Below, piece after piece: positions 1 through 64,000 of a DNA stretch of 64,000 nucleotides. The translations under genes were made by a program, and so were the position numbers. The notes under the pieces are model-generated. The model saw only the letters and a list, made by a program, of their open reading frames with translations. It did no database searches and was not told where the DNA came from. Within the stretch, counting starts at the first letter, position 1, and the number at the start of each line of letters is the position of its first letter. This DNA comes from Gammaproteobacteria bacterium (GTDB lineage Bacteria; Pseudomonadota; Gammaproteobacteria; Steroidobacterales; GCA-2729495): the NCBI GenBank assembly GCA_020851975.1, contig JADZBS010000003.1, positions 1 through 64,000 on the forward strand, read 5' to 3'.

Positions 1-4279
<4,279 letters not shown>

Positions 4280-4304
4280 CGCAGGCCGTCACCGCAACCT
4301 TGCC

Positions 4305-5186
4305 ATGTCGAATCCGCTCGACCTGCCGCGCCACCTGGCACTCGCCACCTGGCAGGGCCTGCTGGGCTTCCTGCGCAGCGACGACCTGACCCACGCCTCC
4401 TCCATCGCCTACTTCGCGCTGCTGTCGCTCTTCCCGCTGCTGCTGCTTGGTCTCGGGCTGCTGGGCGCCGCCAGCGCGAACGAAACCGACCGCGCCACCG
4501 TCGTGGCCCTGGTGGCGCAGTTCGTGCCGCAGCAGTTCGATTTCATCACGACTCAGGTCGATGCGCTGCGCCACACGCGCTGGTCGCTCGGGCTCGCCGG
4601 CACGGTCCTCACGATCTGGGCCTCGCTCGGCGTGTTCCAGGCCATCGCCGCCGCGGTCAATCACGCCTGGGGCGTGTCGCAGCCGCTCGACTTCCTGCGC
4701 CACCGGTTCGTGTCGCTGGTCATGCTCGTCGTGGCCGGCCTCATGCTGATCGGGATCCTGCTCCTGGTGAGTCTGCATGGGGTCGTGCAGGCCGGCTGGC
4801 TCGGCGCGCTGCTCGATGCGCAGCCCATGTTGCTGGGGCGTTACCCGTTCATCGGCGCCGCGGCGGGCGTGGCCTCGGCCTGGACGGCGACGGCGCTCGT
4901 CGTGGTCATGGTCGGCCTGCTGCTGCGCTTCGTGCCGAATACGGCCGTACGGCTGCGCGAGGTCTGGCCGGGTGCGCTGCTCACCGGGCTTCTCTGGCAC
5001 GGAGCGCTGGCAGCCTTCGGCGCCTTCATCAGCGACCTTGGCCGGTTCAGCGTGCACGGTTCGATCGCCGCCATCGTCGCCTTCCTGCTGTGGGTCTACC
5101 TGCAGGCGGCGATCCTGCTCTACGGCGTGGAGTTCACGGCAGCCTACGCGCGACTGTGTCGCGAACCGGCCACGGCCCCACCCTGA
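4305..5186 (+). CDS. YihY/BrkB-family inner-membrane protein
   Basis: Polytopic inner-membrane protein of the YihY/BrkB (formerly misnamed ribonuclease BN) family, 293 residues. Hydrophobic segments occur near residues 30-55, 95-125, 140-165, 185-210, 215-240 and 250-275, fitting six helices. The family signature near residue 27 (THASSIAYFALLSLFPLLLL) and the late FxxYLQAAILLYGVEF segment are visible. The molecular function is not established. It starts 25 bp after xseA and may be co-transcribed. Its 3' end overlaps the convergent metX-like gene by 53 bp. Confidence 0.85.
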   Translation: MSNPLDLPRHLALATWQGLLGFLRSDDLTHASSIAYFALLSLFPLLLLGLGLLGAASANETDRATVVALVAQFVPQQFDFITTQVDALRHTRWSLGLAGTVLTIWASLGVFQAIAAAVNHAWGVSQPLDFLRHRFVSLVMLVVAGLMLIGILLLVSLHGVVQAGWLGALLDAQPMLLGRYPFIGAAAGVASAWTATALVVVMVGLLLRFVPNTAVRLREVWPGALLTGLLWHGALAAFGAFISDLGRFSVHGSIAAIVAFLLWVYLQAAILLYGVEFTAAYARLCREPATAPP

Positions 5187-6294
5187 CCGGCGCCAGCGCC
5201 GGCCGGTCGAAGAACCGGCGGATCACGGGACGGAAGCGGTCCATGTCGACGAGGAACGAATCGTGCCCCTGGACCGAGGCGAGTTCCTCGAACTCGACCT
5301 CGGCCGCACCGGCAGCGAGGCCCGCGGCCAGTTCGCGCTGCTGGTGGATGGGGAAGAGGATGTCGGTCGACACGCCGATGACCAGGGCGCGCTCGGCGCG
5401 CACACCCGCCAGGACCGTGGCGACCGATCCCCCGTGCTCGGCGAGATCGAACAGGTCGCTCGCCCGCGAGAGGTATAGGTAGCAGTTCGGGTCGAACTGG
5501 CCGGTGAACTTTCTGGCATGTGCTTCGAGATAACTCTCGATCTCGAAGGCCGGCGCGAAGGCATCACCGTTCCGCCGTTCGTCGGGGATGCGGTCGCGGC
5601 CAAAGCGCTGCTCCCACTCCCTTGCAGACCGATAAGTGATCATGCCGAGCTTGCGCGCCATGCGCATGCCGGCGACAGGCCCGGTGGCCGTGTCGTAGCG
5701 GCCTTCGTCCCAGGCCGGGTCACGGCGGATGATCTCCCGCTGCAACGAGCGCATCGCGATGGCGAACGGCAGCGCACGCGCGCCGCAGGAGATGAGCAGC
5801 AGCCGGCGCGCGCTCCCGGGGAACATCGCCGCGTAGCCGAGCGCCGTCATGCCGCCCATCGACGGCCCGACCAGCGTGTGCAGCACGTCGATGCCGAGGT
5901 TTTCGAGCACACGGCGGCCGGCGACAGCGACATCCTCGAGCGTCAGCACGGGGAAGCCGAGGCGGTACGGCTGGCCGGTACGCGGGTCGATCGAGGCAGG
6001 CCCCGTGGATCCGAAGCAGCTGCCGAGCGAGTTCACGCAGATGACGAACCAGCGGCGCGTGTCGATCGGACGTGAAGGTCCGACGCTCTCCTCCCACCAG
6101 CCGGGCGTCGGGTCGGCCGGCGAGGAGCTGGCATGTGCCGAGGGCGAGAGGCCGGTGAAGATCAGGACTGCGTTGTCGCGCTGCGCGTTGAGCCGGCCCC
6201 AGGTCTCGTAGGCGATCACCGGACGCTCGAGCACGCCGCCGCGACGCATCTCGAAGCTGCCGGGAATCTCGTGGTACTGTCGCGCGCCGCTCAC
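5134..6294 (-). CDS. MetX-family homoserine/serine O-acyltransferase
   Basis: Alpha/beta-hydrolase-fold acyltransferase of the MetX family, 386 residues from the preferred GTG start, which has GGAAGGA 8 nt upstream; a TTG at 6327 would add 11 residues. The oxyanion motif GSCFGSTGPAS and the nucleophile elbow GPSMGGM (Ser145) are present, with the triad completed by Asp in STDILFP and His in GHDSFLVD. The family comprises homoserine O-acetyl- and O-succinyltransferases and serine O-succinyltransferases. The elbow is GPSMGGM rather than the GGSMGGM typical of homoserine acetyltransferases, so the substrate is uncertain. A serine-acylating role is worth considering because cysE is missing from its usual nearby place. 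Confidence 0.85.
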   Translation of the reverse strand: MSGARQYHEIPGSFEMRRGGVLERPVIAYETWGRLNAQRDNAVLIFTGLSPSAHASSSPADPTPGWWEESVGPSRPIDTRRWFVICVNSLGSCFGSTGPASIDPRTGQPYRLGFPVLTLEDVAVAGRRVLENLGIDVLHTLVGPSMGGMTALGYAAMFPGSARRLLLISCGARALPFAIAMRSLQREIIRRDPAWDEGRYDTATGPVAGMRMARKLGMITYRSAREWEQRFGRDRIPDERRNGDAFAPAFEIESYLEAHARKFTGQFDPNCYLYLSRASDLFDLAEHGGSVATVLAGVRAERALVIGVSTDILFPIHQQRELAAGLAAGAAEVEFEELASVQGHDSFLVDMDRFRPVIRRFFDRPALAPVRVGPWPVRDTVARRLP

Positions 6295-6327
6295 GGCCGG
6301 GAATCCTTCCGGTGACGTCGTCGGCAA

Positions 6328-6333
6328 ATTATC
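6328..6333 (-). promoter_or_regulatory. Possible -10 box for the MetX-family gene
   Basis: GATAAT on the minus strand sits 33 bp upstream of the preferred GTG start. The -35 region 17 bp upstream is poor, so this rests on the -10 alone. Confidence 0.3.
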
Positions 6334-6384
6334 CGCGACCCCACGACGATGCGTGACGGCCGCCTGGTTATATGGATATGAAAC

Positions 6385-7773
6385 TCAGCGGTGGGTGTGC
6401 CTGCGCAGGCGCCGGCGTTTTTCGACCTGGCGGCGCGTGAGCACGTTGCGCCGGCCGGCGTACGGATTATGCCCGGTGCGCAGTTCCAGACGGACCGGCG
6501 TGCCCTTGAGGCCGAAGGCTTTCCGGAAGCAGTTCACGAGATAGCGCCGGTAGCTGTCCGGCAGCAACCCGGTCTGGTTGCCGTGCACGACGATGAGCGG
6601 CGGCCGGCGCCCGCCCTGGTGCGCGTAGGTGAGGCGGATGCGGTGCCGGCGCACCATCGGCGGCGGATGCGAACCGACGACTTCCTCGAGTACGCGGGTG
6701 AGTTCGCCGGTCGACAGCTCGGCGTGCGCCGCGGCCGCGGCACGGGTGGCGCTGCGGACCAGATCGACGATGTTGCTGCCATGGAGTGCGGATACCGGGT
6801 GCACCTCCACGAAATCGAGGAACGGCAGCGCCACCTCGTAGCCGTGCATGAAGCGGCGACGGTGGCTATCGCTGAGGCCGTCCCACTTGTTGAGGCCGAT
6901 GGTGAGCGCCCGGCCGCGCTCGAGCACCAGGCCGATGAGCGAGGCGTCCTGCTCGGTGACCCCTTCGCGCGCATCGAGCAGCACGATCACCGCATCGGCG
7001 TCGTCGACCGCCTGCAGCGTCTTGGCGATGCTGAACTTCTCGATCGCCTCCGTGACACGTGCGCGACGGCGCACGCCGGCGGTGTCGATGAGCGTGCAGG
7101 GCGAGCCATCCATCTCGAAAGCCACGCGGATGGCATCGCGCGTGGTGCCGGGCTCGTCGCGCGTCACCAGCCGTTCCTCGCCGAGCAGCCGGTTGATCAG
7201 CGTCGACTTGCCGACGTTCGGCCGCCCGACGACGGCGATTGCCGGGCCGGCGCCGGCCGGTGGCCTCTCGGCCTGCGTCCCGGCCGGGCAGGCATCGAGC
7301 GCGGCGGCGAGGAGATCACGCACGCCCTCGCCGTGGCTCGCGGACACGGCGCGTGGCAGGTCGAGGCCGAGCTCCCAGAAATCGGCGACAGCCGCCTCGC
7401 TGTCGCGCCCCTCGAGCTTGTTCACCGCGAGCAGCACCGGCTTGCCCGAGCGGCGCGCCAGCGCAGCGACGTAGCGGTCCTCGCCGGCGGGACCTGCACG
7501 GCCGTCGGCGAGCATGACGAGGACGTCGGCTTCGGCCACGGCGAGCTCGACCTGGCGATGCATGAGCTGCGCGATCTCGTCGCCGGTCTCGGTGAGCCCG
7601 CCGGTGTCGATGACGATCGCCGCCGGCAGATCGCCCGCGGTGAAGCCGTAGAGCCGGTCGCGCGTGAGTCCCGGGTAATCGGCCACCAGCGCATCCCGGG
7701 TTCCGGTCAGGCGGTTGAACAACGTGGACTTGCCGACGTTGGGCCGCCCGATGAGCGCGACGACCGGGAGCAG
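6385..7773 (-). CDS. der: Ribosome biogenesis GTPase Der (EngA)
   Basis: Tandem-GTPase required for 50S subunit maturation. Two G domains each carry GRPNVGKST (near residues 8 and 175), with DTGG and DTAG switch II motifs and NKLE/NKWD specificity motifs. A C-terminal KH-like domain ends in an Arg-rich tail. The family begins M(L/V)PVVALxGRPNVGKS. The only codon that fits here is CTG at 7773, which has GGGAG 8 nt upstream and lies 2 nt after the bamB stop. No ATG, GTG or TTG is available close by in frame. From CTG the product is 462 residues. Last gene of the hisS-yfgM-bamB-der run. Confidence 0.93.
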   Translation of the reverse strand: MLPVVALIGRPNVGKSTLFNRLTGTRDALVADYPGLTRDRLYGFTAGDLPAAIVIDTGGLTETGDEIAQLMHRQVELAVAEADVLVMLADGRAGPAGEDRYVAALARRSGKPVLLAVNKLEGRDSEAAVADFWELGLDLPRAVSASHGEGVRDLLAAALDACPAGTQAERPPAGAGPAIAVVGRPNVGKSTLINRLLGEERLVTRDEPGTTRDAIRVAFEMDGSPCTLIDTAGVRRRARVTEAIEKFSIAKTLQAVDDADAVIVLLDAREGVTEQDASLIGLVLERGRALTIGLNKWDGLSDSHRRRFMHGYEVALPFLDFVEVHPVSALHGSNIVDLVRSATRAAAAAHAELSTGELTRVLEEVVGSHPPPMVRRHRIRLTYAHQGGRRPPLIVVHGNQTGLLPDSYRRYLVNCFRKAFGLKGTPVRLELRTGHNPYAGRRNVLTRRQVEKRRRLRRHTHR

Positions 7774-7775
7774 CG

Positions 7776-8951
7776 CTATTTCTCCCGCGGCACCGTGGCG
7801 TCGCGCAGGGCCACGAGGTCGCCGCCATCGGTGAGCACGTAAAGCAGGTCGTTGACCACGACCGGCGCCGAGGTGATGCGCGAGGAGCCGGCGTGCACGC
7901 GGGCCTGCAGCTTGCCGGTGCCGGCATCGAAGAAGTGCACGTAGCCATCGAGGTCGCCCACCACCACCGAGCCACCGAAGGCCGTCGGGGCGGTGATGTC
8001 GCGGAAGGCGAGCTGTCCCTGCCGCCACAGTTCGCGCCCCGAGCCACGCTCGATGGCGATGATCTCGCCCTTGTCGCCGGATGCGTAGAGATTGCGCAGG
8101 TCGGCGCCGAGGCCGGCGTAGCTCGAGAACTCCACGCTCCAGAGGATCTGTCCGGACTCGCGTGCCAGCGCCACCACCCGCCCCTGGTAGCCGACGGCGT
8201 AGACATCCTCGCCGATCACCTGCACCGTGGCGTTGAGGTCGGACAGCCGCTCGACCTCGGTACGCCCGCTCGGCGGCTCCACCAGCACGTCCCAGACGAC
8301 CGAACCGTCCGTCGCGTCATAGGCAGCGACGCGGCCGTTGTCGAATCCGCAGATCACCAGGTTGCGGTCGACCACCGGCGCACCGGTGCCGCGCACGGAC
8401 AGCCGCGGCATGGTCTGCTGCACGAACCAGGTCTGCTTGCCAGTGCCGGGATCGAGTGCGATGAGCTTGCCGTCGACCGTGCGCACGTAGGCCAGCGTGG
8501 TCCCGACTGCGGGAGCGGCGAGCACCTCGCTCGCCACGTTGGTACGCCAGCGCTCCTTGCCGGTCGCCGCATCGAGCGCCACCACGTAGCCGTCGCTCGA
8601 GCCGGTCACCACCAGGCCGGAACCCACGCCCGGCCCGCCGGCGAGCGGCAACTCCACCTTGCTGCGCCACAGGCGTTTGCCACGCGCGGCGTCGAAGGCG
8701 ACCACGCGGCCATCGTTGTCGGCCGCGAACACGTGCGTACCGTCGCTCGCCGGGGTCAGGGCGAGCCGCAGGGTCTCGTTGCCGTCGCCCACACCCGAAC
8801 TCCAGGCCTTGCGGATGCGAAGCGTCGGCTCGAAGTCGACCAGCTCGACCGGCGTGCCTGGTTCGTCCTCCTCGTCGCCGCCGATCCAGCTGCAGCCGGG
8901 CAGCGCCGCTGCCGACGCGAGGACGAGCAGGCAGAGGGCCCGGGAGTTCAT
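7776..8951 (-). CDS. bamB: Outer-membrane assembly lipoprotein BamB
   Basis: Beta-propeller lipoprotein of the BAM complex that inserts outer-membrane proteins. It is 391 residues from ATG 8951 (EEDEP-rich linker after the signal). The signal peptide ends in lipobox LPGC with Cys20, followed by Asp-rich sequence. Repeated PQQ-like blades (for example FAADNDGRVVAFDAARGKRLW, ALDAATGKERW and the later YQGRVVALARESGQILW) run through the protein. It begins 4 nt after the yfgM stop and is tightly coupled to it. Confidence 0.95.
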   Translation of the reverse strand: MNSRALCLLVLASAAALPGCSWIGGDEEDEPGTPVELVDFEPTLRIRKAWSSGVGDGNETLRLALTPASDGTHVFAADNDGRVVAFDAARGKRLWRSKVELPLAGGPGVGSGLVVTGSSDGYVVALDAATGKERWRTNVASEVLAAPAVGTTLAYVRTVDGKLIALDPGTGKQTWFVQQTMPRLSVRGTGAPVVDRNLVICGFDNGRVAAYDATDGSVVWDVLVEPPSGRTEVERLSDLNATVQVIGEDVYAVGYQGRVVALARESGQILWSVEFSSYAGLGADLRNLYASGDKGEIIAIERGSGRELWRQGQLAFRDITAPTAFGGSVVVGDLDGYVHFFDAGTGKLQARVHAGSSRITSAPVVVNDLLYVLTDGGDLVALRDATVPREK

Positions 8952-8955
8952 GGCT

Positions 8956-9615
8956 TCAGGGCGCCGGCGCCGTGGCCGGGGCCGCCGCGCCGGCGACCTC
9001 GTCGAGCTTGGCCTGGAGGAAGGCCGGGTCGATCGGGCTGTCGGCCACCTGGTCGAGTGCCGCCTGGTACTCCTTGCGGGCGTCCTCGCTGCGGCCCATG
9101 GCGTAGTAGACGTCGCCACGGACCTCGCGGAAGCGGGCAGCGAAGGCCGAGTCCTTCGGTGGTGAGAGCTGGCGCAGCGCCTCCTCGTACTTCTCCTGCT
9201 GGATCAGCACGCGGGCCAGCCGCAGCCGCGCGATCAGGGCAAGGCCGGGATCCGCAGCATCGCTGGCCACCTGCCCGAGGTAGCGGGCCGCCTCCTCCGG
9301 GAGGCTGCTCTCGAGTTTCAGCCGCGCCATCGCCAGGCGCGCCTGGTCGACGTAGGGCGTGCCCGCGTAGTCGCGCTCGATCTCGCCGGCGAGTTCCTCG
9401 GCACGCACCGCACGACCGATCCGGATCGCACCGAGCATCTCCTCGTACTGCGCGGAGGCCGCCTCGGCACGTTGCTCCTGCCAGCCGTTCCACTGGCGCC
9501 AGCCGAACAGCGCTCCGAGCCCGAGCACGAGTCCCACCAGCAGGTACAGCGCATTGGCGCCCAGCCAGCTGCGCATCTGCTCGGCACGTTGTTGATCCGT
9601 CAGGTTGTCATCCAC
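8956..9615 (-). CDS. yfgM: YfgM-family TPR-like inner-membrane protein
   Basis: Ancillary SecYEG-associated protein of the YfgM family, 219 residues. A short cytoplasmic N-terminus precedes one transmembrane helix (about residues 22-42, NALYLLVGLVLGLGALFGW). The remainder is a periplasmic helical TPR-like domain, with an Ala/Pro tail. The start appears to be GTG at 9615. The position between hisS and bamB is the canonical one and is the strongest support for the family call. In E. coli the protein links the translocon with periplasmic chaperones; that role is inferred here by homology. Confidence 0.88.
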   Translation of the reverse strand: MDDNLTDQQRAEQMRSWLGANALYLLVGLVLGLGALFGWRQWNGWQEQRAEAASAQYEEMLGAIRIGRAVRAEELAGEIERDYAGTPYVDQARLAMARLKLESSLPEEAARYLGQVASDAADPGLALIARLRLARVLIQQEKYEEALRQLSPPKDSAFAARFREVRGDVYYAMGRSEDARKEYQAALDQVADSPIDPAFLQAKLDEVAGAAAPATAPAP

Positions 9616-9642
9616 GTCACTTCACCCGTCTTGCGGAATTCT

Positions 9643-10920
<1,278 letters not shown>

Positions 10921-10923
10921 GGT

Positions 10924-11526
10924 TCAGTCGGCCGGGACAGCGGGTGGCGGCGGTGGCGCCGGCGGCGCGCCCGGCGCTGCGCTTCCGGGTCCGGCCGGTG
11001 AAACCGGCAGCGGCGCGACCGGTTCCGGGGGCGGCACCGCGGCGGGTGCCATCGACGGGTCCGCGGGGATCGCCGGCGCCACGGCGGCGGCAGGAGCAGG
11101 CATGTCGTCTTCCCCACCCCCGGAGCCGATCACCAGCACGACGATCAGCAGGACTGCGGCACCGAGCGCCCACCACAACCACGGCACGCCCTCGACCGCA
11201 TCGGCCCGGGTGCTCGGCCGGGTGATCTTCGGCGGGGCGTCGCTGCCCGGCACCGCGGCACGATAGGCCTCCAGCATCTGCTCGACGTCGAGGCCGACCA
11301 GGGCCGCGTAGCGGCGCAGGTGGCCTCGCACGAAGACCGGTGCGCCCATGGCTTCGAAACGCCCTTCCTCGAGGGCAATGACCATCGGCTCCTCGAGCCG
11401 CAGCGCGTCGGCGACCTGCGCCACGGTGAGCGCCCGCGCCTTGCGGGCCGACCGCAGCCGCTCGCCGAGGCCAAGGCCCGCCGGCGCTGCGCGCGCGGCG
11501 CCCCGCTGCTCCTCGCTATCCGCCAT
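10924..11526 (-). CDS. RodZ-like helix-turn-helix membrane protein, short form
   Basis: A 200-residue RodZ-type cytoskeletal adaptor candidate. Residues about 20-85 form the HTH_25-type Cro/CI-like domain (LGERLRSARKARALTVAQVA, then PVFVRGHLRRYAALVGLD). A single transmembrane helix lies near 115-135. The rest is a Pro/Ala/Gly-rich periplasmic tail of about 65 residues. Typical RodZ proteins end in a folded DUF4115 beta domain, which is not seen here, so the protein looks truncated relative to the family although the frame is intact. Start ATG 11526 overlaps the end of pilF by 11 nt. Named from position and domain, not function. Confidence 0.8.
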   Translation of the reverse strand: MADSEEQRGAARAAPAGLGLGERLRSARKARALTVAQVADALRLEEPMVIALEEGRFEAMGAPVFVRGHLRRYAALVGLDVEQMLEAYRAAVPGSDAPPKITRPSTRADAVEGVPWLWWALGAAVLLIVVLVIGSGGGEDDMPAPAAAVAPAIPADPSMAPAAVPPPEPVAPLPVSPAGPGSAAPGAPPAPPPPPAVPAD

Positions 11527-12301
11527 TGCGCTCACGCTCGAGCAACAGGCGGGTCTGCTCCGCGGTGGGGAAGTCGCGCCTGAGCCGGGTCGCGTAGCGT
11601 TCGGCCGCACCCGTCTCGCCGAGGGCCTGCTCCACGCGCACGCCGAGCCACAGCGCATCGGGCGTGGCCGGTGCCGCCGCCAGGTAGCGCTCGAGAAACG
11701 CCCGCGACTGCAGGGCGTTGCCGCGCGTGAATGTCACGTCGGCGAGCTGCAGCAGGGCGGCGCGATAGTTGGGATCCACCGCGAGGGCGGCGCGCAGGTA
11801 GGCCTCGGCGCGCGCCATGTCGACCCGCCGGGCACAGGTTCCCGCATTGGCATTGATCATGGCGCGGTTGGCATCGGCCTTGGACAGCGGCACGGCGAGC
11901 GCCTTGTCGAACAGGCGCAGCGCCTCGACCGGCTCCTGGCGCTGCATGCAGAGGAAGGCGCCCAGCGCGTTCAGTGCATCCGGGCTGGCCGAATCGAGAC
12001 TGACCGCCCGGCGGTAGCTCTTCTCGGCGCCGGCGAGGTCACCGAGCCGCTCGAGCACCAGGCCGAGGGCGGTGTGCGCTTCGACGAGCGAGGGATCGTC
12101 GGCGATGGCCTTTTCGAGCTTGGCCTGCGCCGTCTTCAACTCCCCCTGGCGCAGGTAGCTCACGCCGAGCTGCATGTTGTACTGGGCTGCCTCCTCCTTC
12201 GACGCGGGCGCCGCCGGGCGGCTGCTGCTCGAGACGCAACCGGCAAGGGCGAGCAGCGCCGCGACCATCCCGGCGGCACGCAGCGTGTTCACGAGGACCA
12301 T
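11516..12301 (-). CDS. pilF: Type IV pilus biogenesis lipoprotein PilF/PilW
   Basis: Outer-membrane lipoprotein that assists assembly of the PilQ secretin, 261 residues. The lipobox LAGC places the lipidated Cys at residue 22. TPR units fill the rest (QLGVSYLRQGELKTAQAKLE, AHTALGLVLERLGDLAGAEKSY and four or so more). ATG at 12301 overlaps the 3' end of rlmN by 13 nt, and the gene overlaps the rodZ-like gene downstream, indicating one transcript. The rlmN-pilF-rodZ order is conserved in gammaproteobacteria. No other pilus genes are in this window. Confidence 0.93.
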   Translation of the reverse strand: MVLVNTLRAAGMVAALLALAGCVSSSSRPAAPASKEEAAQYNMQLGVSYLRQGELKTAQAKLEKAIADDPSLVEAHTALGLVLERLGDLAGAEKSYRRAVSLDSASPDALNALGAFLCMQRQEPVEALRLFDKALAVPLSKADANRAMINANAGTCARRVDMARAEAYLRAALAVDPNYRAALLQLADVTFTRGNALQSRAFLERYLAAAPATPDALWLGVRVEQALGETGAAERYATRLRRDFPTAEQTRLLLERERNGG

Positions 12302-13389
12302 GTCGTCTCCTGGAGCCGGTCGCCGAGCGGCACGCGCACGCGGTTGGCCACCTGCCCGGCGAGCTGGCCACAGGCGGCGGCGATGTCGTCGCCGCGGGTA
12401 CGCCGGGTTACGGTGACGATGCCGGCTTCGGCGAGGATGCCGCGGAATGCCTCGACCGCCGCCGGTGCCGAACGCCGGTAGCCGGTGCCCTGGAACGGAT
12501 TGAACGGGATCAGGTTCACCTTGGCGGGGCGGTGGCGCAGGAGCCCGGCCAGGCGCTGCGCGTGGGCGGGGCTGTCGTTCACGCCGTCGAGCATCACGTA
12601 CTCGAAGGTGATTTCACGCGTGTTCGTGGCATCCACGTAGTCCCAGCAGGCCCCGAGCAGCTCCGCGATCGGGTGACGGCGGTTGATCGGGACCAGGTCG
12701 CTGCGCAGCGCGTCGTCGGGCGCGTGCAGCGACACGGCGAGCGCCACGCGCGCCTCCTCCGCCAGGCGGCGGATCTGCGGCACCAGCCCGGACGTGCTGA
12801 CGGTGACGCGCCGGCGCGAGAGCTTGCAGGCGAGATCGTCGACCAGCACGTGACAGGCCTGCACGACGGCGCGGAAGTTCGCGAGCGGTTCGCCCATGCC
12901 CATGAACACCACGTTGGTGATCGGCGAGCGCCCTTGCGGATCACCGAGTTCCTGCCGGGCGAGCGCCACCTGGGCGACGATGTCGCCGGCGGTGAGGTTG
13001 CGATTGAAACCCTGCCGGCCCGTCGCACAGAAGCTGCAGTCCATGGCGCAGCCGACCTGCGAGGACACGCACAGGGTGCCGCGGCCCGGTTCGGGGATGA
13101 ACACCGTCTCGATCGCCTGGCCGGCCCCGGCATCGAGCCGCCACTTCGCCGTGCCGTCGGCCGACTCCTGCACATCGAGGATCGCCGGCAGCCGGATGGA
13201 GGCGCGCGCCAGCAGTTCGCGCCGCAGGTCCGCCCCGAGGTCGGTCATCCGCGCAGGATCGAGCACGCCGCGACCGTACAGCCACTTCATCAGCTGGCGC
13301 GCCCGGTAAGGCTTCTCACCGACGCCGACGAAGAAAGCCTCCAGTTCGCGCCGTGGCAGGCCGAGCAGGTTGACGTCCGGGTCGGTCAT
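12289..13389 (-). CDS. rlmN: Dual-specificity 23S rRNA A2503 / tRNA A37 C2-methyltransferase
   Basis: Radical-SAM enzyme that methylates C2 of A2503 in 23S rRNA and of A37 in some tRNAs. It has 366 residues. The [4Fe-4S] motif CxxxCxxC is Cys114, Cys118 and Cys121 (GCAMDCSFC). The conserved FMGMGEPL motif and the late GDDIAAACGQL segment containing the methylated catalytic Cys are present. Start ATG 13389 is 6 nt after the ndk stop codon, so it is translated with ndk upstream and pilF downstream. Confidence 0.96.
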   Translation of the reverse strand: MTDPDVNLLGLPRRELEAFFVGVGEKPYRARQLMKWLYGRGVLDPARMTDLGADLRRELLARASIRLPAILDVQESADGTAKWRLDAGAGQAIETVFIPEPGRGTLCVSSQVGCAMDCSFCATGRQGFNRNLTAGDIVAQVALARQELGDPQGRSPITNVVFMGMGEPLANFRAVVQACHVLVDDLACKLSRRRVTVSTSGLVPQIRRLAEEARVALAVSLHAPDDALRSDLVPINRRHPIAELLGACWDYVDATNTREITFEYVMLDGVNDSPAHAQRLAGLLRHRPAKVNLIPFNPFQGTGYRRSAPAAVEAFRGILAEAGIVTVTRRTRGDDIAAACGQLAGQVANRVRVPLGDRLQETTWSS

Positions 13390-13395
13390 GCCGCC

Positions 13396-13827
13396 TCAAC
13401 GGATGCGCGGGCAGATGTCGCTCTGGCTGAAGAAGAAGGCGATCTCCGTCTTCGCCGTGTCGGGCCCGTCGGAACCGTGTACGACGTTCTCCTCGATGCT
13501 GGCGGCGAAATCCGCGCGGATGGTGCCGCGTGCTGCCTTCTTCGGGTCGGTGGCGCCCATGATCTCGCGATGGCGCTCGACCGCGTTCTCACCTTCGAGC
13601 ACCTGCACGATGACGGGGCCCGAGGTCATGTAGCGGACGAGATCGCGATAGAACGGGCGCTCGCGATGGACGGCGTAGAAACCCTCCGCCTGCGCCTGGC
13701 TCAGCTGCAGCATGCGCGCGGCGACGATGCGCAGCCCCGCCTGCTCGAAGCGGCGGTAGACCTCGCCGATAAGGTTCTTCTGCACGCCATCGGGCTTCAC
13801 GATCGAGAGGGTTCTCTCAATAGCCAT
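13396..13827 (-). CDS. ndk: Nucleoside diphosphate kinase
   Basis: Transfers the gamma-phosphate between nucleoside triphosphates and diphosphates through a phosphohistidine. The 143-residue product from ATG 13827 matches family length exactly. It begins [15 protein letters not shown], which fits the family, and AGGGAG lies just upstream. The active-site His is in [10 protein letters not shown]. The upstream gene in this direction is the iscU-like gene, 85 bp away; in Pseudomonas-type genomes the same position follows the isc cluster. Confidence 0.97.
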
Positions 13828-13912
13828 TACAACTCCCTGAAATATCAATGAAAAACCAGAGCCCATTTCGGGCCATGGCCGCTGGAAACAGCCCGCAGCG
13901 CGGCGGGGTTCC

Positions 13913-14305
13913 TCAGCGGGCCTCGGCGGGCTGCGTAGTATCCCAATCCCGAAAGCAGTTCCGCAAGGCATCCTGAAGAATCAGCAGGCTGCCGAGCTTT
14001 TCCGCCGGAACGCCGAGCTCGGCCATCAGCGCTTCCGGCGCGAACGCCGCGAGCCCCGCCACGGGACCGGGCGCCAGGAGTTCCGTGGCACGACTGCAGG
14101 CAGCGATGAGGTGGGGGCAGCCGAAGGCGCGGAAAGCGAGCCGCAGGACCTGGCTTTCACGCACCGCCGCCTCGATCGTGACCTGCGCACCGGCCGCGAC
14201 GCTGCCGGCCGCGCCCCGACAGAGGCATTCACCGGGGCGCGGTTCGAGCGGCCCGAGGTTCGCAGGCTCGGAAAAGTGCCGGCGGACGACCTGGGAGTAG
14301 TCCAT
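13913..14305 (-). CDS. Degenerate IscU-like (NifU_N) scaffold protein
   Basis: A 130-residue protein related to the Fe-S scaffold IscU, directly downstream (10 nt) of a cysteine desulfurase. The three ligand positions can be recognised: Cys27/Cys29 (GECLCRG), Cys63 (FGCPHL) and Cys117 (RNCFRD). However, the Asp of the IscU CGD motif is missing and the LPPVK HscA-binding motif before the last Cys is absent. The hscBA chaperone genes are also absent from this locus. It may be a sulfur- or iron-carrying remnant with a changed partner. ATG 14305 gives a family-like start ([11 protein letters not shown], compare MAYSxxVxDH). Confidence 0.75.
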
Positions 14306-14315
14306 GGCGGGCCGG

Positions 14316-15473
14316 TCAGGCGGCTGCCGGAGCGATGCGGCGCAGGTGGGCGACGCCGGCGACGAAGGCCGCCGCCGCCGCATCGATGTCGGCGGCAGTC
14401 GTGGCGCGACCGACGCTGAAGCGGATCGAGGCCTGCGCGAGCGCATCGCTGCGACCGAGCCGGCGCAGCACCGCGGAGGGTTCGCCGCTCGCCGCGCCGC
14501 AGGCCGCACCGCTCGATACGGCCAGCGCCTCGAGCGCCAGCAGCAGGCTCTCGCCCTCCACGCCCTCGACGCTGACGTTGAGGATGTGACAGGCCCGTCG
14601 CGCCCGGTGGCCATTCAGGAGCACCCCGGGCACGCGCGCGATGGCCGCCCACAACGCCTCGCGCAGAGCGCTCTGCGCGCGACGATCGGCATCGAGGCGT
14701 GCGCCGGCGAGCTCAGCCGCGAGCCCGAGGCCGACCAGCTGGTGCGTGGCGAGCGTGCCGGGCCGCAGGCCGCGTTCCTGCCCGCCGCCATGCAGGAGCG
14801 GCTCGACCCGGCGCAGCGTGCGGCCGTTCACGAAGAGTGCTCCGGCGCCCTTCGGCCCGTAGAACTTGTGCCCGGAGATCGACAGCAGGTCGATCTGCTG
14901 GGCCCCCACGTCGAGCGGCTCACGACCGGCCGCCTGCACGGCATCGACGTGGAACAGCACGCCGCGGGCCCGGCAGACGGCGCCGATCGCCGCCACGTCC
15001 TGCACCACGCCGGTCTCGTTGTTGACAGCCATGATCGACACCAGCGTGGTGTCGGGACGCAGGGCTGCAGCCACCTGCTGCGCATCGAGGAGTCCATCGC
15101 CGTCCGGGTCGAGCCAGGTGACCGCGAAGCCCTCGCGCTCGAGCTGGCGGCAGGCGCCGACGACGGAGGCATGCTCCGTGCTGCTGGTGACGACGTGGCG
15201 CCCGCGGCTGGCGCGAAAGCGCGCGGCACCCAGGACCGCCAGGTTGTTGGCCTCGGTGGCGCCCGAGGTCCAGAGGATCTCGGCCGGTCGCGCCCCGATG
15301 AGCGCCGCGACCTGGGCCCGGGCAGCCTCGATGCGCGCCGCCGCCGCCCGCCCGGGTGCGTGGACCGCCGACGGGTTCCCCTGCAGTTCGGGGTCGGCGA
15401 GCGCGGCCGCCATGACGGCGGCCACCGCCGGGTCCACGGGTGTGGAGGCCGCGTAATCGAGGTAGAGCGTCAT
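14316..15473 (-). CDS. Cysteine desulfurase, IscS/NifS family
   Basis: PLP enzyme that removes sulfur from cysteine for Fe-S clusters or tRNA thiolation. It is 385 residues from ATG 15473 (MTLYLDYAASTPVDP), overlapping the trmJ stop by 4 nt. The PLP Lys203 lies in SGHKFYGPKG, the cofactor-stacking His is in STEHAS (His101), and the catalytic Cys325 is in SSGAACGAAS, where IscS has SSGSACTSAS. This is a group I enzyme. With no iscR, iscA, hscBA or fdx beside it, a general Fe-S role is less certain than in other gammaproteobacteria, and service to tRNA thiolation is possible. Confidence 0.9.
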   Translation of the reverse strand: MTLYLDYAASTPVDPAVAAVMAAALADPELQGNPSAVHAPGRAAAARIEAARAQVAALIGARPAEILWTSGATEANNLAVLGAARFRASRGRHVVTSSTEHASVVGACRQLEREGFAVTWLDPDGDGLLDAQQVAAALRPDTTLVSIMAVNNETGVVQDVAAIGAVCRARGVLFHVDAVQAAGREPLDVGAQQIDLLSISGHKFYGPKGAGALFVNGRTLRRVEPLLHGGGQERGLRPGTLATHQLVGLGLAAELAGARLDADRRAQSALREALWAAIARVPGVLLNGHRARRACHILNVSVEGVEGESLLLALEALAVSSGAACGAASGEPSAVLRRLGRSDALAQASIRFSVGRATTAADIDAAAAAFVAGVAHLRRIAPAAA

Positions 15474-16222
15474 GGTGCGTCGTTGGGTCGCCCATCCCAG
15501 GCGCGCTCGCCGGAACCCGGCGCCAGCGCAGCGAGGACACCGCGCAGGATGTTGAGTTCGTTGCGATCGAGCCGGGTGCGATTGAACAGCCGGCGCAGCC
15601 GGCGCATCAGGTTGCGGGGATTGGCGGAGTCGAGGAATCCGCTCGCCAGCAGCACGCGCTCCAGGTGCTCGTAGAAGAGCTCCATGTCCTGCACCGTGGC
15701 CGGCGGGGCCTCCGGCGGCGGCGTATCGAGCCCTGGTTCCTGCGCAGCTCGCAGCTCCCAGGCGATGACCTGCACGGCGGCAGCGAGGTTGAGCGAGCTG
15801 TAGCCGGGGTGCGCCGGGATGTGGACCAGCGCATGGCAGAGGTCGAGCTCGGCGTTGCTGAGCCCGGAACGCTCCGTGCCGAACACGATCGCCACGGGTC
15901 CCGTGACGCTCGCCTCGAGCACCTGGCGCGCGCAGTCGCGCGGGTGCAGCTCGGCAATGCCAAGGCGCCGGTGCCGCGCGCTGGCGCCGATGACCAGTCC
16001 GCAATCGGCCACCGCGCCGGCGAGGTCCTGGTACACGCTGGCCGCCTCCAGCACGTCGAGGGCGCCGGAGGCGCGTGCCCGGGCCTCAGGGTCCTGGCAG
16101 GTCGCAGGGTTGACCAGCACGAGCCGCTCGAATCCCATGGTCTTGATGGCCCGCGCCGCAGCGCCGACGTTACCCGGATGGGTCGGCTCGAACAGCACGA
16201 AGCGGACGGCGGCGGGATTCAT
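15470..16222 (-). CDS. trmJ: tRNA (cytidine/uridine-2'-O-)-methyltransferase TrmJ
   Basis: SpoU-class (SPOUT, knotted fold) methyltransferase for 2'-O-methylation of position 32 of tRNAs, 250 residues from ATG 16222. N-terminal VLFEPTHPGNVGAAARAIKTMG, the middle FGTERSGLSN and the late PGYSSLNLAAAVQ are the three SPOUT motifs. The C-terminal extension (about residues 170-250) is characteristic of TrmJ. It diverges from suhB over 141 bp and is translationally coupled to the desulfurase downstream. In relatives cysE and iscR normally lie between trmJ and iscS; neither is here. Confidence 0.93.
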   Translation of the reverse strand: MNPAAVRFVLFEPTHPGNVGAAARAIKTMGFERLVLVNPATCQDPEARARASGALDVLEAASVYQDLAGAVADCGLVIGASARHRRLGIAELHPRDCARQVLEASVTGPVAIVFGTERSGLSNAELDLCHALVHIPAHPGYSSLNLAAAVQVIAWELRAAQEPGLDTPPPEAPPATVQDMELFYEHLERVLLASGFLDSANPRNLMRRLRRLFNRTRLDRNELNILRGVLAALAPGSGERAWDGRPNDAP

Positions 16223-16254
16223 CGAAGCTCGCGGCAAGGACAGCGGGGCCGCGT

Positions 16255-16260
16255 ATTCTA
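16255..16260 (-). promoter_or_regulatory. -10 box for trmJ
   Basis: TAGAAT on the minus strand, 32 bp before the trmJ start. It belongs to a recurrent TANAAT type seen before several genes in this window; it diverges from the suhB -10. Confidence 0.4.
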
Positions 16261-16316
16261 GCCCGCCGGCCACACCGGGCGCGCCCACCACCGTGGCCGC
16301 GGCGGCGGTAGCGCCT

Positions 16317-16328
16317 TAGAATGGCGCC
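16317..16328 (+). promoter_or_regulatory. TAGAAT -10 box with GGCGCC discriminator before suhB
   Basis: TAGAATGGCGCC, 35 bp before the suhB start. The same TANAAT-GGCGCC string occurs before the Nudix gene and tesB, which supports a promoter function for all three. Confidence 0.45.
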
Positions 16329-16363
16329 CCTCGCCGCAACCCGCGCCACCGGCGCCCAGCACC

Positions 16364-17146
16364 ATGCAGGCTCTACTGAACACCGCCGTCAAGGCGGCGC
16401 GCAAGGGCGGAGACACCGCGCTGCGCTACCTCAACCGGGTCGCCGACCTCGACGTGCGCAGCAAGGCGCGCAACGAGTTCGTGAGCCAGGTGGACCACGC
16501 CGCCGAGGCGGCGATCATCGAGAGCATCCGCGAACGCTACCCGCATCACGGCTTCCTCGCCGAGGAAAGCGGCACGCACCCGGGCAACGAGTACCTGTGG
16601 ATCGTCGATCCGCTCGACGGCACGACCAACTTCCTGCACGGCTTTCCGGTGTTCTCCGTCTCGCTCGCCCTCCAGGTGCGCGGCCAGCTCGAGGTCGGGG
16701 TCGTCTACGATCCGTGCCGGCAGGAACTGTTCACGGCCACGCGCGGCGGCGGCGCGCAGCTCGACGGCCGGCGCATCCGTGTCAGCGCCCGCCCGGGCCT
16801 CGACGGCGCGCTGATCGGCACGGGCTTCCCGTTCCGCAGCAACGATGAATGGCTGCCGAAATACCTGGCGATGCTGCAGGCCGTGATGGAGGCCACCGCC
16901 GGGGTACGCCGGCCGGGTTCGGCGGCTCTCGACCTCTGCTACGTGGCTGCCGGCAGGCTCGACGGCTTCTGGGAGTTCGGCCTGCACGCCTGGGACATTG
17001 CCGCCGGCGTGCTCATGATCCGCGAGGCCGGCGGCATGGTGGCGAGCCTGACGCCGGGAGGCGAGGTACTCGACACCGGCAACGTGATCGCCGGCGCCCC
17101 GAAGGTACACGAGGCGCTGCGCGCCCTGCTCGCACCGCACCTCTGA
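16364..17146 (+). CDS. suhB: Inositol-1-monophosphatase family protein SuhB
   Basis: Mg-dependent phosphatase and, in E. coli, an rRNA transcription antitermination factor. It has 260 residues. All metal ligands are intact: LAEESG (Glu), DPLDGTTNF (both Asp) and WDIAAG (Asp), followed by EAGG. This makes it a useful contrast to the broken homologue at 33086-33949. It is divergent from trmJ and convergent with secF, which is the conserved gammaproteobacterial context for suhB. Confidence 0.94.
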   Translation: MQALLNTAVKAARKGGDTALRYLNRVADLDVRSKARNEFVSQVDHAAEAAIIESIRERYPHHGFLAEESGTHPGNEYLWIVDPLDGTTNFLHGFPVFSVSLALQVRGQLEVGVVYDPCRQELFTATRGGGAQLDGRRIRVSARPGLDGALIGTGFPFRSNDEWLPKYLAMLQAVMEATAGVRRPGSAALDLCYVAAGRLDGFWEFGLHAWDIAAGVLMIREAGGMVASLTPGGEVLDTGNVIAGAPKVHEALRALLAPHL

Positions 17147-17161
17147 GGCTGCTCGGCCTCA
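17144..17161. terminator. Small hairpin between suhB and secF ends
   Basis: TGAGGC and GCCTCA arms flank a 6-nt loop over the convergent stop codons of suhB and secF. No T-run follows, so terminator function is uncertain. Confidence 0.35.
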
Positions 17162-18103
17162 AGGCATCTCGTCGGCGGGCCCGGCCTTCTTCTGGGGCAC
17201 CAGGTCGGCGGGCTTGACGTCGAGGAAGTAGGCAATGGCACTCGCGACGTACACGGAGGAGTAGCTCCCGAACACGATCCCGATCGCCAGCGCCAGCGAG
17301 AAGCCCCGCAAGGCCTCGCCACCGAAGGCGAGCAAGGCGATCACGACGAGCAGCGTCACGCCGCTGGTGATGACCGTGCGGCTCAGGGTCACGTTGATCG
17401 CGTGATCGATCATCTCCACGGGAGTCGCGCCGCGCACCACGCGGAAGTCGTCGCGAATCCGGTCGAACACCACGACGGTGTCGTTGAGCGAGTAGCCGAC
17501 CAGGGCGAGCACGGCGGCGACCACGGAGAGGTCGAACGGAATCCAGAAGATCGAGAACAGGCCGACCGTGACCACGGCGTCGTGGAACGTGGCGAGCACC
17601 GCGCCGACCGCGAACTTCCACTGGAAACGGAGGAGCACGTAGACCAGGATCAGCGCCAGCGCCGCCAGGACCGACAGCGTGCCCATCTCCGTCAGGTCCC
17701 GACCGACCTGCGGGCCGACGAATTCCACGCGACGCAGGTCGACCGCCGTGCCGTCCTGGCGCAGCGCTGCGAGGATGGCCTGACCGAGCTTGCCGCCGGC
17801 ATCGCCCGTGGCACTATCTTCGACTGGCGGCAGGCGGATCATCACGTCACGCGTGCTGCCGACGTTCTGCACCTGCGCATCCGGGAAGCCGGCGGCGTCG
17901 AGCTGCTTGCGGATGGCGCCGAGATCAGCCGTCTGCGGGTAGCCGACCTCGAGCAGCACGCCGCCCGTGAAGTCGATGCCGAAGTTCAGGCCGCGGAACA
18001 GGATGGAACCGAGGCAGATCACCATCAGCACGCCCGACACCGTGGAGACCACCCGCGCATGGCTCATGAACGGGATGCGGAGCACTTTCGGAAACAGGTT
18101 CAT
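17159..18103 (-). CDS. secF: Protein translocase subunit SecF
   Basis: Inner-membrane RND-type partner of SecD that uses the proton gradient to drive late protein export. It is 314 residues with six transmembrane helices: one N-terminal (MVICLGSILFRGLNFGIDFTGG follows it), then a periplasmic domain, then five helices from about residue 130. The FGIDFTGG and SLNDTVVVFDRIR motifs are typical. It starts 9 nt after secD stops and forms the yajC-secD-secF operon. Confidence 0.96.
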   Translation of the reverse strand: MNLFPKVLRIPFMSHARVVSTVSGVLMVICLGSILFRGLNFGIDFTGGVLLEVGYPQTADLGAIRKQLDAAGFPDAQVQNVGSTRDVMIRLPPVEDSATGDAGGKLGQAILAALRQDGTAVDLRRVEFVGPQVGRDLTEMGTLSVLAALALILVYVLLRFQWKFAVGAVLATFHDAVVTVGLFSIFWIPFDLSVVAAVLALVGYSLNDTVVVFDRIRDDFRVVRGATPVEMIDHAINVTLSRTVITSGVTLLVVIALLAFGGEALRGFSLALAIGIVFGSYSSVYVASAIAYFLDVKPADLVPQKKAGPADEMP

Positions 18104-18112
18104 GGCCGTTCC

Positions 18113-19957
18113 TCAGACGGGCACGCTGGTGAGCCGGCGACCGCCCCAGATGGCGTTGACGAGACAGCGGCTCACGACCACGGCGGTGAACATCGAGGTC
18201 AGGATGCCGAGGCAGAGGACGACGGCGAAACCCTTGATCGGACCGGTGCCGAACGCGAACAGCACCAGGCCGGCAATGAGCGTGGTGATGTTCGCGTCGG
18301 CGATGGTGGCGAAGGCCTTCTCGTAACCCGCGTGGATGCTCGCCTGCGGTGAGTTGCCGTTACGCAGTTCCTCGCGGATGCGTTCGTTGATGAGCACGTT
18401 GGCGTCGACCGCCATGCCGAGCGTGAGGACGACGCCTGCGATGCCGGGCAGCGTCAGCGAAGCCTGCAGCAGCGACAGCAGCGCCCCCAGCAGGATCAGG
18501 TTCGCGAGCAACGCAACGTCGGCCACCAGGCCGAATGCCTTGTAGTACACGGCCATGAAGATGGCCACCAGCGCGAGCCCGAGCAGCAGCGCACGGTAAC
18601 CCCTGTCGATGTTGTCCGGGCCGAGACTCGGGCCGATGGTGCGCTCCTCCCCCTTGTAGATCGGTGCGGCGAGCGAGCCCGCCCGCAACAGCAGCGCCAG
18701 GTCGCGTGCCTCGTTGGCCTCCAGGCCGGTCACCTGGAAGTTGCTGGAAAAGACGCCGCGGATGGTGGCCACGTTGATGACCTCCTTCTCCTCGCGCGTC
18801 ACGTCGACCATCTGCCCGTCGCGCTCGACGCGCTCGCGCTTCGGCTCGACGAACACCCCCGCCATCGGCTTGTTGAGGTTGGCCTTGGTCGCTTCCAGCA
18901 TGTCACGGCCGCCCTTGGCATCGAGACGCACCGACACCGCCGGCATGCCCTGGTCGAAGGTCTGGGCCGCATCGACCAGCTGGTCGCCGGTGACGATGGT
19001 GCGACGGCGCAGCAGCACCGGGGCGCCGGTGCGCTCCTTGTAGAGCTCGCAGCCGACCGGCGCGCGCCCGCGCTGCTGGGCCTCCAGCGGGTTCTCGCCG
19101 GCGCAGACCAGGCGAAATTCGAGCGTGGCGGTTGCACCGAGCACGCGCTCGGCCTGCGCCGGGTCCTGGACCCCCGGCAATTGCACGACGATGCGGTCGA
19201 CGCCCTGGCGCTGCACCACCGGCTCGGAAACGCCGAGTTCGTTGACGCGGTTGCGCAACGTCACCGTGTTCTGCTCGATGGCGAAATTCTGCCGCTCGAC
19301 GATCATCGGCTCGGTCATGCGCACCGTGAATACGACGCCCGCACCGGCGTCGCTGCGGTCGATGTCGAGGTTGGGATCGGCTTCGCGCAACAGCTTCGCA
19401 GCCGCATCGGCATCGGCCGCGTCCGTGATCTCGACCCACACCGTCCGGCCCTCGACACGCACGTTGCGGCGGATGCGCGCATCGCGCAGGGTCTTGCTGA
19501 AATCGGCCGCGTAGCGATCCAGCCGCTGGGCGATGGCCCTGTCCATGTCGACCTGGAACAGGAAGTGCACGCCACCCCGCAGGTCGAGTCCGAGGCTCAT
19601 GGGTTTGAGGCCCAGCGCAGTCAGCCAGCCGGGCGTGCGCGGTGCCATCGTGAGGGCCACCACGTAGTCCTCGCCGAGGGCCTCGCGCGTGCGGTCGGCC
19701 GCCTTGAGCTGCTCATCGACGGTGGCGAAACGCAGCGTGAGCCGGCCGTCGTCGGCACGGGCCGCGGCGAACTTCACCCCGGCGGCGTCGAGCGTGCGCT
19801 GCACCTCCTGCAGTTCCGCATCGCCGAGCTTGCCGCCCTCCTTCACCGAGACCTGCAGCGCCGGTTCCTCGCCGAACAGGTTCGGGAGGGCCACGAGCAG
19901 GCTGCCCGCCATCACCAGCGCGACCAGCGCGTCCTTCCACCAGGGGTTGCGGTTCAT
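18113..19957 (-). CDS. secD: Protein translocase subunit SecD
   Basis: SecD component of the SecDF-YajC holotranslocon, 614 residues, normal for proteobacteria. One N-terminal helix, a large periplasmic region (DLRGGVHFLFQVDMD, and VQLPGVQDPAQAERVLG), then five helices from about residue 450 with the signature GMAVDANVLINERIREELR. The start ATG 19957 is 9 nt downstream of yajC. Confidence 0.97.
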   Translation of the reverse strand: MNRNPWWKDALVALVMAGSLLVALPNLFGEEPALQVSVKEGGKLGDAELQEVQRTLDAAGVKFAAARADDGRLTLRFATVDEQLKAADRTREALGEDYVVALTMAPRTPGWLTALGLKPMSLGLDLRGGVHFLFQVDMDRAIAQRLDRYAADFSKTLRDARIRRNVRVEGRTVWVEITDAADADAAAKLLREADPNLDIDRSDAGAGVVFTVRMTEPMIVERQNFAIEQNTVTLRNRVNELGVSEPVVQRQGVDRIVVQLPGVQDPAQAERVLGATATLEFRLVCAGENPLEAQQRGRAPVGCELYKERTGAPVLLRRRTIVTGDQLVDAAQTFDQGMPAVSVRLDAKGGRDMLEATKANLNKPMAGVFVEPKRERVERDGQMVDVTREEKEVINVATIRGVFSSNFQVTGLEANEARDLALLLRAGSLAAPIYKGEERTIGPSLGPDNIDRGYRALLLGLALVAIFMAVYYKAFGLVADVALLANLILLGALLSLLQASLTLPGIAGVVLTLGMAVDANVLINERIREELRNGNSPQASIHAGYEKAFATIADANITTLIAGLVLFAFGTGPIKGFAVVLCLGILTSMFTAVVVSRCLVNAIWGGRRLTSVPV

Positions 19958-19966
19958 GCGCTGGCT

Positions 19967-20293
19967 TCAGGCGCTCTTGATGGTGCCCTTGGGCAGCACC
20001 GTGCCGATGGTGTGGCGCTGCACCTTGATGCGTACGCCGGCAGCCACTTCGAGCTCGATGAACTGCTCGCCGATCTCGGTGACCTGGCCGAGCACGCCGC
20101 CGGCCGTGACCACCTCGTCGCCGACGGCGAGTTTCGCCACCATCTCCTTGTGTTCCTTCTGCCGCTTGGTCTGCGGGCGGATCAGGAAGAAGTAGAAGAC
20201 GACGAATACCAGCACCAGCGGCAGGATGGAAAACAGCGGGTCAGGCGGTGGTGTGGCGCCCTGCGCGAAGGCGTCCTGGATGAAGAGACCCAT
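19967..20293 (-). CDS. yajC: Sec translocase accessory protein YajC
   Basis: Small single-span membrane protein of the SecDF-YajC complex, 108 residues from ATG 20293, preceded by GAGGA. One transmembrane helix at about residues 22-40 is followed by RPQTKRQKEHKEM, the hallmark of the family, and a compact cytoplasmic domain (VGDEVVTAGGVLGQVTEI). A TAATAAT string overlapping the tgt stop codon could serve as a -10 box, giving it a promoter in addition to read-through from tgt. Confidence 0.95.
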   Translation of the reverse strand: MGLFIQDAFAQGATPPPDPLFSILPLVLVFVVFYFFLIRPQTKRQKEHKEMVAKLAVGDEVVTAGGVLGQVTEIGEQFIELEVAAGVRIKVQRHTIGTVLPKGTIKSA

Positions 20294-20331
20294 GGTGTCC
20301 TCGGGGATCCTGGAAAAACGGCGGCGTATTA

Positions 20332-22520
<2,189 letters not shown>

Positions 22521-22528
22521 GGGCGCGG

Positions 22529-22534
22529 ATTGTA
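22529..22534 (-). promoter_or_regulatory. -10 box immediately upstream of queA (near-leaderless)
   Basis: TACAAT on the minus strand followed by 8 nt and the GTG start. Initiation 6-8 nt after a -10 would place +1 at or within 2 nt of the start codon. No -35 match is visible. Confidence 0.45.
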
Positions 22535-22548
22535 CCTGCGCGCCCGCG

Positions 22549-22577
22549 TGGCGCTCCCCGGATGCCGCGTGTATCCT
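22549..22577 (+). promoter_or_regulatory. Candidate promoter of tRNA-Leu
   Basis: A weak -35 (TGGCGC) is 17 bp upstream of TATCCT, followed by a GC-rich discriminator and then the tRNA 14 bp later. GC-rich discriminators are typical of stringently controlled stable-RNA promoters. Confidence 0.3.
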
Positions 22578-22591
22578 GACGCCCCACGCGC

Positions 22592-22678
22592 GCCGGGATG
22601 GCGGAATTGGTAGACGCGGCGGACTCAAAATCCGTTGGTGGCGACACCGTGTGGGTTCAAGTCCCTCTCCCGGCACCA
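22592..22678 (+). tRNA. tRNA-Leu (anticodon CAA), reads UUG
   Basis: An 87-nt class II tRNA. Acceptor arms GCCGGGA (22592-22598) and TCCCGGC (22668-22674) pair perfectly, discriminator A and encoded CCA follow. The anticodon loop CTCAAAA gives CAA at 22626-22628. A long variable arm (GGTGGCGACACC) and the T-loop GGGTTCAAGTCCC are present. It lies divergently next to queA. Confidence 0.97.
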
Positions 22679-22713
22679 GGCGCACCGGGCCCGCCGACCC
22701 AACCGTTCCCCAC

Positions 22714-22725
22714 TACAATGGCGCC
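22714..22725 (+). promoter_or_regulatory. TACAAT -10 box with GGCGCC discriminator before the Nudix gene
   Basis: TACAATGGCGCC, 32 bp before the Nudix start and 36 bp after the tRNA CCA end. Same string as before tesB. Confidence 0.45.
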
Positions 22726-22745
22726 TGGAGACACCCTGGCCCGCC

Positions 22746-23288
22746 ATGAACTTCTGCAGTCACTGCGGCAAGCCCGTTGCGCTGGAGGTGCCGCCGGGGG
22801 ACAACCGCCCGCGGTACCTGTGCCGCAGCTGCGGCCACGTGCACTACGAGAACCCCCGCATCGTGGTCGGCTGTGTCGTCGAACACGCCGGTGCCATCCT
22901 GCTCTGCCGCCGCGCCATCGAGCCTCGCTACGGCTTCTGGACGGTGCCGGCCGGCTTCATGGAACTCGGCGAGACACTCGGCGAGGCCGCCGCCCGCGAG
23001 ACCTGGGAGGAAGCCGAGGCGCAGGTCGACCTCGGTGCGATGTTTGCCGTCGTCGATGTCGTCCAGGCACGCCAGGTGCACGTGTTCTTCGACGGTGTCC
23101 TGCGCCAGGGGACCTTCGGCGCCGGTGAGGAGACGCTGGAGAGCCGCCTGTTTGCGCCGCCCGACATACCGTGGTCCGAGATCGCGTTCCCGAGCGTCAC
23201 CATCGCGCTCGATCAGTACCTGCGCAACCCGCGCCGCGCCGACGGCCCGGTGCACCTGGCAAGCGTCCCGCGGGTGCGGCTCGCCTGA
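22746..23288 (+). CDS. Zinc-ribbon Nudix hydrolase
   Basis: A 180-residue Nudix pyrophosphohydrolase with an N-terminal zinc ribbon (two CxxC pairs: CSHC near residue 4 and CRSC near residue 27). The Nudix box starts at GFMELGE and reads REtwEE, matching Gx5Ex7REuxEE, although the later Gly of the box is replaced. The ribbon-plus-Nudix layout is shared with NudC-like and related NADH/ADP-ribose hydrolases, so a nucleotide-sugar or dinucleotide substrate is likely, but I cannot assign it. ATG 22746 puts the ribbon at the N-terminus; longer in-frame starts would run into the tRNA. Confidence 0.85.
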   Translation: MNFCSHCGKPVALEVPPGDNRPRYLCRSCGHVHYENPRIVVGCVVEHAGAILLCRRAIEPRYGFWTVPAGFMELGETLGEAAARETWEEAEAQVDLGAMFAVVDVVQARQVHVFFDGVLRQGTFGAGEETLESRLFAPPDIPWSEIAFPSVTIALDQYLRNPRRADGPVHLASVPRVRLA

Positions 23289-23339
23289 CGGTGCGCGCGG
23301 CGAATCGTCGCAGCGGCTGGTCAGGTCGGGAAATAACGA

Positions 23340-23367
23340 TTGATTTTCGGCGTGGAATGCCTACATT
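23340..23367 (+). promoter_or_regulatory. fdxA promoter
   Basis: TTGATT, a 16-bp spacer and TACATT, ending 50 bp before the fdxA start. Both hexamers match the sigma-70 consensus at four positions. Confidence 0.5.
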
Positions 23368-23417
23368 AGCGCGGCCCGCCGGGCGCCGGCCCGCGGCGCC
23401 GTGACCAGGAGATCCGC

Positions 23418-23741
23418 ATGACGTTCGTCGTCACCGAAAAATGCATCCGGTGCAAGTACATGGACTGCGTGGAGGTGTGTCCCGTGGACTGCTTCCACGA
23501 GGGTCCCAACATGCTGGTCATCGACCCGGACGAGTGCATCGACTGCACCCTGTGCGAGCCGGAGTGCCCGGTGGAAGCGATCATGTCCGAGGACGAAGTG
23601 CCGGCCGCGCAGGAGCAGTTCAAGCAGCTCAACGCGGAGCTGGCGAAGAAGTGGCCGGTGATCACGGCCGCCGGTACGCCGCCGGCCGACGCCGACGAGT
23701 GGGCGAAGGTCGAGGGAAAGCTCGAGCACCTGAAGCGCTGA
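23418..23741 (+). CDS. fdxA: Seven-iron ferredoxin FdxA
   Basis: A 107-residue electron carrier with one [3Fe-4S] and one [4Fe-4S] cluster. The N-terminal ligands [17 protein letters not shown] and the second set [15 protein letters not shown] are intact, and the C-terminal extension (about residues 65-107) is the standard FdxA tail. AGGAGA precedes the ATG. It is monocistronic in appearance, with its own promoter, and converges on dsbC across 16 bp. Confidence 0.96.
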
Positions 23742-23757
23742 GCCGCCTTCCGGCGAA

Positions 23758-24477
23758 TCAGCCCGTCTGGCCGGTATCGAGGTAGACCGCCAGTTCCCCG
23801 GCCGGCACATAGCCCGGCACCAGTTCACCCGTATCCGTGACGATCGCCGGCGTGCCCTGCACGCCCAGCATGATGCCGAGCGCGTAGTGCTCGTGCACCG
23901 GTGTCGGGCTGCAGACGCGGGTCGTCAGCACTTCACCCCGCTTGGAGCGCGTCAGCGCATCGTTGCGGTCCGCCGAGCACCACACCTGTTCGGCCTTGGT
24001 CCAGCCCTCGGAATCCGGTCCGCCGCGCGGAAACAGCAGATAACGCACGCGGATGCCCTGCGCCAGGTACTGGTCGAGCTCCCGGTGCAGCTTGCGGCAA
24101 TAGCCGCACTCCACGTCGGTGAACACGCTGACGGTGTGCTTCACCTGCTTCGGTGAGAACACGATCATTCTCGCCTCGCCGACGTCGTCGATCGCCGCGA
24201 GTCTCGCGGCGCTGCGTCGCGCCTCCGAGACGTTGGCATCGGTGGTCGCGTCGATGATGTCGCCACGAACCAGGAAACGCCCGTCGGCCGACACGTAGGC
24301 GATCTGCGGCCCGATACGCAGTTCGAACAGGCCCGGGATGGGCGACGGCGTGATCTGTTCGGCACGGACCTCAGGGAAACGCTCGGCGAGGCGCCGCTGG
24401 ATCGCCTCGGCCTCGCCGTCGGCCAGCGCCGCTGTGCTGCAGGTCGCGAGCAGGATCGGCAGGGTGAGCTTGCGCAT
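23758..24477 (-). CDS. dsbC: Thiol:disulfide interchange protein DsbC
   Basis: Periplasmic disulfide isomerase, 239 residues. A signal peptide (residues 1-19, cleaved after ALA) leads to the dimerisation domain and then a thioredoxin-fold domain with active site VECGYC. A second Cys pair (VWCSAD, TTRVCSP) and the cis-Pro motif GTPAIV are present. It follows xerD on the same strand, 115 bp downstream. The xerD-dsbC pairing is conserved across gammaproteobacteria. Confidence 0.94.
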   Translation of the reverse strand: MRKLTLPILLATCSTAALADGEAEAIQRRLAERFPEVRAEQITPSPIPGLFELRIGPQIAYVSADGRFLVRGDIIDATTDANVSEARRSAARLAAIDDVGEARMIVFSPKQVKHTVSVFTDVECGYCRKLHRELDQYLAQGIRVRYLLFPRGGPDSEGWTKAEQVWCSADRNDALTRSKRGEVLTTRVCSPTPVHEHYALGIMLGVQGTPAIVTDTGELVPGYVPAGELAVYLDTGQTG

Positions 24478-24592
24478 GCAGGAAACCCGGGTGGCGCCGG
24501 CACCGTGCCTGGCGCGTTGGATGGTAGCACAGCACGGCGACAGCCCCGCGCAGGCTGCGCCGATGCGAGCTGCGTGGCGGCGGGATGCCGCG

Positions 24593-25531
24593 TCAGCCGC
24601 GCGGATGATGCTGGGCGTGCATCTCCTTCATGCGCTCGCGGGCCACGTGCGTGTAGATCTGCGTGGTCGACAGATCGCTGTGGCCGAGCAGCATCTGCAC
24701 GACGCGCAGGTCTGCACCGTTGTTGAGCAGATGCGTCGCGAATGCGTGTCGCAGCGTGTGCGGCGAGAGCTTGCCGAGGATGTCGGCCTTGCGGGCATAG
24801 CGCTTGATGATGTGCCAGAAGGCCTGGCGCGTCATGCGGTCGCCGCGTCGGGTCGGGAACAGGAATTCGGTCTGGCGCTCGAGCAGGATCTCCACCCGGG
24901 GACCGGAGACGAACTCACGCAGCCAGCGCTGCGCCTCCTCCCCGAGCGGAATCAGCCGCTCGCGGTCGCCCTTGCCGCGCACGCGCAGCACGCCCTGATT
25001 GAGGTTGATCTGGGCCTGGCGCAGGTTGATCAGCTCCGAAACGCGCAGCCCCGTGGCGTAGAGCAGTTCGAGCATGGTGCGGTCGCGATGGCCGATCGGA
25101 TCGTTGATGTCCGGCGCACCGAGGAGTGACTCGACCTCCGACTCGGTGAGCGACTGCGGCAGGGCACGACCGATCTTCGGCATGTCGATCTTGAGTGTCG
25201 GGTCCTCGGCCACGACACCTTCGCGCAGCAGGAAACGGTAGAAGCGGCGAAAGCTCGACAACTGACGGGCCGTGGAGCGCGGCTTGGCGCCTTCCTTGGC
25301 ACGCCAGGCGATGAAGGCGAGCAGGTCGGCTCGCGCCGCGTAGATCAGGCTCTTGTCGCGCTGGGCCAGCCAGCGTTGCAGCGCGAGCAGGTCGGCGCGG
25401 TAGGCGCCGAGCGTATTGGCCGACAGGCCGCGTTCCATCCAGATGGCGTCGAGGAAACGGTCGATGATCGCCTCGGTCGGATTCGACGGCGTGCTGGCGC
25501 CCGCCACGGTGTCTACGGATGTCGGCGACAT
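24593..25531 (-). CDS. xerD: Site-specific tyrosine recombinase XerD
   Basis: With XerC resolves chromosome dimers at dif under FtsK control. It is 312 residues. An N-terminal SAM-like DNA-binding domain (RFLDAIWMERGLSANTLGAY) is followed by the catalytic domain with Arg in ATGLRVSEL, HTLRHAFATHLL (His-x-x-Arg), LGHSDLSTTQIYTHV (second His and nucleophile Tyr). I call XerD rather than XerC from the adjacent dsbC and sequence character. Confidence 0.93.
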   Translation of the reverse strand: MSPTSVDTVAGASTPSNPTEAIIDRFLDAIWMERGLSANTLGAYRADLLALQRWLAQRDKSLIYAARADLLAFIAWRAKEGAKPRSTARQLSSFRRFYRFLLREGVVAEDPTLKIDMPKIGRALPQSLTESEVESLLGAPDINDPIGHRDRTMLELLYATGLRVSELINLRQAQINLNQGVLRVRGKGDRERLIPLGEEAQRWLREFVSGPRVEILLERQTEFLFPTRRGDRMTRQAFWHIIKRYARKADILGKLSPHTLRHAFATHLLNNGADLRVVQMLLGHSDLSTTQIYTHVARERMKEMHAQHHPRG

Positions 25532-25826
25532 GTGCTGGTTTCGCTCCGCTCAACAGGTCCTTCGGCCGCCACACACACAGACCCATCCCTGGGTCTGCCC
25601 CGGGCCAATTGCAGTTGCCGGACCCGCTTGCCGATAATCCTCTCGGGTATCGGCCTTCGCTCGTGGCGGTATCCCGGCAACCGGCGGCGCCCCTGCTGCG
25701 AATCGGGCGTCACCGCTGGCCCTTGGGGGCGGATGTTGAAATCCAGTATGCGCGGCAAGGTTTTGCCTCGGCGTGATGACACTCACAGATCCGTCAACGG
25801 CTTACATAAATTCCTGATTTGACACA
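25532..25826. other. Structured intergenic region between xerD and plsC
   Basis: 295 bp with no gene. Two clear hairpins: an 8-bp perfect stem with loop TCCC at 25578-25597 (CAGACCCA/TGGGTCTG), and a 7-bp stem with an 11-nt loop at 25630-25654 (GCCGATA/TATCGGC). Neither is followed by a T-run. Divergent promoters for xerD and plsC must lie here, but no convincing -35/-10 pair was found. Confidence 0.45.
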
Positions 25827-26573
25827 ATGCGCCAGCCAGCCGACCGTCTTGCCGCCCTGGCTCGCGCCGTTTACGGGGTCATCGCCTGGTCGGCCTTTCT
25901 GGTTGTCGCGCTCCCGCTGGTCGCCCTCGTGGCGATACTGCCCGGGGAATCGCGCCGCCGGGCGGCAACCCGACACGCGGCCCGGCTCACCCTGGCCGTG
26001 ATGGCCGCGCGCCCGCGCGTGAGCGGGCTGCAGCACCTGCCGGCCGCACCCTGCATCGTCGTCGCCAACCACGCCAGCTACCTCGATGGCATGGTGCTCA
26101 GCGCCGCCTTGCCGCCGCGCTTCGGTTTCGTCATCAAGCGCGAGATGACGCGCGTGCCGCTGGCGCACTTCCTGCTGCGCCGGATCGGCTCGCAGTTCGT
26201 GGAGCGATTCGATACCCGCCGCGGGGCGGCCGATGCCCGGCGCATCCTCGCCCTGGCCGAGTCACGCCACAGCCTCGCCTTCTTTCCCGAGGGCACGTTC
26301 CGCAGCGAACCCGGGCTGCGACGCTTCCACAGCGGTGCCTTCGCGGCGGCCGTGCGCGGCGACCTGCCCGTGGTCCCGGTGGTGATTCGTGGCACGCGCC
26401 GCATGCTCGCTGCTGGACAGCTGCTGCCGCAGCCGGGCCAGATTGAGGTTATCGTCAAGCCCGCAGTTCGCCATAACGGTGCCGACGACGCCGTCGAGGC
26501 GCTGCGAACCAGCTGCCGCGCGAGCATCCTCTCGGACCTCCCGGAACCCGACCTCGCGGCGCAGCACCCCTGA
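25827..26573 (+). CDS. plsC: 1-acyl-sn-glycerol-3-phosphate acyltransferase (PlsC family)
   Basis: Membrane-associated lysophosphatidate acyltransferase, 248 residues. A hydrophobic N-terminal segment (about residues 15-40) anchors it. The catalytic HX4D motif is NHASYLD (His82, Asp87), the substrate motif is FPEGTF, and the later PVVPVVIRG is typical. Phosphatidic-acid synthesis is the likely role, but other PlsC-family transferases (ornithine lipid, lipid A) share these motifs. ATG 25827 lacks an obvious ribosome-binding site. Confidence 0.85.
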   Translation: MRQPADRLAALARAVYGVIAWSAFLVVALPLVALVAILPGESRRRAATRHAARLTLAVMAARPRVSGLQHLPAAPCIVVANHASYLDGMVLSAALPPRFGFVIKREMTRVPLAHFLLRRIGSQFVERFDTRRGAADARRILALAESRHSLAFFPEGTFRSEPGLRRFHSGAFAAAVRGDLPVVPVVIRGTRRMLAAGQLLPQPGQIEVIVKPAVRHNGADDAVEALRTSCRASILSDLPEPDLAAQHP

Positions 26574-26605
26574 ATCTCCCGGTACCGGATCCCGCACGAC
26601 ATGGC

Positions 26606-26634
26606 TTGGCGTTGCTCTTTTTGCAACGCATAAT
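26606..26634 (+). promoter_or_regulatory. Thiolase promoter with a dyad operator in the spacer
   Basis: TTGGCG (-35), a 17-bp spacer and CATAAT (-10). The perfect dyad GCGTTGC-N7-GCAACGC at 26609-26629 fills the space from inside the -35 to the first base of the -10. This is the expected position of a repressor operator. Confidence 0.6.
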
Positions 26635-26673
26635 CGGCGCCTTGTTTGCAGTGCACTAACCAAGGACATTCCC

Positions 26674-27882
26674 GTGAAGGCGCAAGCCATCGTCATCGTC
26701 GCCGCCCGCCGCACCCCGATCGGCGCATTCCAGGGAGCACTCGCCCCACTCACCGCCCTGCAACTCATGGCGCCCGCCATACGCGCCAGCGTGGAGGATG
26801 CCGGCCTCGACGGCAGCCACATCGACCGGGCACTCATCGGCTGCGTCCTGCAGGCCGGTGTCGGCCAGGCCCCGGGACGCCAGGCAGTACTCGCCGCCGG
26901 CCTGCCCGTGGCCGTGCCGACGATCACGATCAACAAGGTATGCGGCTCGGGCATGGTCACGCTCATGCTCGGCCACGACCTCATCCGCAGCGGCAGCGCC
27001 AGCGTGGTGCTCGCTGGCGGCATGGAATCGATGAGCAATGCCCCGTATCTGCTGCCGAAGGCGCGCGCCGGCTACCGCATCGGCCACCAGGAGGTCCTCG
27101 ACCACATGTACCGCGACGGGCTGCAGGACCCGTACAGCGGCAACATGATGGGACACTTCGCCGAACAGACGGCGCGCCGCTATGGCTTCACCCGCGAGGA
27201 GCAGGACGCCTTTGCCGCCGAGTCGGTGCGCCGCGCCCGCGCTGCCTGCGAAAGCGGTCGCTTCACCGCCGAGATCGTGCCCGTGAAGATCGCGAGTCGC
27301 GCCGGCGAGACGGTCGTCGCGCAGGACGAGGAGCCGTTCCGGGCCGACCTCGCGCGCATCCCGAAGCTCAAGCCCGCCTTCGCGAAGGACGGCACCGTCA
27401 CCGCGGCGAGCTCCTCGTCGATCTCCGACGGAGCCGCGGCCCTGCTGCTGATGACCGAAGCCGAGGCGACCCGCCGGGGTCTCGCGCCGCTCGCGCGCAT
27501 CGCAGCCTCGGCCGTGCACGCGCACGAGCCGGAGTGGTTCACCACGGCGCCGACGGACGCGATCCGCTCGGCGCTCGGGAAGGCAGGCTGGCGCGCCAGC
27601 GAGGTCGATCTCTACGAGATCAACGAGGCCTTCGCCTGCGTCACGATGGGCTCGATGCGGGAACTCGACCTCGACCCGGCACGCGTCAACGTCAACGGCG
27701 GTGCCTGTGCGCTCGGTCACCCGATCGGCGCGACCGGGGCACGCCTGGTGGTCTCGCTGGTGCACGCGCTGCGCGCGCGCGGCGCACGCCGCGGCGTGGC
27801 GTCGCTGTGCATCGGCGGCGGTGAAGCCCTCGCCATGGCGATCGAGGCCTGCCAGGGCCCGGGCGGCTACATCCCGGTGTAG
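26674..27882 (+). CDS. Acetyl-CoA C-acetyltransferase (thiolase II)
   Basis: Condenses or cleaves acetoacetyl-CoA or related beta-ketoacyl-CoA. It has 402 residues from GTG 26674, with AAGGA 7 nt upstream; the open frame before it is read-through of plsC and is not used. The acylated Cys90 is in INKVCGSGM, the second motif is NVNGGACALGHPIGATGAR (His) and the proton-donor Cys is in LCIGGGEA. Length and loops suit biosynthetic/acetoacetyl thiolases. It converges on ETF-QO with a 16-bp overlap, so electron transfer from beta-oxidation is nearby. Confidence 0.92.
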   Translation: MKAQAIVIVAARRTPIGAFQGALAPLTALQLMAPAIRASVEDAGLDGSHIDRALIGCVLQAGVGQAPGRQAVLAAGLPVAVPTITINKVCGSGMVTLMLGHDLIRSGSASVVLAGGMESMSNAPYLLPKARAGYRIGHQEVLDHMYRDGLQDPYSGNMMGHFAEQTARRYGFTREEQDAFAAESVRRARAACESGRFTAEIVPVKIASRAGETVVAQDEEPFRADLARIPKLKPAFAKDGTVTAASSSSISDGAAALLLMTEAEATRRGLAPLARIAASAVHAHEPEWFTTAPTDAIRSALGKAGWRASEVDLYEINEAFACVTMGSMRELDLDPARVNVNGGACALGHPIGATGARLVVSLVHALRARGARRGVASLCIGGGEALAMAIEACQGPGGYIPV

Positions 27883-29516
27883 TTAGGCCCGCCGCCACCC
27901 TCGGGCACGACCCAGTTGATGTTCTGCGCAGGATCCTTGATGTCGCAGGTCTTGCAGTGGACGCAGTTCTGCGCGTTGATCTGCAGGCGGGGCCCGGCCG
28001 CTTCCGCCACGATCTCGTAGACGCCCGCCGGGCAGTAGCGCTGCGCCGGCTCTGCGTAGCGTGGCAGGTTGTGCCGCACCGGCACCTGCGGATCGGCGAG
28101 CTGCAGGTGGCAGGGCTGGTCTTCCTCGTGGTTGGTGCTCGAGAGGTATACCGACGACAACCGGTCGAAGCTGACCGCACCGTCGGGCTTCGGGTACTCG
28201 ATGCGGGTGCAATCGGCAGCGGGCTTCGTCGCCGCGTGGTCCGGCACCCGGTTGTGCAGCGTGAACGGCAGCCGGCCGCCGGCAATGTTCTGGTCGAACC
28301 AGGTGAAGGCGGCGCCGGCGAGGGTGCCGAAGTGGTGCTGGGCGGGTCCGAAATTGCGTGCCTGCTCGAGCTCGCGCCACACCCAGGAGTCGCGCACGCG
28401 CTGCTCGTAGTCGGCAAGCAGCGCCGGGGCGGCCTCCCCCTGGCGCAGGGCCGCGAACAGGGACTCGGCTGCCAGCATGCCGGTCTTCATCGCCGTATGG
28501 GAACCCTTGATCTTGGCACCGTTCAGGAACCCCGCCTCGCAGCCGGCGAGCAGCCCGCCGGGGAACGCGAGCCGCGGCAGCGACTGCAGCCCGCCCTTGT
28601 TGACGGCACGGGCACCGTAGGCGATGCGCTTGCCACCCTCGAGCACGGCGCGGATGCGCGGGTGCTGCTTCCAGCGCTGGAACTCCTCGAACGGATTCAG
28701 CCAGGGATTCGGGTAGTTCAGCGCGACGATGAGGCCGAGATACACCTGGTGGCCGGCGGCATGGTAGACGAATCCACCGCCCTCGGTGTCACCGCCGAGT
28801 GGCCAGCCGAGCGTATGCATGACGTGGCCGGCACGGTGGCGCGCGGGGTCCACCGCCCAGACCTCCTTCAGGCCGATGCCGTAGTGCTGCGGATCACAGT
28901 CGCGGCGCAGGTCGAAGCGGCGCATCAGCTCCTTGCCGAGGCTGCCCCGACAGCCCTCGGCGAAGAGCGTGTAACGGGCCCGCAGCTCGTAGCCGGGCTG
29001 GAAGCCGCTCTTCGGCTGACCGTCGCGGTCGCGGCCCATGTCACCGGTGACGACACCGGTCACGCGGCCGTCCTCGCAGAGCAGCCCGGCCGCGGCAAAG
29101 CCCGGGAAGAGGTTCACCCCCTGCGCTTCCGCGCGCCGGCCGAGCCAGCGACAGACGTCGCCCAGGCTGACGATGAAGTTGCCGTCGTTGCGCGCCGGCC
29201 GCGGCACCAGCATGTGCGGGACACGCCAGCCGCCGCCGCGGGTGAGGAACCAGAAGTCGTCGCCGGTCACGGCCGTCGCAGCCGGTGCGTCCGCGCCGCT
29301 GCGCCAGTCCGGGTACAGCTCGTCGAGCGCCGTCGGCTCCAGCACGGCGCCGGAAATGACGTGGGCACCGATCTCCGAACCCTTCTCGACGACCGCCACG
29401 CCGAGTTCGACGCCGGCCTCGGCAGCCAGCTGCGTCAGGTGGCAGGCCGCGGCGAGGCCACAGGGTCCCGCACCGACGATGACCACGTCGAATTCCATGG
29501 ACTCGCGTTCCGACAT
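27867..29516 (-). CDS. Electron transfer flavoprotein-ubiquinone oxidoreductase
   Basis: Inner-membrane FAD and [4Fe-4S] enzyme that passes electrons from ETF (acyl-CoA dehydrogenases) to ubiquinone. The product is 549 residues from ATG 29516. The FAD-binding VVIVGAGPCGLAAACHL is at the N-terminus; the cluster ligands are in CPAGVYEI and CVHCKTCDIKDPAQNINW at the C-terminus. Length matches the mature family. A TAGAAT -10 with GGCCGCC discriminator lies about 50 bp upstream. The etfAB genes are not in the window. Confidence 0.95.
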   Translation of the reverse strand: MSERESMEFDVVIVGAGPCGLAAACHLTQLAAEAGVELGVAVVEKGSEIGAHVISGAVLEPTALDELYPDWRSGADAPAATAVTGDDFWFLTRGGGWRVPHMLVPRPARNDGNFIVSLGDVCRWLGRRAEAQGVNLFPGFAAAGLLCEDGRVTGVVTGDMGRDRDGQPKSGFQPGYELRARYTLFAEGCRGSLGKELMRRFDLRRDCDPQHYGIGLKEVWAVDPARHRAGHVMHTLGWPLGGDTEGGGFVYHAAGHQVYLGLIVALNYPNPWLNPFEEFQRWKQHPRIRAVLEGGKRIAYGARAVNKGGLQSLPRLAFPGGLLAGCEAGFLNGAKIKGSHTAMKTGMLAAESLFAALRQGEAAPALLADYEQRVRDSWVWRELEQARNFGPAQHHFGTLAGAAFTWFDQNIAGGRLPFTLHNRVPDHAATKPAADCTRIEYPKPDGAVSFDRLSSVYLSSTNHEEDQPCHLQLADPQVPVRHNLPRYAEPAQRYCPAGVYEIVAEAAGPRLQINAQNCVHCKTCDIKDPAQNINWVVPEGGGGPNYTGM

Positions 29517-29563
29517 TGCCCGTGCCTCGCTGCCCCGTCCCGGCCGTCGACCGGCCGGCGGCC

Positions 29564-29569
29564 ATTCTA
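29564..29569 (-). promoter_or_regulatory. -10 box for ETF-QO gene
   Basis: TAGAAT on the minus strand followed by GGCCGCC, 48 bp before the start codon; member of the recurrent TANAAT class. Confidence 0.4.
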
Positions 29570-29635
29570 CTGTGGCCGCGGAATCGTTACATTGCCCGCG
29601 CTGCCCGGGTCCCTGCGAGCCGCGCAGCCCCGCCC

Positions 29636-30733
29636 ATGAATCTCGAACAGCACTACGTCCGCGCACTCGCCGAACGGTCATTCGCGCCCGACCCCGCCCA
29701 GCTCGCCGCGGTGGCGGTGCTCGAGCGCGTGCGTCGCGAACTCGGCGCACACGCAGCACGACGCGCCGGCTTGCTGCCGGCGTTGCGCCGGCGCCTGCGC
29801 GGCGGTGGAGAGGGGCCCGTACGCGGCGCCTACCTCTGGGGCGGTGTCGGGCGCGGCAAGACCTTCGTGATGGACCTGTTCTTCGACAGCCTGCCCTTCC
29901 CGGAGAAACTGCGACACCACTTCCACCGCCTGATGTACTTCGTCCACGGCCGGCTGAAGGCGCTGCCCGGCGAGGTCGACCCGCTCGGCATCGTCGCCGG
30001 CGAACTCGCCACCCGGGCACGCGTCATCTGCTTCGACGAGTTCCATGTCGCCGACATCGCTGACGCGATGATCCTCGGCAACCTGCTCGATGCGCTGTTC
30101 CGTCGCGGCGTGACGCTGGTGGCCACGTCCAACGCGCCGCCGCAGGATCTGTACCGTGGCGGCCTGCAGCGCCAGCGCTTCCTGCCGGCCATCGACCTCC
30201 TGTGCCGTCACACCGAGGTCCTGCGGGTCGACGGCGGCAGCGACTATCGCCTGCGCGCACTCGAGCAGGCCGAGATCTACCACGCGCCGCTCGATGCGGC
30301 GGCCGACGCCGGGCTCTCGCACTGGTTCGACTCGCTCGCACCGGACGCCGGCACCCGGGGCGAGCCGGTCGAGGTCAACGGCCGCGACATCGCCACGCGC
30401 CGGTGCGCGGATGGCGTGGTGTGGTTCGACTTCGCCGCGCTGTGCGCCGGCCCACGCAGTCAGGACGACTACATCGAGATCGCCCGCACCTTCCAGGCCG
30501 TGCTGGTCTCCGCCGTCCCGCTGCTCGACGAGACGCGCGAGAACGAGGCGCGGCGCTTCATCGCGCTGGTCGACGAGTTCTACGACCGGCGCGTCAAGCT
30601 CATCCTCTCGGCGGCCGCCCCGGTCGCCGGGCTGTACACGGGCAGCCGTCTGGCCCGTGAATTCGAGCGCACCCGCAGCCGGCTGCTCGAGATGCAGTCG
30701 CGCGACTACCTCGCCGCCGCGCACCTGCCCTGA
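29636..30733 (+). CDS. zapE: Cell-division ATPase ZapE (AFG1 family)
   Basis: AFG1-like P-loop ATPase, in E. coli a destabiliser of FtsZ polymers at late division. It has 365 residues from ATG 29636. Walker A is GGVGRGKT, Walker [16 protein letters not shown], sensor TSNAPP, and the family segment FHRLMYFVH is present. It diverges from ETF-QO and is followed by gpmA at 77 bp. Confidence 0.92.
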
Positions 30734-30765
30734 CACGCGGGCCGGCCGATCCATGCATGATCCAT

Positions 30766-30771
30766 TATCAT
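30766..30771 (+). promoter_or_regulatory. Possible -10 box for gpmA
   Basis: TATCAT 39 bp before the preferred gpmA start; no convincing -35. Confidence 0.3.
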
Positions 30772-30810
30772 GAGCAGCCGGTGAGCCACCCGCACGAAAG
30801 GACCGCACGC

Positions 30811-31554
30811 ATGCCCGGCAAGCTCGTCCTCTGCCGCCACGGCCAGAGCATCTGGAACCTCGAGAACCTGTTCACCGGCTGGGTGGACATCGACCTCACG
30901 GAGCAGGGTCGCGCGGAGGCCGCTGAAGCCGGCCGCCAGCTCAAGGCCCTCGACCTGCAGTTCGACTGCGCCTTCACCTCCGTGCTCAAGCGCGCCATCC
31001 GTACGCTGTGGATCGTGCTCGACGAGATGGATCTCATGTGGATTCCCGTGGAACGCAGCTGGCGGCTCAACGAGCGCCACTACGGCGCCCTGCAGGGCCT
31101 GGACAAGGCCCAGACCGCCGCGCTGCACGGCGAGGACAAGGTCAAGGTCTGGCGGCGCAGCTACGACACGCCCCCGCCACCGCTCGCCGACGACGATGCG
31201 CGCCACCCCCGCTTCGACCGCCGCTACCACGGCATCGATGGCCTGCCGGCCGCCGAATCGCTGAAGGATACGCTCGCCCGCGTGCTGCCGTACTGGGAGT
31301 CGACAATAGCCCCACGCCTGCGCGCCGGGGAGAACGTGCTCGTCGCCGCCCACGGCAACAGCCTGCGCGCGCTGGTGAAGATGCTCGATGGCATCTCCGA
31401 TCGCGACATCACCGAGCTGAACATCCCGACCGGCATCCCGCTCCTCTACGAGCTCGACGCCGGACTGCGCCCGCGCGAGCGACGCTACATCGGCGATCCG
31501 CAGGCCGTGGCCCGGGCCGCAGCCGCGGTGGCCGCACAGGGCAAGGCCAGGTGA
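30811..31554 (+). CDS. gpmA: 2,3-bisphosphoglycerate-dependent phosphoglycerate mutase
   Basis: Interconverts 3- and 2-phosphoglycerate through a phosphohistidine. The product has 247 residues from ATG 30811, which has AAAGGA upstream and begins [13 protein letters not shown] as expected; an ATG at 30757 would add 18 residues without family support. The phosphorylated His10 is in CRHGQS, the acid/base region is [12 protein letters not shown], and the second His is in [11 protein letters not shown]. It overlaps the carbonic-anhydrase-like gene by GTGA. Confidence 0.96.
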
Positions 31555-32069
31555 TCTACGCGCTCGGCGAACAGGTTCCCCAGGTGGCCGCCGACGCCTT
31601 CGTCGCCGCGAGCGCGGCCGTCATCGGCGACGTCCACGTCGGTGCAGGCGCGAGCGTGTGGTTCGGCGCCGTGCTGCGCGGTGACGTCGAGCGCCTCACG
31701 ATCGGACCCGGCACCAACGTCCAGGACAATGCCGTTCTGCACGCCGACCCCGGCGCGCCGCTCGAAATCGGCGCACGCGTGACCATCGGGCACCTGGCCA
31801 TGCTTCACGGTTGTCACGTCGGCGACGATGCACTGATCGGCATCGGCACCATCGTCATGAACCACGCGCACATCGGCGCACGCTGCATCGTCGGCGCCGG
31901 TGCGCTGGTGACGGAGGGCAAGTCCTTTCCAGACGGCGTGCTGATCGTCGGTTCGCCCGCCCGTGTGGTGCGCGAACTCACGGCCGAGGACTTCGCCCGC
32001 GTCGCCGCCAACACGCAGCGCTACGTCGAGCGCGCCCGGATCTACCGCCAGGCGCTACGCCCGCTCTGA
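31551..32069 (+). CDS. Gamma-carbonic anhydrase family protein
   Basis: Left-handed beta-helix protein of the gamma-carbonic anhydrase (YrdA/PaaY-like) family, 172 residues from a GTG start coupled to gpmA. The three zinc-ligand histidines are His64 (VLHAD), His81 and His86 ([11 protein letters not shown]). Hexapeptide repeats ([20 protein letters not shown]) precede them. Whether members such as this are active anhydrases or thioesterases is not known from sequence. Convergent with tesB, overlapping by 15 bp. Confidence 0.9.
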
Positions 32070-32921
32070 ATGCAGGCGCACCAGGCCCTCCTGGGCCAGC
32101 GAAGCCACCATCCGGCCGTCCTGCGTGAACACCTGACCGCGCGCCAGGCCACGGGCGCCGGCAGCCGTCGGGCTGTCGAGGTCGAACAGCAGCCACTCGT
32201 CCACCCGCACCGGACGGTGAAACCACATGGCGTGGTCCAGGCTCGCCACCTGCAATCCCTCGCGGCCGGTGTACGTGCCGTGCGGCAACAGGGCGGTGCC
32301 GATCAGTTCGTAGTCGGAGATGTAGGCGAACAGCACCTGGTGCAGGGACTCATCGTCGGGCAGCCGGTCCACGGCTTTCATCCAGACGCGCTTGATCGGC
32401 GGGAAACCGTCCGTCGCCAGGAACTGCTCCGGCACCACGGGCTTGACCGTGAACGGCCGGCGGTGGGCCAGAAACCGGATCAGTCGCGGAGGCAGGTTCG
32501 GGCCCCGTTCGCGTGCCAGGACCCCGATGTCCTGCAGCGAGTCCGGGTGCGGGACGTCGGGCATCGGTGTCTGGTGCTCCACACCGGTCTCCGGCACCTG
32601 GAACGACGCTGCAAGGTTGAAGATCTGCTCGCCGTGCTGGATGGCGACGACGCGGCGGTTGGAGAACGTCGACCCGTCGCGGGCACGGTCGACCTCGTAG
32701 ACGACCGGTGCGGCGACATCGCCGCGCTTCAGGAAGTAGGCGTGCAGCGAGTGCACGCTGCGGCCGACGGCCGTGCGGCTCGCGGCCGCCAGCGCCTGGC
32801 CGAGCACCTGCCCGCCGAACACCTGCGGTATGCCGATGTCGCGGCTCTGGCCGCGGAAGCGGTTGTCTCCTGCCTGCTCGAGATCGAGGAGCCTGATCAG
32901 TTCCTGCAACGCCTGGTCCAT
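32055..32921 (-). CDS. tesB: Acyl-CoA thioesterase II
   Basis: Hydrolyses medium- and long-chain acyl-CoA. It has 288 residues from ATG 32921, preceded by GGGGGC; the ATG at 32951 is part of the -10/discriminator string and is not favoured. Double hot-dog fold: first half ends near FNLAASFQVPE, second half contains LDHAMWFHRP. The catalytic Asp/Gln/Thr region is visible (SLDHAMWFHR, and the late GLARGQVFTQDG). Confidence 0.94.
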   Translation of the reverse strand: MDQALQELIRLLDLEQAGDNRFRGQSRDIGIPQVFGGQVLGQALAAASRTAVGRSVHSLHAYFLKRGDVAAPVVYEVDRARDGSTFSNRRVVAIQHGEQIFNLAASFQVPETGVEHQTPMPDVPHPDSLQDIGVLARERGPNLPPRLIRFLAHRRPFTVKPVVPEQFLATDGFPPIKRVWMKAVDRLPDDESLHQVLFAYISDYELIGTALLPHGTYTGREGLQVASLDHAMWFHRPVRVDEWLLFDLDSPTAAGARGLARGQVFTQDGRMVASLAQEGLVRLHSERA

Positions 32922-32943
32922 GCTGCCCCCGTCATTCCGGATC

Positions 32944-32955
32944 GGCGCCATTGTA
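32944..32955 (-). promoter_or_regulatory. TACAAT -10 box with GGCGCC discriminator before tesB
   Basis: TACAATGGCGCC on the minus strand, identical to the string before the Nudix gene. +1 would fall about 22 bp before the tesB start. Confidence 0.45.
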
Positions 32956-33085
32956 GCGACACTGCACGCGGAGGAGCTGTGTTAACTTGGGCACCGGAAC
33001 GCAAGGCCAGGGGATCAAGGCGCATGCACTCCACACCGGGGGAACAGCGGCTCTGCCGGACCGGCATCCGGGTCGTGGCCCTGGC

Positions 33086-33949
33086 ATGAGCATGCGTTGC
33101 ATCCGTGACCTCCTCGAGTCCTACCTCGGCCTGCTGGTCACCGCCGGTGACTACGCTCTCGCCATCCAGCCACAGCTGGCGCGGCGCGCGCCGAAGGATG
33201 GTCACAACGCCTGGGTGGCAGCCCTCACGGACGCCGATCTCTCGGTGCAGAACCTCTTCGAGGTGGCCACGCTCGCGCGCTTCCCGCAGGTGCGCTTCTT
33301 CGGCGAGGAATACGCGCAGTCGCTGAATCAGAAATACTTCCCCGCCCGCGCCGAGATCGCGGTGCACCTCGATCCGGTCAACGGCACCTTCCTGTTCCAG
33401 AACCAGCGGCCGAACTGGGACATCCTGCTCAGCATCGCCGAGCACGGGCGGCTGGCAGCCGCCGTGAGTTACGTGCCGGCGAGCGGCCGTTTCTATCTCG
33501 CATTGCGCGGCACCGGTGCACTGACCGGCGAGCGCCGCCACCCGCGACTCGCCGACATGGTGCCACTCGCCACGCGCCCCGGCAGCCACCAGTGCCTCAC
33601 CTACCAGACGCCGGAGGTCAACGAACGGCTGCGCGGCGAGTTCGAGTGCTTCGACATCGTCGCCGACGACGACCCGGCGCGTGGCCTCGACAACCTGAAC
33701 GAGTTCTACAGCGGGCGCCTGGCGGCCTTCGCCTGCCGCGCCGGCGACTGTCTCGACTGGGGTGCGGCGGCCTTCATCGCCGTGGCTGCCGGTGGCCGTG
33801 CCACCCACCTCGACGGCAGCCCGCTCGACATCTTCGAGGACTTCGATCCGCAGCGCAGCGTCGACATGCTGGTGGCGGCCGACGCCGCCACCCACGCCGC
33901 CATCATGGCGCGCCTGGGACGACGGGTGGCGGCCGGAACCCCCCGCTGA
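33086..33949 (+). CDS. Inositol-monophosphatase-like protein with altered metal site
   Basis: A 287-residue member of the inositol monophosphatase/bisphosphate nucleotidase superfamily. FFGEEY (Glu74-Glu75) and LDPVNGTFLF (Asp96, Asn99) are aligned with the family's GEE and DPxDGT motifs, and LDWGAAAFIAVAAGG with WDxAAxxLIxxEAGG. Thus the second metal Asp is Asn99, the third-site Asp of WD is Gly, and the EAGG Glu is Ala. Activity is therefore doubtful; it may be a pseudoenzyme or have a different metal geometry. Its 3' end overlaps a convergent amidase by 47 bp. The start could also be ATG 33092. Confidence 0.7.
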   Translation: MSMRCIRDLLESYLGLLVTAGDYALAIQPQLARRAPKDGHNAWVAALTDADLSVQNLFEVATLARFPQVRFFGEEYAQSLNQKYFPARAEIAVHLDPVNGTFLFQNQRPNWDILLSIAEHGRLAAAVSYVPASGRFYLALRGTGALTGERRHPRLADMVPLATRPGSHQCLTYQTPEVNERLRGEFECFDIVADDDPARGLDNLNEFYSGRLAAFACRAGDCLDWGAAAFIAVAAGGRATHLDGSPLDIFEDFDPQRSVDMLVAADAATHAAIMARLGRRVAAGTPR

Positions 33950-35369
33950 GCCGTTCGATGAACGCTGCGCATTCGAGGACCGTGCGGTCCTCGAGCCGCG
34001 GGCCGATGATCTGCAGGCCCACCGGCAGCCCGGCCGGATCACGACCGACCGGCACCACCGCAGCAGGCAGGCCCGCGAGCGTGGCCAGCGCACACCAGAA
34101 CGACTGCTGCATGAAGGCCCGATCGACACCGCCCAGGCGCACCGTGCGAGCGGCAAATTCGCGCTCGTCGTGGGCGCTCGCCACGGTCGGCGCGACCGGC
34201 GCCAGCAGCACGTCGTAGCGCTCGAAGAATTCCGTCCAGGGCAGGCACAGGCACGCACGCTGCTCGCTCGACACGAGCCAGTCGCGATGGCTCTGCACCA
34301 CGGCGCCCGGCATGATCGTCAGCGGCGTCCAGTCCTCCCCGGGTGGCCGGCGGGCAGCGACCGCGAAGGCACGCATCAGGCTCTCCGGGTAGCCACCGCT
34401 CATCTCGGCGTACATGAGTTCGAGAAAACTGCGGAAGCAGGCCTCCGGCTCGATCGCTGGCCGCGCCTGGCGATCCACCATCACGCCGGCGCGGGCGAGG
34501 GATGCGCAGGCCGCCTCGAGCACGGCGGCCACACTGGCATCGACCGGGCAGAGCGCCTCGTCGAGCCAGACTGCAACGCGCAGCGCGTGGGCTGGTGCCC
34601 GCGCCGCTGGCAGCGCCAGCCGCCAGGCGCGCGCATCGGCCGGTGCCGGGCCGGCCAGCACCTCGAGCAGCAACCCCAGGTCGGCCACGGTGCGCGCCAT
34701 CGGCCCGACACTGGTGAGATCCGGGACCCGCAGCATCCCGGGCGTCGGCGCCATCAGGCCCTGCGTCGGAACGACGCCGGCACTCGGCTTCAGCGAACAC
34801 ACGCCGGTGAAGTGCGCCGGGATGCGCAGCGAGCCGGCCAGGTCGCTGCCGATCTCGGCGGCGACGATGCCGGTGGCGAGTGCCACGGCCGCACCGCCGC
34901 TCGATCCGCCCGGTGTGCGCTCCGGATCCCAGGGATTGCGCGTGCGACCGTGGAGCTCGTTGTCGGTCTGCAGGTCGAGCGAGTACGCCGGCACGTTGGT
35001 CTTGCCGATGACGACCGCCCCGGCGTTCACCAGCCGGCGCACCGCCTCGGCGTGGTGCGCCGGGCGATGGTCGCGCCATGCCGGCACGCCGTTGCTCGCC
35101 GGCAGGCCGGCCACCTCGAAACAATCCTTCACCGTGATCGGCAGGCCGTGCAGCGGTCCGGCGCTGCCGCCGGCTGCGGCGAGCCGGTCGAGTTCCGCGG
35201 CCCGCCCCAGCGCAGCGCCGGCATCGAGGGCGATCACGGCGTTGAAACGGGGGTTGACTGCCTCGCAGCGCGCCAGCGCACGCCTGACGAGTTCGGTGCT
35301 GGTCGTGGTACCCGCGCGCAGCGCGCCGATCAGTTCGACGGCGGGGGCGTAGGTCGCATCGGCGCTCAC
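33903..35369 (-). CDS. Amidase-signature enzyme
   Basis: Hydrolase of the amidase signature family, 488 residues from GTG 35369. The Ser-cisSer-Lys triad is Lys81 (ITVKDC), cis-Ser156 (TPGGSSGGA) and Ser180 (GSDLAGSLRIPA), with the spacing of the family (75 and 24). It is not GatA: there are no gatB/C neighbours and the C-terminal half differs. The substrate cannot be named. It is the last gene of a tightly spaced minus-strand run moaC-mobA-folE-maoC-amidase. Confidence 0.9.
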   Translation of the reverse strand: MSADATYAPAVELIGALRAGTTTSTELVRRALARCEAVNPRFNAVIALDAGAALGRAAELDRLAAAGGSAGPLHGLPITVKDCFEVAGLPASNGVPAWRDHRPAHHAEAVRRLVNAGAVVIGKTNVPAYSLDLQTDNELHGRTRNPWDPERTPGGSSGGAAVALATGIVAAEIGSDLAGSLRIPAHFTGVCSLKPSAGVVPTQGLMAPTPGMLRVPDLTSVGPMARTVADLGLLLEVLAGPAPADARAWRLALPAARAPAHALRVAVWLDEALCPVDASVAAVLEAACASLARAGVMVDRQARPAIEPEACFRSFLELMYAEMSGGYPESLMRAFAVAARRPPGEDWTPLTIMPGAVVQSHRDWLVSSEQRACLCLPWTEFFERYDVLLAPVAPTVASAHDEREFAARTVRLGGVDRAFMQQSFWCALATLAGLPAAVVPVGRDPAGLPVGLQIIGPRLEDRTVLECAAFIERLSGGFRPPPVVPGAP

Positions 35370-35393
35370 GGTCGGCCCGCCGGGATGCGCGGC

Positions 35394-35864
35394 CTATCCG
35401 GCGGCGAGGAAGTACAGGGCGATGACCTCGGCGACGCATGCCGGCTTGGATTGCCCCTCGATCTCGAGCGTGTTCTCCAGTACCACCTGCAACGCGCCGG
35501 CACGCTTCTGGGCCTGAACCAGCACGCTTCTCAGGCGCACGCGGCTGCCGGCCGGCACCGGATTCTTGAAGCGCACCTTGTTCAGCCCGTAGTTGATGGC
35601 GCGCTCGAGCGACGGCATCTTCACCACCTGGTCCATCAGCGCCGGCATGAGCGATATCAGCAGGTAGCCGTGCGCGATGGTCTGCCCACCCGGCATCTCG
35701 CGCGCGGCGCGCGCCGTGTCGGTATGAATCCACTGGTGGTCGTCGGTGGCGGCAGCGAACTGATCGATGCGCTCCTGGGTCACCGCGACCCACTCGGAGA
35801 CGCCGATCTCGTGGCCGATCAGGGCTCTGGCGTCATCGATGCTGCGGACGATGCGTGGCGCCAT
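35394..35864 (-). CDS. MaoC-family hot-dog dehydratase
   Basis: A 156-residue (R)-enoyl-CoA hydratase-like protein. The hydratase-2 motif is present: AATDDHQWIHTD (Asp, His) then MPGGQTIAHGYLLIS. The RFKNPVPAGSRVRL strand is typical. Roles in the family range from fatty-acid degradation to PHA synthesis, and none is fixed by context. It lies 14 nt after folE and 24 nt before the amidase. Confidence 0.88.
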   Translation of the reverse strand: MAPRIVRSIDDARALIGHEIGVSEWVAVTQERIDQFAAATDDHQWIHTDTARAAREMPGGQTIAHGYLLISLMPALMDQVVKMPSLERAINYGLNKVRFKNPVPAGSRVRLRSVLVQAQKRAGALQVVLENTLEIEGQSKPACVAEVIALYFLAAG

Positions 35865-35878
35865 GCTGACCCCTGCCC

Positions 35879-36466
35879 TCAGCCGCGGATGGCCGCGAGG
35901 AATTCCGCGCGGATCCGGTCGTCATCCTGGAACGCACCCAGCATCTCGCTGGTGGTCATGCGCACGTTGGCGCGATGCACGCCGCGGGTGGTCATGCACT
36001 GGTGCTGTGCCTCCACCACGACGGCGACCCCGCGCGGTTCGAGCACGTCATTCACGCAACGCGCGATCTCGGCCGTCAGGCGCTCCTGCACCTGGAGCCG
36101 CCGCGTATAGGCTTCCACCACGCGCACCAGCTTGCTGATGCCGGCGAGGCGGCGGTTCGGCAGGTACGCGAGGTGGATGCGCCCCAGGATCGGCGCCATG
36201 TGGTGCTCGCAGTGGGATTCGAAGTCGATGTCGCGCAACGTGACGATGCGGTCGTAGTGGTTCACGGCCTGGAACGAGCCACCGAGCAGCGCATAGGGGT
36301 CCACTGCGTAGCCCGAAAACCAGTCCTCCAGGGCACCGACTACGCGGGCGGGTGTCCTGCGCAGCCCGGGACGCGCCGCGTCGTCCCCGGTCCAGCCGAG
36401 CAGCACGCGCACGGCGGCCTCGGCCTGGGCCCTCGTCGGGCGACGCGCTGCTGCCTTCCTTGCCAT
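35879..36466 (-). CDS. folE: GTP cyclohydrolase I
   Basis: Converts GTP to 7,8-dihydroneopterin triphosphate for folate (and queuosine precursor) synthesis. It has 195 residues. Zinc ligands lie in SHCEHHMAP and later QHQCMTTRGV; the catalytic HxxxxIG-type region VAYLPNRRLAGISKLVRVV and the pterin pocket are present. It is in a run with mobA and moaC, so pterin-cofactor synthesis genes are clustered. Confidence 0.96.
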   Translation of the reverse strand: MARKAAARRPTRAQAEAAVRVLLGWTGDDAARPGLRRTPARVVGALEDWFSGYAVDPYALLGGSFQAVNHYDRIVTLRDIDFESHCEHHMAPILGRIHLAYLPNRRLAGISKLVRVVEAYTRRLQVQERLTAEIARCVNDVLEPRGVAVVVEAQHQCMTTRGVHRANVRMTTSEMLGAFQDDDRIRAEFLAAIRG

Positions 36467-36510
36467 CGATGTCGAGCCTTCTGCCTGCGCCTGCCGGGGC
36501 CGTGCGGCCG

Positions 36511-37101
36511 TCAGGAACGCAGCCGCGCCAGGTCATCCGGCGTGTTGACGCTGCCGAGGGATTGCGCACACGCAGCCTCGATCAGCACGGTGTCCGCGGC
36601 CTGCAGCCAGCGGCGCGGACTCGGGTCGGCACCCGCCTCCAGCCGGGCGCGGAACCGCGCAAGGGTAGCGGGTTCATAGATGGCGCACAACGGTTCGGGC
36701 AGCCCGTCGCTGACGGAACGAAAGGCCGTCGCCTCACGCCCGGGATCCCGCGCCGCGACGAGTTGCCCGAGCAGGGCCCGCGTCACCCAGGGCATGTCGC
36801 AGGCAAGCGCGAGCCAGGCCGCCGACGGCCACCGGCGGTGCGCGGCGAGGAGTCCCGCCGCCGGGCCGATGTCCCCTCGCTCGTCGACCACGAGCGCGAA
36901 GCGCCCACGCAGCGGATCGCCGCACTGGTCCTGGCGTACGGAAACATGGACGTCCACGGTGATGCCGGCGAGCAACCCGGCGGCACGCTCGAGCAGCGTG
37001 ACACCTTCGTGCACCAGGGCCGCCTTGTCGCTGCCCAAGCGCCTGCTCGCGCCTCCCGCGAGCACCAGGCCGCGCAGCACCGGCACCGCAGCTTCAGGCA
37101 T
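36511..37101 (-). CDS. mobA: Molybdenum cofactor guanylyltransferase
   Basis: Attaches GMP to molybdopterin to form the MGD cofactor. The product is 196 residues. The nucleotide-binding N-terminus is [15 protein letters not shown], followed by a Rossmann-like core with [10 protein letters not shown] (metal Asp). ATG 37101 overlaps moaC by 8 nt. MGD would be used by DMSO-reductase-family enzymes, none of which is in the window. Confidence 0.93.
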
Positions 37102-37579
37102 GCGGGGCGGGCGGTGCGCCGATGTCGCTCTTGCCGCCGGTCTTGGCGATCAGCCTGACCTCGGTGATCACCATGTCGTGCGACAACGCCTTGCACATGT
37201 CGTACACGGTCAACGCCGCCACGGTGGCGCCGGTGAGCGCCTCCATCTCGACACCGGTACGGTGCTCGACGCGGACGACACAGTCGATGACGGCATGCCC
37301 CTGCGCATCCATGGCGATGGTGATGCGACAGCCATCGAGCCCGAGCGGATGGCAGAACGGGATCAGCTCGGCGGTCTTCTTCGCCGCCATGGTGCCGGCG
37401 ATGATCGCCGTCTGGAACACCGGTCCCTTCGGCGAGTGCAGCTCGCCGGCATCGAGTCCCTGGCGCACCACGTCGGGCAGCAGCACCTTTGCCTGCGCGT
37501 GCGCGCTGCGCGCCGTTACGGCCTTGCCACTCACGTCGACCATGGTCGGTTGGTTGGCGTCGTCGATGTGGGACAGCAT
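37094..37579 (-). CDS. moaC: Cyclic pyranopterin monophosphate synthase
   Basis: Second step of molybdopterin synthesis. It has 161 residues from ATG 37579. The conserved [31 protein letters not shown] and KTGGKSD are intact. A consensus TATAAT ends 6 nt before the ATG, so the mRNA is likely leaderless; there is no Shine-Dalgarno. It heads the run moaC-mobA-folE-maoC-amidase. moaA, moaD and moaE are not nearby. Confidence 0.96.
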
Positions 37580-37585
37580 GGCGGG

Positions 37586-37591
37586 ATTATA
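37586..37591 (-). promoter_or_regulatory. TATAAT -10 box immediately before moaC (leaderless)
   Basis: Perfect TATAAT on the minus strand, followed by CCCGCC and the ATG. Transcription would start at the A of ATG. No good -35 match is visible 17 bp upstream. Confidence 0.55.
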
Positions 37592-37697
37592 GTCCGCCCC
37601 ACGCGGGGCCGGCATAACGACCTGATATCATGCGCGCCTCCAGGGCGCGGGCTGGCACCGCGGCCGACGGTGGTGGTGCAGCAGGATCCCGGGAACC

Positions 37698-39104
37698 ATG
37701 GGACGGACGATCATCGACAAGATCTGGGCCGAGCACCAGATCGCGGATCTCGGCGACGGCACGAGCCTCGTCTACATCGACCGTGTCTTCCTGCACGAGC
37801 GCACCGGCAGCGTAGCGCTCAAGGAACTCGCCGCCGCCAACCGGCGCGTGCGCAATCCCGAACAGGTGTTCTGCACGATGGATCACATCGTCGATACCCT
37901 TCCGGGCCGCGGCGATGCGACGCGCATGCCGGGTGGCACCGAGTTCATCACCGAGACCCGTGCCGCCGCGCGCGCCGCCGGCATCAACCTGTTCGACCTC
38001 GGCGACGACCGCCAGGGCATCGTCCACGTGGTTTCCCCCGAGCAGGGCATCGCCCTGCCGGGCGTGACGCTGGTCTGCCCGGACAGCCACACCTGTACGC
38101 TCGGCGGCATCGGCGCACTCGCCTGGGGCATCGGCACCACCGAAGCCGAGCACGCACTGGCCACCAAGACGCTGGTGCTACGCCGGCCGAAGTCGATGCG
38201 GGTCAGTTTCGAAGGAGCACTCGCCCGCGGCGTCACCGCCAAGGACATGATCCTGAAGCTGATCGGCACCTACTCCGCATCCGGCGGCGTCGGCTACGCC
38301 ATCGAGTTGACCGGCGCGGTGGTGCGCAGCCTGCCGGTCGAAGCGCGGCTCACGCTTTGCAACATGGGCGTGGAGTTCGGCGCCTGGACCGTGATCATCG
38401 CCCCGGACGAGGCGGTCTTCGACTACGTGCGCGGGCGGCCCTTTGCTCCACGGGGCGCGACACTCGACCAGGCCATCGCCCACTGGCGCACGCTCGCGAG
38501 CGACCCGGACGCCCGCTTCGATCGCGAACTCGCCGTGGACTGCAACGCGCTCGCTCCGCAGGTCACCTGGGGCACCAGCCCGCAGCACGTCGCGGCCATC
38601 GACGGGACGGTGCCCGACCCGGCGGCCGAACCCGATCAGAACCGCCGCCAGGCCATGGAACGCGCCCTGCAGTACATGGCGCTCGCCCCGGGCACCCGCC
38701 TCGCCGGGCTGCCCATCCAGGCTGCGTTCATCGGCTCCTGCACCAACAGCCGGCTATCGGACCTGCGAGCGGCCGCTACCCTGCTGCGCGGCCGGCATGT
38801 TGCCGCCGGCATCCGGGCGATCTGCGTGCCGGGCTCGAGCCAGGTGAAGCTCGCGGCCGAGCGCGAGGGATTGCACCGTGTATTCCTCGACGCCGGCTTC
38901 GAGTGGCGGGAATCCGGCTGCTCGATGTGTTTCTTCGCCGGCGGGGAGAGCTTCGGCCTGGAGGAACGCGTGGTGTCGAGCACGAACCGCAATTTCGAGA
39001 ACCGCCAGGGACCGCGCACCCGCACGCATCTGGCGAGCCCGCTGACCGTGGCCGCGTCGGCGCTTTCCGGCCACCTCGCCGATCCGCGCGCATTGCCGGG
39101 CTGA
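37698..39104 (+). CDS. leuC: 3-isopropylmalate dehydratase large subunit
   Basis: Aconitase-family enzyme isomerising 2- to 3-isopropylmalate in leucine synthesis, with a [4Fe-4S] cluster. It is 468 residues. Cluster Cys residues are in SCTNSR and SGCSMCFF; VCPDSHTCTLGG and FCTMDHIVDT are characteristic. It is followed 16 bp later by leuD. leuA and leuB are not adjacent; leuB is commonly next in other gammaproteobacteria. Confidence 0.97.
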   Translation: MGRTIIDKIWAEHQIADLGDGTSLVYIDRVFLHERTGSVALKELAAANRRVRNPEQVFCTMDHIVDTLPGRGDATRMPGGTEFITETRAAARAAGINLFDLGDDRQGIVHVVSPEQGIALPGVTLVCPDSHTCTLGGIGALAWGIGTTEAEHALATKTLVLRRPKSMRVSFEGALARGVTAKDMILKLIGTYSASGGVGYAIELTGAVVRSLPVEARLTLCNMGVEFGAWTVIIAPDEAVFDYVRGRPFAPRGATLDQAIAHWRTLASDPDARFDRELAVDCNALAPQVTWGTSPQHVAAIDGTVPDPAAEPDQNRRQAMERALQYMALAPGTRLAGLPIQAAFIGSCTNSRLSDLRAAATLLRGRHVAAGIRAICVPGSSQVKLAAEREGLHRVFLDAGFEWRESGCSMCFFAGGESFGLEERVVSSTNRNFENRQGPRTRTHLASPLTVAASALSGHLADPRALPG

Positions 39105-39120
39105 GCCGGGAAACCACCGC

Positions 39121-39741
39121 ATGGAAAAGTTCACCACGCTCACCGCCGTTGCCGCGCCGCTCCTGCGCATCAACGTCGACACGGATGCCATCATCCCCAG
39201 CCGCGAAATGAAGAAGGTCGCCAAGACCGGCCTCGCCGACGGCCTGTTCGCCGGCTGGCGCTACCTCACGCCCGGCAGCCGCGACGAGAACCCGGCGTTC
39301 ATCCTGAACCAGGCGCCCTACCGGCGCGCGCGCATCCTGCTCTCGGGGGCGAATTTCGGCTGCGGCTCCTCGCGGGAACACGCCGTGTGGGCGCTCGCCG
39401 AGTGGGGCATCCGCGCCATCGTGGCGCCGGGTTTCGGCGCCATCTTCCAGGGCAACTGCGTACGCAACGGCATCCTGCCCGTGGTGCTCGACGATGCCGT
39501 GGTCGAGGACCTGGCCCGGCAGGTCAGCGCCGACCCCGCCGGCAGGCTGCTGACGATCGACCTTCACGCCTGCCGCCTGACGGCACCGGACGGCACCGCG
39601 CACAGCTTCGAGATCGCCCCGGCCGACCGGGAAATGCTGCTCGAGGGGCTCGACGCGATCGCGCTCACGCTGAAGCGCGACGAGACGATCCTCGCCTTCC
39701 AGGCGCGCGACCGCCAGCGCCGGCCGTGGATCTACCTGTAA
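39121..39741 (+). CDS. leuD: 3-isopropylmalate dehydratase small subunit
   Basis: Swivelling subunit that completes LeuC, 206 residues. N-terminal VDTDAIIPSREMKKV, the middle FGCGSSREHAVWAL and FGAIFQGNCVRNGILPV are typical. Convergent with the lipoprotein gene downstream, only 3 bp apart. Confidence 0.96.
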   Translation: MEKFTTLTAVAAPLLRINVDTDAIIPSREMKKVAKTGLADGLFAGWRYLTPGSRDENPAFILNQAPYRRARILLSGANFGCGSSREHAVWALAEWGIRAIVAPGFGAIFQGNCVRNGILPVVLDDAVVEDLARQVSADPAGRLLTIDLHACRLTAPDGTAHSFEIAPADREMLLEGLDAIALTLKRDETILAFQARDRQRRPWIYL

Positions 39742-39744
39742 CGC

Positions 39745-40338
39745 CTACTTCGTCGCGGGCGCCGCCGGCACCCCACCGCCGCGGGGAAAGCTCGCGAGCA
39801 CCTGCGTAACGGCCAGATCGACCGCTGCAGACGGATTCTCGCGCACTTCCTTCGTGATCCGTCCCTCGGCCACGCCCTGCCAGACCAGTTGCCGGCGTTG
39901 TGCATCGACGACATCGATGGCGAGCGTGCCCTGCTTGTAGTTGGTGGTGGTGACGTCCTGCGGGTAGCCGGTCCAGGCGCCATACATGCCGGCACGATAG
40001 CCGTAATAGCCGTAGCCCACGCTCATGCTCGGCGAGCTGCGCACCTCGGTCTTGTCCACGATATTCACGTTGAAGTTGACCAGCATGTCCGGATTGGCAT
40101 CGGCGTACTCGTAGCCATGGGCCTGCAGTTCGCGGCGTGTGGCCTCCTTCAGGCGCGCGGTCAGCAACGTGGAATAGCCCGCCTTGTCCGTGGCGAGCGG
40201 CTCGAAAAATCCGAAGCTGCGATAGGCCGCGAAGTTCGCGGCTGGATCCGCGTCGACACGGATCGAGGGCCCCGAGGCACAACCAGCCAGACTGGCGGCC
40301 ACCGCCGCGACGGCCGCGAACGCACGCATGGGACGCAT
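39745..40338 (-). CDS. DUF4136-like lipoprotein
   Basis: A 197-residue lipoprotein with signal peptide ending in LAGC (Cys20) from ATG 40338; ATG 40329 is an alternative. The opening IRVDADPAANFAAYRSFGFFEP and the repeat-poor beta-rich core with DMLVNFNV resemble DUF4136 proteins. It contains a Tyr/Gly-rich stretch (VGYGYYGYRAGMYGAW). The function is unknown; membership is by pattern only. It probably ends in the envelope (no Asp at +2, so outer membrane is likely). Confidence 0.75.
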   Translation of the reverse strand: MRPMRAFAAVAAVAASLAGCASGPSIRVDADPAANFAAYRSFGFFEPLATDKAGYSTLLTARLKEATRRELQAHGYEYADANPDMLVNFNVNIVDKTEVRSSPSMSVGYGYYGYRAGMYGAWTGYPQDVTTTNYKQGTLAIDVVDAQRRQLVWQGVAEGRITKEVRENPSAAVDLAVTQVLASFPRGGGVPAAPATK

Positions 40339-40417
40339 GGACGATCTCCTTCGTTCGGTACTGGACAAGGCTAGTCTGAGCGCCTCACGCCTGACCGGCA
40401 AGGCCATGCACGGGTCG

Positions 40418-41620
40418 CTAACCGGCGCCGACCACGCCGGCGGCAATGAGCGCCTCGATCTCGGCCGCCTCGTAGCCCGCCTCGGCCAGCACTTCGCGCG
40501 TGTGCTGCCCGGCACGCGGCACGTCGCGCAGGACGCCGAAGCGGTGGCCGTCCATCTCGAGTGGCAGCGCCGGCAGCCGCGTGCGCTCGCCCTTGCGCGC
40601 GCCGTCGGTGACCGTCAGCGGCAGCAGGCCGCCGCCGGCGAGCAGGTGCGGATCGTCGAACAGCTGTTCGGGTTTCGCGATGGGCGCAAAGGGCAGGCCG
40701 GTTTTTTCGAGCTTTGCCATCAGCTCCTGCTTGGTGTATTTCAGGAACGTGGCCTTGATGACCGGCAGGATGCGGTCCTTGTGGGTGACGCGATCGCCGT
40801 TGGTGTCGAGCGAGCGGTCGGCAGCGAGATCCTTCAGCTCGAAGGCCTCGCACAGCAGCTTCCATTGCTTGTCGCTCACCACGCCGACGAACACCTGCTC
40901 GCCGTCGCCGGTGTCGAACACCTGGTAGATCGCCCAGGCGGAGACCCGCACGGGCATTGGCGCGGCGGCCTTGCCGGTGACGGCGTACTGCGCCATGTGC
41001 TGCCCGACCAGGAACACGGTGCTCTCGTAGAGAGACGCGACGATGTTCTGGCCCTTGCCCGTCGCCTCGCGCTGATACAGCGCGGCAATGATGCCGAGGG
41101 CACCGAACATGCCGCCCTGCACGTCGATCACCGAGGTGCCGGCACGCAGCGGCCTGCCGGGCGGCCCGGTCATGTAGGCGAGCCCGCCCATCATCTGCGC
41201 CACTTCATCGAGCGCCGTGCGCTCCTCGTAGGGACCGCTGAGGAAGCCCTTTTCCGAGCAGTAGATCAGCCGCGGGTTGCGCCGGCCGAGCGTCTCATGG
41301 CCAAAGCCGAGCCGCTCCATGGTGCCGGGACGGAAATTCTCGATGACCACGTCGGCGCGGTCGATCAGGCGCAGCACCGCCTCCTTGCCGGCGGGAGATT
41401 TCAGATCGACGCACAGGCTGCGCTTGTTGCGGTTGTACATCGGGAAGTAGCCGGCACCGGAACCCGGCAGGTGCCGGGTACTGTCGCCCTCGGCCGGCTC
41501 GATCTTGATCACGTCGGCACCGAGGTCCGCGAGCATGAGCCCGGCGGCAGGGCCCATCACCATGTGCGTGAACTCCACGACGCGCACGCCGGCGAGCGGG
41601 AGGCTGGAACGGTCTGCCAT
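40418..41620 (-). CDS. CaiB/BaiF-family CoA-transferase
   Basis: Family III CoA-transferase, 400 residues from ATG 41620. The N-terminal Rossmann motif is RVVEFTHMVMGPAAGLMLADLGADVIKIE; the catalytic Asp is probably in TSVIDVQGGMFGALG. NFRPGTMERLG is typical. Substrates (dicarboxylates, carnitine, bile acids) cannot be told apart. It diverges from the HMG-CoA-lyase-family gene across 156 bp, so the two may act in one pathway. Confidence 0.9.
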   Translation of the reverse strand: MADRSSLPLAGVRVVEFTHMVMGPAAGLMLADLGADVIKIEPAEGDSTRHLPGSGAGYFPMYNRNKRSLCVDLKSPAGKEAVLRLIDRADVVIENFRPGTMERLGFGHETLGRRNPRLIYCSEKGFLSGPYEERTALDEVAQMMGGLAYMTGPPGRPLRAGTSVIDVQGGMFGALGIIAALYQREATGKGQNIVASLYESTVFLVGQHMAQYAVTGKAAAPMPVRVSAWAIYQVFDTGDGEQVFVGVVSDKQWKLLCEAFELKDLAADRSLDTNGDRVTHKDRILPVIKATFLKYTKQELMAKLEKTGLPFAPIAKPEQLFDDPHLLAGGGLLPLTVTDGARKGERTRLPALPLEMDGHRFGVLRDVPRAGQHTREVLAEAGYEAAEIEALIAAGVVGAG

Positions 41621-41711
41621 GCAGTTTCTTGCCTGTTGAAGGGAACGGCGTGCCCGGCCACCGGGCGGTGCCGGCCTGCGGGCGGCGGAATTATCGCCCA
41701 CGGGCTGCATA

Positions 41712-41717
41712 TAGAAT
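41712..41717 (+). promoter_or_regulatory. -10 box for the HMG-CoA-lyase-family gene
   Basis: TAGAAT in the intergenic region, about 60 bp upstream of the start codon, in an AT-rich patch (CATATAGAATAG). Confidence 0.4.
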
Positions 41718-41776
41718 AGTAGCCATGGCCCCGGACCGGGCCGGACCGCCTCACGGATTGGCTGAGGAGCCGCAAC

Positions 41777-42739
41777 ATGCAGACGACTGCCGACATCGAC
41801 GTGCTGGTGAGCGAGGTGGGGCCGCGCGACGGCCTGCAGAGCATCAAGGCCGTCATGCCGACTGCGGCCAAGAAGGCCTGGATCGCTGCCGAAGCGGCCG
41901 CCGGCGTGCGCGAGATCGAGGTCTGCTCCTTCGTGCCCGCGAAACTGCTGCCGCAGATGGCCGATGCCGCCGAAGTGGTCGCCTTCGCGCGCACCATCCC
42001 CGGGCTCACGGTCCTGGCGCTGGTGCCGAACCTGCGCGGAGCCGAAAACGCCATCGCCGCCGGCGCCCACAAGATTGCGCTGCCGCTGTCAGCGAGCGAG
42101 ACCCACAGCAAGGCCAACCTGCGGCGCACGCACGACCAGGTCATCGAGGAAGTGCGCCAGATCGCTGCACTGGTCCGCTCGCTGCCGGCCGACCGCCGCC
42201 CCGGCTTCGAGGGCAACGTCGCCACCGCCTTCGGCTGCACGCTCGAGGGTCCGGTACCGGAACGCAAGGTGGTGGAACTCGCCTGTCGCCTGGTTGAGGC
42301 CGGTGTCGACGAGGTGGGGCTCTCGGACACGACCGGCTACGCCAACCCGCAGCAGTTGAGGCGACTCATCCGCCTGGTGCGCGCCGAGATCGGCGCCGAG
42401 AGGCTGTCCGGTGTGCACCTGCACAACACGCGCGGGCTCGGTCTCGCCAACGCGCTCGCCGCGCTCGAGGAAGGCATCACCACGCTCGACAGTTCGTTGG
42501 GCGGGCTCGGCGGCTGTCCCTATGCGCCAGGCGCGAGCGGCAACATCGTCACGGAGGATCTCGTCTTCATGCTGGACGCCATGGGGCTGCGTACGGGCAT
42601 CGACCTGCCCCGGCTGCTGGCGGTGCGCCGCATCCTGGCCGAAGCGCTGCCCGGCGAGGCACTCTACGGGTTCACCCCCGATGCGGGCCTGCCGAAAGGC
42701 TACGAACCGGGCGGCTGGGGGATCGCCACGGCGGCCTGA
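41777..42739 (+). CDS. Hydroxymethylglutaryl-CoA lyase family protein
   Basis: TIM-barrel lyase of the DRE-TIM family, 320 residues. EVGPRDGLQ gives the metal Asp and Arg, SVHLHNTRG-type VHLHNTRGLG the metal His pair, and the C-terminal GGCPYAPGASGNI contains the HMG-CoA-lyase signature with the loop Cys. AGGAG precedes the ATG. Known roles are leucine or HMG-CoA breakdown and, in some relatives, citramalyl-CoA cleavage. The divergent CoA-transferase is consistent with activation of an organic acid before cleavage. Confidence 0.88.
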   Translation: MQTTADIDVLVSEVGPRDGLQSIKAVMPTAAKKAWIAAEAAAGVREIEVCSFVPAKLLPQMADAAEVVAFARTIPGLTVLALVPNLRGAENAIAAGAHKIALPLSASETHSKANLRRTHDQVIEEVRQIAALVRSLPADRRPGFEGNVATAFGCTLEGPVPERKVVELACRLVEAGVDEVGLSDTTGYANPQQLRRLIRLVRAEIGAERLSGVHLHNTRGLGLANALAALEEGITTLDSSLGGLGGCPYAPGASGNIVTEDLVFMLDAMGLRTGIDLPRLLAVRRILAEALPGEALYGFTPDAGLPKGYEPGGWGIATAA

Positions 42740-42774
42740 CGGTCGGCCGTGATCAGCATGCGGGCGCCACCTCC

Positions 42775-43935
42775 ATGAGCCGCCTGCCCCCGTTGTACCG
42801 GCCGGAGCTGCTCTCGCCCGCGGACCGCGAGCGCCTGGCGCAGGTGCTCGCGCGCATCGACGAGGCCGCCGACCGCTTCCTCGGCTATCCCTGCTCCGGC
42901 CGTTTCGACTACACGCCGCTCTACCCCTTCCTGCGCTACCCGCTGAACAACGTCGGCGATCCGTTCGTCCCGACGACCTTTGCCGTGCAGACGCACGACA
43001 TCGAAGTCGAGGTGCTGGAGGCATTCCGGGAGTTCACCCGCGCGCCGCGCGACGGCTTCTGGGGCTACGTCACCAACGGCGGCACCGAGGGCAACATGTA
43101 CGGCATCTACCTCGCCCGGGAACTGCACCCGGACGGGGTCGTGTACTACTCGGAGGACACGCACTACAGTGTCGCCAAGATCCTGCGCCTGCTGCACGCG
43201 CGCAACATCATGATCCGCAGCCTGCCGGGTGGAGAGATCGACTACGAGGACCTGCACGCGACGATTGCCGTGCGCCGCGACGTGCCGCCCATCATCTTCG
43301 CCAATATCGGCACGACGATGACCGGCGCGGTCGACGACCTCGCCCGGATCCGCGCCGTGCTCGCCGACCTCGCCATCCCGGCGTCCTACATCCACGCCGA
43401 CGCAGCGCTGAGCGGCATGATCCTGCCGTTCGTCGACGACCCGCAGCCGTTCGGCTTCGACGACGGCGTCGACAGCATCGCCATCAGTGGCCACAAGATG
43501 ATCGGCGCACCGATACCCTGCGGTGTGGCGCTCGCCCGGCGTGCCGCCGTCGACCGCATCGCCCGTGCGGTCGAGTACATCGGTACGCTGGACACCACGC
43601 TCTCGGGCTCCCGCAATGCGATCACGCCGCTCATGATGTGGTATGCGCTGCGCACGCAGGGCACGGCTGGTTTCCGCACCATCGTCGCCCGCTGCATGGA
43701 CATGGCAGACAACGCTATCGCGCGCATGCGCGCTGCCGGCATCGATGCCTGGCGGCATCGCAACTCGATCACCGTGGTGTTTCCACGGCCGGGACCGGCC
43801 GTCATCGCGCGCTGGCAGCTCGCCGTGCACCGCGACATCGCCCACCTGATCGCCATGCCCCATGTCGAGGAGCGCCACGTGGAGGCGCTGGTGGCCGATC
43901 TGGTGCGCGACCGCAGCCAGGAGGGCAAGTCATGA
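42775..43935 (+). CDS. hdc: PLP-dependent histidine-decarboxylase-like enzyme
   Basis: A 386-residue group II decarboxylase closest in character to the Gram-negative PLP histidine decarboxylases. Shared segments: GYVTNGGTEGNMYG, SEDTHYSVAK (His130), ANIGTTMTGAVDD, LHADAALSGMI-type IHADAALSGMILPF, and the PLP Lys241 in ISGHKMIGAPIPCG. Plant serine decarboxylases belong to the same clade, so serine is an alternative substrate. No histidine/histamine antiporter is adjacent. It is coupled by ATGA to an ACT-domain gene. Confidence 0.83.
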   Translation: MSRLPPLYRPELLSPADRERLAQVLARIDEAADRFLGYPCSGRFDYTPLYPFLRYPLNNVGDPFVPTTFAVQTHDIEVEVLEAFREFTRAPRDGFWGYVTNGGTEGNMYGIYLARELHPDGVVYYSEDTHYSVAKILRLLHARNIMIRSLPGGEIDYEDLHATIAVRRDVPPIIFANIGTTMTGAVDDLARIRAVLADLAIPASYIHADAALSGMILPFVDDPQPFGFDDGVDSIAISGHKMIGAPIPCGVALARRAAVDRIARAVEYIGTLDTTLSGSRNAITPLMMWYALRTQGTAGFRTIVARCMDMADNAIARMRAAGIDAWRHRNSITVVFPRPGPAVIARWQLAVHRDIAHLIAMPHVEERHVEALVADLVRDRSQEGKS

Positions 43936-44327
43936 AGCAGATCACAGTGGTCGCCCGCAACCGGCCAGGGCTCCTCGCCGATGTCACCGGAACGCTCGCC
44001 GCAGCGGGCATCGACATCGAGAATGCCGATGCCCAGGCCTTTGCCGATTCCGCCGTCATCCTGCTCACCGTGGACCGCTACGACGACGCGCTGCGGGCCC
44101 TGCGCTCCGTGCCCGAGATCAATGCGGTCTCGGAGGATGCGATTCTCGTTCGGCTGCAGAACGAGCCGGGTGCCCTCGCCAGGTTGTCGCGCCGTTTCAA
44201 GGACGCCGGCATCGACCTGCGCAGCATCCGCTTCCTGCAGCGCGACGATGACTTCGCGCTGGTCGCCATCTCCACCGGCCGCAACGCCGAGGCACTCGAC
44301 CTGGTGAAGGACCTGCTGGTGGGTTGA
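43932..44327 (+). CDS. Tandem ACT-domain protein
   Basis: A 131-residue protein made of two ACT-like domains (about 1-65 and 70-131; MKQITVVARNRPGLLADVTG and LVRLQNEPGALARLSRRFKD). ACT domains bind amino acids. Its start overlaps the stop of the histidine-decarboxylase-like gene by 4 nt, so production is coupled. I infer that it senses the substrate or product of that enzyme; no catalytic domain is present. A similar stand-alone form is found near other amino-acid enzymes. Confidence 0.85.
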   Translation: MKQITVVARNRPGLLADVTGTLAAAGIDIENADAQAFADSAVILLTVDRYDDALRALRSVPEINAVSEDAILVRLQNEPGALARLSRRFKDAGIDLRSIRFLQRDDDFALVAISTGRNAEALDLVKDLLVG

Positions 44328-44331
44328 GGAC

Positions 44332-44357
44332 GGTGCCGGGCTTTCGGGCCCGGCACC
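44332..44357. terminator. Bidirectional hairpin between the ACT gene and the porin
   Basis: A perfect 10-bp stem (GGTGCCGGGC/GCCCGGCACC) with a 6-nt loop in the 37-bp convergent gap. No T-run follows on either side; the position supports a transcription end. Confidence 0.6.
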
Positions 44358-44364
44358 CGCACCG

Positions 44365-45618
44365 TCAGTACTTGAAGTTGAGGTCGAGCTGGAAGCGGTC
44401 GTAGTTGTGCTCGACGCCCGCATTCCCGCCAACCTCGTTGATGAAATAGGAGAGCGCGGCACTGGTCTTGTCCGTCAACGCGTAGGCACCGCGCAACAGG
44501 TGTCCGGAGTTGTCGGTGCCGCCGCCACCGAAGTCCGAATCCGTCCAGAGCCCGAATACCGCGTCGCGCTCCAGATCCTGATAGGCATAGAGGAACTCCC
44601 AGCTGCCCCGGGCCTTGGCCACGCCGAGTTGCGCGCCCGCCGCCCAGCCGGTGTCGAACTCGCCGGCATCGGTGTTGGTGACGTAGTCGATGAACAGGGA
44701 CACGGGCATGCCGAACAGCGCGAAACCAAGCTCGGCAAAGCCCTCCAGCTCGTCGTAGTCGTAGAGGTAGCGGTTGTTCGCGTCCACCGAATTGCCGAAG
44801 AACTTCGCCGACTTGCCCGGCACGGCATAGAAGCCGCCCTTGCCCTCGGTATTGATGGTGAAGTAGCCGGCACCAGCCGTCAGCTTCAGTCCATCCGCGA
44901 AGGGCCAGGCAACGCCGATCTGCCCGCCGGCGCCGATCGCCTCCGTGCTGTCGCTGTCGCTCTCGACCCAGGTGGTCATGGCGTTGGCGAAAAAGATGCC
45001 GTTCACGTACGACAGCCCGAGACCCTCCGGATTGAGGTCGCCGTCCCAGATCAGCGAGTGCTTCCCGGGCTTGTAGAGGTTGTTCCTGAACTTGCCGCCG
45101 ATGACGTTCAGGCCTTCCGCCGCCGCCCAGTTGAAGTAGGCGAGGTCGAGATAGATGTCCTTGCGCGAGCCGCCGCTGCCGATCGTCTGGTTGCTGGACA
45201 CCGGATCGGCATCCTGACTCGTGGACAGCCCGAAACCGACCTCCAGACCAGGCTCCGGCCTGGCGACGATCCCGGCGCGTGCGCGGATGCGTTCCCGGTT
45301 GCGCTCATCGCTCCTGCTGTCGTCGTCGATGTTCTCGTAGCGACCGCGCAGGTCGCCCTGCAGCGTCACCTTCTCGGCCCATGAAGCCGCGGCCGGCCTG
45401 GCTGGTGCCACTGCAGGTGCCGCAGTCGTCGCCACGGCCTCCGCCTGGCCCGTACGCGCCTTCTCCGCAGCCAGCGCCTGCTCCATCTGACCGAGCTTCT
45501 GCGTAAGGGCCGCGATGCTGTCCTTCAGCGCCTGGAACTCCGCGTCGGTGACGGCGGCCGGGGTGAGCGGGCTGGCGAGCAGCAGGCCTGCCGCCAGAGC
45601 GAGTCGTTTGCCGTTCAT
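44365..45618 (-). CDS. Putative outer-membrane porin of the Pho locus
   Basis: A 417-residue outer-membrane beta-barrel candidate. Residues 1-22 are a signal peptide, followed by a short coiled coil (FQALKDSIAALTQKLGQMEQ), an Ala/Pro linker and then alternating amphipathic strands ending in the aromatic terminus LNFKY. This layout is shared with trimeric OprO/OprP-like and 'putative porin' families. GAGGTG is at the ribosome-binding position before ATG 45618. A Pho-box-like site is 59 bp upstream, and pstB is 169 bp upstream on the same strand, so a role in phosphate or phosphoester uptake is likely. Confidence 0.83.
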   Translation of the reverse strand: MNGKRLALAAGLLLASPLTPAAVTDAEFQALKDSIAALTQKLGQMEQALAAEKARTGQAEAVATTAAPAVAPARPAAASWAEKVTLQGDLRGRYENIDDDSRSDERNRERIRARAGIVARPEPGLEVGFGLSTSQDADPVSSNQTIGSGGSRKDIYLDLAYFNWAAAEGLNVIGGKFRNNLYKPGKHSLIWDGDLNPEGLGLSYVNGIFFANAMTTWVESDSDSTEAIGAGGQIGVAWPFADGLKLTAGAGYFTINTEGKGGFYAVPGKSAKFFGNSVDANNRYLYDYDELEGFAELGFALFGMPVSLFIDYVTNTDAGEFDTGWAAGAQLGVAKARGSWEFLYAYQDLERDAVFGLWTDSDFGGGGTDNSGHLLRGAYALTDKTSAALSYFINEVGGNAGVEHNYDRFQLDLNFKY

Positions 45619-45660
45619 GTTCGATGCACCTCTCGTGATTAAATCCATTGGAACGGGTGC

Positions 45661-45694
45661 ATTGTCATTCCCCGAGGTTACGGATGCGTGACAC
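45661..45694 (-). promoter_or_regulatory. Pho box and -10 of the porin
   Basis: GTGTCAC-GCAT-CCGTAAC (45677-45694, minus strand), then exactly 10 nt and GACAAT (45661-45666). Consensus PhoB boxes are 7-4-7 with second half CTGT(A/C)A(C/T). Confidence 0.6.
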
Positions 45695-45787
45695 GAACGA
45701 CATGCGCCCAATGCTGCCTGCAGATCACTGGCTGAAGTCAGGCACCGTCCATCAGCCGGCGTGGCGCTGGGCGTCGCGTGCACTGCC

Positions 45788-46681
45788 TCAACCAAATCGA
45801 CCTGTCACGTAGTCTTCGGTCAGCTTGTGACCTGGATTGGTGAAGATCTTCTCGGTGGGACCAACCTCGACGAGATTCCCAAGGTGAAAGTAGGCCGTAC
45901 GCTGCGATACCCGCGCAGCTTGTTGCATCGAGTGGGTGACGATCGCGATCGCGTACTTCTCGCGCAACTCATCGATGAGGTCCTCGATTCGCGCCGTGGC
46001 GATCGGATCGAGCGCCGAGCAGGGCTCGTCCATCAGGATGACATCGGGGCTCACCGCAATGGCTCGTGCAATGCACAGTCGCTGTTGCTGCCCACCGGAC
46101 AGCCCGGTACCCGGTTCGTCGAGGCGGTCCTTGACCTCGGCGAGGAGACCGGCACGTTCGAGGCTTTCGTAGACGATGTCGTCGAGCTGCCGGCGGCTGC
46201 CGGCGAGACCGTGAATACGCGGGCCATAGGCTACGTTCTCGAAAATCGACTTCGGAAACGGATTCGGCTTCTGGAACACCATGCCGACACGTGCCCGCAG
46301 GAGCACGACATCCATGTCCTTCGCGTAGATGTCCTGCCCGTCGAGGCGGAAATCACCCGTTACCCTGGCGGACTCGATGGTGTCGTTCATGCGGTTGAGA
46401 CAGCGGATGAACGTTGACTTGCCGCAGCCGGACGGGCCAATGAGCGAGACCACCTCGTTGCGACCGATGTCGAGACTGACCTGCTTCAGGGCGTGCGTGT
46501 CGCCGTAGTGCACGTTGCAGTCACGTACGGTGATCACCGGTTCGCGGGCATGGATATCGCCGACGGTTCCGGACCCGCCCCCCGTTCGTTGACTGGTGGT
46601 CGGTATTACAGGTCGATCAGTGCTTCGGTCGTCCAACGGCACGACAGGACTGCCTCCAGGCAGGGCGTTTTCGCGTGTCAT
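45788..46681 (-). CDS. pstB: Phosphate ABC transporter ATP-binding protein PstB
   Basis: Energises phosphate import through PstAC. The product is 297 residues from ATG 46681, with a 45-residue N-terminal extension before the ATPase (typical PstB is about 255). Walker A is [10 protein letters not shown], the Q-loop [10 protein letters not shown], the signature LSGGQQQRL, Walker [15 protein letters not shown] start inside the extension cannot be excluded. It follows pstA by 50 bp. Confidence 0.95.
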
Positions 46682-46731
46682 AGTTACCACAAGCTGAAGC
46701 TCCAGGTCACCGTCCGGCGGCGGTTCGCGAC

Positions 46732-48051
46732 CTACCAGCGCCGCTCGAAGCGCCTGCGCAGCCAGACCGCCGCCAGGTTCATGACGAGCAGGAAGGCCAG
46801 CAGCACCATGATGGCCGCCGAGGTCCGCTCGATGAAGGCCCGCTCGGGACTGTCCGCCCATAGGTAGATCTGCACCGGCAGCGCCGTGGATGGATCCAGC
46901 GGCGTGCCTGGCACATCCGCCACGAACGCTACCATGCCTACCATCAGCAACGGCGCTGATTCACCGAGCGCGCGTGCCATGCCGATGATGGCACCCGTGA
47001 GCATGCCCGGCAGTGCCAGCGGCAGGACATGATGAAAGACCGTCTGCATCGGCGAAGCGCCGATGCCAAGCGCCGCTTCGCGCACCGAAGGCGGCACGGA
47101 CTTGATGGCTGCGCGTGCCGCGATGATGATCACCGGCAGCGTCATCAGCGTCAGCACCAGTCCGCCCACTACAGGTGCCGAGCGCGGCAGACCGAGAACG
47201 TTGATGAACACGGCCAGTCCCAGCAGGCCGAAGACGATCGATGGCACGGCCGCGAGATTGTTGATGTTGACCTCGATGAAGTCCGTCCAGCGATTTCGCG
47301 GCGCGAACTCCTCGAGGTAGATCGCCGCCGCCACACCGAGCGGGAACGACAGCAGCAGCGTCACCAGCAGCATGAAGAACGAACCCTTGGTGGCACCCCA
47401 GACGCCGGCCATCTCGGGTTCACGCGAATCACCGGAAACGAAGAACGCCCGGTTGAAATGCAGCTCCAGGCGCCCTTCGGCCTTGAGCCGGTCCACCCAG
47501 GCCAGTTGCGCCCCGCCGGGTCGTCCGCTGACCCCTGCTCCTCGCCCCACGTGGCCCTTGAGGAGCATGTCCACGAAGTCGTCTGCCGGCAGCCACAGCG
47601 ACTGGCGGGTGCCGAGCAACGAGGGGTTGGCGAGCAGCAGATCGCGAAGTTCGTATGCCGCCATCGGGCTGACCAGCCCATTGAGCTCACGACGTTCCCG
47701 TCGTTCCGTCACTTCCGGAAATTGCTCGCCCAGCGCAGACTTCACGAGAAGCTGGTAGTCGGCTCCGGACAACAGTCCCGGCTCGGCTCGACCCTCGGGA
47801 TCCAGCAGGGCACGATCGAAGTGGATGTCGAGCCGGACCTGTGCCTGACGGAAGGCGGAATAGCCGTTGCCAACGACACTGGCGAGCAGCAAGCCCAGGA
47901 AGACGATTCCGAACATCACCGAGAACAGGCCATACAGGCGAAACCGGCGCTCGCTGGCATGGCGCCTTGCAACTCCCGCCTCCACCTTCCGTCGCGCCTC
48001 CGACACGGGCCGTGTTGGGTTCGCATCCGCTCCGGGGTTGTCGTTGCTCAT
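46732..48051 (-). CDS. pstA: Phosphate ABC transporter permease PstA
   Basis: Inner-membrane permease, 439 residues, longer than E. coli PstA (about 296) because of an N-terminal cytoplasmic and periplasmic region (the DUF3333-type extension, about residues 30-210). The membrane core begins near [16 protein letters not shown]; the EAA-loop is [20 protein letters not shown]. The start overlaps the stop of pstC by 4 nt. Confidence 0.94.
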
Positions 48052-49436
48052 TCGTACTGCTCCCGGTAACGACGCACGACCAGGAGCGCGACGATATTGA
48101 GCACCAGCGTGACGATGAACAGCACCAGCCCCAGGGCGAACGCCGCCAGCGTCTTCGGGCTGTCGAACTCCTGGTCACCCACCAACAGAGTGACGATCTG
48201 TACCGTCACCGTAGTGACAGCCTCCAGCGGATTTACCGTTAGCCGGGCCGATAACCCCGCGGCCATCACCACGATCATGGTCTCGCCAATGGCACGGGAT
48301 ACCGCCAGCAGCACGCCACCGACGATGCCCGGCAGCGCGGCCGGTATCACCACGCGACGGGTGGTCTCCGAAGTCGTGGCACCCAGGGCAAGCGAGCCGT
48401 CGCGCAGCGACTGTGGCACGGCATTGATGACATCGTCGGACAGAGAAGATATGAACGGGATGATCATCACGCCCATCACGAGCCCGGCGCCGAGCGCACT
48501 TTCCGAGGCCACGTCGAGGCCCAACGCTTCGCCGCCCTCACGCAGCAGTGGTGCCACCGTCAGCGCAGCGAAGTAGCCGTAGACAACCGTCGGGATGCCG
48601 GCCAGCACTTCCAGCAGCGGCTTGACCAGCGCGCGCATGCGCGGTTCCGCATACTCCGACAGGTAAATGGCGACCATCAGGCCAATGGGCACGGCCACGG
48701 CCATGGCGATGGCGGAGATCAGCAACGTACCGGCGAACAGCGGAACGGCGCCGAAGGCGCCCGAGGATCCGACCTGGTCGGGGCGTAACGCCGTCTGCGG
48801 ACTCCACTCGAGGCCGAACAGGAAATCGATGATGGGCACCTGACCGAAGAAACGCACTGCCTCGAAGATCACCGACAGGAGGATGCCGACGGTCGTGAAG
48901 ACAGCGAGAGTCGAGGCGCCGATGAGCAGCGCCTTGACCATCGCCTCGACGCGATTTCGTGCCCTAAGCTGCGGACGTATTGTCCAGCACGCGAGCGCAC
49001 CACCAGCCAGCGCGAGTGCCAGCACGACCGCGGACAGCAGCCAGCGGGAAGCTGAGTGCAGCGCGAGAAACCGCCCGGCAACCGGTTCCAGCTCAGGCGG
49101 CCTCTCCCCGCCCATGGCCTGGCCGGAAGCCAGGGCGCGCACTTCATTCAGCACCAGACTCAGCTCCGACGCCTCCATTGAACGGTACGGCTCCGGCAGT
49201 GTCGTGATGACCTGTCCCATGACGACCCGGTCGCCGACCAGAGCCCACAACGCCAGCACCAGCAGCGCAGGAAGCGCCGAACACAAGGCGGCGTAGTAGC
49301 CATGGTGCGCAGGCAGCGAATGCAGATTGCGAATGCCACGATGACCACCGGCCATGGCGATGGCGCGGCGGCGGGCAGCGAAGTAGGCCAGTATCACCAG
49401 GGTGGCGAAGAGCAGCAGCATGGTTGTCAACCGCAT
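48048..49436 (-). CDS. pstC: Phosphate ABC transporter permease PstC
   Basis: Partner permease of PstA, 462 residues from ATG 49436 (MRLTTMLLLFATLVILAYFA, an extra N-terminal helix). As with PstA it is longer than in E. coli (about 320) through an N-terminal extension of about 150 residues. The EAA-type loop is SLALGATTSETTRRVVIP. Start at 49436 rather than 49505 because the upstream residues do not fit a membrane protein. Confidence 0.94.
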   Translation of the reverse strand: MRLTTMLLLFATLVILAYFAARRRAIAMAGGHRGIRNLHSLPAHHGYYAALCSALPALLVLALWALVGDRVVMGQVITTLPEPYRSMEASELSLVLNEVRALASGQAMGGERPPELEPVAGRFLALHSASRWLLSAVVLALALAGGALACWTIRPQLRARNRVEAMVKALLIGASTLAVFTTVGILLSVIFEAVRFFGQVPIIDFLFGLEWSPQTALRPDQVGSSGAFGAVPLFAGTLLISAIAMAVAVPIGLMVAIYLSEYAEPRMRALVKPLLEVLAGIPTVVYGYFAALTVAPLLREGGEALGLDVASESALGAGLVMGVMIIPFISSLSDDVINAVPQSLRDGSLALGATTSETTRRVVIPAALPGIVGGVLLAVSRAIGETMIVVMAAGLSARLTVNPLEAVTTVTVQIVTLLVGDQEFDSPKTLAAFALGLVLFIVTLVLNIVALLVVRRYREQYE

Positions 49437-49471
49437 GTTTCGCTGGTCTCCCTTTCCAGGCAGGAAACGAC

Positions 49472-49494
49472 GGCGACCTGAAAACCAGGCCGCC
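49472..49494 (-). repeat. Stable hairpin between pstS and pstC
   Basis: 9-bp stem (GGCGGCCTG/CAGGTCGCC, one G-T pair) with a 5-nt loop GTTTT in the 98-bp pstS-pstC gap. No T-run. It probably protects the pstS mRNA or attenuates the downstream permease genes, as seen for periplasmic binding proteins generally. Confidence 0.5.
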
Positions 49495-49534
49495 GCCGGC
49501 ACCATCTCATCGACGTCATGCCCCTGGGCGCCTT

Positions 49535-50596
49535 CTATTTCACGGGACCCATGGCCGCAAGATCGCGCGCTGCCTGCTGCACGGCACTCAACTCGGCGGC
49601 GGGCAGCGGAATCAGTCCCTTGTCGGACAGGTAACCTTCCGCACCCATCGTCTTGTTACTCGTGAACTCAGCCAGGAATTCCCTGAGGCCGGGAATCGGG
49701 CCGACATGCGCCTTCTTCACGTAGAAGAACAGCGGGCGTGACACCGGGTATGCACCCGAAGCGATGGCCTGAAAGGCTGGCGCCTGGCCGTCCACCGTCG
49801 CGCCCTGTACCGCGTCTTCGTTCTGCTCGAGAAAGCTGTAGCCAAAGATTCCCAAAGCGTTCGGATTGGCCTTCAGCTTCTGCACGATGAGGTTGTCGTT
49901 CTCACCAGCCTCGATGAAGCGCCCGTCCTCGCGGATGGTCTGGCATATCCCCTTGAACTTCACTTCGTCCTCTTCCTTGATGGCCGCGATCCACGGGAAT
50001 GCCTTGCAGCCGCCTTCCATCGCCAGTTCCACGAACGCATCTCGCGTACCGGATGTCGGCGGCGGACCGAGCACTTCGATGATGCGGTCCGGAAGGGCCG
50101 GATCCACGTCACGCCAGGTCCTGTATGGGTTGGTTATCAGCGTCGCGCCACCCTTCGGATCCGGGACCTGCCTGGCCAGCGCCAGGAAGATGGCCTTGCG
50201 GGTCAGTGCGAGACGGGACGATGCCACGGAACTGGCGAAGACGATGCCATCGTAGCCAATCTTTATCTCGACGATCTCCCTGACCCCGTTCTTCGCGCAC
50301 TCGGTTACTTCCGAGCTCTTGATACGACGCGAACTGTTGGCCACATCAGGATGCTTCACGCCGACGCCGGCGCAGAACAACCTGATGCCGCCGCCGGATC
50401 CCGTCGACTCGATCTTCGGTGTCCTGAACTTCGAGGTCCGTCCAAACTGTTCGGCCACCACGGTGGCGAACGGATAGACAGTGGACGACCCGACGATGCT
50501 GATGTAGTCGCGGGCGACCTGGCCCCAGGCCAGGGATGAAGCGAGTCCCGCCGCGATGAGCCCGGCCATGGGGCCGGTGTGAAAAATCCGTCGCAC
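49535..50596 (-). CDS. pstS: Phosphate-binding protein PstS
   Basis: Periplasmic phosphate receptor of the Pst system, 353 residues from GTG 50596 with GGGAGG 7 nt upstream. A signal peptide of about 25 residues ends in AWG. Phosphate-contact segments ISIVGSSTVYPFA, ESTGSGGG and PPPTSGTRDAFVE are present. The promoter with a Pho box lies in the 3' end of phoU. Confidence 0.95.
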   Translation of the reverse strand: MRRIFHTGPMAGLIAAGLASSLAWGQVARDYISIVGSSTVYPFATVVAEQFGRTSKFRTPKIESTGSGGGIRLFCAGVGVKHPDVANSSRRIKSSEVTECAKNGVREIVEIKIGYDGIVFASSVASSRLALTRKAIFLALARQVPDPKGGATLITNPYRTWRDVDPALPDRIIEVLGPPPTSGTRDAFVELAMEGGCKAFPWIAAIKEEDEVKFKGICQTIREDGRFIEAGENDNLIVQKLKANPNALGIFGYSFLEQNEDAVQGATVDGQAPAFQAIASGAYPVSRPLFFYVKKAHVGPIPGLREFLAEFTSNKTMGAEGYLSDKGLIPLPAAELSAVQQAARDLAAMGPVK

Positions 50597-50633
50597 TGAA
50601 ACCTCCCTTGTCGCACTTCCATGAGGTGCGGGC

Positions 50634-50667
50634 AGTCTAGGGTGGCCGTGTTACGGATTTGTGTCAG
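50634..50667 (-). promoter_or_regulatory. Pho box and -10 of pstS, within the end of phoU
   Basis: CTGACAC-AAAT-CCGTAAC (50650-50667, minus strand), 10 nt, then TAGACT (50634-50639). The box covers the last codons and TAA stop of phoU. Confidence 0.65.
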
Positions 50668-51379
50668 GGAGACCCATCTCCTGCTTGACGACCTCGATGC
50701 CGACGTGGCGGATGTCCTTGCCGTGCACCAGGTAGACGACGTACTCGGCGATGTTCTTGGCGTGGTCACCGATGCGCTCGAGCGCGCGGGCCGCCCAGGT
50801 GACATCAAGGAACCGGCGGATGGTACGCGGATCCTCCATCATCAGGCTGATGCACTGGCGGGTGATCATGTCGTATTGCTCGTCCACCAGCTTGTCTTCC
50901 TCCACCACGGCCAGTGCATCCTCGGCATCCATCCGCGAGAAGGCGTCGAGCGAATTCCTGACCATTTCCTGCACATGCCCGGCCAGTGCCTCCAGTTCGT
51001 GGTACTCGCCGTGCCCCTGCTTCTCGGTTGCGAGGTGCGCCGCCAGCATCGCGAGCTTGCGGCCCTCGTCACCGATGCGCTCGAGATCGGTGATGGCCTT
51101 GATGACCGAGATGACCAGGCGGAGGTCGGCCGCTGCCGGGCCACGCGTGGCAAGGATCCGGGTGCATTCCTCGTCGATGGCAACCTCCATGCGGTTGACC
51201 TTGTAATCCTCGGCAGCGATCCGCAGACCCATCTCGCTGTCGCCGGACACCAGCGCCTGAACCGCCACGTCGAGGTGCTGCTCCACCAGGCCGCCCATGC
51301 GCAGCACCTCGCTGCGGACGTGCTCCAGCTCCTCGTTGAAACGGCGTGAGATGTGCTGGCTGAAACTCTCTGCTTCCAT
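50651..51379 (-). CDS. phoU: Phosphate signalling regulator PhoU
   Basis: Helical-bundle protein that links Pst transport to PhoR inhibition in high phosphate. It has 242 residues from ATG 51379 (MEAESFSQHISRRFNEELEH), which aligns with E. coli PhoU; ATG 51409 would add 10 residues. Metal-binding repeats E/DxxxD (for example IEEDKL-type VVEEDKLVDEQYD and ERIGDHAKN) occur in both halves. The gene sits between phoR and pstS, unlike the E. coli order where it ends the pst operon. Confidence 0.95.
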   Translation of the reverse strand: MEAESFSQHISRRFNEELEHVRSEVLRMGGLVEQHLDVAVQALVSGDSEMGLRIAAEDYKVNRMEVAIDEECTRILATRGPAAADLRLVISVIKAITDLERIGDEGRKLAMLAAHLATEKQGHGEYHELEALAGHVQEMVRNSLDAFSRMDAEDALAVVEEDKLVDEQYDMITRQCISLMMEDPRTIRRFLDVTWAARALERIGDHAKNIAEYVVYLVHGKDIRHVGIEVVKQEMGLPDTNP

Positions 51380-51421
51380 GGCGGCCTCACTTTGAGCGCA
51401 TTGGCTCATGCAATCGGTTGC

Positions 51422-52714
51422 TCACGAGGATACGGCAAGGCGATGCGGCGGAAAATGACAGGTGAACTGACTGCCCTCACCGATGCGGCTGCGAATCTCC
51501 AGCACGGCGTCGTGGCGGCGCAGGGCATGCTTGACGATGGCCAGCCCCAGGCCCGTGCCGCCCGCGTGGTACGCCCGCCCGCGATCGGTGCGATAGAAAC
51601 GCTCGGTCACCCTCGGAATGTCCTCCTCGGCGATACCGATACCGGAATCTGCCACCGTCAGGTGCCCACCCTCATCATCGACGTTCCAGCAGATGCGGAT
51701 CGTGCCTGCTGCCGGCGTGTAACGCACAGCGTTGGAAACGAGATTGGTGACGACGGACTGCATCTCGGCAGCATCGCCCAGCACCCGCGCGTCGCTGCCA
51801 ATTTCCACCTCGACCTGGCGGGGGGACCCGGGTGTGACCATTGCCTCCCGGCGCGCCGTTTGCAACAGGCCTGCCATGTCGACGGCTCGCTCGTGTGAAC
51901 AGCGCGCGCCGGATTCCAGCCTGGACAACTGCAACAGATCATCGAGCAGCTGGCTCATGCGCTGCGACTGAGCACGCATGTCGGTTATCGGCTCGTACCA
52001 GAGGTCTGCCAGATCCTCATCGCCCGCCATGGCATCGAGGTAGCCGCTGATGACCGTCAACGGTGTGCGCAACTCGTGTGATGCATTGGCGACGAAATCG
52101 CGGCGGGTACGTTCCAGCCTCACGTCTTCCGTGATGTCGCGCACCAGCAGCAGGGACTGGTGCGGCCCGTAGGGGATCAGCAGACAGAACAGCCAGTTGT
52201 CGCCACCGACCGGCGCGGGTACCTCGACCCCCGGACCATGGTCGTTTCCATGCAGGTAGGCGATGAAATCCGGGTGGCGCAGCAGGTTTTCAATGCGCTG
52301 TCCGCGGTCCCTCAGGCGACGCAGGCCGAGCAGCCGTTCGGCAGCGATGTTGTGGGCGACGATCTCCCGCTTTTCATCGAGCAGTACTCCACCATCCGGG
52401 AATGCTCCGGCCGAGGCCCGCAGCTCGCGCACGAGCCGGCGCCAGCGCCGACGTTCGTGCCGCACCTTGTCCCTGAGATATTCGATCCGGGCGAAAACCG
52501 GCGGCCAGATGCCGACGCCGTCCGGCACGGCTTCGATGTGGCCGGTGCGAAGCCAGGTATCGAGCCGGTACAGGTTGACGAGGTGCCAGCCCAGCAGCGC
52601 CAGTGCCCCACCGAGCAAGCCGACCACCGCGTGGTCATACAGCCAGCCCACCAGCCCTCCCATGGCCAGCGCAGCCAGGTGGCGCAGCAGCGAGGAACTC
52701 CACACGGGCGACAT
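51422..52714 (-). CDS. phoR: Phosphate-responsive sensor histidine kinase PhoR
   Basis: Inner-membrane kinase that phosphorylates PhoB, 430 residues. Two hydrophobic stretches in residues 8-47 anchor it, a PAS-like domain is near 100-200, the phospho-acceptor His is in FVANASHELRTPL, and the catalytic domain holds the N box (VTNLVSNAVRYT) and G boxes (DSGIGI, GTGLGLAIV). phoB stops 21 bp upstream. No large periplasmic sensor is seen, as in other PhoR. Confidence 0.95.
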   Translation of the reverse strand: MSPVWSSSLLRHLAALAMGGLVGWLYDHAVVGLLGGALALLGWHLVNLYRLDTWLRTGHIEAVPDGVGIWPPVFARIEYLRDKVRHERRRWRRLVRELRASAGAFPDGGVLLDEKREIVAHNIAAERLLGLRRLRDRGQRIENLLRHPDFIAYLHGNDHGPGVEVPAPVGGDNWLFCLLIPYGPHQSLLLVRDITEDVRLERTRRDFVANASHELRTPLTVISGYLDAMAGDEDLADLWYEPITDMRAQSQRMSQLLDDLLQLSRLESGARCSHERAVDMAGLLQTARREAMVTPGSPRQVEVEIGSDARVLGDAAEMQSVVTNLVSNAVRYTPAAGTIRICWNVDDEGGHLTVADSGIGIAEEDIPRVTERFYRTDRGRAYHAGGTGLGLAIVKHALRRHDAVLEIRSRIGEGSQFTCHFPPHRLAVSS

Positions 52715-52735
52715 CGACGGTCCCGCTGCTGTGAT

Positions 52736-53422
52736 CTAGCGGACCGACAGGCGGTAGCCCGTCCCGCGTACCGTCTGCACGTAACGTGCACCACCAGAAG
52801 GCTCCAGAGCCTGGCGCAACCGCCGGACATGGACATCGACCGTACGTTCCTCGATGTACACGTTGCGGCCCCAGACCTGGTCGAGCAGCTGGCTGCGCGT
52901 GAATACGCGCTCCTGGTTCTGCATGAGGAACCTGAGCAGGCGGTATTCGGTAGGCCCGAGATTGACCTGGTGATCGCCCACACGTACGCGACAACCCACG
53001 GTGTCGATGCACAACTCCCCAGCTACCAGAACGACGTCATCCGGCGGGCTGGCGCGCCTCAGCAGAGCATTGATCCTTGCCAGCAATTCGCGCGCCGAGA
53101 ACGGCTTGGTGATGTAGTCATCGGCACCACCCTCGAGACCGGTGAGCTTGTCGCGCTCCTCGGCACGTGCGGTCAGCATGATGATGGGAAGGTCGCGACT
53201 CGATTCGTCACGACGCAACGTACGCATCAACTCCAGCCCGCTCGAGTCCGGCAGCATCCAGTCCACCAGCACCAGGTCAGGGCGACCATCGGCGATGAGG
53301 GTCCGTGCCGTCGTGCAGTCCGGCGCCTCCTCGACGTCGAACCCGGCCCGGGTCAGATTGAAGGCAATCATGCGTCGGATCGGCGCCTCGTCTTCGACGA
53401 TCAGTACCTTCCTGGCGCCCAT
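52736..53422 (-). CDS. phoB: Phosphate regulon response regulator PhoB
   Basis: OmpR/PhoB-type transcription factor. Receiver domain phosphorylation site Asp is in LVLVDWMLP; Lys in YITKPFS; the winged-helix domain contains LLDQVWGRNVYIEERTVDVHVRRLRQAL. I start at ATG 53422 (MGARKVLIVEDEAP, 228 residues), which matches E. coli PhoB length. A Pho box with -10 just upstream predicts a leader of about 25 nt for this start. ATG 53443 is the alternative. Confidence 0.96.
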   Translation of the reverse strand: MGARKVLIVEDEAPIRRMIAFNLTRAGFDVEEAPDCTTARTLIADGRPDLVLVDWMLPDSSGLELMRTLRRDESSRDLPIIMLTARAEERDKLTGLEGGADDYITKPFSARELLARINALLRRASPPDDVVLVAGELCIDTVGCRVRVGDHQVNLGPTEYRLLRFLMQNQERVFTRSQLLDQVWGRNVYIEERTVDVHVRRLRQALEPSGGARYVQTVRGTGYRLSVR

Positions 53423-53451
53423 CGAGCGTTGACTCACCGCCATGGCTGCGG

Positions 53452-53485
53452 ATTGCACCAATCTTGTATTACAAACAGGTTACGC
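53452..53485 (-). promoter_or_regulatory. Pho box and -10 of phoB (autoregulation)
   Basis: GCGTAAC-CTGT-TTGTAAT (53468-53485, minus strand), 10 nt, then TGCAAT (53452-53457). The downstream half matches the consensus CTGTAAT at six of seven positions. Confidence 0.55.
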
Positions 53486-53616
53486 AGGCAAACTGTTCGA
53501 CGCCTGTGGAGCAGCCTCCCGGTACCCACTGTCGCGGATCGTCTGCCGGAGGGCATACTAGGTTGATGGCACACCGGCAGGCAGATTGTGCCCAAAGGGC
53601 GTGTGCGCCCCGTCAC

Positions 53617-54336
53617 ATGGCACAGGATACCGACAACGACGGCGTGACCCTCGCCTGGATCGCCCTCGCAGCTGGCCTCCTGCCGCTGCTCGTCGTGCAC
53701 GCCTGCTACCTCCTGTCGGCAGGTGCCGGACTGATTCCCGGCTGCATCCCCTATCTCACCGGCTGCACCTCGATCAGTGCCGCCGGGCGCCACGGCACGG
53801 GGTTCTTCCTGTTCAAGGCCGGGATGATCCCGGCTGCCGTGCTGATGGGGACATACTGGTGGCTCGCGCGGCGCTGGCTCCTGGCGCTCGGCCATCCGGA
53901 CGACACCCCGACGCGCATCATCGTGGCGCTCGGCGTGATCTCCGCGGCGTTCCTCGTGCTCTACACGGTGTACCTGGGATCGAAGGGCGACTTCTACAAC
54001 CTGATGCGCCGCTTCGGCGTGAATGTGCACCTGTCGTTCGGCGCACTGGCGCAAATGCTGCTGGTGCGGGAACTCGCCCGCCTCCGGCCGGATGGCCCTG
54101 TGCGCCGGGCGCTGCGGGCGAAGCTCATGTTGCTCGCTGCACTGCTCACGCTCGGGCTGGCGAGCATCCCGGCGGGGAACTTCATCGCCGACAAGGATCG
54201 TGCCGAGAACGTGATCGAATGGTGGTTTGCAGCGCTGACCAGCAGTTACTACCTGCTGAGCGCCGCCGCCTGGCGAGCGACCGGCTTTCGCGCCCGGTTC
54301 CAGGCCGGTACCGGTGCCAGGCGCGAACGCGCCTGA
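53617..54336 (+). CDS. Six-helix membrane protein, Frag1/DRAM-like
   Basis: A 239-residue polytopic inner-membrane protein with about six hydrophobic segments (near 8-30, 60-85, 95-120, 130-155, 168-190, 205-225). The segment LIPGCIPYLTGCTSISAAGRHG followed by FFLFKAGMIPAA resembles the Frag1/DRAM/Sfk1-type 'PxxxxSxxG' region. The function is unknown. ATG 53617 has no strong ribosome-binding site, and in-frame starts further upstream would run into the phoB promoter. Divergent from phoB. Confidence 0.65.
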   Translation: MAQDTDNDGVTLAWIALAAGLLPLLVVHACYLLSAGAGLIPGCIPYLTGCTSISAAGRHGTGFFLFKAGMIPAAVLMGTYWWLARRWLLALGHPDDTPTRIIVALGVISAAFLVLYTVYLGSKGDFYNLMRRFGVNVHLSFGALAQMLLVRELARLRPDGPVRRALRAKLMLLAALLTLGLASIPAGNFIADKDRAENVIEWWFAALTSSYYLLSAAAWRATGFRARFQAGTGARRERA

Positions 54337-54346
54337 CACCGGTACC
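54307..54346. terminator. Long bidirectional hairpin over the membrane-protein stop codon
   Basis: 10-bp plus 7-bp stem (GGTACCGGTG, CAGGCGC and their complements) separated by one mismatch, loop GAAC. It contains the TGA stop at 54334-54336 and lies in the convergent junction with the cytochrome gene. Confidence 0.65.
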
Positions 54347-54351
54347 TGTGA

Positions 54352-54873
54352 TCACGGCGCCTGCTTGGCCGATTCCTGCTGGATGAAGGCGATGACGTCG
54401 GCGCGGTCCTGCGGGTTCTGCATGCCGACGAACACCATCTTGTTGCCCGGCAGGAACTCACTCGGGCGCTGCAGCCAATGGTCGATCTGCTCGACCGTCC
54501 AGGTGATGCCGGACTTGGCCACCACGTCCGAATAGGCGAAGTCGGCGGCGGTGCCGGCCGCACGACCGATCACGGCGTGCAGCGTCGGCCCGATCTTGCC
54601 GGGCTCGGAATCCGGCAGCAGGCTGTGGCAGGCGCGGCACTGCAGGAACAGTATCTTGCCGCGGGCGAGGTCGGCCCTGGCGATCGCGGCCGCGAGTTCG
54701 GCGTTCTCCGTCGCCGTGGCAGCCGGTGCCGCAGCGCCTTCCGCGGCCGGTGCCTCGGCAGCCGGCGGCGGTGGTGGTGCAGCCTCCGGGGCCGGTGGTG
54801 CCGGCGGCGGGCCGCCGCAGGCGGCCAGCGCCAGAACGAGGGTGGTGACGATCGAGTAGCGGCCGATACGCAT
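54352..54873 (-). CDS. Lipoprotein class I cytochrome c
   Basis: A 173-residue membrane-anchored c-type cytochrome. The lipobox LAAC puts the lipidated Cys at 19; a Pro/Ala-rich linker (about 20-58) reaches to the haem domain with CRACH (Cys79-Cys82-His83) and an axial Met in GNKMVF. It resembles cytochrome c of the monohaem c552/c556 type. It lies 26 nt downstream of a [2Fe-2S] subunit gene, so it may be its electron acceptor. Confidence 0.9.
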   Translation of the reverse strand: MRIGRYSIVTTLVLALAACGGPPPAPPAPEAAPPPPPAAEAPAAEGAAAPAATATENAELAAAIARADLARGKILFLQCRACHSLLPDSEPGKIGPTLHAVIGRAAGTAADFAYSDVVAKSGITWTVEQIDHWLQRPSEFLPGNKMVFVGMQNPQDRADVIAFIQQESAKQAP

Positions 54874-54899
54874 GACGAGTCCTTCCGGTCAGTGGTGGT

Positions 54900-55376
54900 C
54901 TAGGGAGACGGTGCCGCCGCGGCCCGGCGCAATTCGGCGGCGCGATGGATCGCGCGACGAATGCGCGGATAGGTCCCGCAGCGGCAGAGGTTGGTGATGG
55001 AACCGTCGATCGCCGCGTCGTCCGGCGCCGGGTTCTGCTCGAGAAAAGCGGTCACTGCCATGATCATGCCGGGCTGGCAGTAGCCGCACTGGGGCACCTG
55101 CTCGTCGATCCAGGCCTGCTGCACGGGGTGCAGGTGCTCGAGCGTGCCGAGACCCTCGATCGTCGTGACCTCACGGCCATCGACGGCTGCCGCCGTGACC
55201 GCGCAGGAACGCACGGCGCTGCCTTCGATGTGTACCGTACAGGCACCACACACGGCGATGCCGCAGCCATACTTGGTGCCGGTCTGGCCGAGCACGTCGC
55301 GGAGTACCCAGAGCAGCGGCATCTCGCCCGGGACGTCGGCACCGACGTCCCGGCCGTTGAGGCGAAAGCGGATCAT
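54900..55376 (-). CDS. Orphan [2Fe-2S] subunit of an aldehyde/isoquinoline-type dehydrogenase
   Basis: A 158-residue small subunit of the xanthine-dehydrogenase family. The plant-type cluster ligands are Cys38, Cys43, Cys46 and Cys58; the second helical cluster has Cys97, Cys100, Cys131 and Cys133. All eight are intact. The usual molybdopterin large subunit is not next to it. It is followed by a lipoprotein cytochrome c. Either the large subunit is elsewhere or the protein acts with a new partner. Confidence 0.9.
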
Positions 55377-55469
55377 CGGCGTAGTCTAGCCGCTTCTGGG
55401 ATAGTTTACTTTTGGCTGTCCCCGAACCCGCAGGACAGTAAACTGTCTCCAACGGCGGGAGGTTCTGCG

Positions 55470-56636
55470 ATGAACAGGATCCTGGTACTGGGCGCCGGCA
55501 AGATCGGCTCGCTGATCGCCGGGCTGCTGGCGGAGAGCGGTGACTACGAGGTGCACCTGGCCGACAGCCGGCCGGGAGCGGCCGAAGACGTGGCGAGGGC
55601 TCACGGCCTGGCCAATGTGCTGCCGATCGTGCTCGACGCCGCGCGACGCGAGGACGTCGCCGCCTGCGTGGCCGAGCGGCGCATCGAAGCACTGGTGCCG
55701 GGGCTGCCCTACTACCTCAACGAGCGCGTCGCCGAGGTGGCGCGCGACCGGGGCTGCCACTACTTCGACCTGACCGAGGACGTGAACGTGGCGGCCATGG
55801 TTCAGCGGCTGTCCACCGGCGCCAGCGTCGCCTTCGCGCCCCAGTGCGGACTTGCACCGGGCTTCGTCAGCATCGCCGCTGCTGAACTCATCCGCCACTT
55901 CGAGGCACTGCGCACGGTGAAGCTGCGGGTCGGGGCACTCCCGCAGCTTCCGAACAACGTGCTCAAGTACTCGCTCACCTGGTCGACCGACGGGCTCATC
56001 AACGAGTACGGCAACCCCTGCCTGTCCGTCGTCGACGGCCGGTGCCGCGAGGTGCTGCCGCTCGAGGGCCTGGAGGAGATCGAGATCGATGGCCAGCTCT
56101 ACGAGGCGTTCAACACCTCCGGGGGGCTCGGCTCCCTCGCCGGCAGCTACGGCAGCGGCGTCGAGAGCATGGACTACAAGACCATCCGCTATCCCGGCCA
56201 CTGCGAACAGATGCGCCTGCTCATGAGCGGCCTGAAGCTCAACCAGGACCGCCCCACGCTCAAGCGCGTGCTGGAGAACGCCGTGCCGCAGACGCTGCAG
56301 GACGTGGTGATCATCTACGTGGCGGTGACCGGGCTGCAGGACGGCGAGCTGCGCGAGGAGAACTACGTCAACAAGGTGTATCCCCAGGTCATTGCCGGCC
56401 GGCTGTGGTCGGCCATCCAGGTCACGACCGCAGCCGGATTGTGCGCGGTGCTCGACCTCGTGTTCCGCTCGCCACAGCAGTACCGCGGCTTCGTTCGCCA
56501 GGAGCAGTTCCCGCTGCCGCAGGTGCTCGGCAACCGTTACGGCCGCTATTTCGCCGAGCAGTCGAACAAGGACGTGTCGCTGCGTCTCGTGGCTGCCGGC
56601 CGCACCGGGCACCAGCGCGCCCGGCCGGCGAGCTGA
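55470..56636 (+). CDS. Saccharopine dehydrogenase (Lys9-type)
   Basis: NAD(P)-dependent oxidoreductase, 388 residues from ATG 55470 with GGGAGG upstream. The nucleotide-binding loop is VLGAGKIGSL; the central region APQCGLAPGFVSIAAAEL is typical of the family. Lys9-type enzymes make or cleave saccharopine. The ALDH downstream, 3 bp away, would oxidise the semialdehyde product, so lysine catabolism by the saccharopine route is likely. The first enzyme (lysine-ketoglutarate reductase) is not in the window. Confidence 0.85.
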   Translation: MNRILVLGAGKIGSLIAGLLAESGDYEVHLADSRPGAAEDVARAHGLANVLPIVLDAARREDVAACVAERRIEALVPGLPYYLNERVAEVARDRGCHYFDLTEDVNVAAMVQRLSTGASVAFAPQCGLAPGFVSIAAAELIRHFEALRTVKLRVGALPQLPNNVLKYSLTWSTDGLINEYGNPCLSVVDGRCREVLPLEGLEEIEIDGQLYEAFNTSGGLGSLAGSYGSGVESMDYKTIRYPGHCEQMRLLMSGLKLNQDRPTLKRVLENAVPQTLQDVVIIYVAVTGLQDGELREENYVNKVYPQVIAGRLWSAIQVTTAAGLCAVLDLVFRSPQQYRGFVRQEQFPLPQVLGNRYGRYFAEQSNKDVSLRLVAAGRTGHQRARPAS

Positions 56637-56639
56637 GCC

Positions 56640-58154
56640 ATGAGACGCCTCCCCGTCTCGCTCGGCCTCGACCGTCGCAACCCCGGCGTCTCCTCGGCCG
56701 GTGCCTGGCACCGCGGCGGGCGCGCCCCGCGCTTCACCACCGAGAATCCGGCCACCGGCCGGGTACTCGGCGAGGTGCTCGGCGCCACGGCGCGCGACTA
56801 CGAGGAACTCGTCGGCGCGAGCTGGGAGGCGTTCCTGGAATGGCGCGAGATCCCGGCCCCCCGCCGCGGCGAGGCCGTGCGCCGCATCGCCGATGCCCTG
56901 CGCGCGCACAAGGATGCGCTCGGCACGCTGGTCAGCCTCGAGGCCGGCAAGATCAAGGCCGAGGGCGACGGCGAGGTGCAGGAGATGATCGACATCGCGG
57001 ATTTCGCGGTCGGCCTCGCGCGCCAGCTCTACGGCCTGACCATGCCCTCGGAGCGGCCGCGCCACCGCCTCTACGAGCAGTGGCAGCCGCTGGGGCTGGT
57101 CGGCATCGTCACAGCCTTCAACTTTCCCATGGCCGTGTGGTCGTGGAACGCCTTCATCGCTGCGGTGTGTGGCAATGCCTGCATCTGGAAGCCCTCGCCG
57201 AAGACACCCCTGTGCAGCATCGCCGTGCAGGCGATCTGCAACGAGGCGCTCGCCGACGGCGGCTACCCGCCGGTGTTCAGCCTGCTCAACACGGACGATG
57301 TCGCGCTCGCCGAACGCTTCGTCGACGACCGGCGCATCGACCTCCTCTCCTTCACCGGATCCACCGCCGTCGGCCGCCGCGTCGCACAGCGCGTCGCCGG
57401 CCGGCTCGGGCGCTATCTGCTCGAACTCGGCGGCAACAACGCGATCATCGTCGACGCCCGGGCCAACCTCGACCTGGCCGTGCCCGCCATCCTCTTCGGT
57501 GCCGTCGGCACCGCGGGCCAGCGCTGCACCAGCACGCGCCGGCTGCTGGTGCACCACACGCGGGTGAAGGACCTGACGCGGCGCCTGGTCGCGGCCTACG
57601 GACAGATCCGCATCGGCGACCCGCTGAAGAAGGGCACGCTCATGGGGCCACTGATCGATGCCGCCGCCGTCGAGCGCCATCTCGCGACGATCGACGAGCT
57701 GCGCCAGGCCGGCGCGAAGATCCTGACAGGCGGCGGCCGCTTGCGGCGCGCGGGCCATTTCGTCGAACCGGCCATCGTCATGGCCGAGAACGACTGGCCC
57801 GCGGTGCAGCGCGAGACCTTCGCACCAATTCTCTACGTGATTCCGTGCCGCGACCTCGACGAGGCCATCGCACGGCAGAACGCCGTGCCGCAGGGCCTGT
57901 CGTCGGCCATCTTCACCGACCGCCTGCAACACGCCGAGCGCTTCCTGTCGGCCGCCGGCAGCGACTGCGGCATCGCCAACGTCAACATCGGCACCTCGGG
58001 CGCCGAGATCGGCGGCGCCTTCGGTGGCGAGAAGGACACCGGCGGCGGCAGGGAAGCGGGATCCGACGCCTGGAAGGCCTACATGCGCCGGCAGACGGTG
58101 ACGATCAACTGGGGCGATGCCCTGCCGCTCGCGCAGGGGATCGATTTTTCCTGA
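56640..58154 (+). CDS. Aldehyde dehydrogenase, ALDH7/aminoadipate-semialdehyde type
   Basis: A 504-residue ALDH. The NAD-binding and catalytic parts include VTAFNFPMAVWSWN, FTGSTAVGRRV, LELGGNNAIIV (Glu) and GQRCTSTRRL (catalytic Cys in QRC). The GQRCT context is typical of ALDH7 (antiquitin/AmaB), which oxidises alpha-aminoadipate semialdehyde to alpha-aminoadipate. The partner upstream supports this substrate. Confidence 0.9.
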   Translation: MRRLPVSLGLDRRNPGVSSAGAWHRGGRAPRFTTENPATGRVLGEVLGATARDYEELVGASWEAFLEWREIPAPRRGEAVRRIADALRAHKDALGTLVSLEAGKIKAEGDGEVQEMIDIADFAVGLARQLYGLTMPSERPRHRLYEQWQPLGLVGIVTAFNFPMAVWSWNAFIAAVCGNACIWKPSPKTPLCSIAVQAICNEALADGGYPPVFSLLNTDDVALAERFVDDRRIDLLSFTGSTAVGRRVAQRVAGRLGRYLLELGGNNAIIVDARANLDLAVPAILFGAVGTAGQRCTSTRRLLVHHTRVKDLTRRLVAAYGQIRIGDPLKKGTLMGPLIDAAAVERHLATIDELRQAGAKILTGGGRLRRAGHFVEPAIVMAENDWPAVQRETFAPILYVIPCRDLDEAIARQNAVPQGLSSAIFTDRLQHAERFLSAAGSDCGIANVNIGTSGAEIGGAFGGEKDTGGGREAGSDAWKAYMRRQTVTINWGDALPLAQGIDFS

Positions 58155-58225
58155 CGGACATGGCGCCATCAACCCGCGGCAGCAACGAGCCCCGGGGTTG
58201 GCAGAGAGATCGAGCCGACAGCATT

Positions 58226-58244
58226 TCGGGTCGTTCGGACCCGA
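58226..58244. terminator. Hairpin downstream of the ALDH gene
   Basis: 7-bp stem (TCGGGTC/GACCCGA), 5-nt loop, nested inside a wider CATTTC...GAAATG pairing. No T-run. It is in the 219-bp gap before the toxin-antitoxin pair. Confidence 0.4.
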
Positions 58245-58327
58245 TATCCCGGGTGGCAGAAATGGCACCTGATCACGCAAGCTGCCCGAGCCTGGTTGCG
58301 AACCCGCCCGACGCGGTAACGCAATCC

Positions 58328-58371
58328 TTGATCGTTGCAGGCATCGGCCGTAATGTAAGGAAGATCCTTAC
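58328..58371 (+). promoter_or_regulatory. Toxin-antitoxin promoter with palindromic operator
   Basis: TTGATC, 17 bp, TAATGT (58328-58356). The perfect dyad GTAAGGA-AGA-TCCTTAC (58355-58371) overlaps the end of the -10 and the expected +1, the usual arrangement for antitoxin autorepression. Confidence 0.55.
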
Positions 58372-58373
58372 TC

Positions 58374-58604
58374 ATGCTTCTACCGATGATCACCAGCAAG
58401 CTGACGACCAAGTCGCAGACCACGATACCCCAGGCGGTCAGGGCCGCATTGCGGGTGAAGGCCGGCGACGAGATTGCCTACCAGATCGAAGGTGAACGCG
58501 TCATTCTGACCAGGGCAAGCGGCACAGCGCAGGCCGACGACCCATTCCGTACGTTCAGCGAATGGAACTCGGACGCGGACCGCAAGGCCTATGCCGGTCT
58601 TTAA
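58374..58604 (+). CDS. AbrB/MazE-like antitoxin
   Basis: A 76-residue swapped-hairpin AbrB-type DNA-binding protein: MITSKLTTKSQTTIPQAVRA and VKAGDEIAYQIEGERVIL form the beta fold. The C-terminal half (WNSDADRKAYAGL) would wrap the toxin. ATG 58386 is an equally good start and would suit the fold. It overlaps the toxin gene by 14 nt and lies just downstream of a palindrome. Confidence 0.85.
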   Translation: MLLPMITSKLTTKSQTTIPQAVRAALRVKAGDEIAYQIEGERVILTRASGTAQADDPFRTFSEWNSDADRKAYAGL

Positions 58605-58932
58605 ACGCGGCGATGTGGTAAAGGTTCCGTTTCCCTATACGGACCGGGCCACGCGCCAGGCGCGACCGGCACTGGTCGTGTCCTCGCCCGACCTGCAGGC
58701 TGATCACGGCCTGCTTTGGGTCCTGATGATCACCAGCGCACACAACCGCGGTTGGCCCGGTGATGTCGGCATCGGCAGCCTGCGAGCAGCCGGGCTGCCG
58801 GTTCCCTCCGTGATCCGCACGGCCAAGATGGCCACGATCGACGCGGGTGACGCCACGAAGCTCGGACGAATCCCAACCGCTGTCCTTCGACAGGTTGCCG
58901 AGCAGGTACGGAAGACTGCTGGGCTTCAGTAA
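58591..58932 (+). CDS. MazF/PemK-like endoribonuclease toxin
   Basis: A 113-residue PemK/MazF-fold protein. GDVVKVPFPY, QARPALVVSS and SVIRTAKMATID correspond to the family's strands with conserved Arg and Asp/Thr active-site residues. The mRNA-interferase role is known for the family; cleavage specificity is not predictable. The translational overlap with the antitoxin is typical of type II modules. Confidence 0.88.
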   Translation: MPVFKRGDVVKVPFPYTDRATRQARPALVVSSPDLQADHGLLWVLMITSAHNRGWPGDVGIGSLRAAGLPVPSVIRTAKMATIDAGDATKLGRIPTAVLRQVAEQVRKTAGLQ

Positions 58933-58974
58933 CGGGCGGGATCCGTCCGTGAGCCGCCAGCGCGTCCCGGCTGC

Positions 58975-60564
58975 TCAGATCCCGTCGAGCTGCAGCGCGC
59001 CGGGATTCATGATGCCCTGCGGATCGAGCTGCTTCTTGAGATCGCGCAGCACGCGGGCGGCCTCCGGCTGGCGTCCTTCCATGTACGGGTAGCATTTGCC
59101 GACCTGCATGTGGATGGCACCGGCCGCCGCGAACAACTGCCGGATCCTGCCGCGCAGTTCCTCCACCAGCGCCCGCCCCTCGGGGTTGGCCGGATATTCC
59201 GGCAGCGTGCGCAGGTACTCGGCGGGCAGGTAGCGCTGGTGGAACAGCGTGCGATCGTCCTCCCAGTAGAACACCGGCTCGTACAGGAACCCCTGCGTGT
59301 TGATGGCCGTGAACATCGCGCCCTTGTCGACCTTGAGCGCGCGCATGCGCTCGAGGTTGTCCGCGTACAGGCGCGAGATCCGGCCGTGGAACTCGGCGAC
59401 CTTCGAGAACGGCAGGATGCCGTGCATCGGCACCCAGCGTTCGCCCTTCGGACCGAGCACCGGGTAGAGCGGGATGAACGGCATGGCGCGGATCACGGTG
59501 GGCACGGTGTTGGCGATCTCCTCGCCGTGACCGGCCATCACCCGGCGCAGCACGGCGAGCTTGCCGGCCACCTCCGCGCGTGAGACGCCCTCCACGGTGT
59601 AGTGCGCCGAGTAGTCGTGACCGGCGAAGAAGCGCTTGCCCGCGGCCGCCATGCGCAGCAGCTTGCCGAGCCCTTCGGCGGGGTTGCGGGCCGTCTTCGC
59701 CACCGCCAGTGCAGCGGTGACAGCGCCTTTGGTGTCCGTCTTGCTGAGCTGGCCCTGCTGCAGTTTCGGATCGAGGCCGAAGGTGTCGGCGGTGACGTTC
59801 TCGCGTGCGGCTGCCGCCATGCCGGCGGCCATCTGCTCGAAGCTGCCGAAACCGAACGACACGGCACCATCGAATGGCGGCAGCCGGATCAGCCGCAGGC
59901 TGATGCTCGCCTTCACGCCGAGCGCACCGGCATCACCGCAGAACAGGCCGGTCAGGTCGGGCCCGTACCAGCGGAAGAACGGTTTGCCGTTCGCCGCCGC
60001 CTGTGCCCCGGTGCGCAGAATCTCGCCGCTGGCGAGCACGATCTCGAAGCCGAGCACGGCATCAGCCGAGATGCCGTAGTTGCCCGACCCGAGGCTGACG
60101 CTGTTCTGTGAGGCGGAACCGCCGATGGTGGCCTTGAGGCCCGAGAACGGCCCCCAGAACGAGGTGCGCAGGTTCTTCACCCGCAGTGCCCGCCACAGGT
60201 CGTGCCAGGTGACGCCGGGCTCGACCGTGACGTACATGTCCTGCTCGTTGATCTCGATGATGCGCGTCAGGCGGCAGGTGTCGACCAGCACGGCCTGCGG
60301 CGTGACCGGCACGTAGCCGTCGGTATAGGAAGCTCCGCCGCCGCGCATGACGATCGCGGTACCGGCATCGGCCGCGATGCGCACGATGGCCTGCAGTTCG
60401 GCCGTGGACCCGGGCCGCACCACCGCGACCGGCAGCTCGCCGGCGCGATACACGTCCATGGCATGGAACTGGCGTTCGGCGGTGTCGGTGAGCACGTGCT
60501 CGCGGCCGATGGCGGCCGCTAGGCGCGCCACGATGTCGTGGGCGGAGGCGGGAACTGCGGACAT
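58975..60564 (-). CDS. FAD-linked oxidase (GlcD/D-lactate dehydrogenase-like)
   Basis: A 529-residue flavoprotein with an N-terminal FAD_binding_4 domain (VRPGSTAELQAIVRIA, MRGGGASYTDGYVP, VEPGVTWHDLWRAL, GSASQNSVSLGSGNYG) and a long C-terminal substrate domain. It ends near KKQLDPQGIMNPG, characteristic of this oxidase family. Substrate (2-hydroxyacid, phenolic alcohol or other) is unknown; the G-S-A-S loop is not enough to decide. ATG 60564 chosen because the sequence upstream is repeat-like. Confidence 0.88.
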   Translation of the reverse strand: MSAVPASAHDIVARLAAAIGREHVLTDTAERQFHAMDVYRAGELPVAVVRPGSTAELQAIVRIAADAGTAIVMRGGGASYTDGYVPVTPQAVLVDTCRLTRIIEINEQDMYVTVEPGVTWHDLWRALRVKNLRTSFWGPFSGLKATIGGSASQNSVSLGSGNYGISADAVLGFEIVLASGEILRTGAQAAANGKPFFRWYGPDLTGLFCGDAGALGVKASISLRLIRLPPFDGAVSFGFGSFEQMAAGMAAAARENVTADTFGLDPKLQQGQLSKTDTKGAVTAALAVAKTARNPAEGLGKLLRMAAAGKRFFAGHDYSAHYTVEGVSRAEVAGKLAVLRRVMAGHGEEIANTVPTVIRAMPFIPLYPVLGPKGERWVPMHGILPFSKVAEFHGRISRLYADNLERMRALKVDKGAMFTAINTQGFLYEPVFYWEDDRTLFHQRYLPAEYLRTLPEYPANPEGRALVEELRGRIRQLFAAAGAIHMQVGKCYPYMEGRQPEAARVLRDLKKQLDPQGIMNPGALQLDGI

Positions 60565-60941
60565 GGCGGGTGACCCGTGTTCGTCGTGGTGGCAGGGGCG
60601 GCCGCCATGGTAGTAGGGCAGGCTCGCAAATTGAAGGTGCCGGTGGAGAGCCGGGGGCGGGGACCGGGGCGGCCGGACGCTCCCGACGGCCATCCCTGGC
60701 CTCTGGTCGCTCGGGTCTCGCGGGCGCTCGGCATCCTGCCTCGCTGGCTCGACACGCCCGCCGCCCCGGTCCCCGCCCCCGGCTCTCCGACCCCATCACG
60801 TTTCGTGGCAACCCGATATCCCGGTCTCCGGCCAGCGCCACCGTCACTGTGACGTCCGTCAACGCCGCCGGCGCCGACATAATCCACACTGCGGCCACGA
60901 CCTGGTCCCAACGCCCCACGGGCCACGAACGAGGCTGAGCC
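60565..60941. other. 377-bp intergenic region with a long inverted repeat
   Basis: No gene is supported here; overlapping ORFs on both strands have low-complexity Arg/Gly/Pro products. It holds a 144-bp element with terminal inverted repeats (60645-60788) and presumably the divergent promoters of the FAD oxidase and ExeA-like genes. Confidence 0.7.
60645..60788. repeat. Element with 29-bp perfect terminal inverted repeats
   Basis: Arms 60645-60673 and 60760-60788 are exact reverse complements over 29 bp, separated by an 86-nt loop. The arms are G-rich then C-rich (GGAGAGCCGGGGGCGGGG...). The loop has smaller dyads (GGCC-N6-GGCC). No direct repeats flank it. It may be a MITE- or REP-type element or a very stable hairpin. 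Confidence 0.75.
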
Positions 60942-62201
60942 GTGTACCGCGAGCATTTCAACCTGAGGGAACGGCCCTTTACCCATGCACCGGGGCAACG
61001 CTTCTTTGCCCCGAATGCCAGCGTCACCGATGCCATTGCCCGCCTGCGTCACCTGCTGACCGCACGCGACTCGGTGGCGCTGCTCACCGGCGGTCCCGGC
61101 ACCGGCAAGACGACGCTGGTCGAGGTCGCGCTCGCCGAGATGCCCGCCCCGACCCCGCGCGTGGCGCGCGTGGACCTGCGCTACGGCGAAGCCGAGGAAA
61201 TCTACACGGCCATCCTCTTGGCACTCGGCGAGGACCCCGGCGAGATGCGCCCGGCCCGCGCCCTGCTCGAACTGCGCCGGCTGATGGCACGCCTGGTCCG
61301 CGACGAACAGCCACTCGTGCTGTGTCTGGATATCGGCGGCATCAGCACCGACGTGGCGCGCCACCTGCTGCGGGTCGTCAACCTGGCCGGTGAGCACGAC
61401 GGCCGCCTGAACATCGTCCTGATGGGCCCGCACCCGCTGCACCAGCAGGTCGACGTACCGGCGCTGATCCAGCTGCGCCAGCGCATCACTTTCCGCCACC
61501 GCGTGAGGCCGCTGACGCTGGCGGAGACCGAGCGCTACGTCCGCCACCACGTTGCCGCAGCGGGCGCCGATGCGAGCGCCCTGCTCTCGAGCAGTGTCGC
61601 CGCGGCGGTGTACTGCTACGTAGCCGGCGTGCCCCGGCTGATCAACACGCTGCTCGATGCCGTGCTGAGCGAAGCCTGCCTGCAGGACCTGCAGCGACCG
61701 GACGGCAACCTCGTCAAGCGCACCGCCGAGGGTCTCGGCTGGAAGCCGATGACCCCCACCCAGTCAGCGCCCGATCCCGGCCCGCGTGCCGTCACGCAGG
61801 CATCGCGCCCCGCCGCCGTGCGCGGCGCACCCGCCAGGGTCGCGGTGGTGGCCAGCCAGGCCGCCGCCACGCCGCCGGAACCCGCCGTGGCGAAAGTGCC
61901 CGATCTGCCACCGCCGAGCGAGATGACCCTGCAGTTGCGTGCCGAAGCGGCCACCGGCCGCACGGCCGACGTCGCGCTCGCCTCGGACGGCCGCTCACCG
62001 ACCGCCGCCGTCTTCGGCCGCGGGGACACCGCACCCGGCAGGACCGCCGACGCGGGTGGCCTCGCCCCGCCAGCCGTCGCCATGGACGAAGTCGACACCA
62101 GCGCCACCGGCATGCTGCGCCTGCAGGATCTCGACGAGCGTTTCGCCGAGACGATCTTCGGCAAGGAAGCCGAGGACGCCGTCGCCCGCCGCGGCCACTG
62201 A
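60942..62201 (+). CDS. ExeA/GspA-like AAA ATPase with altered Walker B
   Basis: A 419-residue protein starting at GTG 60942. It begins MYREHFNLRERPF as ExeA/GspA ATPases do. Walker A is GGPGTGKTT (Lys56). The Walker B strand LVLCLDIGG has Asp130 but lacks the following Glu (normally DEA), so ATP hydrolysis may be impaired. Residues about 265-400 are an Ala/Pro/Thr-rich low-complexity tail with no recognised domain; the C-terminus is short and charged. ExeA in Aeromonas helps insert the type II secretin; no gsp genes are here. Confidence 0.8.
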   Translation: MYREHFNLRERPFTHAPGQRFFAPNASVTDAIARLRHLLTARDSVALLTGGPGTGKTTLVEVALAEMPAPTPRVARVDLRYGEAEEIYTAILLALGEDPGEMRPARALLELRRLMARLVRDEQPLVLCLDIGGISTDVARHLLRVVNLAGEHDGRLNIVLMGPHPLHQQVDVPALIQLRQRITFRHRVRPLTLAETERYVRHHVAAAGADASALLSSSVAAAVYCYVAGVPRLINTLLDAVLSEACLQDLQRPDGNLVKRTAEGLGWKPMTPTQSAPDPGPRAVTQASRPAAVRGAPARVAVVASQAAATPPEPAVAKVPDLPPPSEMTLQLRAEAATGRTADVALASDGRSPTAAVFGRGDTAPGRTADAGGLAPPAVAMDEVDTSATGMLRLQDLDERFAETIFGKEAEDAVARRGH

Positions 62202-62208
62202 GCGCGAC

Positions 62209-64000
62209 TCAGTTCTTCCGCGACGTCTCGGGTACCAGCAGCCGCTCGCGCTCGGTGCGGATCAGCGCGTTGCGCGCGGACCATTGCTGGCGCGCATCGA
62301 GCGACGCGAGCCACTGCACCTCCCCGGCCATCGCCACGGCCACGGGCACGCCGCCGCGGTAGAGGACGCGATTGCGCGGCCCGGCTGCAACGCGCGGCCC
62401 CGGGGTAACGATGCCACAGAGATTCAGCGGATCGGCCGCGGCGAGGGCGATCTCCTCGTCGCGACGCGCGGCCTCGCGCATGCCGCGCAGCCCTTCCACG
62501 GCCTCGCTGCGTGCGAACTGCTCGCCGCTGAAGCTGCTCACGAAGCGTCCGCCACGGACTTCGCCGCGCGCCTCGAGCCGGCGCAGCACGCGCACGAGAT
62601 CGCGCCACGGCGGCAGCCACCAGGCCTCCCGCTGCAGCAGCGCGCGAAACACCACGCCGTAGCGATCGAGCAGCGCCCAGGCGACGGCCTGCATTGCCGC
62701 GTCGTCGGTACGCTCGGCGGCGGAAATGGCCGCCGGCTCGACGAGCGACCAGCGCCCCGCCGCGTCCAGGCTCACCGCCCCGGGACGCAGCGGACGCGCA
62801 AAGCTCGCCCGGCGCGCCGGCGGCGTGACGAGGGCGCGCAGGCCACCGAATCCGTCCGAGGTGGCGAGACCCCAGGCGACGAGTTCGGCGAGTCCCTGCT
62901 CGACCTGCGTGCGCAGGAGCCCCGTGGCGCGGACGAGGTCGACGAAGAACATGGCACCGCGCTGCCCGAGCACCGCGCGCACCGCGCGCGCACTCGCCGC
63001 GAGGGGCAGCTCGCCCGCATCGGAGGGCGCCAGCCACGGCAGCCAGGCCTCCGCTTCACCGCGTTCCAGGAACACGATCGGCGTGGCGCGCACGGGAGCC
63101 GCGCGCCGCTGGGCCTCCCGGCGCTCAGCGAGCGCACGCAGCCAGGTGAACTGGCCTGCCCCGAGCACGGTGTCGAGGTCGCCCGCCAGGTAGTGTTCGA
63201 CGCGCGCCGCGAGCAGTGCCGGTTCCCAGGCGGCGGCGGTCACCGGGAACCCGCGCAGCCGGTGCAGGGCCTGACGCACGGCCTCGGCTCCGGTGGCGCG
63301 CTCCTCGCCGAGCCCATGCCAGGCGAACAGGAACCGCATGAACACGGCGGGACTGACCGGCTCGACCTGTGAACGCAGCCGCTGCAGGGTCTGGCGATGG
63401 ATGCGCGCGAGGAGGCGCCGGTCGCACCACTCCTCGTCGGCCGCCGGCGGGCTGCGATACTGGCCGCGCATGGCGACGCCCTCGGCCTCGAGGGCGAGCA
63501 GCGCCATGCCGACCTCGCCGGCCGGCAGTCCGAGCGGGGCGGCGAGTTCCTCCGCGGTGACCGGCCCGAGGGTTTCGAGGCGGGCACGGATGAGCTCACG
63601 CAAGGCGTCGGCGCGCGTCGCTGCCGCGCTGCGGGCACCGGCGGTCACGGGCGTGATCGGTGGTTGCAGCGTGATTCCCGGCAACACCGCCAGCAACTGG
63701 GCGAGCCGCTCGGCCGCCACCCAGAGGCGGCGCCCGCCAGCGGTCACCGCGACCGTGGCGCGACGTGCCGCCACCAGCGTTTCGAACCAGGCCAGCCAGC
63801 CGCCGGAATCTCCCGGCTCGAGTCCCGCCTCCTCCTCGACGATGAAGCCGCCGAGCACCAGCGCATCGTGCAGTTCGTCGGCATGGCGCGGGTCGGGCCA
63901 GGCCTCCTGGCACACGCGGTCAATGGCAGCCGGATCGAGGCGCGCAAGATCGGTGGCTTCGGCCGGATCGAGCAAGTGGCGTGCGCGCACGGCCTGCGTA
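62209..64000 (-). CDS. Lhr-type DEAD/DEAH helicase, C-terminal part only
   Basis: The minus-strand frame is open from beyond base 64000 to a stop at 62209 and encodes at least 597 residues. It has no helicase motifs of its own; these would be outside the window. The sequence corresponds to the C-terminal domains of large Lhr helicases: a winged-helix region, a DNA-glycosylase-like HTH region (RYGVVFRALLQREAWWLPPWRDL and RLEARGEVRGGRFVSSFSGEQF) and the final AADPLNLCGIVTPG...NRVLYRGGVPVA. Lhr unwinds DNA and RNA:DNA hybrids and is linked to DNA repair. Confidence 0.85.
   Translation of the reverse strand, partial: TQAVRARHLLDPAEATDLARLDPAAIDRVCQEAWPDPRHADELHDALVLGGFIVEEEAGLEPGDSGGWLAWFETLVAARRATVAVTAGGRRLWVAAERLAQLLAVLPGITLQPPITPVTAGARSAAATRADALRELIRARLETLGPVTAEELAAPLGLPAGEVGMALLALEAEGVAMRGQYRSPPAADEEWCDRRLLARIHRQTLQRLRSQVEPVSPAVFMRFLFAWHGLGEERATGAEAVRQALHRLRGFPVTAAAWEPALLAARVEHYLAGDLDTVLGAGQFTWLRALAERREAQRRAAPVRATPIVFLERGEAEAWLPWLAPSDAGELPLAASARAVRAVLGQRGAMFFVDLVRATGLLRTQVEQGLAELVAWGLATSDGFGGLRALVTPPARRASFARPLRPGAVSLDAAGRWSLVEPAAISAAERTDDAAMQAVAWALLDRYGVVFRALLQREAWWLPPWRDLVRVLRRLEARGEVRGGRFVSSFSGEQFARSEAVEGLRGMREAARRDEEIALAAADPLNLCGIVTPGPRVAAGPRNRVLYRGGVPVAVAMAGEVQWLASLDARQQWSARNALIRTERERLLVPETSRKN

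Follow-up and report, generated by a model that had tools for sequence, protein, structure and literature searches.

A histidine decarboxylase-like gene coupled to a double ACT-domain gene: a candidate amino-acid decarboxylase of two subunits, probably acting on a substrate other than histidine

Introduction

On which amino acid does an enzyme annotated as a bacterial histidine decarboxylase (HDC) act, and what is the role of the stand-alone sensor-type protein encoded directly behind it? This question is raised by a gene pair in a 64-kb stretch of gammaproteobacterial DNA (the window, meaning the whole stretch that was analyzed). We consider it likely that the pair encodes a ligand-regulated amino-acid decarboxylase of two subunits whose substrate is probably not histidine. 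We know of no PLP amino-acid decarboxylase with a separate ACT regulatory subunit, and no prior report of a histidine decarboxylase paired with an ACT domain was found among literature titles and the beginnings of abstracts.

Results

A decarboxylase gene and an ACT gene overlap in the window

The upstream gene (42775–43935, + strand) encodes a group II PLP decarboxylase of 386 residues, recognized from its open reading frame and from matches to PF00282 (74 bits against a cut-off of 27) and to the 'histidine decarboxylase' model NF002748 (470.6 bits against 305). It is the sole PF00282 match in the window's genome. The downstream gene (43932–44327, + strand) encodes a stand-alone double ACT-domain protein of 131 residues, a putative regulatory subunit, to which PF01842 matched above its cut-off over two stretches (58.5 bits). 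As an earlier note on this DNA had described, stop and start codons of the two genes overlap in an ATGA (43932–43935, + strand). An HMG-CoA lyase gene (41777–42739, + strand; NF004283, 285.7 bits) lies 35 nt upstream of the decarboxylase on the same strand and is possibly co-transcribed with the pair. Comparison of the window with an 87%-identical relative gave dN/dS values of 0.15 for the decarboxylase and 0.27 for the ACT gene, suggesting purifying selection on both. No Rfam family was detected at gathering thresholds around the pair (40000–48500).

The coupling is conserved across phyla

To survey relatives, genome contigs were scanned with four ACT-linked enzymes; 212 relatives were found, and the best 80 were kept, a set biased by the ACT-linked seeds and by the omission of the other 132. 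The phylogenetic co-occurrence that had been proposed as a check on the pairing was found: among these best 80 of 212 loci, 72 carry the ACT gene immediately behind the decarboxylase gene in the same orientation, and the two genes are fused into a single chain in two more, from a cyanobacterium (L071) and a member of the Silvanigrellales (L090). We counted L090 as a fusion, its ACT region having just missed the E cut-off of one neighbor scan. The intergenic gap in the 72 adjacent pairs is between −19 and +116 nt; the ATGA overlap is present in 31 of them. Three of the 80 loci (L067, L070, L110) lack an ACT gene although their flanks run to about 6 kb, and no ACT match above 35 bits was found elsewhere in those three genomes. 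At the remaining three (L056, L100, L104), the contig ends too early to judge; the L104 genome has an ACT match of 159 bits on a separate contig.

Coupled or fused pairs in this set (best 80 of 212) come from ten phyla. Nine of these are Armatimonadota, Chloroflexota, Cyanobacteriota, Gemmatimonadota, Nitrospinota, Planctomycetota, Pseudomonadota, Verrucomicrobiota and Vulcanimicrobiota, and the tenth phylum, Bdellovibrionota, is represented by a fusion. In a set of 40 genomes, the enzyme gave a strong match in four, including the window's own, and exactly these four also had an ACT protein match (E 1e-14 or better), always directly downstream. Within the genus the pair is patchy (two of ten genomes, the window's own included). 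Among 398 Pseudomonadota genomes, the enzyme (at least 559 bits) was present in three and the ACT partner (at least 135 bits) in two of them, adjacent to it; the third, G226, has the enzyme with no ACT gene beside it. Among 240 Verrucomicrobiota genomes, the enzyme was present in three, each with an adjacent ACT partner. An enzyme from Vibrio campbellii falls inside the ACT-coupled clade and also has no ACT gene. Taken together, L067, L070, L110, G226 and the V. campbellii member show that the ACT gene is dispensable, a point against the two-subunit reading. None of twelve further loci (eight plasmid loci, L125–L132, plus L113–L116) has an ACT partner; the view that known histidine decarboxylases come without one held in all eight plasmid-borne HDC-like loci.

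We then compared pairwise distances of the two proteins in a mirror-tree analysis. ACT and decarboxylase distances were correlated over 72 loci (r = 0.87; best 80 of 212, with L069 left out because its ACT sequence is partial), and none of 2,000 permutations reached this value (maximum r, 0.13). Such matched divergence can be explained by shared descent or joint transfer and needs no contact between the proteins. Matched divergence, fusions and ATGA overlap together lead us to argue that the pair is a working unit.

The two fused genes (L071, 2741–4435; L090, 5992–7665; both + strand) have in common some 25 additional residues that separate the ACT domains, so a single fusion event may underlie both. 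In the MAFFT alignment of the fusions (A5), the first ACT domain was misplaced.

The decarboxylase retains a group II fold and catalytic residues

An AlphaFold2 model of the decarboxylase (mean pLDDT 87.6) matched group II enzymes with Z-scores of 33–48. Among the matches listed, the closest solved folds were a histidine decarboxylase (7erv, Z 48.4), alanine decarboxylase (AlaDC; 8jij/8jik, Z 48.2) and serine decarboxylase (SerDC; 8jg7, Z 47.6), and sequence identity is about 48% to the HDC versus about 37% to the SerDC. Residues K241, H130, D209 and Y268 align with K314, H201, D282 and Y341 of AtSerDC, where they correspond to the PLP lysine, the stacking histidine, the aspartate to N1 and the catalytic-loop tyrosine; all four are invariant in our alignment A2. 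The codon of Lys241, the expected Schiff-base lysine within SGHK, lies at 43495–43497, and that of Tyr268, the expected catalytic-loop tyrosine, at 43576–43578 (both + strand). Loop 265–278, which holds Tyr268, is the sole stretch of three or more residues with pLDDT below 50, as fits a mobile loop.

In a midpoint-rooted tree, built without L104, L114, L115 and L116, the window enzyme and the other ACT-coupled enzymes belong to an 86-row group, which is divided from the HDC group with support of 98/88. The solved HDC (7erv) forms a separate group with L125, L127 and L128 (100/99). Scattered inside the 86-row group are the ACT-less L067, L070, L110, L113 and L126, the contig-end loci L056 and L100, and a long-branched Streptomyces pair (L129/L132). 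The placements of this Streptomyces pair, of Rhizobium L130 and of Fischerella L131 are unsure because their branches are very long. A different coupling is seen at L130 (3092–4177, + strand; Rhizobium sp. CB3060), where a four-base overlap joins the HDC-like gene to one for a fatty acid desaturase.

No further neighbor is conserved

The nearest flanking genes were surveyed at 65 of the 80 loci (best 80 of 212), after 15 near-duplicate loci had been set aside and six of 126 flanking proteins left out. Apart from the ACT gene, no conserved neighbor was found among the 120 flanking proteins, the commonest Pfam family occurring in three of them, suggesting that the decarboxylase–ACT pair is a stand-alone module. 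An HDC-type antiporter, searched for with the Klebsiella aerogenes hdc-linked query, had no match in the 64-kb window or in the 80 loci (best 80 of 212); the query's own locus was matched as a positive control. The absence of an amino acid/amine antiporter remarked on in the earlier note thus extends to the relatives, and a role in acid resistance is unlikely.

A few neighbors recur on a smaller scale. A valine–pyruvate transaminase gene (AvtA) lies directly upstream in four loci of Verrucomicrobia subdivision 3 (L048, L054, L055, L104), including the cut-off L104, where it precedes the decarboxylase; the call was above the family cut-off in the two loci tested and by similarity in the other two. 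An Lrp-family gene is divergent from the decarboxylase in L105 and L110, and the HMG-CoA lyase gene is found upstream only in the window and in its closest relative, L031 (best 80 of 212). These neighbors weakly suggest an aliphatic amino acid as substrate.

In L110 (Chitinophaga), which is ACT-less, the divergent Lrp-family gene occupies 5355–5819 (− strand). Lrp bears its own ACT-like sensor domain, so a swap of regulator is conceivable at this locus.

Replaced HDC signature residues make a histidine substrate doubtful

We then focused on residues that differ between the window enzyme and its characterized relatives. The codon of Cys40 (GYPC; 42892–42894, + strand) aligns with Tyr111 of AtSerDC, Phe106 of CsAlaDC and a glutamate of the Photobacterium phosphoreum HDC. 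This glutamate after GYP, a DW motif and His347 form a signature common to 7erv and the Klebsiella HDC, and these residues may set histidine specificity. In the window enzyme, HDC residues E40, DW62-63, F109 and H347 are all replaced, with C40, DPF and W347 present. The ACT-coupled enzymes as a group have C, V, A, T, S, G or I at position 40, DPF for DW, and almost always W for H347. In the plant enzymes, position 111/106 selects serine (Tyr) or alanine (Phe), as shown in PMC11407765. Position 40 is a cysteine in the window enzyme, and all coupled members have a small or branched residue there; annotation as a histidine decarboxylase is therefore doubtful, and a plant-type specificity for serine or alanine is not indicated.

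The substrate may instead be hydrophobic, for instance a branched-chain amino acid and in the first place valine, with the ACT subunit sensing such an amino acid; we put this forward tentatively. The small residues at position 40 of the coupled enzymes are in keeping with it, as are the transaminase upstream in four loci, the divergent Lrp gene in L105 and L110, the HMG-CoA lyase gene in the window and L031, and the match of the ACT protein to an acetohydroxyacid synthase (AHAS) small-subunit ACT model (43.5 bits). Some plant enzymes resembling serine decarboxylase act on leucine, methionine and phenylalanine, as stated in PMC4177580. However, each of the suggestive neighbors except Lrp is confined to one clade and none is conserved across the set, and ACT domains resemble one another generically.

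A bacterial serine or alanine decarboxylase under ACT regulation, yielding ethanolamine or ethylamine, is a more doubtful proposal. The motifs GDPF, WQLA and MP are common to the window enzyme, AtSerDC and CsAlaDC, and two plant HDC-like enzymes proved to be serine-specific (PMC4177580). Against it, Tyr111/Phe106 is replaced by cysteine here and by C, V, A, T, S, G or I in the family, whereas the AtSerDC mutants Y111A, Y111V, Y111L and Y111W lose serine activity and Y111I keeps less than 5%; cysteine is not among the mutants named in that report (PMC11407765). The same report describes a C-terminal zinc finger of three Cys and one His in the plant enzymes, but the corresponding cysteines are absent from the window enzyme, which has no Cys after residue 340. 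For the serine substrate offered in the earlier note, a plant-type specificity is thus not supported.

Unlikely, too, is a true histidine decarboxylase that makes histamine and has gained an ACT regulator. The score against NF002748 far above its cut-off and the P. phosphoreum HDC as best solved-structure match (48% identity) speak for this explanation. Against it, the tree sets the enzyme apart from the clade that holds 7erv and the Klebsiella HDC (98/88), the HDC residues at positions 40, 62-63, 109 and 347 are replaced, insofar as these determine specificity, and an HDC-type antiporter was not found nearby. A histidine substrate, also named in the earlier note, is not borne out by an enzyme placed outside the HDC clade and lacking its signature residues; the substrate is probably not histidine.

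The ACT protein as a putative regulatory subunit

The model of the ACT protein (mean pLDDT 95.2) has two ACT-like halves, each with β-α-β-β-α-β topology; the first domain is encoded at 43932–44135, where the best Pfam stretch covers residues 3–51, and the second at 44136–44324 (both + strand; assigned from Pfam and the secondary structure of the model). Among the solved folds listed, the closest is 2f06 (Z 11.7), and the rmsd of 10.3 over 129 residues indicates that the two halves are arranged differently. Taken singly, the halves match ACT domains of aspartate kinase, acetohydroxyacid synthase and phosphoglycerate dehydrogenase (Z 10–11). PF22629, the AHAS small-subunit ACT model, matched the protein, but AHAS small-subunit cut-offs were not reached (TIGR00119, 22.7 bits with a cut-off of 56.9; NF008864, 17.6 bits with a cut-off of 119). 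The PG of the NEPGALA loop in the second domain (44160–44180, + strand) is among the best-kept parts of the partner: G80 is conserved in 72 of 72 sequences and P79 in 70 of 72 (best 80 of 212 loci). Double-ACT matches at E 1e-8 or better occur in 139 of 240 Verrucomicrobiota genomes, and, given how frequent these weaker matches are, a common sensor family is the partner's probable origin.

In one verrucomicrobial genome (G612; L149, 1–1893, − strand), a close ACT copy (144 bits) opens a long frame whose further sequence is unlike a decarboxylase and which adjoins another long frame, possibly a different use of the same ACT sensor.

These features suggest the following scheme. Catalysis would fall to the 386-residue protein, a group II PLP decarboxylase acting as a dimer with its active site between the subunits, as in solved relatives. 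The 131-residue double-ACT protein would bind it as a regulatory subunit. A free amino acid might bind to the second ACT domain at its conserved D/N-x-PG-x-L loop, and the ligand-bound ACT subunit would then alter decarboxylase activity by allosteric control. In support of this scheme, the pairing is conserved and natural fusions occur, the two proteins diverge in step, the catalytic residues are intact and the partner has a double-ACT fold. The ligand-controlled complex suggested in the earlier note is well supported on its genetic side by the co-occurrence, fusions and co-variation in relatives (72 of 80 adjacent and two of 80 fused, best 80 of 212), and its physical and regulatory side is putative.

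An ACT protein that is co-transcribed with the enzyme but senses amino acids for another target, without being a subunit, appears improbable to us. Stand-alone double ACT proteins are common, as the Verrucomicrobiota count illustrates, G612 carries its close copy with no decarboxylase at the locus, and some decarboxylases have no ACT gene; the single-chain fusions, the translational overlap and the matched divergence argue the other way. That the enzyme supplies β-alanine in place of PanD is highly improbable, and as a general role is ruled out, since PanD, although not found in 22 of 40 enzyme-carrying genomes (mostly MAGs), is present in the window genome and its nearest relative (163 bits each) and in 18 of the 40 carriers, two of which (the L070 and L110 genomes) are ACT-less.

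Of the ten genomes of the genus that were searched, PanD was detected in just the two pair carriers (G000, the window genome, and G004), a coincidence that shared ancestry may explain.

Discussion

We favor a decarboxylase of two subunits under ligand control. A more specific picture, which we offer as speculation and hold to be rather unlikely in full, is a two-gene cassette spread over at least ten phyla. Its double-ACT subunit would be dissociable and would sense an amino acid of aliphatic or branched-chain type, switching the conversion of that amino acid to the amine by the decarboxylase, for example valine to isobutylamine. If true, the first PLP amino-acid decarboxylase known to us with a separate ACT subunit has been masked by a histidine decarboxylase label, and family members across many uncultured phyla are misassigned; genome-based predictions of histamine production would then be inflated. 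PLP enzymology would gain a case of ligand-controlled decarboxylation through a separate sensor subunit, an idea that the natural fusions make directly testable.

Comparison with known systems

The bacterial PLP histidine decarboxylases (P. phosphoreum 7erv/7eru; K. aerogenes hdc) resemble the window enzyme in fold, catalytic residues, identity of about 48% and the NF002748 match, but the window enzyme falls in a separate clade, has Cys for Glu, DPF for DW and Trp for His, and comes with an ACT partner and without an antiporter. The plant enzymes AtSerDC (8jg7) and CsAlaDC (8jik) are similar in fold (Z 47.6–48.2) and in the GDPF and WQLA motifs, whereas the window enzyme is about 37% identical, has Cys for Tyr111/Phe106, lacks the zinc-finger cysteines and has an ACT partner. 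L-Methionine decarboxylase of Streptomyces sp. 590 (7cif) has the same group II fold (Z 40.0), but is distant (101 bits) and longer, at 557 residues. Among stand-alone double ACT proteins, BT0572 (2f06) is the closest in fold over its 129 aligned residues, at 23% identity; we know of no link between BT0572 and a decarboxylase. Acetohydroxyacid synthase offers a parallel in working, a catalytic enzyme with a separate ACT small subunit that is echoed by the PF22629 match. Its chemistry depends on thiamine diphosphate, whereas the window enzyme is a PLP decarboxylase whose ACT partner scores below the AHAS small-subunit cut-offs.

Follow-up and report, generated by a model that had tools for sequence, protein, structure and literature searches.

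Does a Pho box that lies in the closing codons of phoU act as a promoter for the genes behind it, and does its position there matter to PhoU? The question comes from a first-pass annotation of a 64,000-nucleotide stretch of DNA (hereafter the window), which described a box over the last phoU codons and the TAA stop, followed after exactly 10 nt by TAGACT. From this arrangement it proposed a PhoB-controlled pstSCAB promoter, separate from that of phoB-phoR-phoU, and a constraint on the C-terminal residues of PhoU. The sequence is as described and the coordinates and spacings are upheld, with the distance from the −10 element to pstS measured as 37 nt.

The phoU-pstS junction and its gene cluster

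A row of genes lies on the minus strand of the window: phoB, phoR, phoU, pstS, pstC, pstA, pstB and a porin gene (Table 1). PhoB (TIGR02154), PhoR (TIGR02966), PhoU (TIGR02135), PstC (TIGR02138), PstA (TIGR00974) and PstB (TIGR00972) all score above their profile cut-offs. PstS matches TIGR02136 below the cut-off and has a clear match to Pfam PBP_like_2. In both PstC and PstA, an N-terminal region of ∼190 residues precedes the part that corresponds to the permease profile.

Table 1. Genes and predicted regulatory elements of the phosphate cluster in the window
Feature	Position	Strand	Remarks
Pho box upstream of phoB (predicted)	53468..53485	-	GCGTAACCTGTTTGTAAT, then 10 nt and TGCAAT; conserved in the family
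phoB	52736..53422	-	ATG at 53422 likely; longer ORF from 53461
phoR	51422..52714	-	
phoU	50651..51409	-	ATG at 51379 is the likelier start, by comparison with relatives
Pho box of the pstS promoter (putative PhoB site)	50667-50650	-	CTGACAC-AAAT-CCGTAAC = CTGACACAAATCCGTAAC; overlaps PhoU codons PDTNP and TAA
Spacer, Pho box to −10	50649-50640	-	ACGGCCACCC; 10 nt, the length in the E. coli pstS promoter
−10 element	50639-50634	-	TAGACT
pstS Shine-Dalgarno	50607-50602	-	GGGAGG
pstS, phosphate-binding protein	49535..50596	-	GTG start
pstC	48048..49505	-	
pstA	46732..48051	-	
pstB	45788..46540	-	Start approximate
Pho box upstream of porin (predicted)	45677..45694	-	GTGTCACGCATCCGTAAC; position conserved in the family
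porin	44365..45618	-	Pfam Porin_5

The box before pstS comprises two direct-repeat half-sites of 7 nt each, 4 nt apart (for the definition of a Pho box, see PMC4415409), and spans the last five PhoU codons together with the stop. PhoU ends in ...GLPDTNP*, encoded by ATG GGT CTC CCT GAC ACA AAT CCG TAA, so that the first 17 letters of the box read (C)CT GAC ACA AAT CCG TAA. The conserved TAGACT lies 10 nt past the box, within the spacing of about 10–11 nt, without a −35, that is typical of the class. It agrees with the −10 consensus at four of six positions, and among 19 aligned sequences A2 and T6 are invariant and T1 is nearly so. No sigma-70 −35/−10 pair was found at the pstS promoter, nor any terminator-like site between phoU and pstS. 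The GTG of pstS (50596) lies 37 nt past TAGACT, and the GGGAGG falls within those 37 nt. The idea of a conserved hairpin in the pstS leader was rejected, because the window leader folds no better than shuffles (z 0.62).

Two further Pho boxes are present in the cluster. The box upstream of phoB is not significant alone, since 1.16 sites of such strength are expected under a Markov model; it gains support as a candidate site from where it lies and from being conserved in relatives, and it points to possible autoregulation of phoB. The box upstream of the porin gene, missing from the first-pass annotation, is the window's best match to an E. coli PhoB matrix (see below), and the Porin_5 porin at the cluster end is probably phosphate-inducible. 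With boxes before phoB and porin as well, the cluster has three predicted phosphate-controlled entry points. As sequence and conservation together demonstrate, it is laid out as three successive putative Pho-box units (phoB-phoR-phoU, pstS-C-A-B and porin), which provides a well-supported map of the phosphate-regulon core in an uncultivated gammaproteobacterial lineage. As far as sequence can tell, the proposal that the pstS promoter is separate from that of phoB-phoR-phoU is supported by this layout, in which a second predicted Pho-box promoter sits before phoB.

A conserved, probable promoter and the end of phoU

We compared the locus across a family sample of 40 genomes; PhoU and PstS occur in 23 of them, the window included. 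pstS comes immediately after phoU in every one of these, and in 20 of the 23 (window included) the box and the −10 element occupy the same register. G017 and G036 carry instead TGTAAT-N5-TGTAAT, with TAGACT or TACACT spaced from it as in the standard form. G032 (L047) has an intact phoB-phoR-phoU-pstS row, yet no recognisable box before pstS; in this genome the porin-position box is also absent and the phoB box is kept. Over the 20 standard-box genomes, information content is 1.38 bits per column in the box and 1.48 in the −10 element, against 0.17 both for the 30 nt before the box (phoU codons included) and for the leader. Comparison of bases with codons in relatives had been suggested as a check, and it finds the box bases conserved and the codons just upstream not.

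Close homologues of PhoU and PstS are jointly missing from 16 of the 40 family genomes, G004, G005, G008 and G009 among them (G016: pstS fragment only). Several of these 16 are >95% complete. Apparently, the whole phosphate cluster comes and goes together.

Elsewhere in the order (families f6, f7 and several others), box and −10 element also precede pstS, and the upstream gene is a divergent one that we take to be dapE-like from our own reading of its N-terminal sequence. For each genome, this cross-family scan reported whichever site scored highest within 420 nt, and weak entries may be spurious; the TTGCAACAATTCGGTAAC-N10-TAAGCT that recurs before pstS in f7 is not among these. The presence of box and −10 element where a divergent dapE-like gene lies upstream indicates that the promoter goes with pstS, independent of phoU.

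Of the 23 genomes, 8 have the phoU stop inside the box and 14 have it before the box, the remaining genome being the one without a box; for standard boxes, the distance from stop to box start ranges from −14 to +22. Within the box, the stop occupies positions 15–17 (G000, G007), 7–9 (G006) or 2–4 (G035, G062, G061, G060, G014). On a phoB-phoU tree, which was built without G060 (grouped by its PhoU tail), stop-in-box overlaps arose in at least four lineages and at three different box positions: in the G035 group, in G014, in G006 and in G000/G007, the last representing one or two events (support of 0.70 at the relevant node).

The tails of PhoU suggest how such an overlap comes about. Congeners without overlap end in EMGVG (G001), EIGLG (G003) or EKIGLV (G002), and the overlapping congeners G000, G007 and G006 carry the extra tails PDTNP, RTPQIGDEPEINP and ASPLK, with the stop in the box. 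The conserved end of PhoU (ATGGGTCTC) is 1 nt from the box in the window versus 9–17 nt in short-tail congeners, a difference that a short deletion in the lineage of the window could explain. The PhoU profiles end at residues 233 and 245 of 252, and the PDTNP tail lies beyond both. On this evidence, the window's PDTNP was added late and is translated from box sequence, and the box-encoded tail looks dispensable, with no apparent competition with a conserved protein feature. The simplest reading of the sequences is that the native phoU stop was lost and the frame ran on to the next stop, inside the box. The constraint originally proposed for the C-terminal residues of PhoU survives in part: the DNA site does dictate the tail, but the tail itself is non-conserved and outside the PhoU profiles, and close relatives lack it or encode it differently.

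We consider it very unlikely that the overlap is functional, either because a phoU gene ending on a PhoB site would couple PhoU synthesis to the pst promoter or because the box would be a fail-safe stop for phoU. It is just as improbable that the box doubles as a phoU translation terminator, with selection keeping stops there and tying termination of PhoU synthesis to the pst promoter. Family boxes do close 2.2 reading frames on average versus 0.87 in same-letter shuffles, and in 9 of 12 genomes in which phoU stops earlier, the next in-frame stop also falls in the box. However, the 14 family genomes without overlap and the differing geometry between lineages argue against a shared function, and f6 boxes, which have a divergent dapE-like gene upstream and need no stop, also close ∼1.9 frames. 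The stops can therefore be read as a by-product of the motif letters; selection for stop codons in the box was rejected as unsupported, f6 boxes carrying nearly as many. We instead regard the overlap as a local, lineage-specific accident in several independent versions, and the promoter itself as ordinary. Overlap results when a gene end drifts onto a regulatory site that stays fixed, and embedded stops end the frame once the native stop is lost.

Another gene pair with its upstream stop inside a similar box occurs in a different family (G124; L115, ∼1500–1518 after strand reversal), where a beta-barrel-like protein is followed by a receptor-like protein and the spaced −10 is TAGGCT. In the open literature, we found nothing specific on the phoU-pstS arrangement or on stop codons that overlap a Pho box, which does not prove absence.

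Predicted activity of the site

Considered together, the data make it very probable that the site is a PhoB-activated pstSCAB promoter onto which the end of phoU has drifted. It precedes a phosphate-acquisition gene, is conserved in relatives and lies in a genome whose PhoB orthologue has a matching DNA-binding helix: in an alignment to E. coli PhoB chains, the recognition helix EERTVDVHVRRLRQAL is nearly identical to EDRTVDVHIRRLRKAL of E. coli.

An intragenic PhoB site may of course be inert, as most are in E. coli (PMC10294691), and the lack of a terminator-like site between phoU and pstS would suit a model in which read-through from the phoB promoter is the sole source of pstSCAB transcripts. 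This model is very unlikely to apply here, where the site, unlike the inert E. coli sites, is strongly conserved together with a correctly spaced, conserved −10 element, and where the box is present also in genomes with neither phoB nor phoU upstream of pstS. A modest lesson is that intragenic position alone does not mean an inert PhoB site; conservation and a spaced −10 element discriminate.

The site also stands out within the window. A family matrix, derived from box plus −10 at the corresponding position of 20 related genomes with the window left out, gives the pstS site a score of 37.0, with the runner-up among ∼128,000 window positions at 6.9. A second matrix, from 59 E. coli PhoB ChIP-seq sites (PMC10294691, Table 1) and independent of this site, places the porin, pstS and phoB boxes first, second and third of 127,966 window positions (45693, 50666 and 53484, respectively, all on the cluster coding strand). 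Under a first-order Markov model, 0.05 sites as strong as the pstS box are expected per window. Because two matrices that do not contain the site both single it out, a chance resemblance can be dismissed. An IUPAC pattern designed to cover the site matches exactly once in the window, and allowing three mismatches or fewer gives two matches versus 0.5 expected; taken alone, this permissive pattern is of weak significance. That weakness, and the few bases that define a Pho box, are what a chance match to a loose consensus would draw on, an explanation made extremely improbable by a leave-one-out score far above all other positions, by conservation across families and by the agreement of the independent E. 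coli matrix. Across the whole of its own genome, a promoter model finds no other strong copy, the pstS site being the only match, and apart from two weak sites a further search returned just the porin box. Both the matrices and the conservation in family and order thus favor the PhoB-type promoter predicted directly before pstS at first pass.

In the mechanism we propose for this promoter, phosphorylated PhoB would bind both half-sites in tandem under phosphate starvation, substitute for the missing −35 and recruit sigma-70 RNA polymerase to TAGACT, with transcription probably starting near 50627. This standard mechanism is likely because the recognition helix is close to that of E. coli, the box is phoE-like and the spacing is that of the E. 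coli pstS promoter (spacing rules for PhoB sites are discussed in PMC10294691). Read-through between cluster units is also likely, since no terminator-like site separates phoU from pstS. The promoter keeps its place before pstS across the order, and it is phoU that shifts. In the window lineage, comparison with relatives suggests that phoU lost its stop, apparently by a short deletion, and that its frame now ends in the box, adding PDTNP.

Comparison with known systems

The E. coli pstS promoter shares with the window site tandem half-sites spaced by 11 bp, 10 nt between box and −10 element, a position before pstS and a Pho box in place of the −35. It differs in having two boxes, in an intergenic position after glmS, whereas here a single box lies in the end of phoU. 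The position of phoU itself also differs: in E. coli it is the last gene of the pst operon, and here it precedes pstS. The E. coli phoE box, CTGTAATATATCTTTAAC, is almost the family consensus CTGAAATAWTTCCTTAAC and is near-identical to the window box, but it drives a porin and is intergenic. One parallel in position is TGACACAAATCTTTAATC in E. coli yfiN, upstream of yfiB (PMC10294691), which is intragenic, near the start of the next gene and very similar in its letters. Most PhoB sites that lie within E. coli genes are inert and poorly conserved (Fitzgerald et al., 2023, PMC10294691); in contrast, the window site is conserved together with its −10 element.
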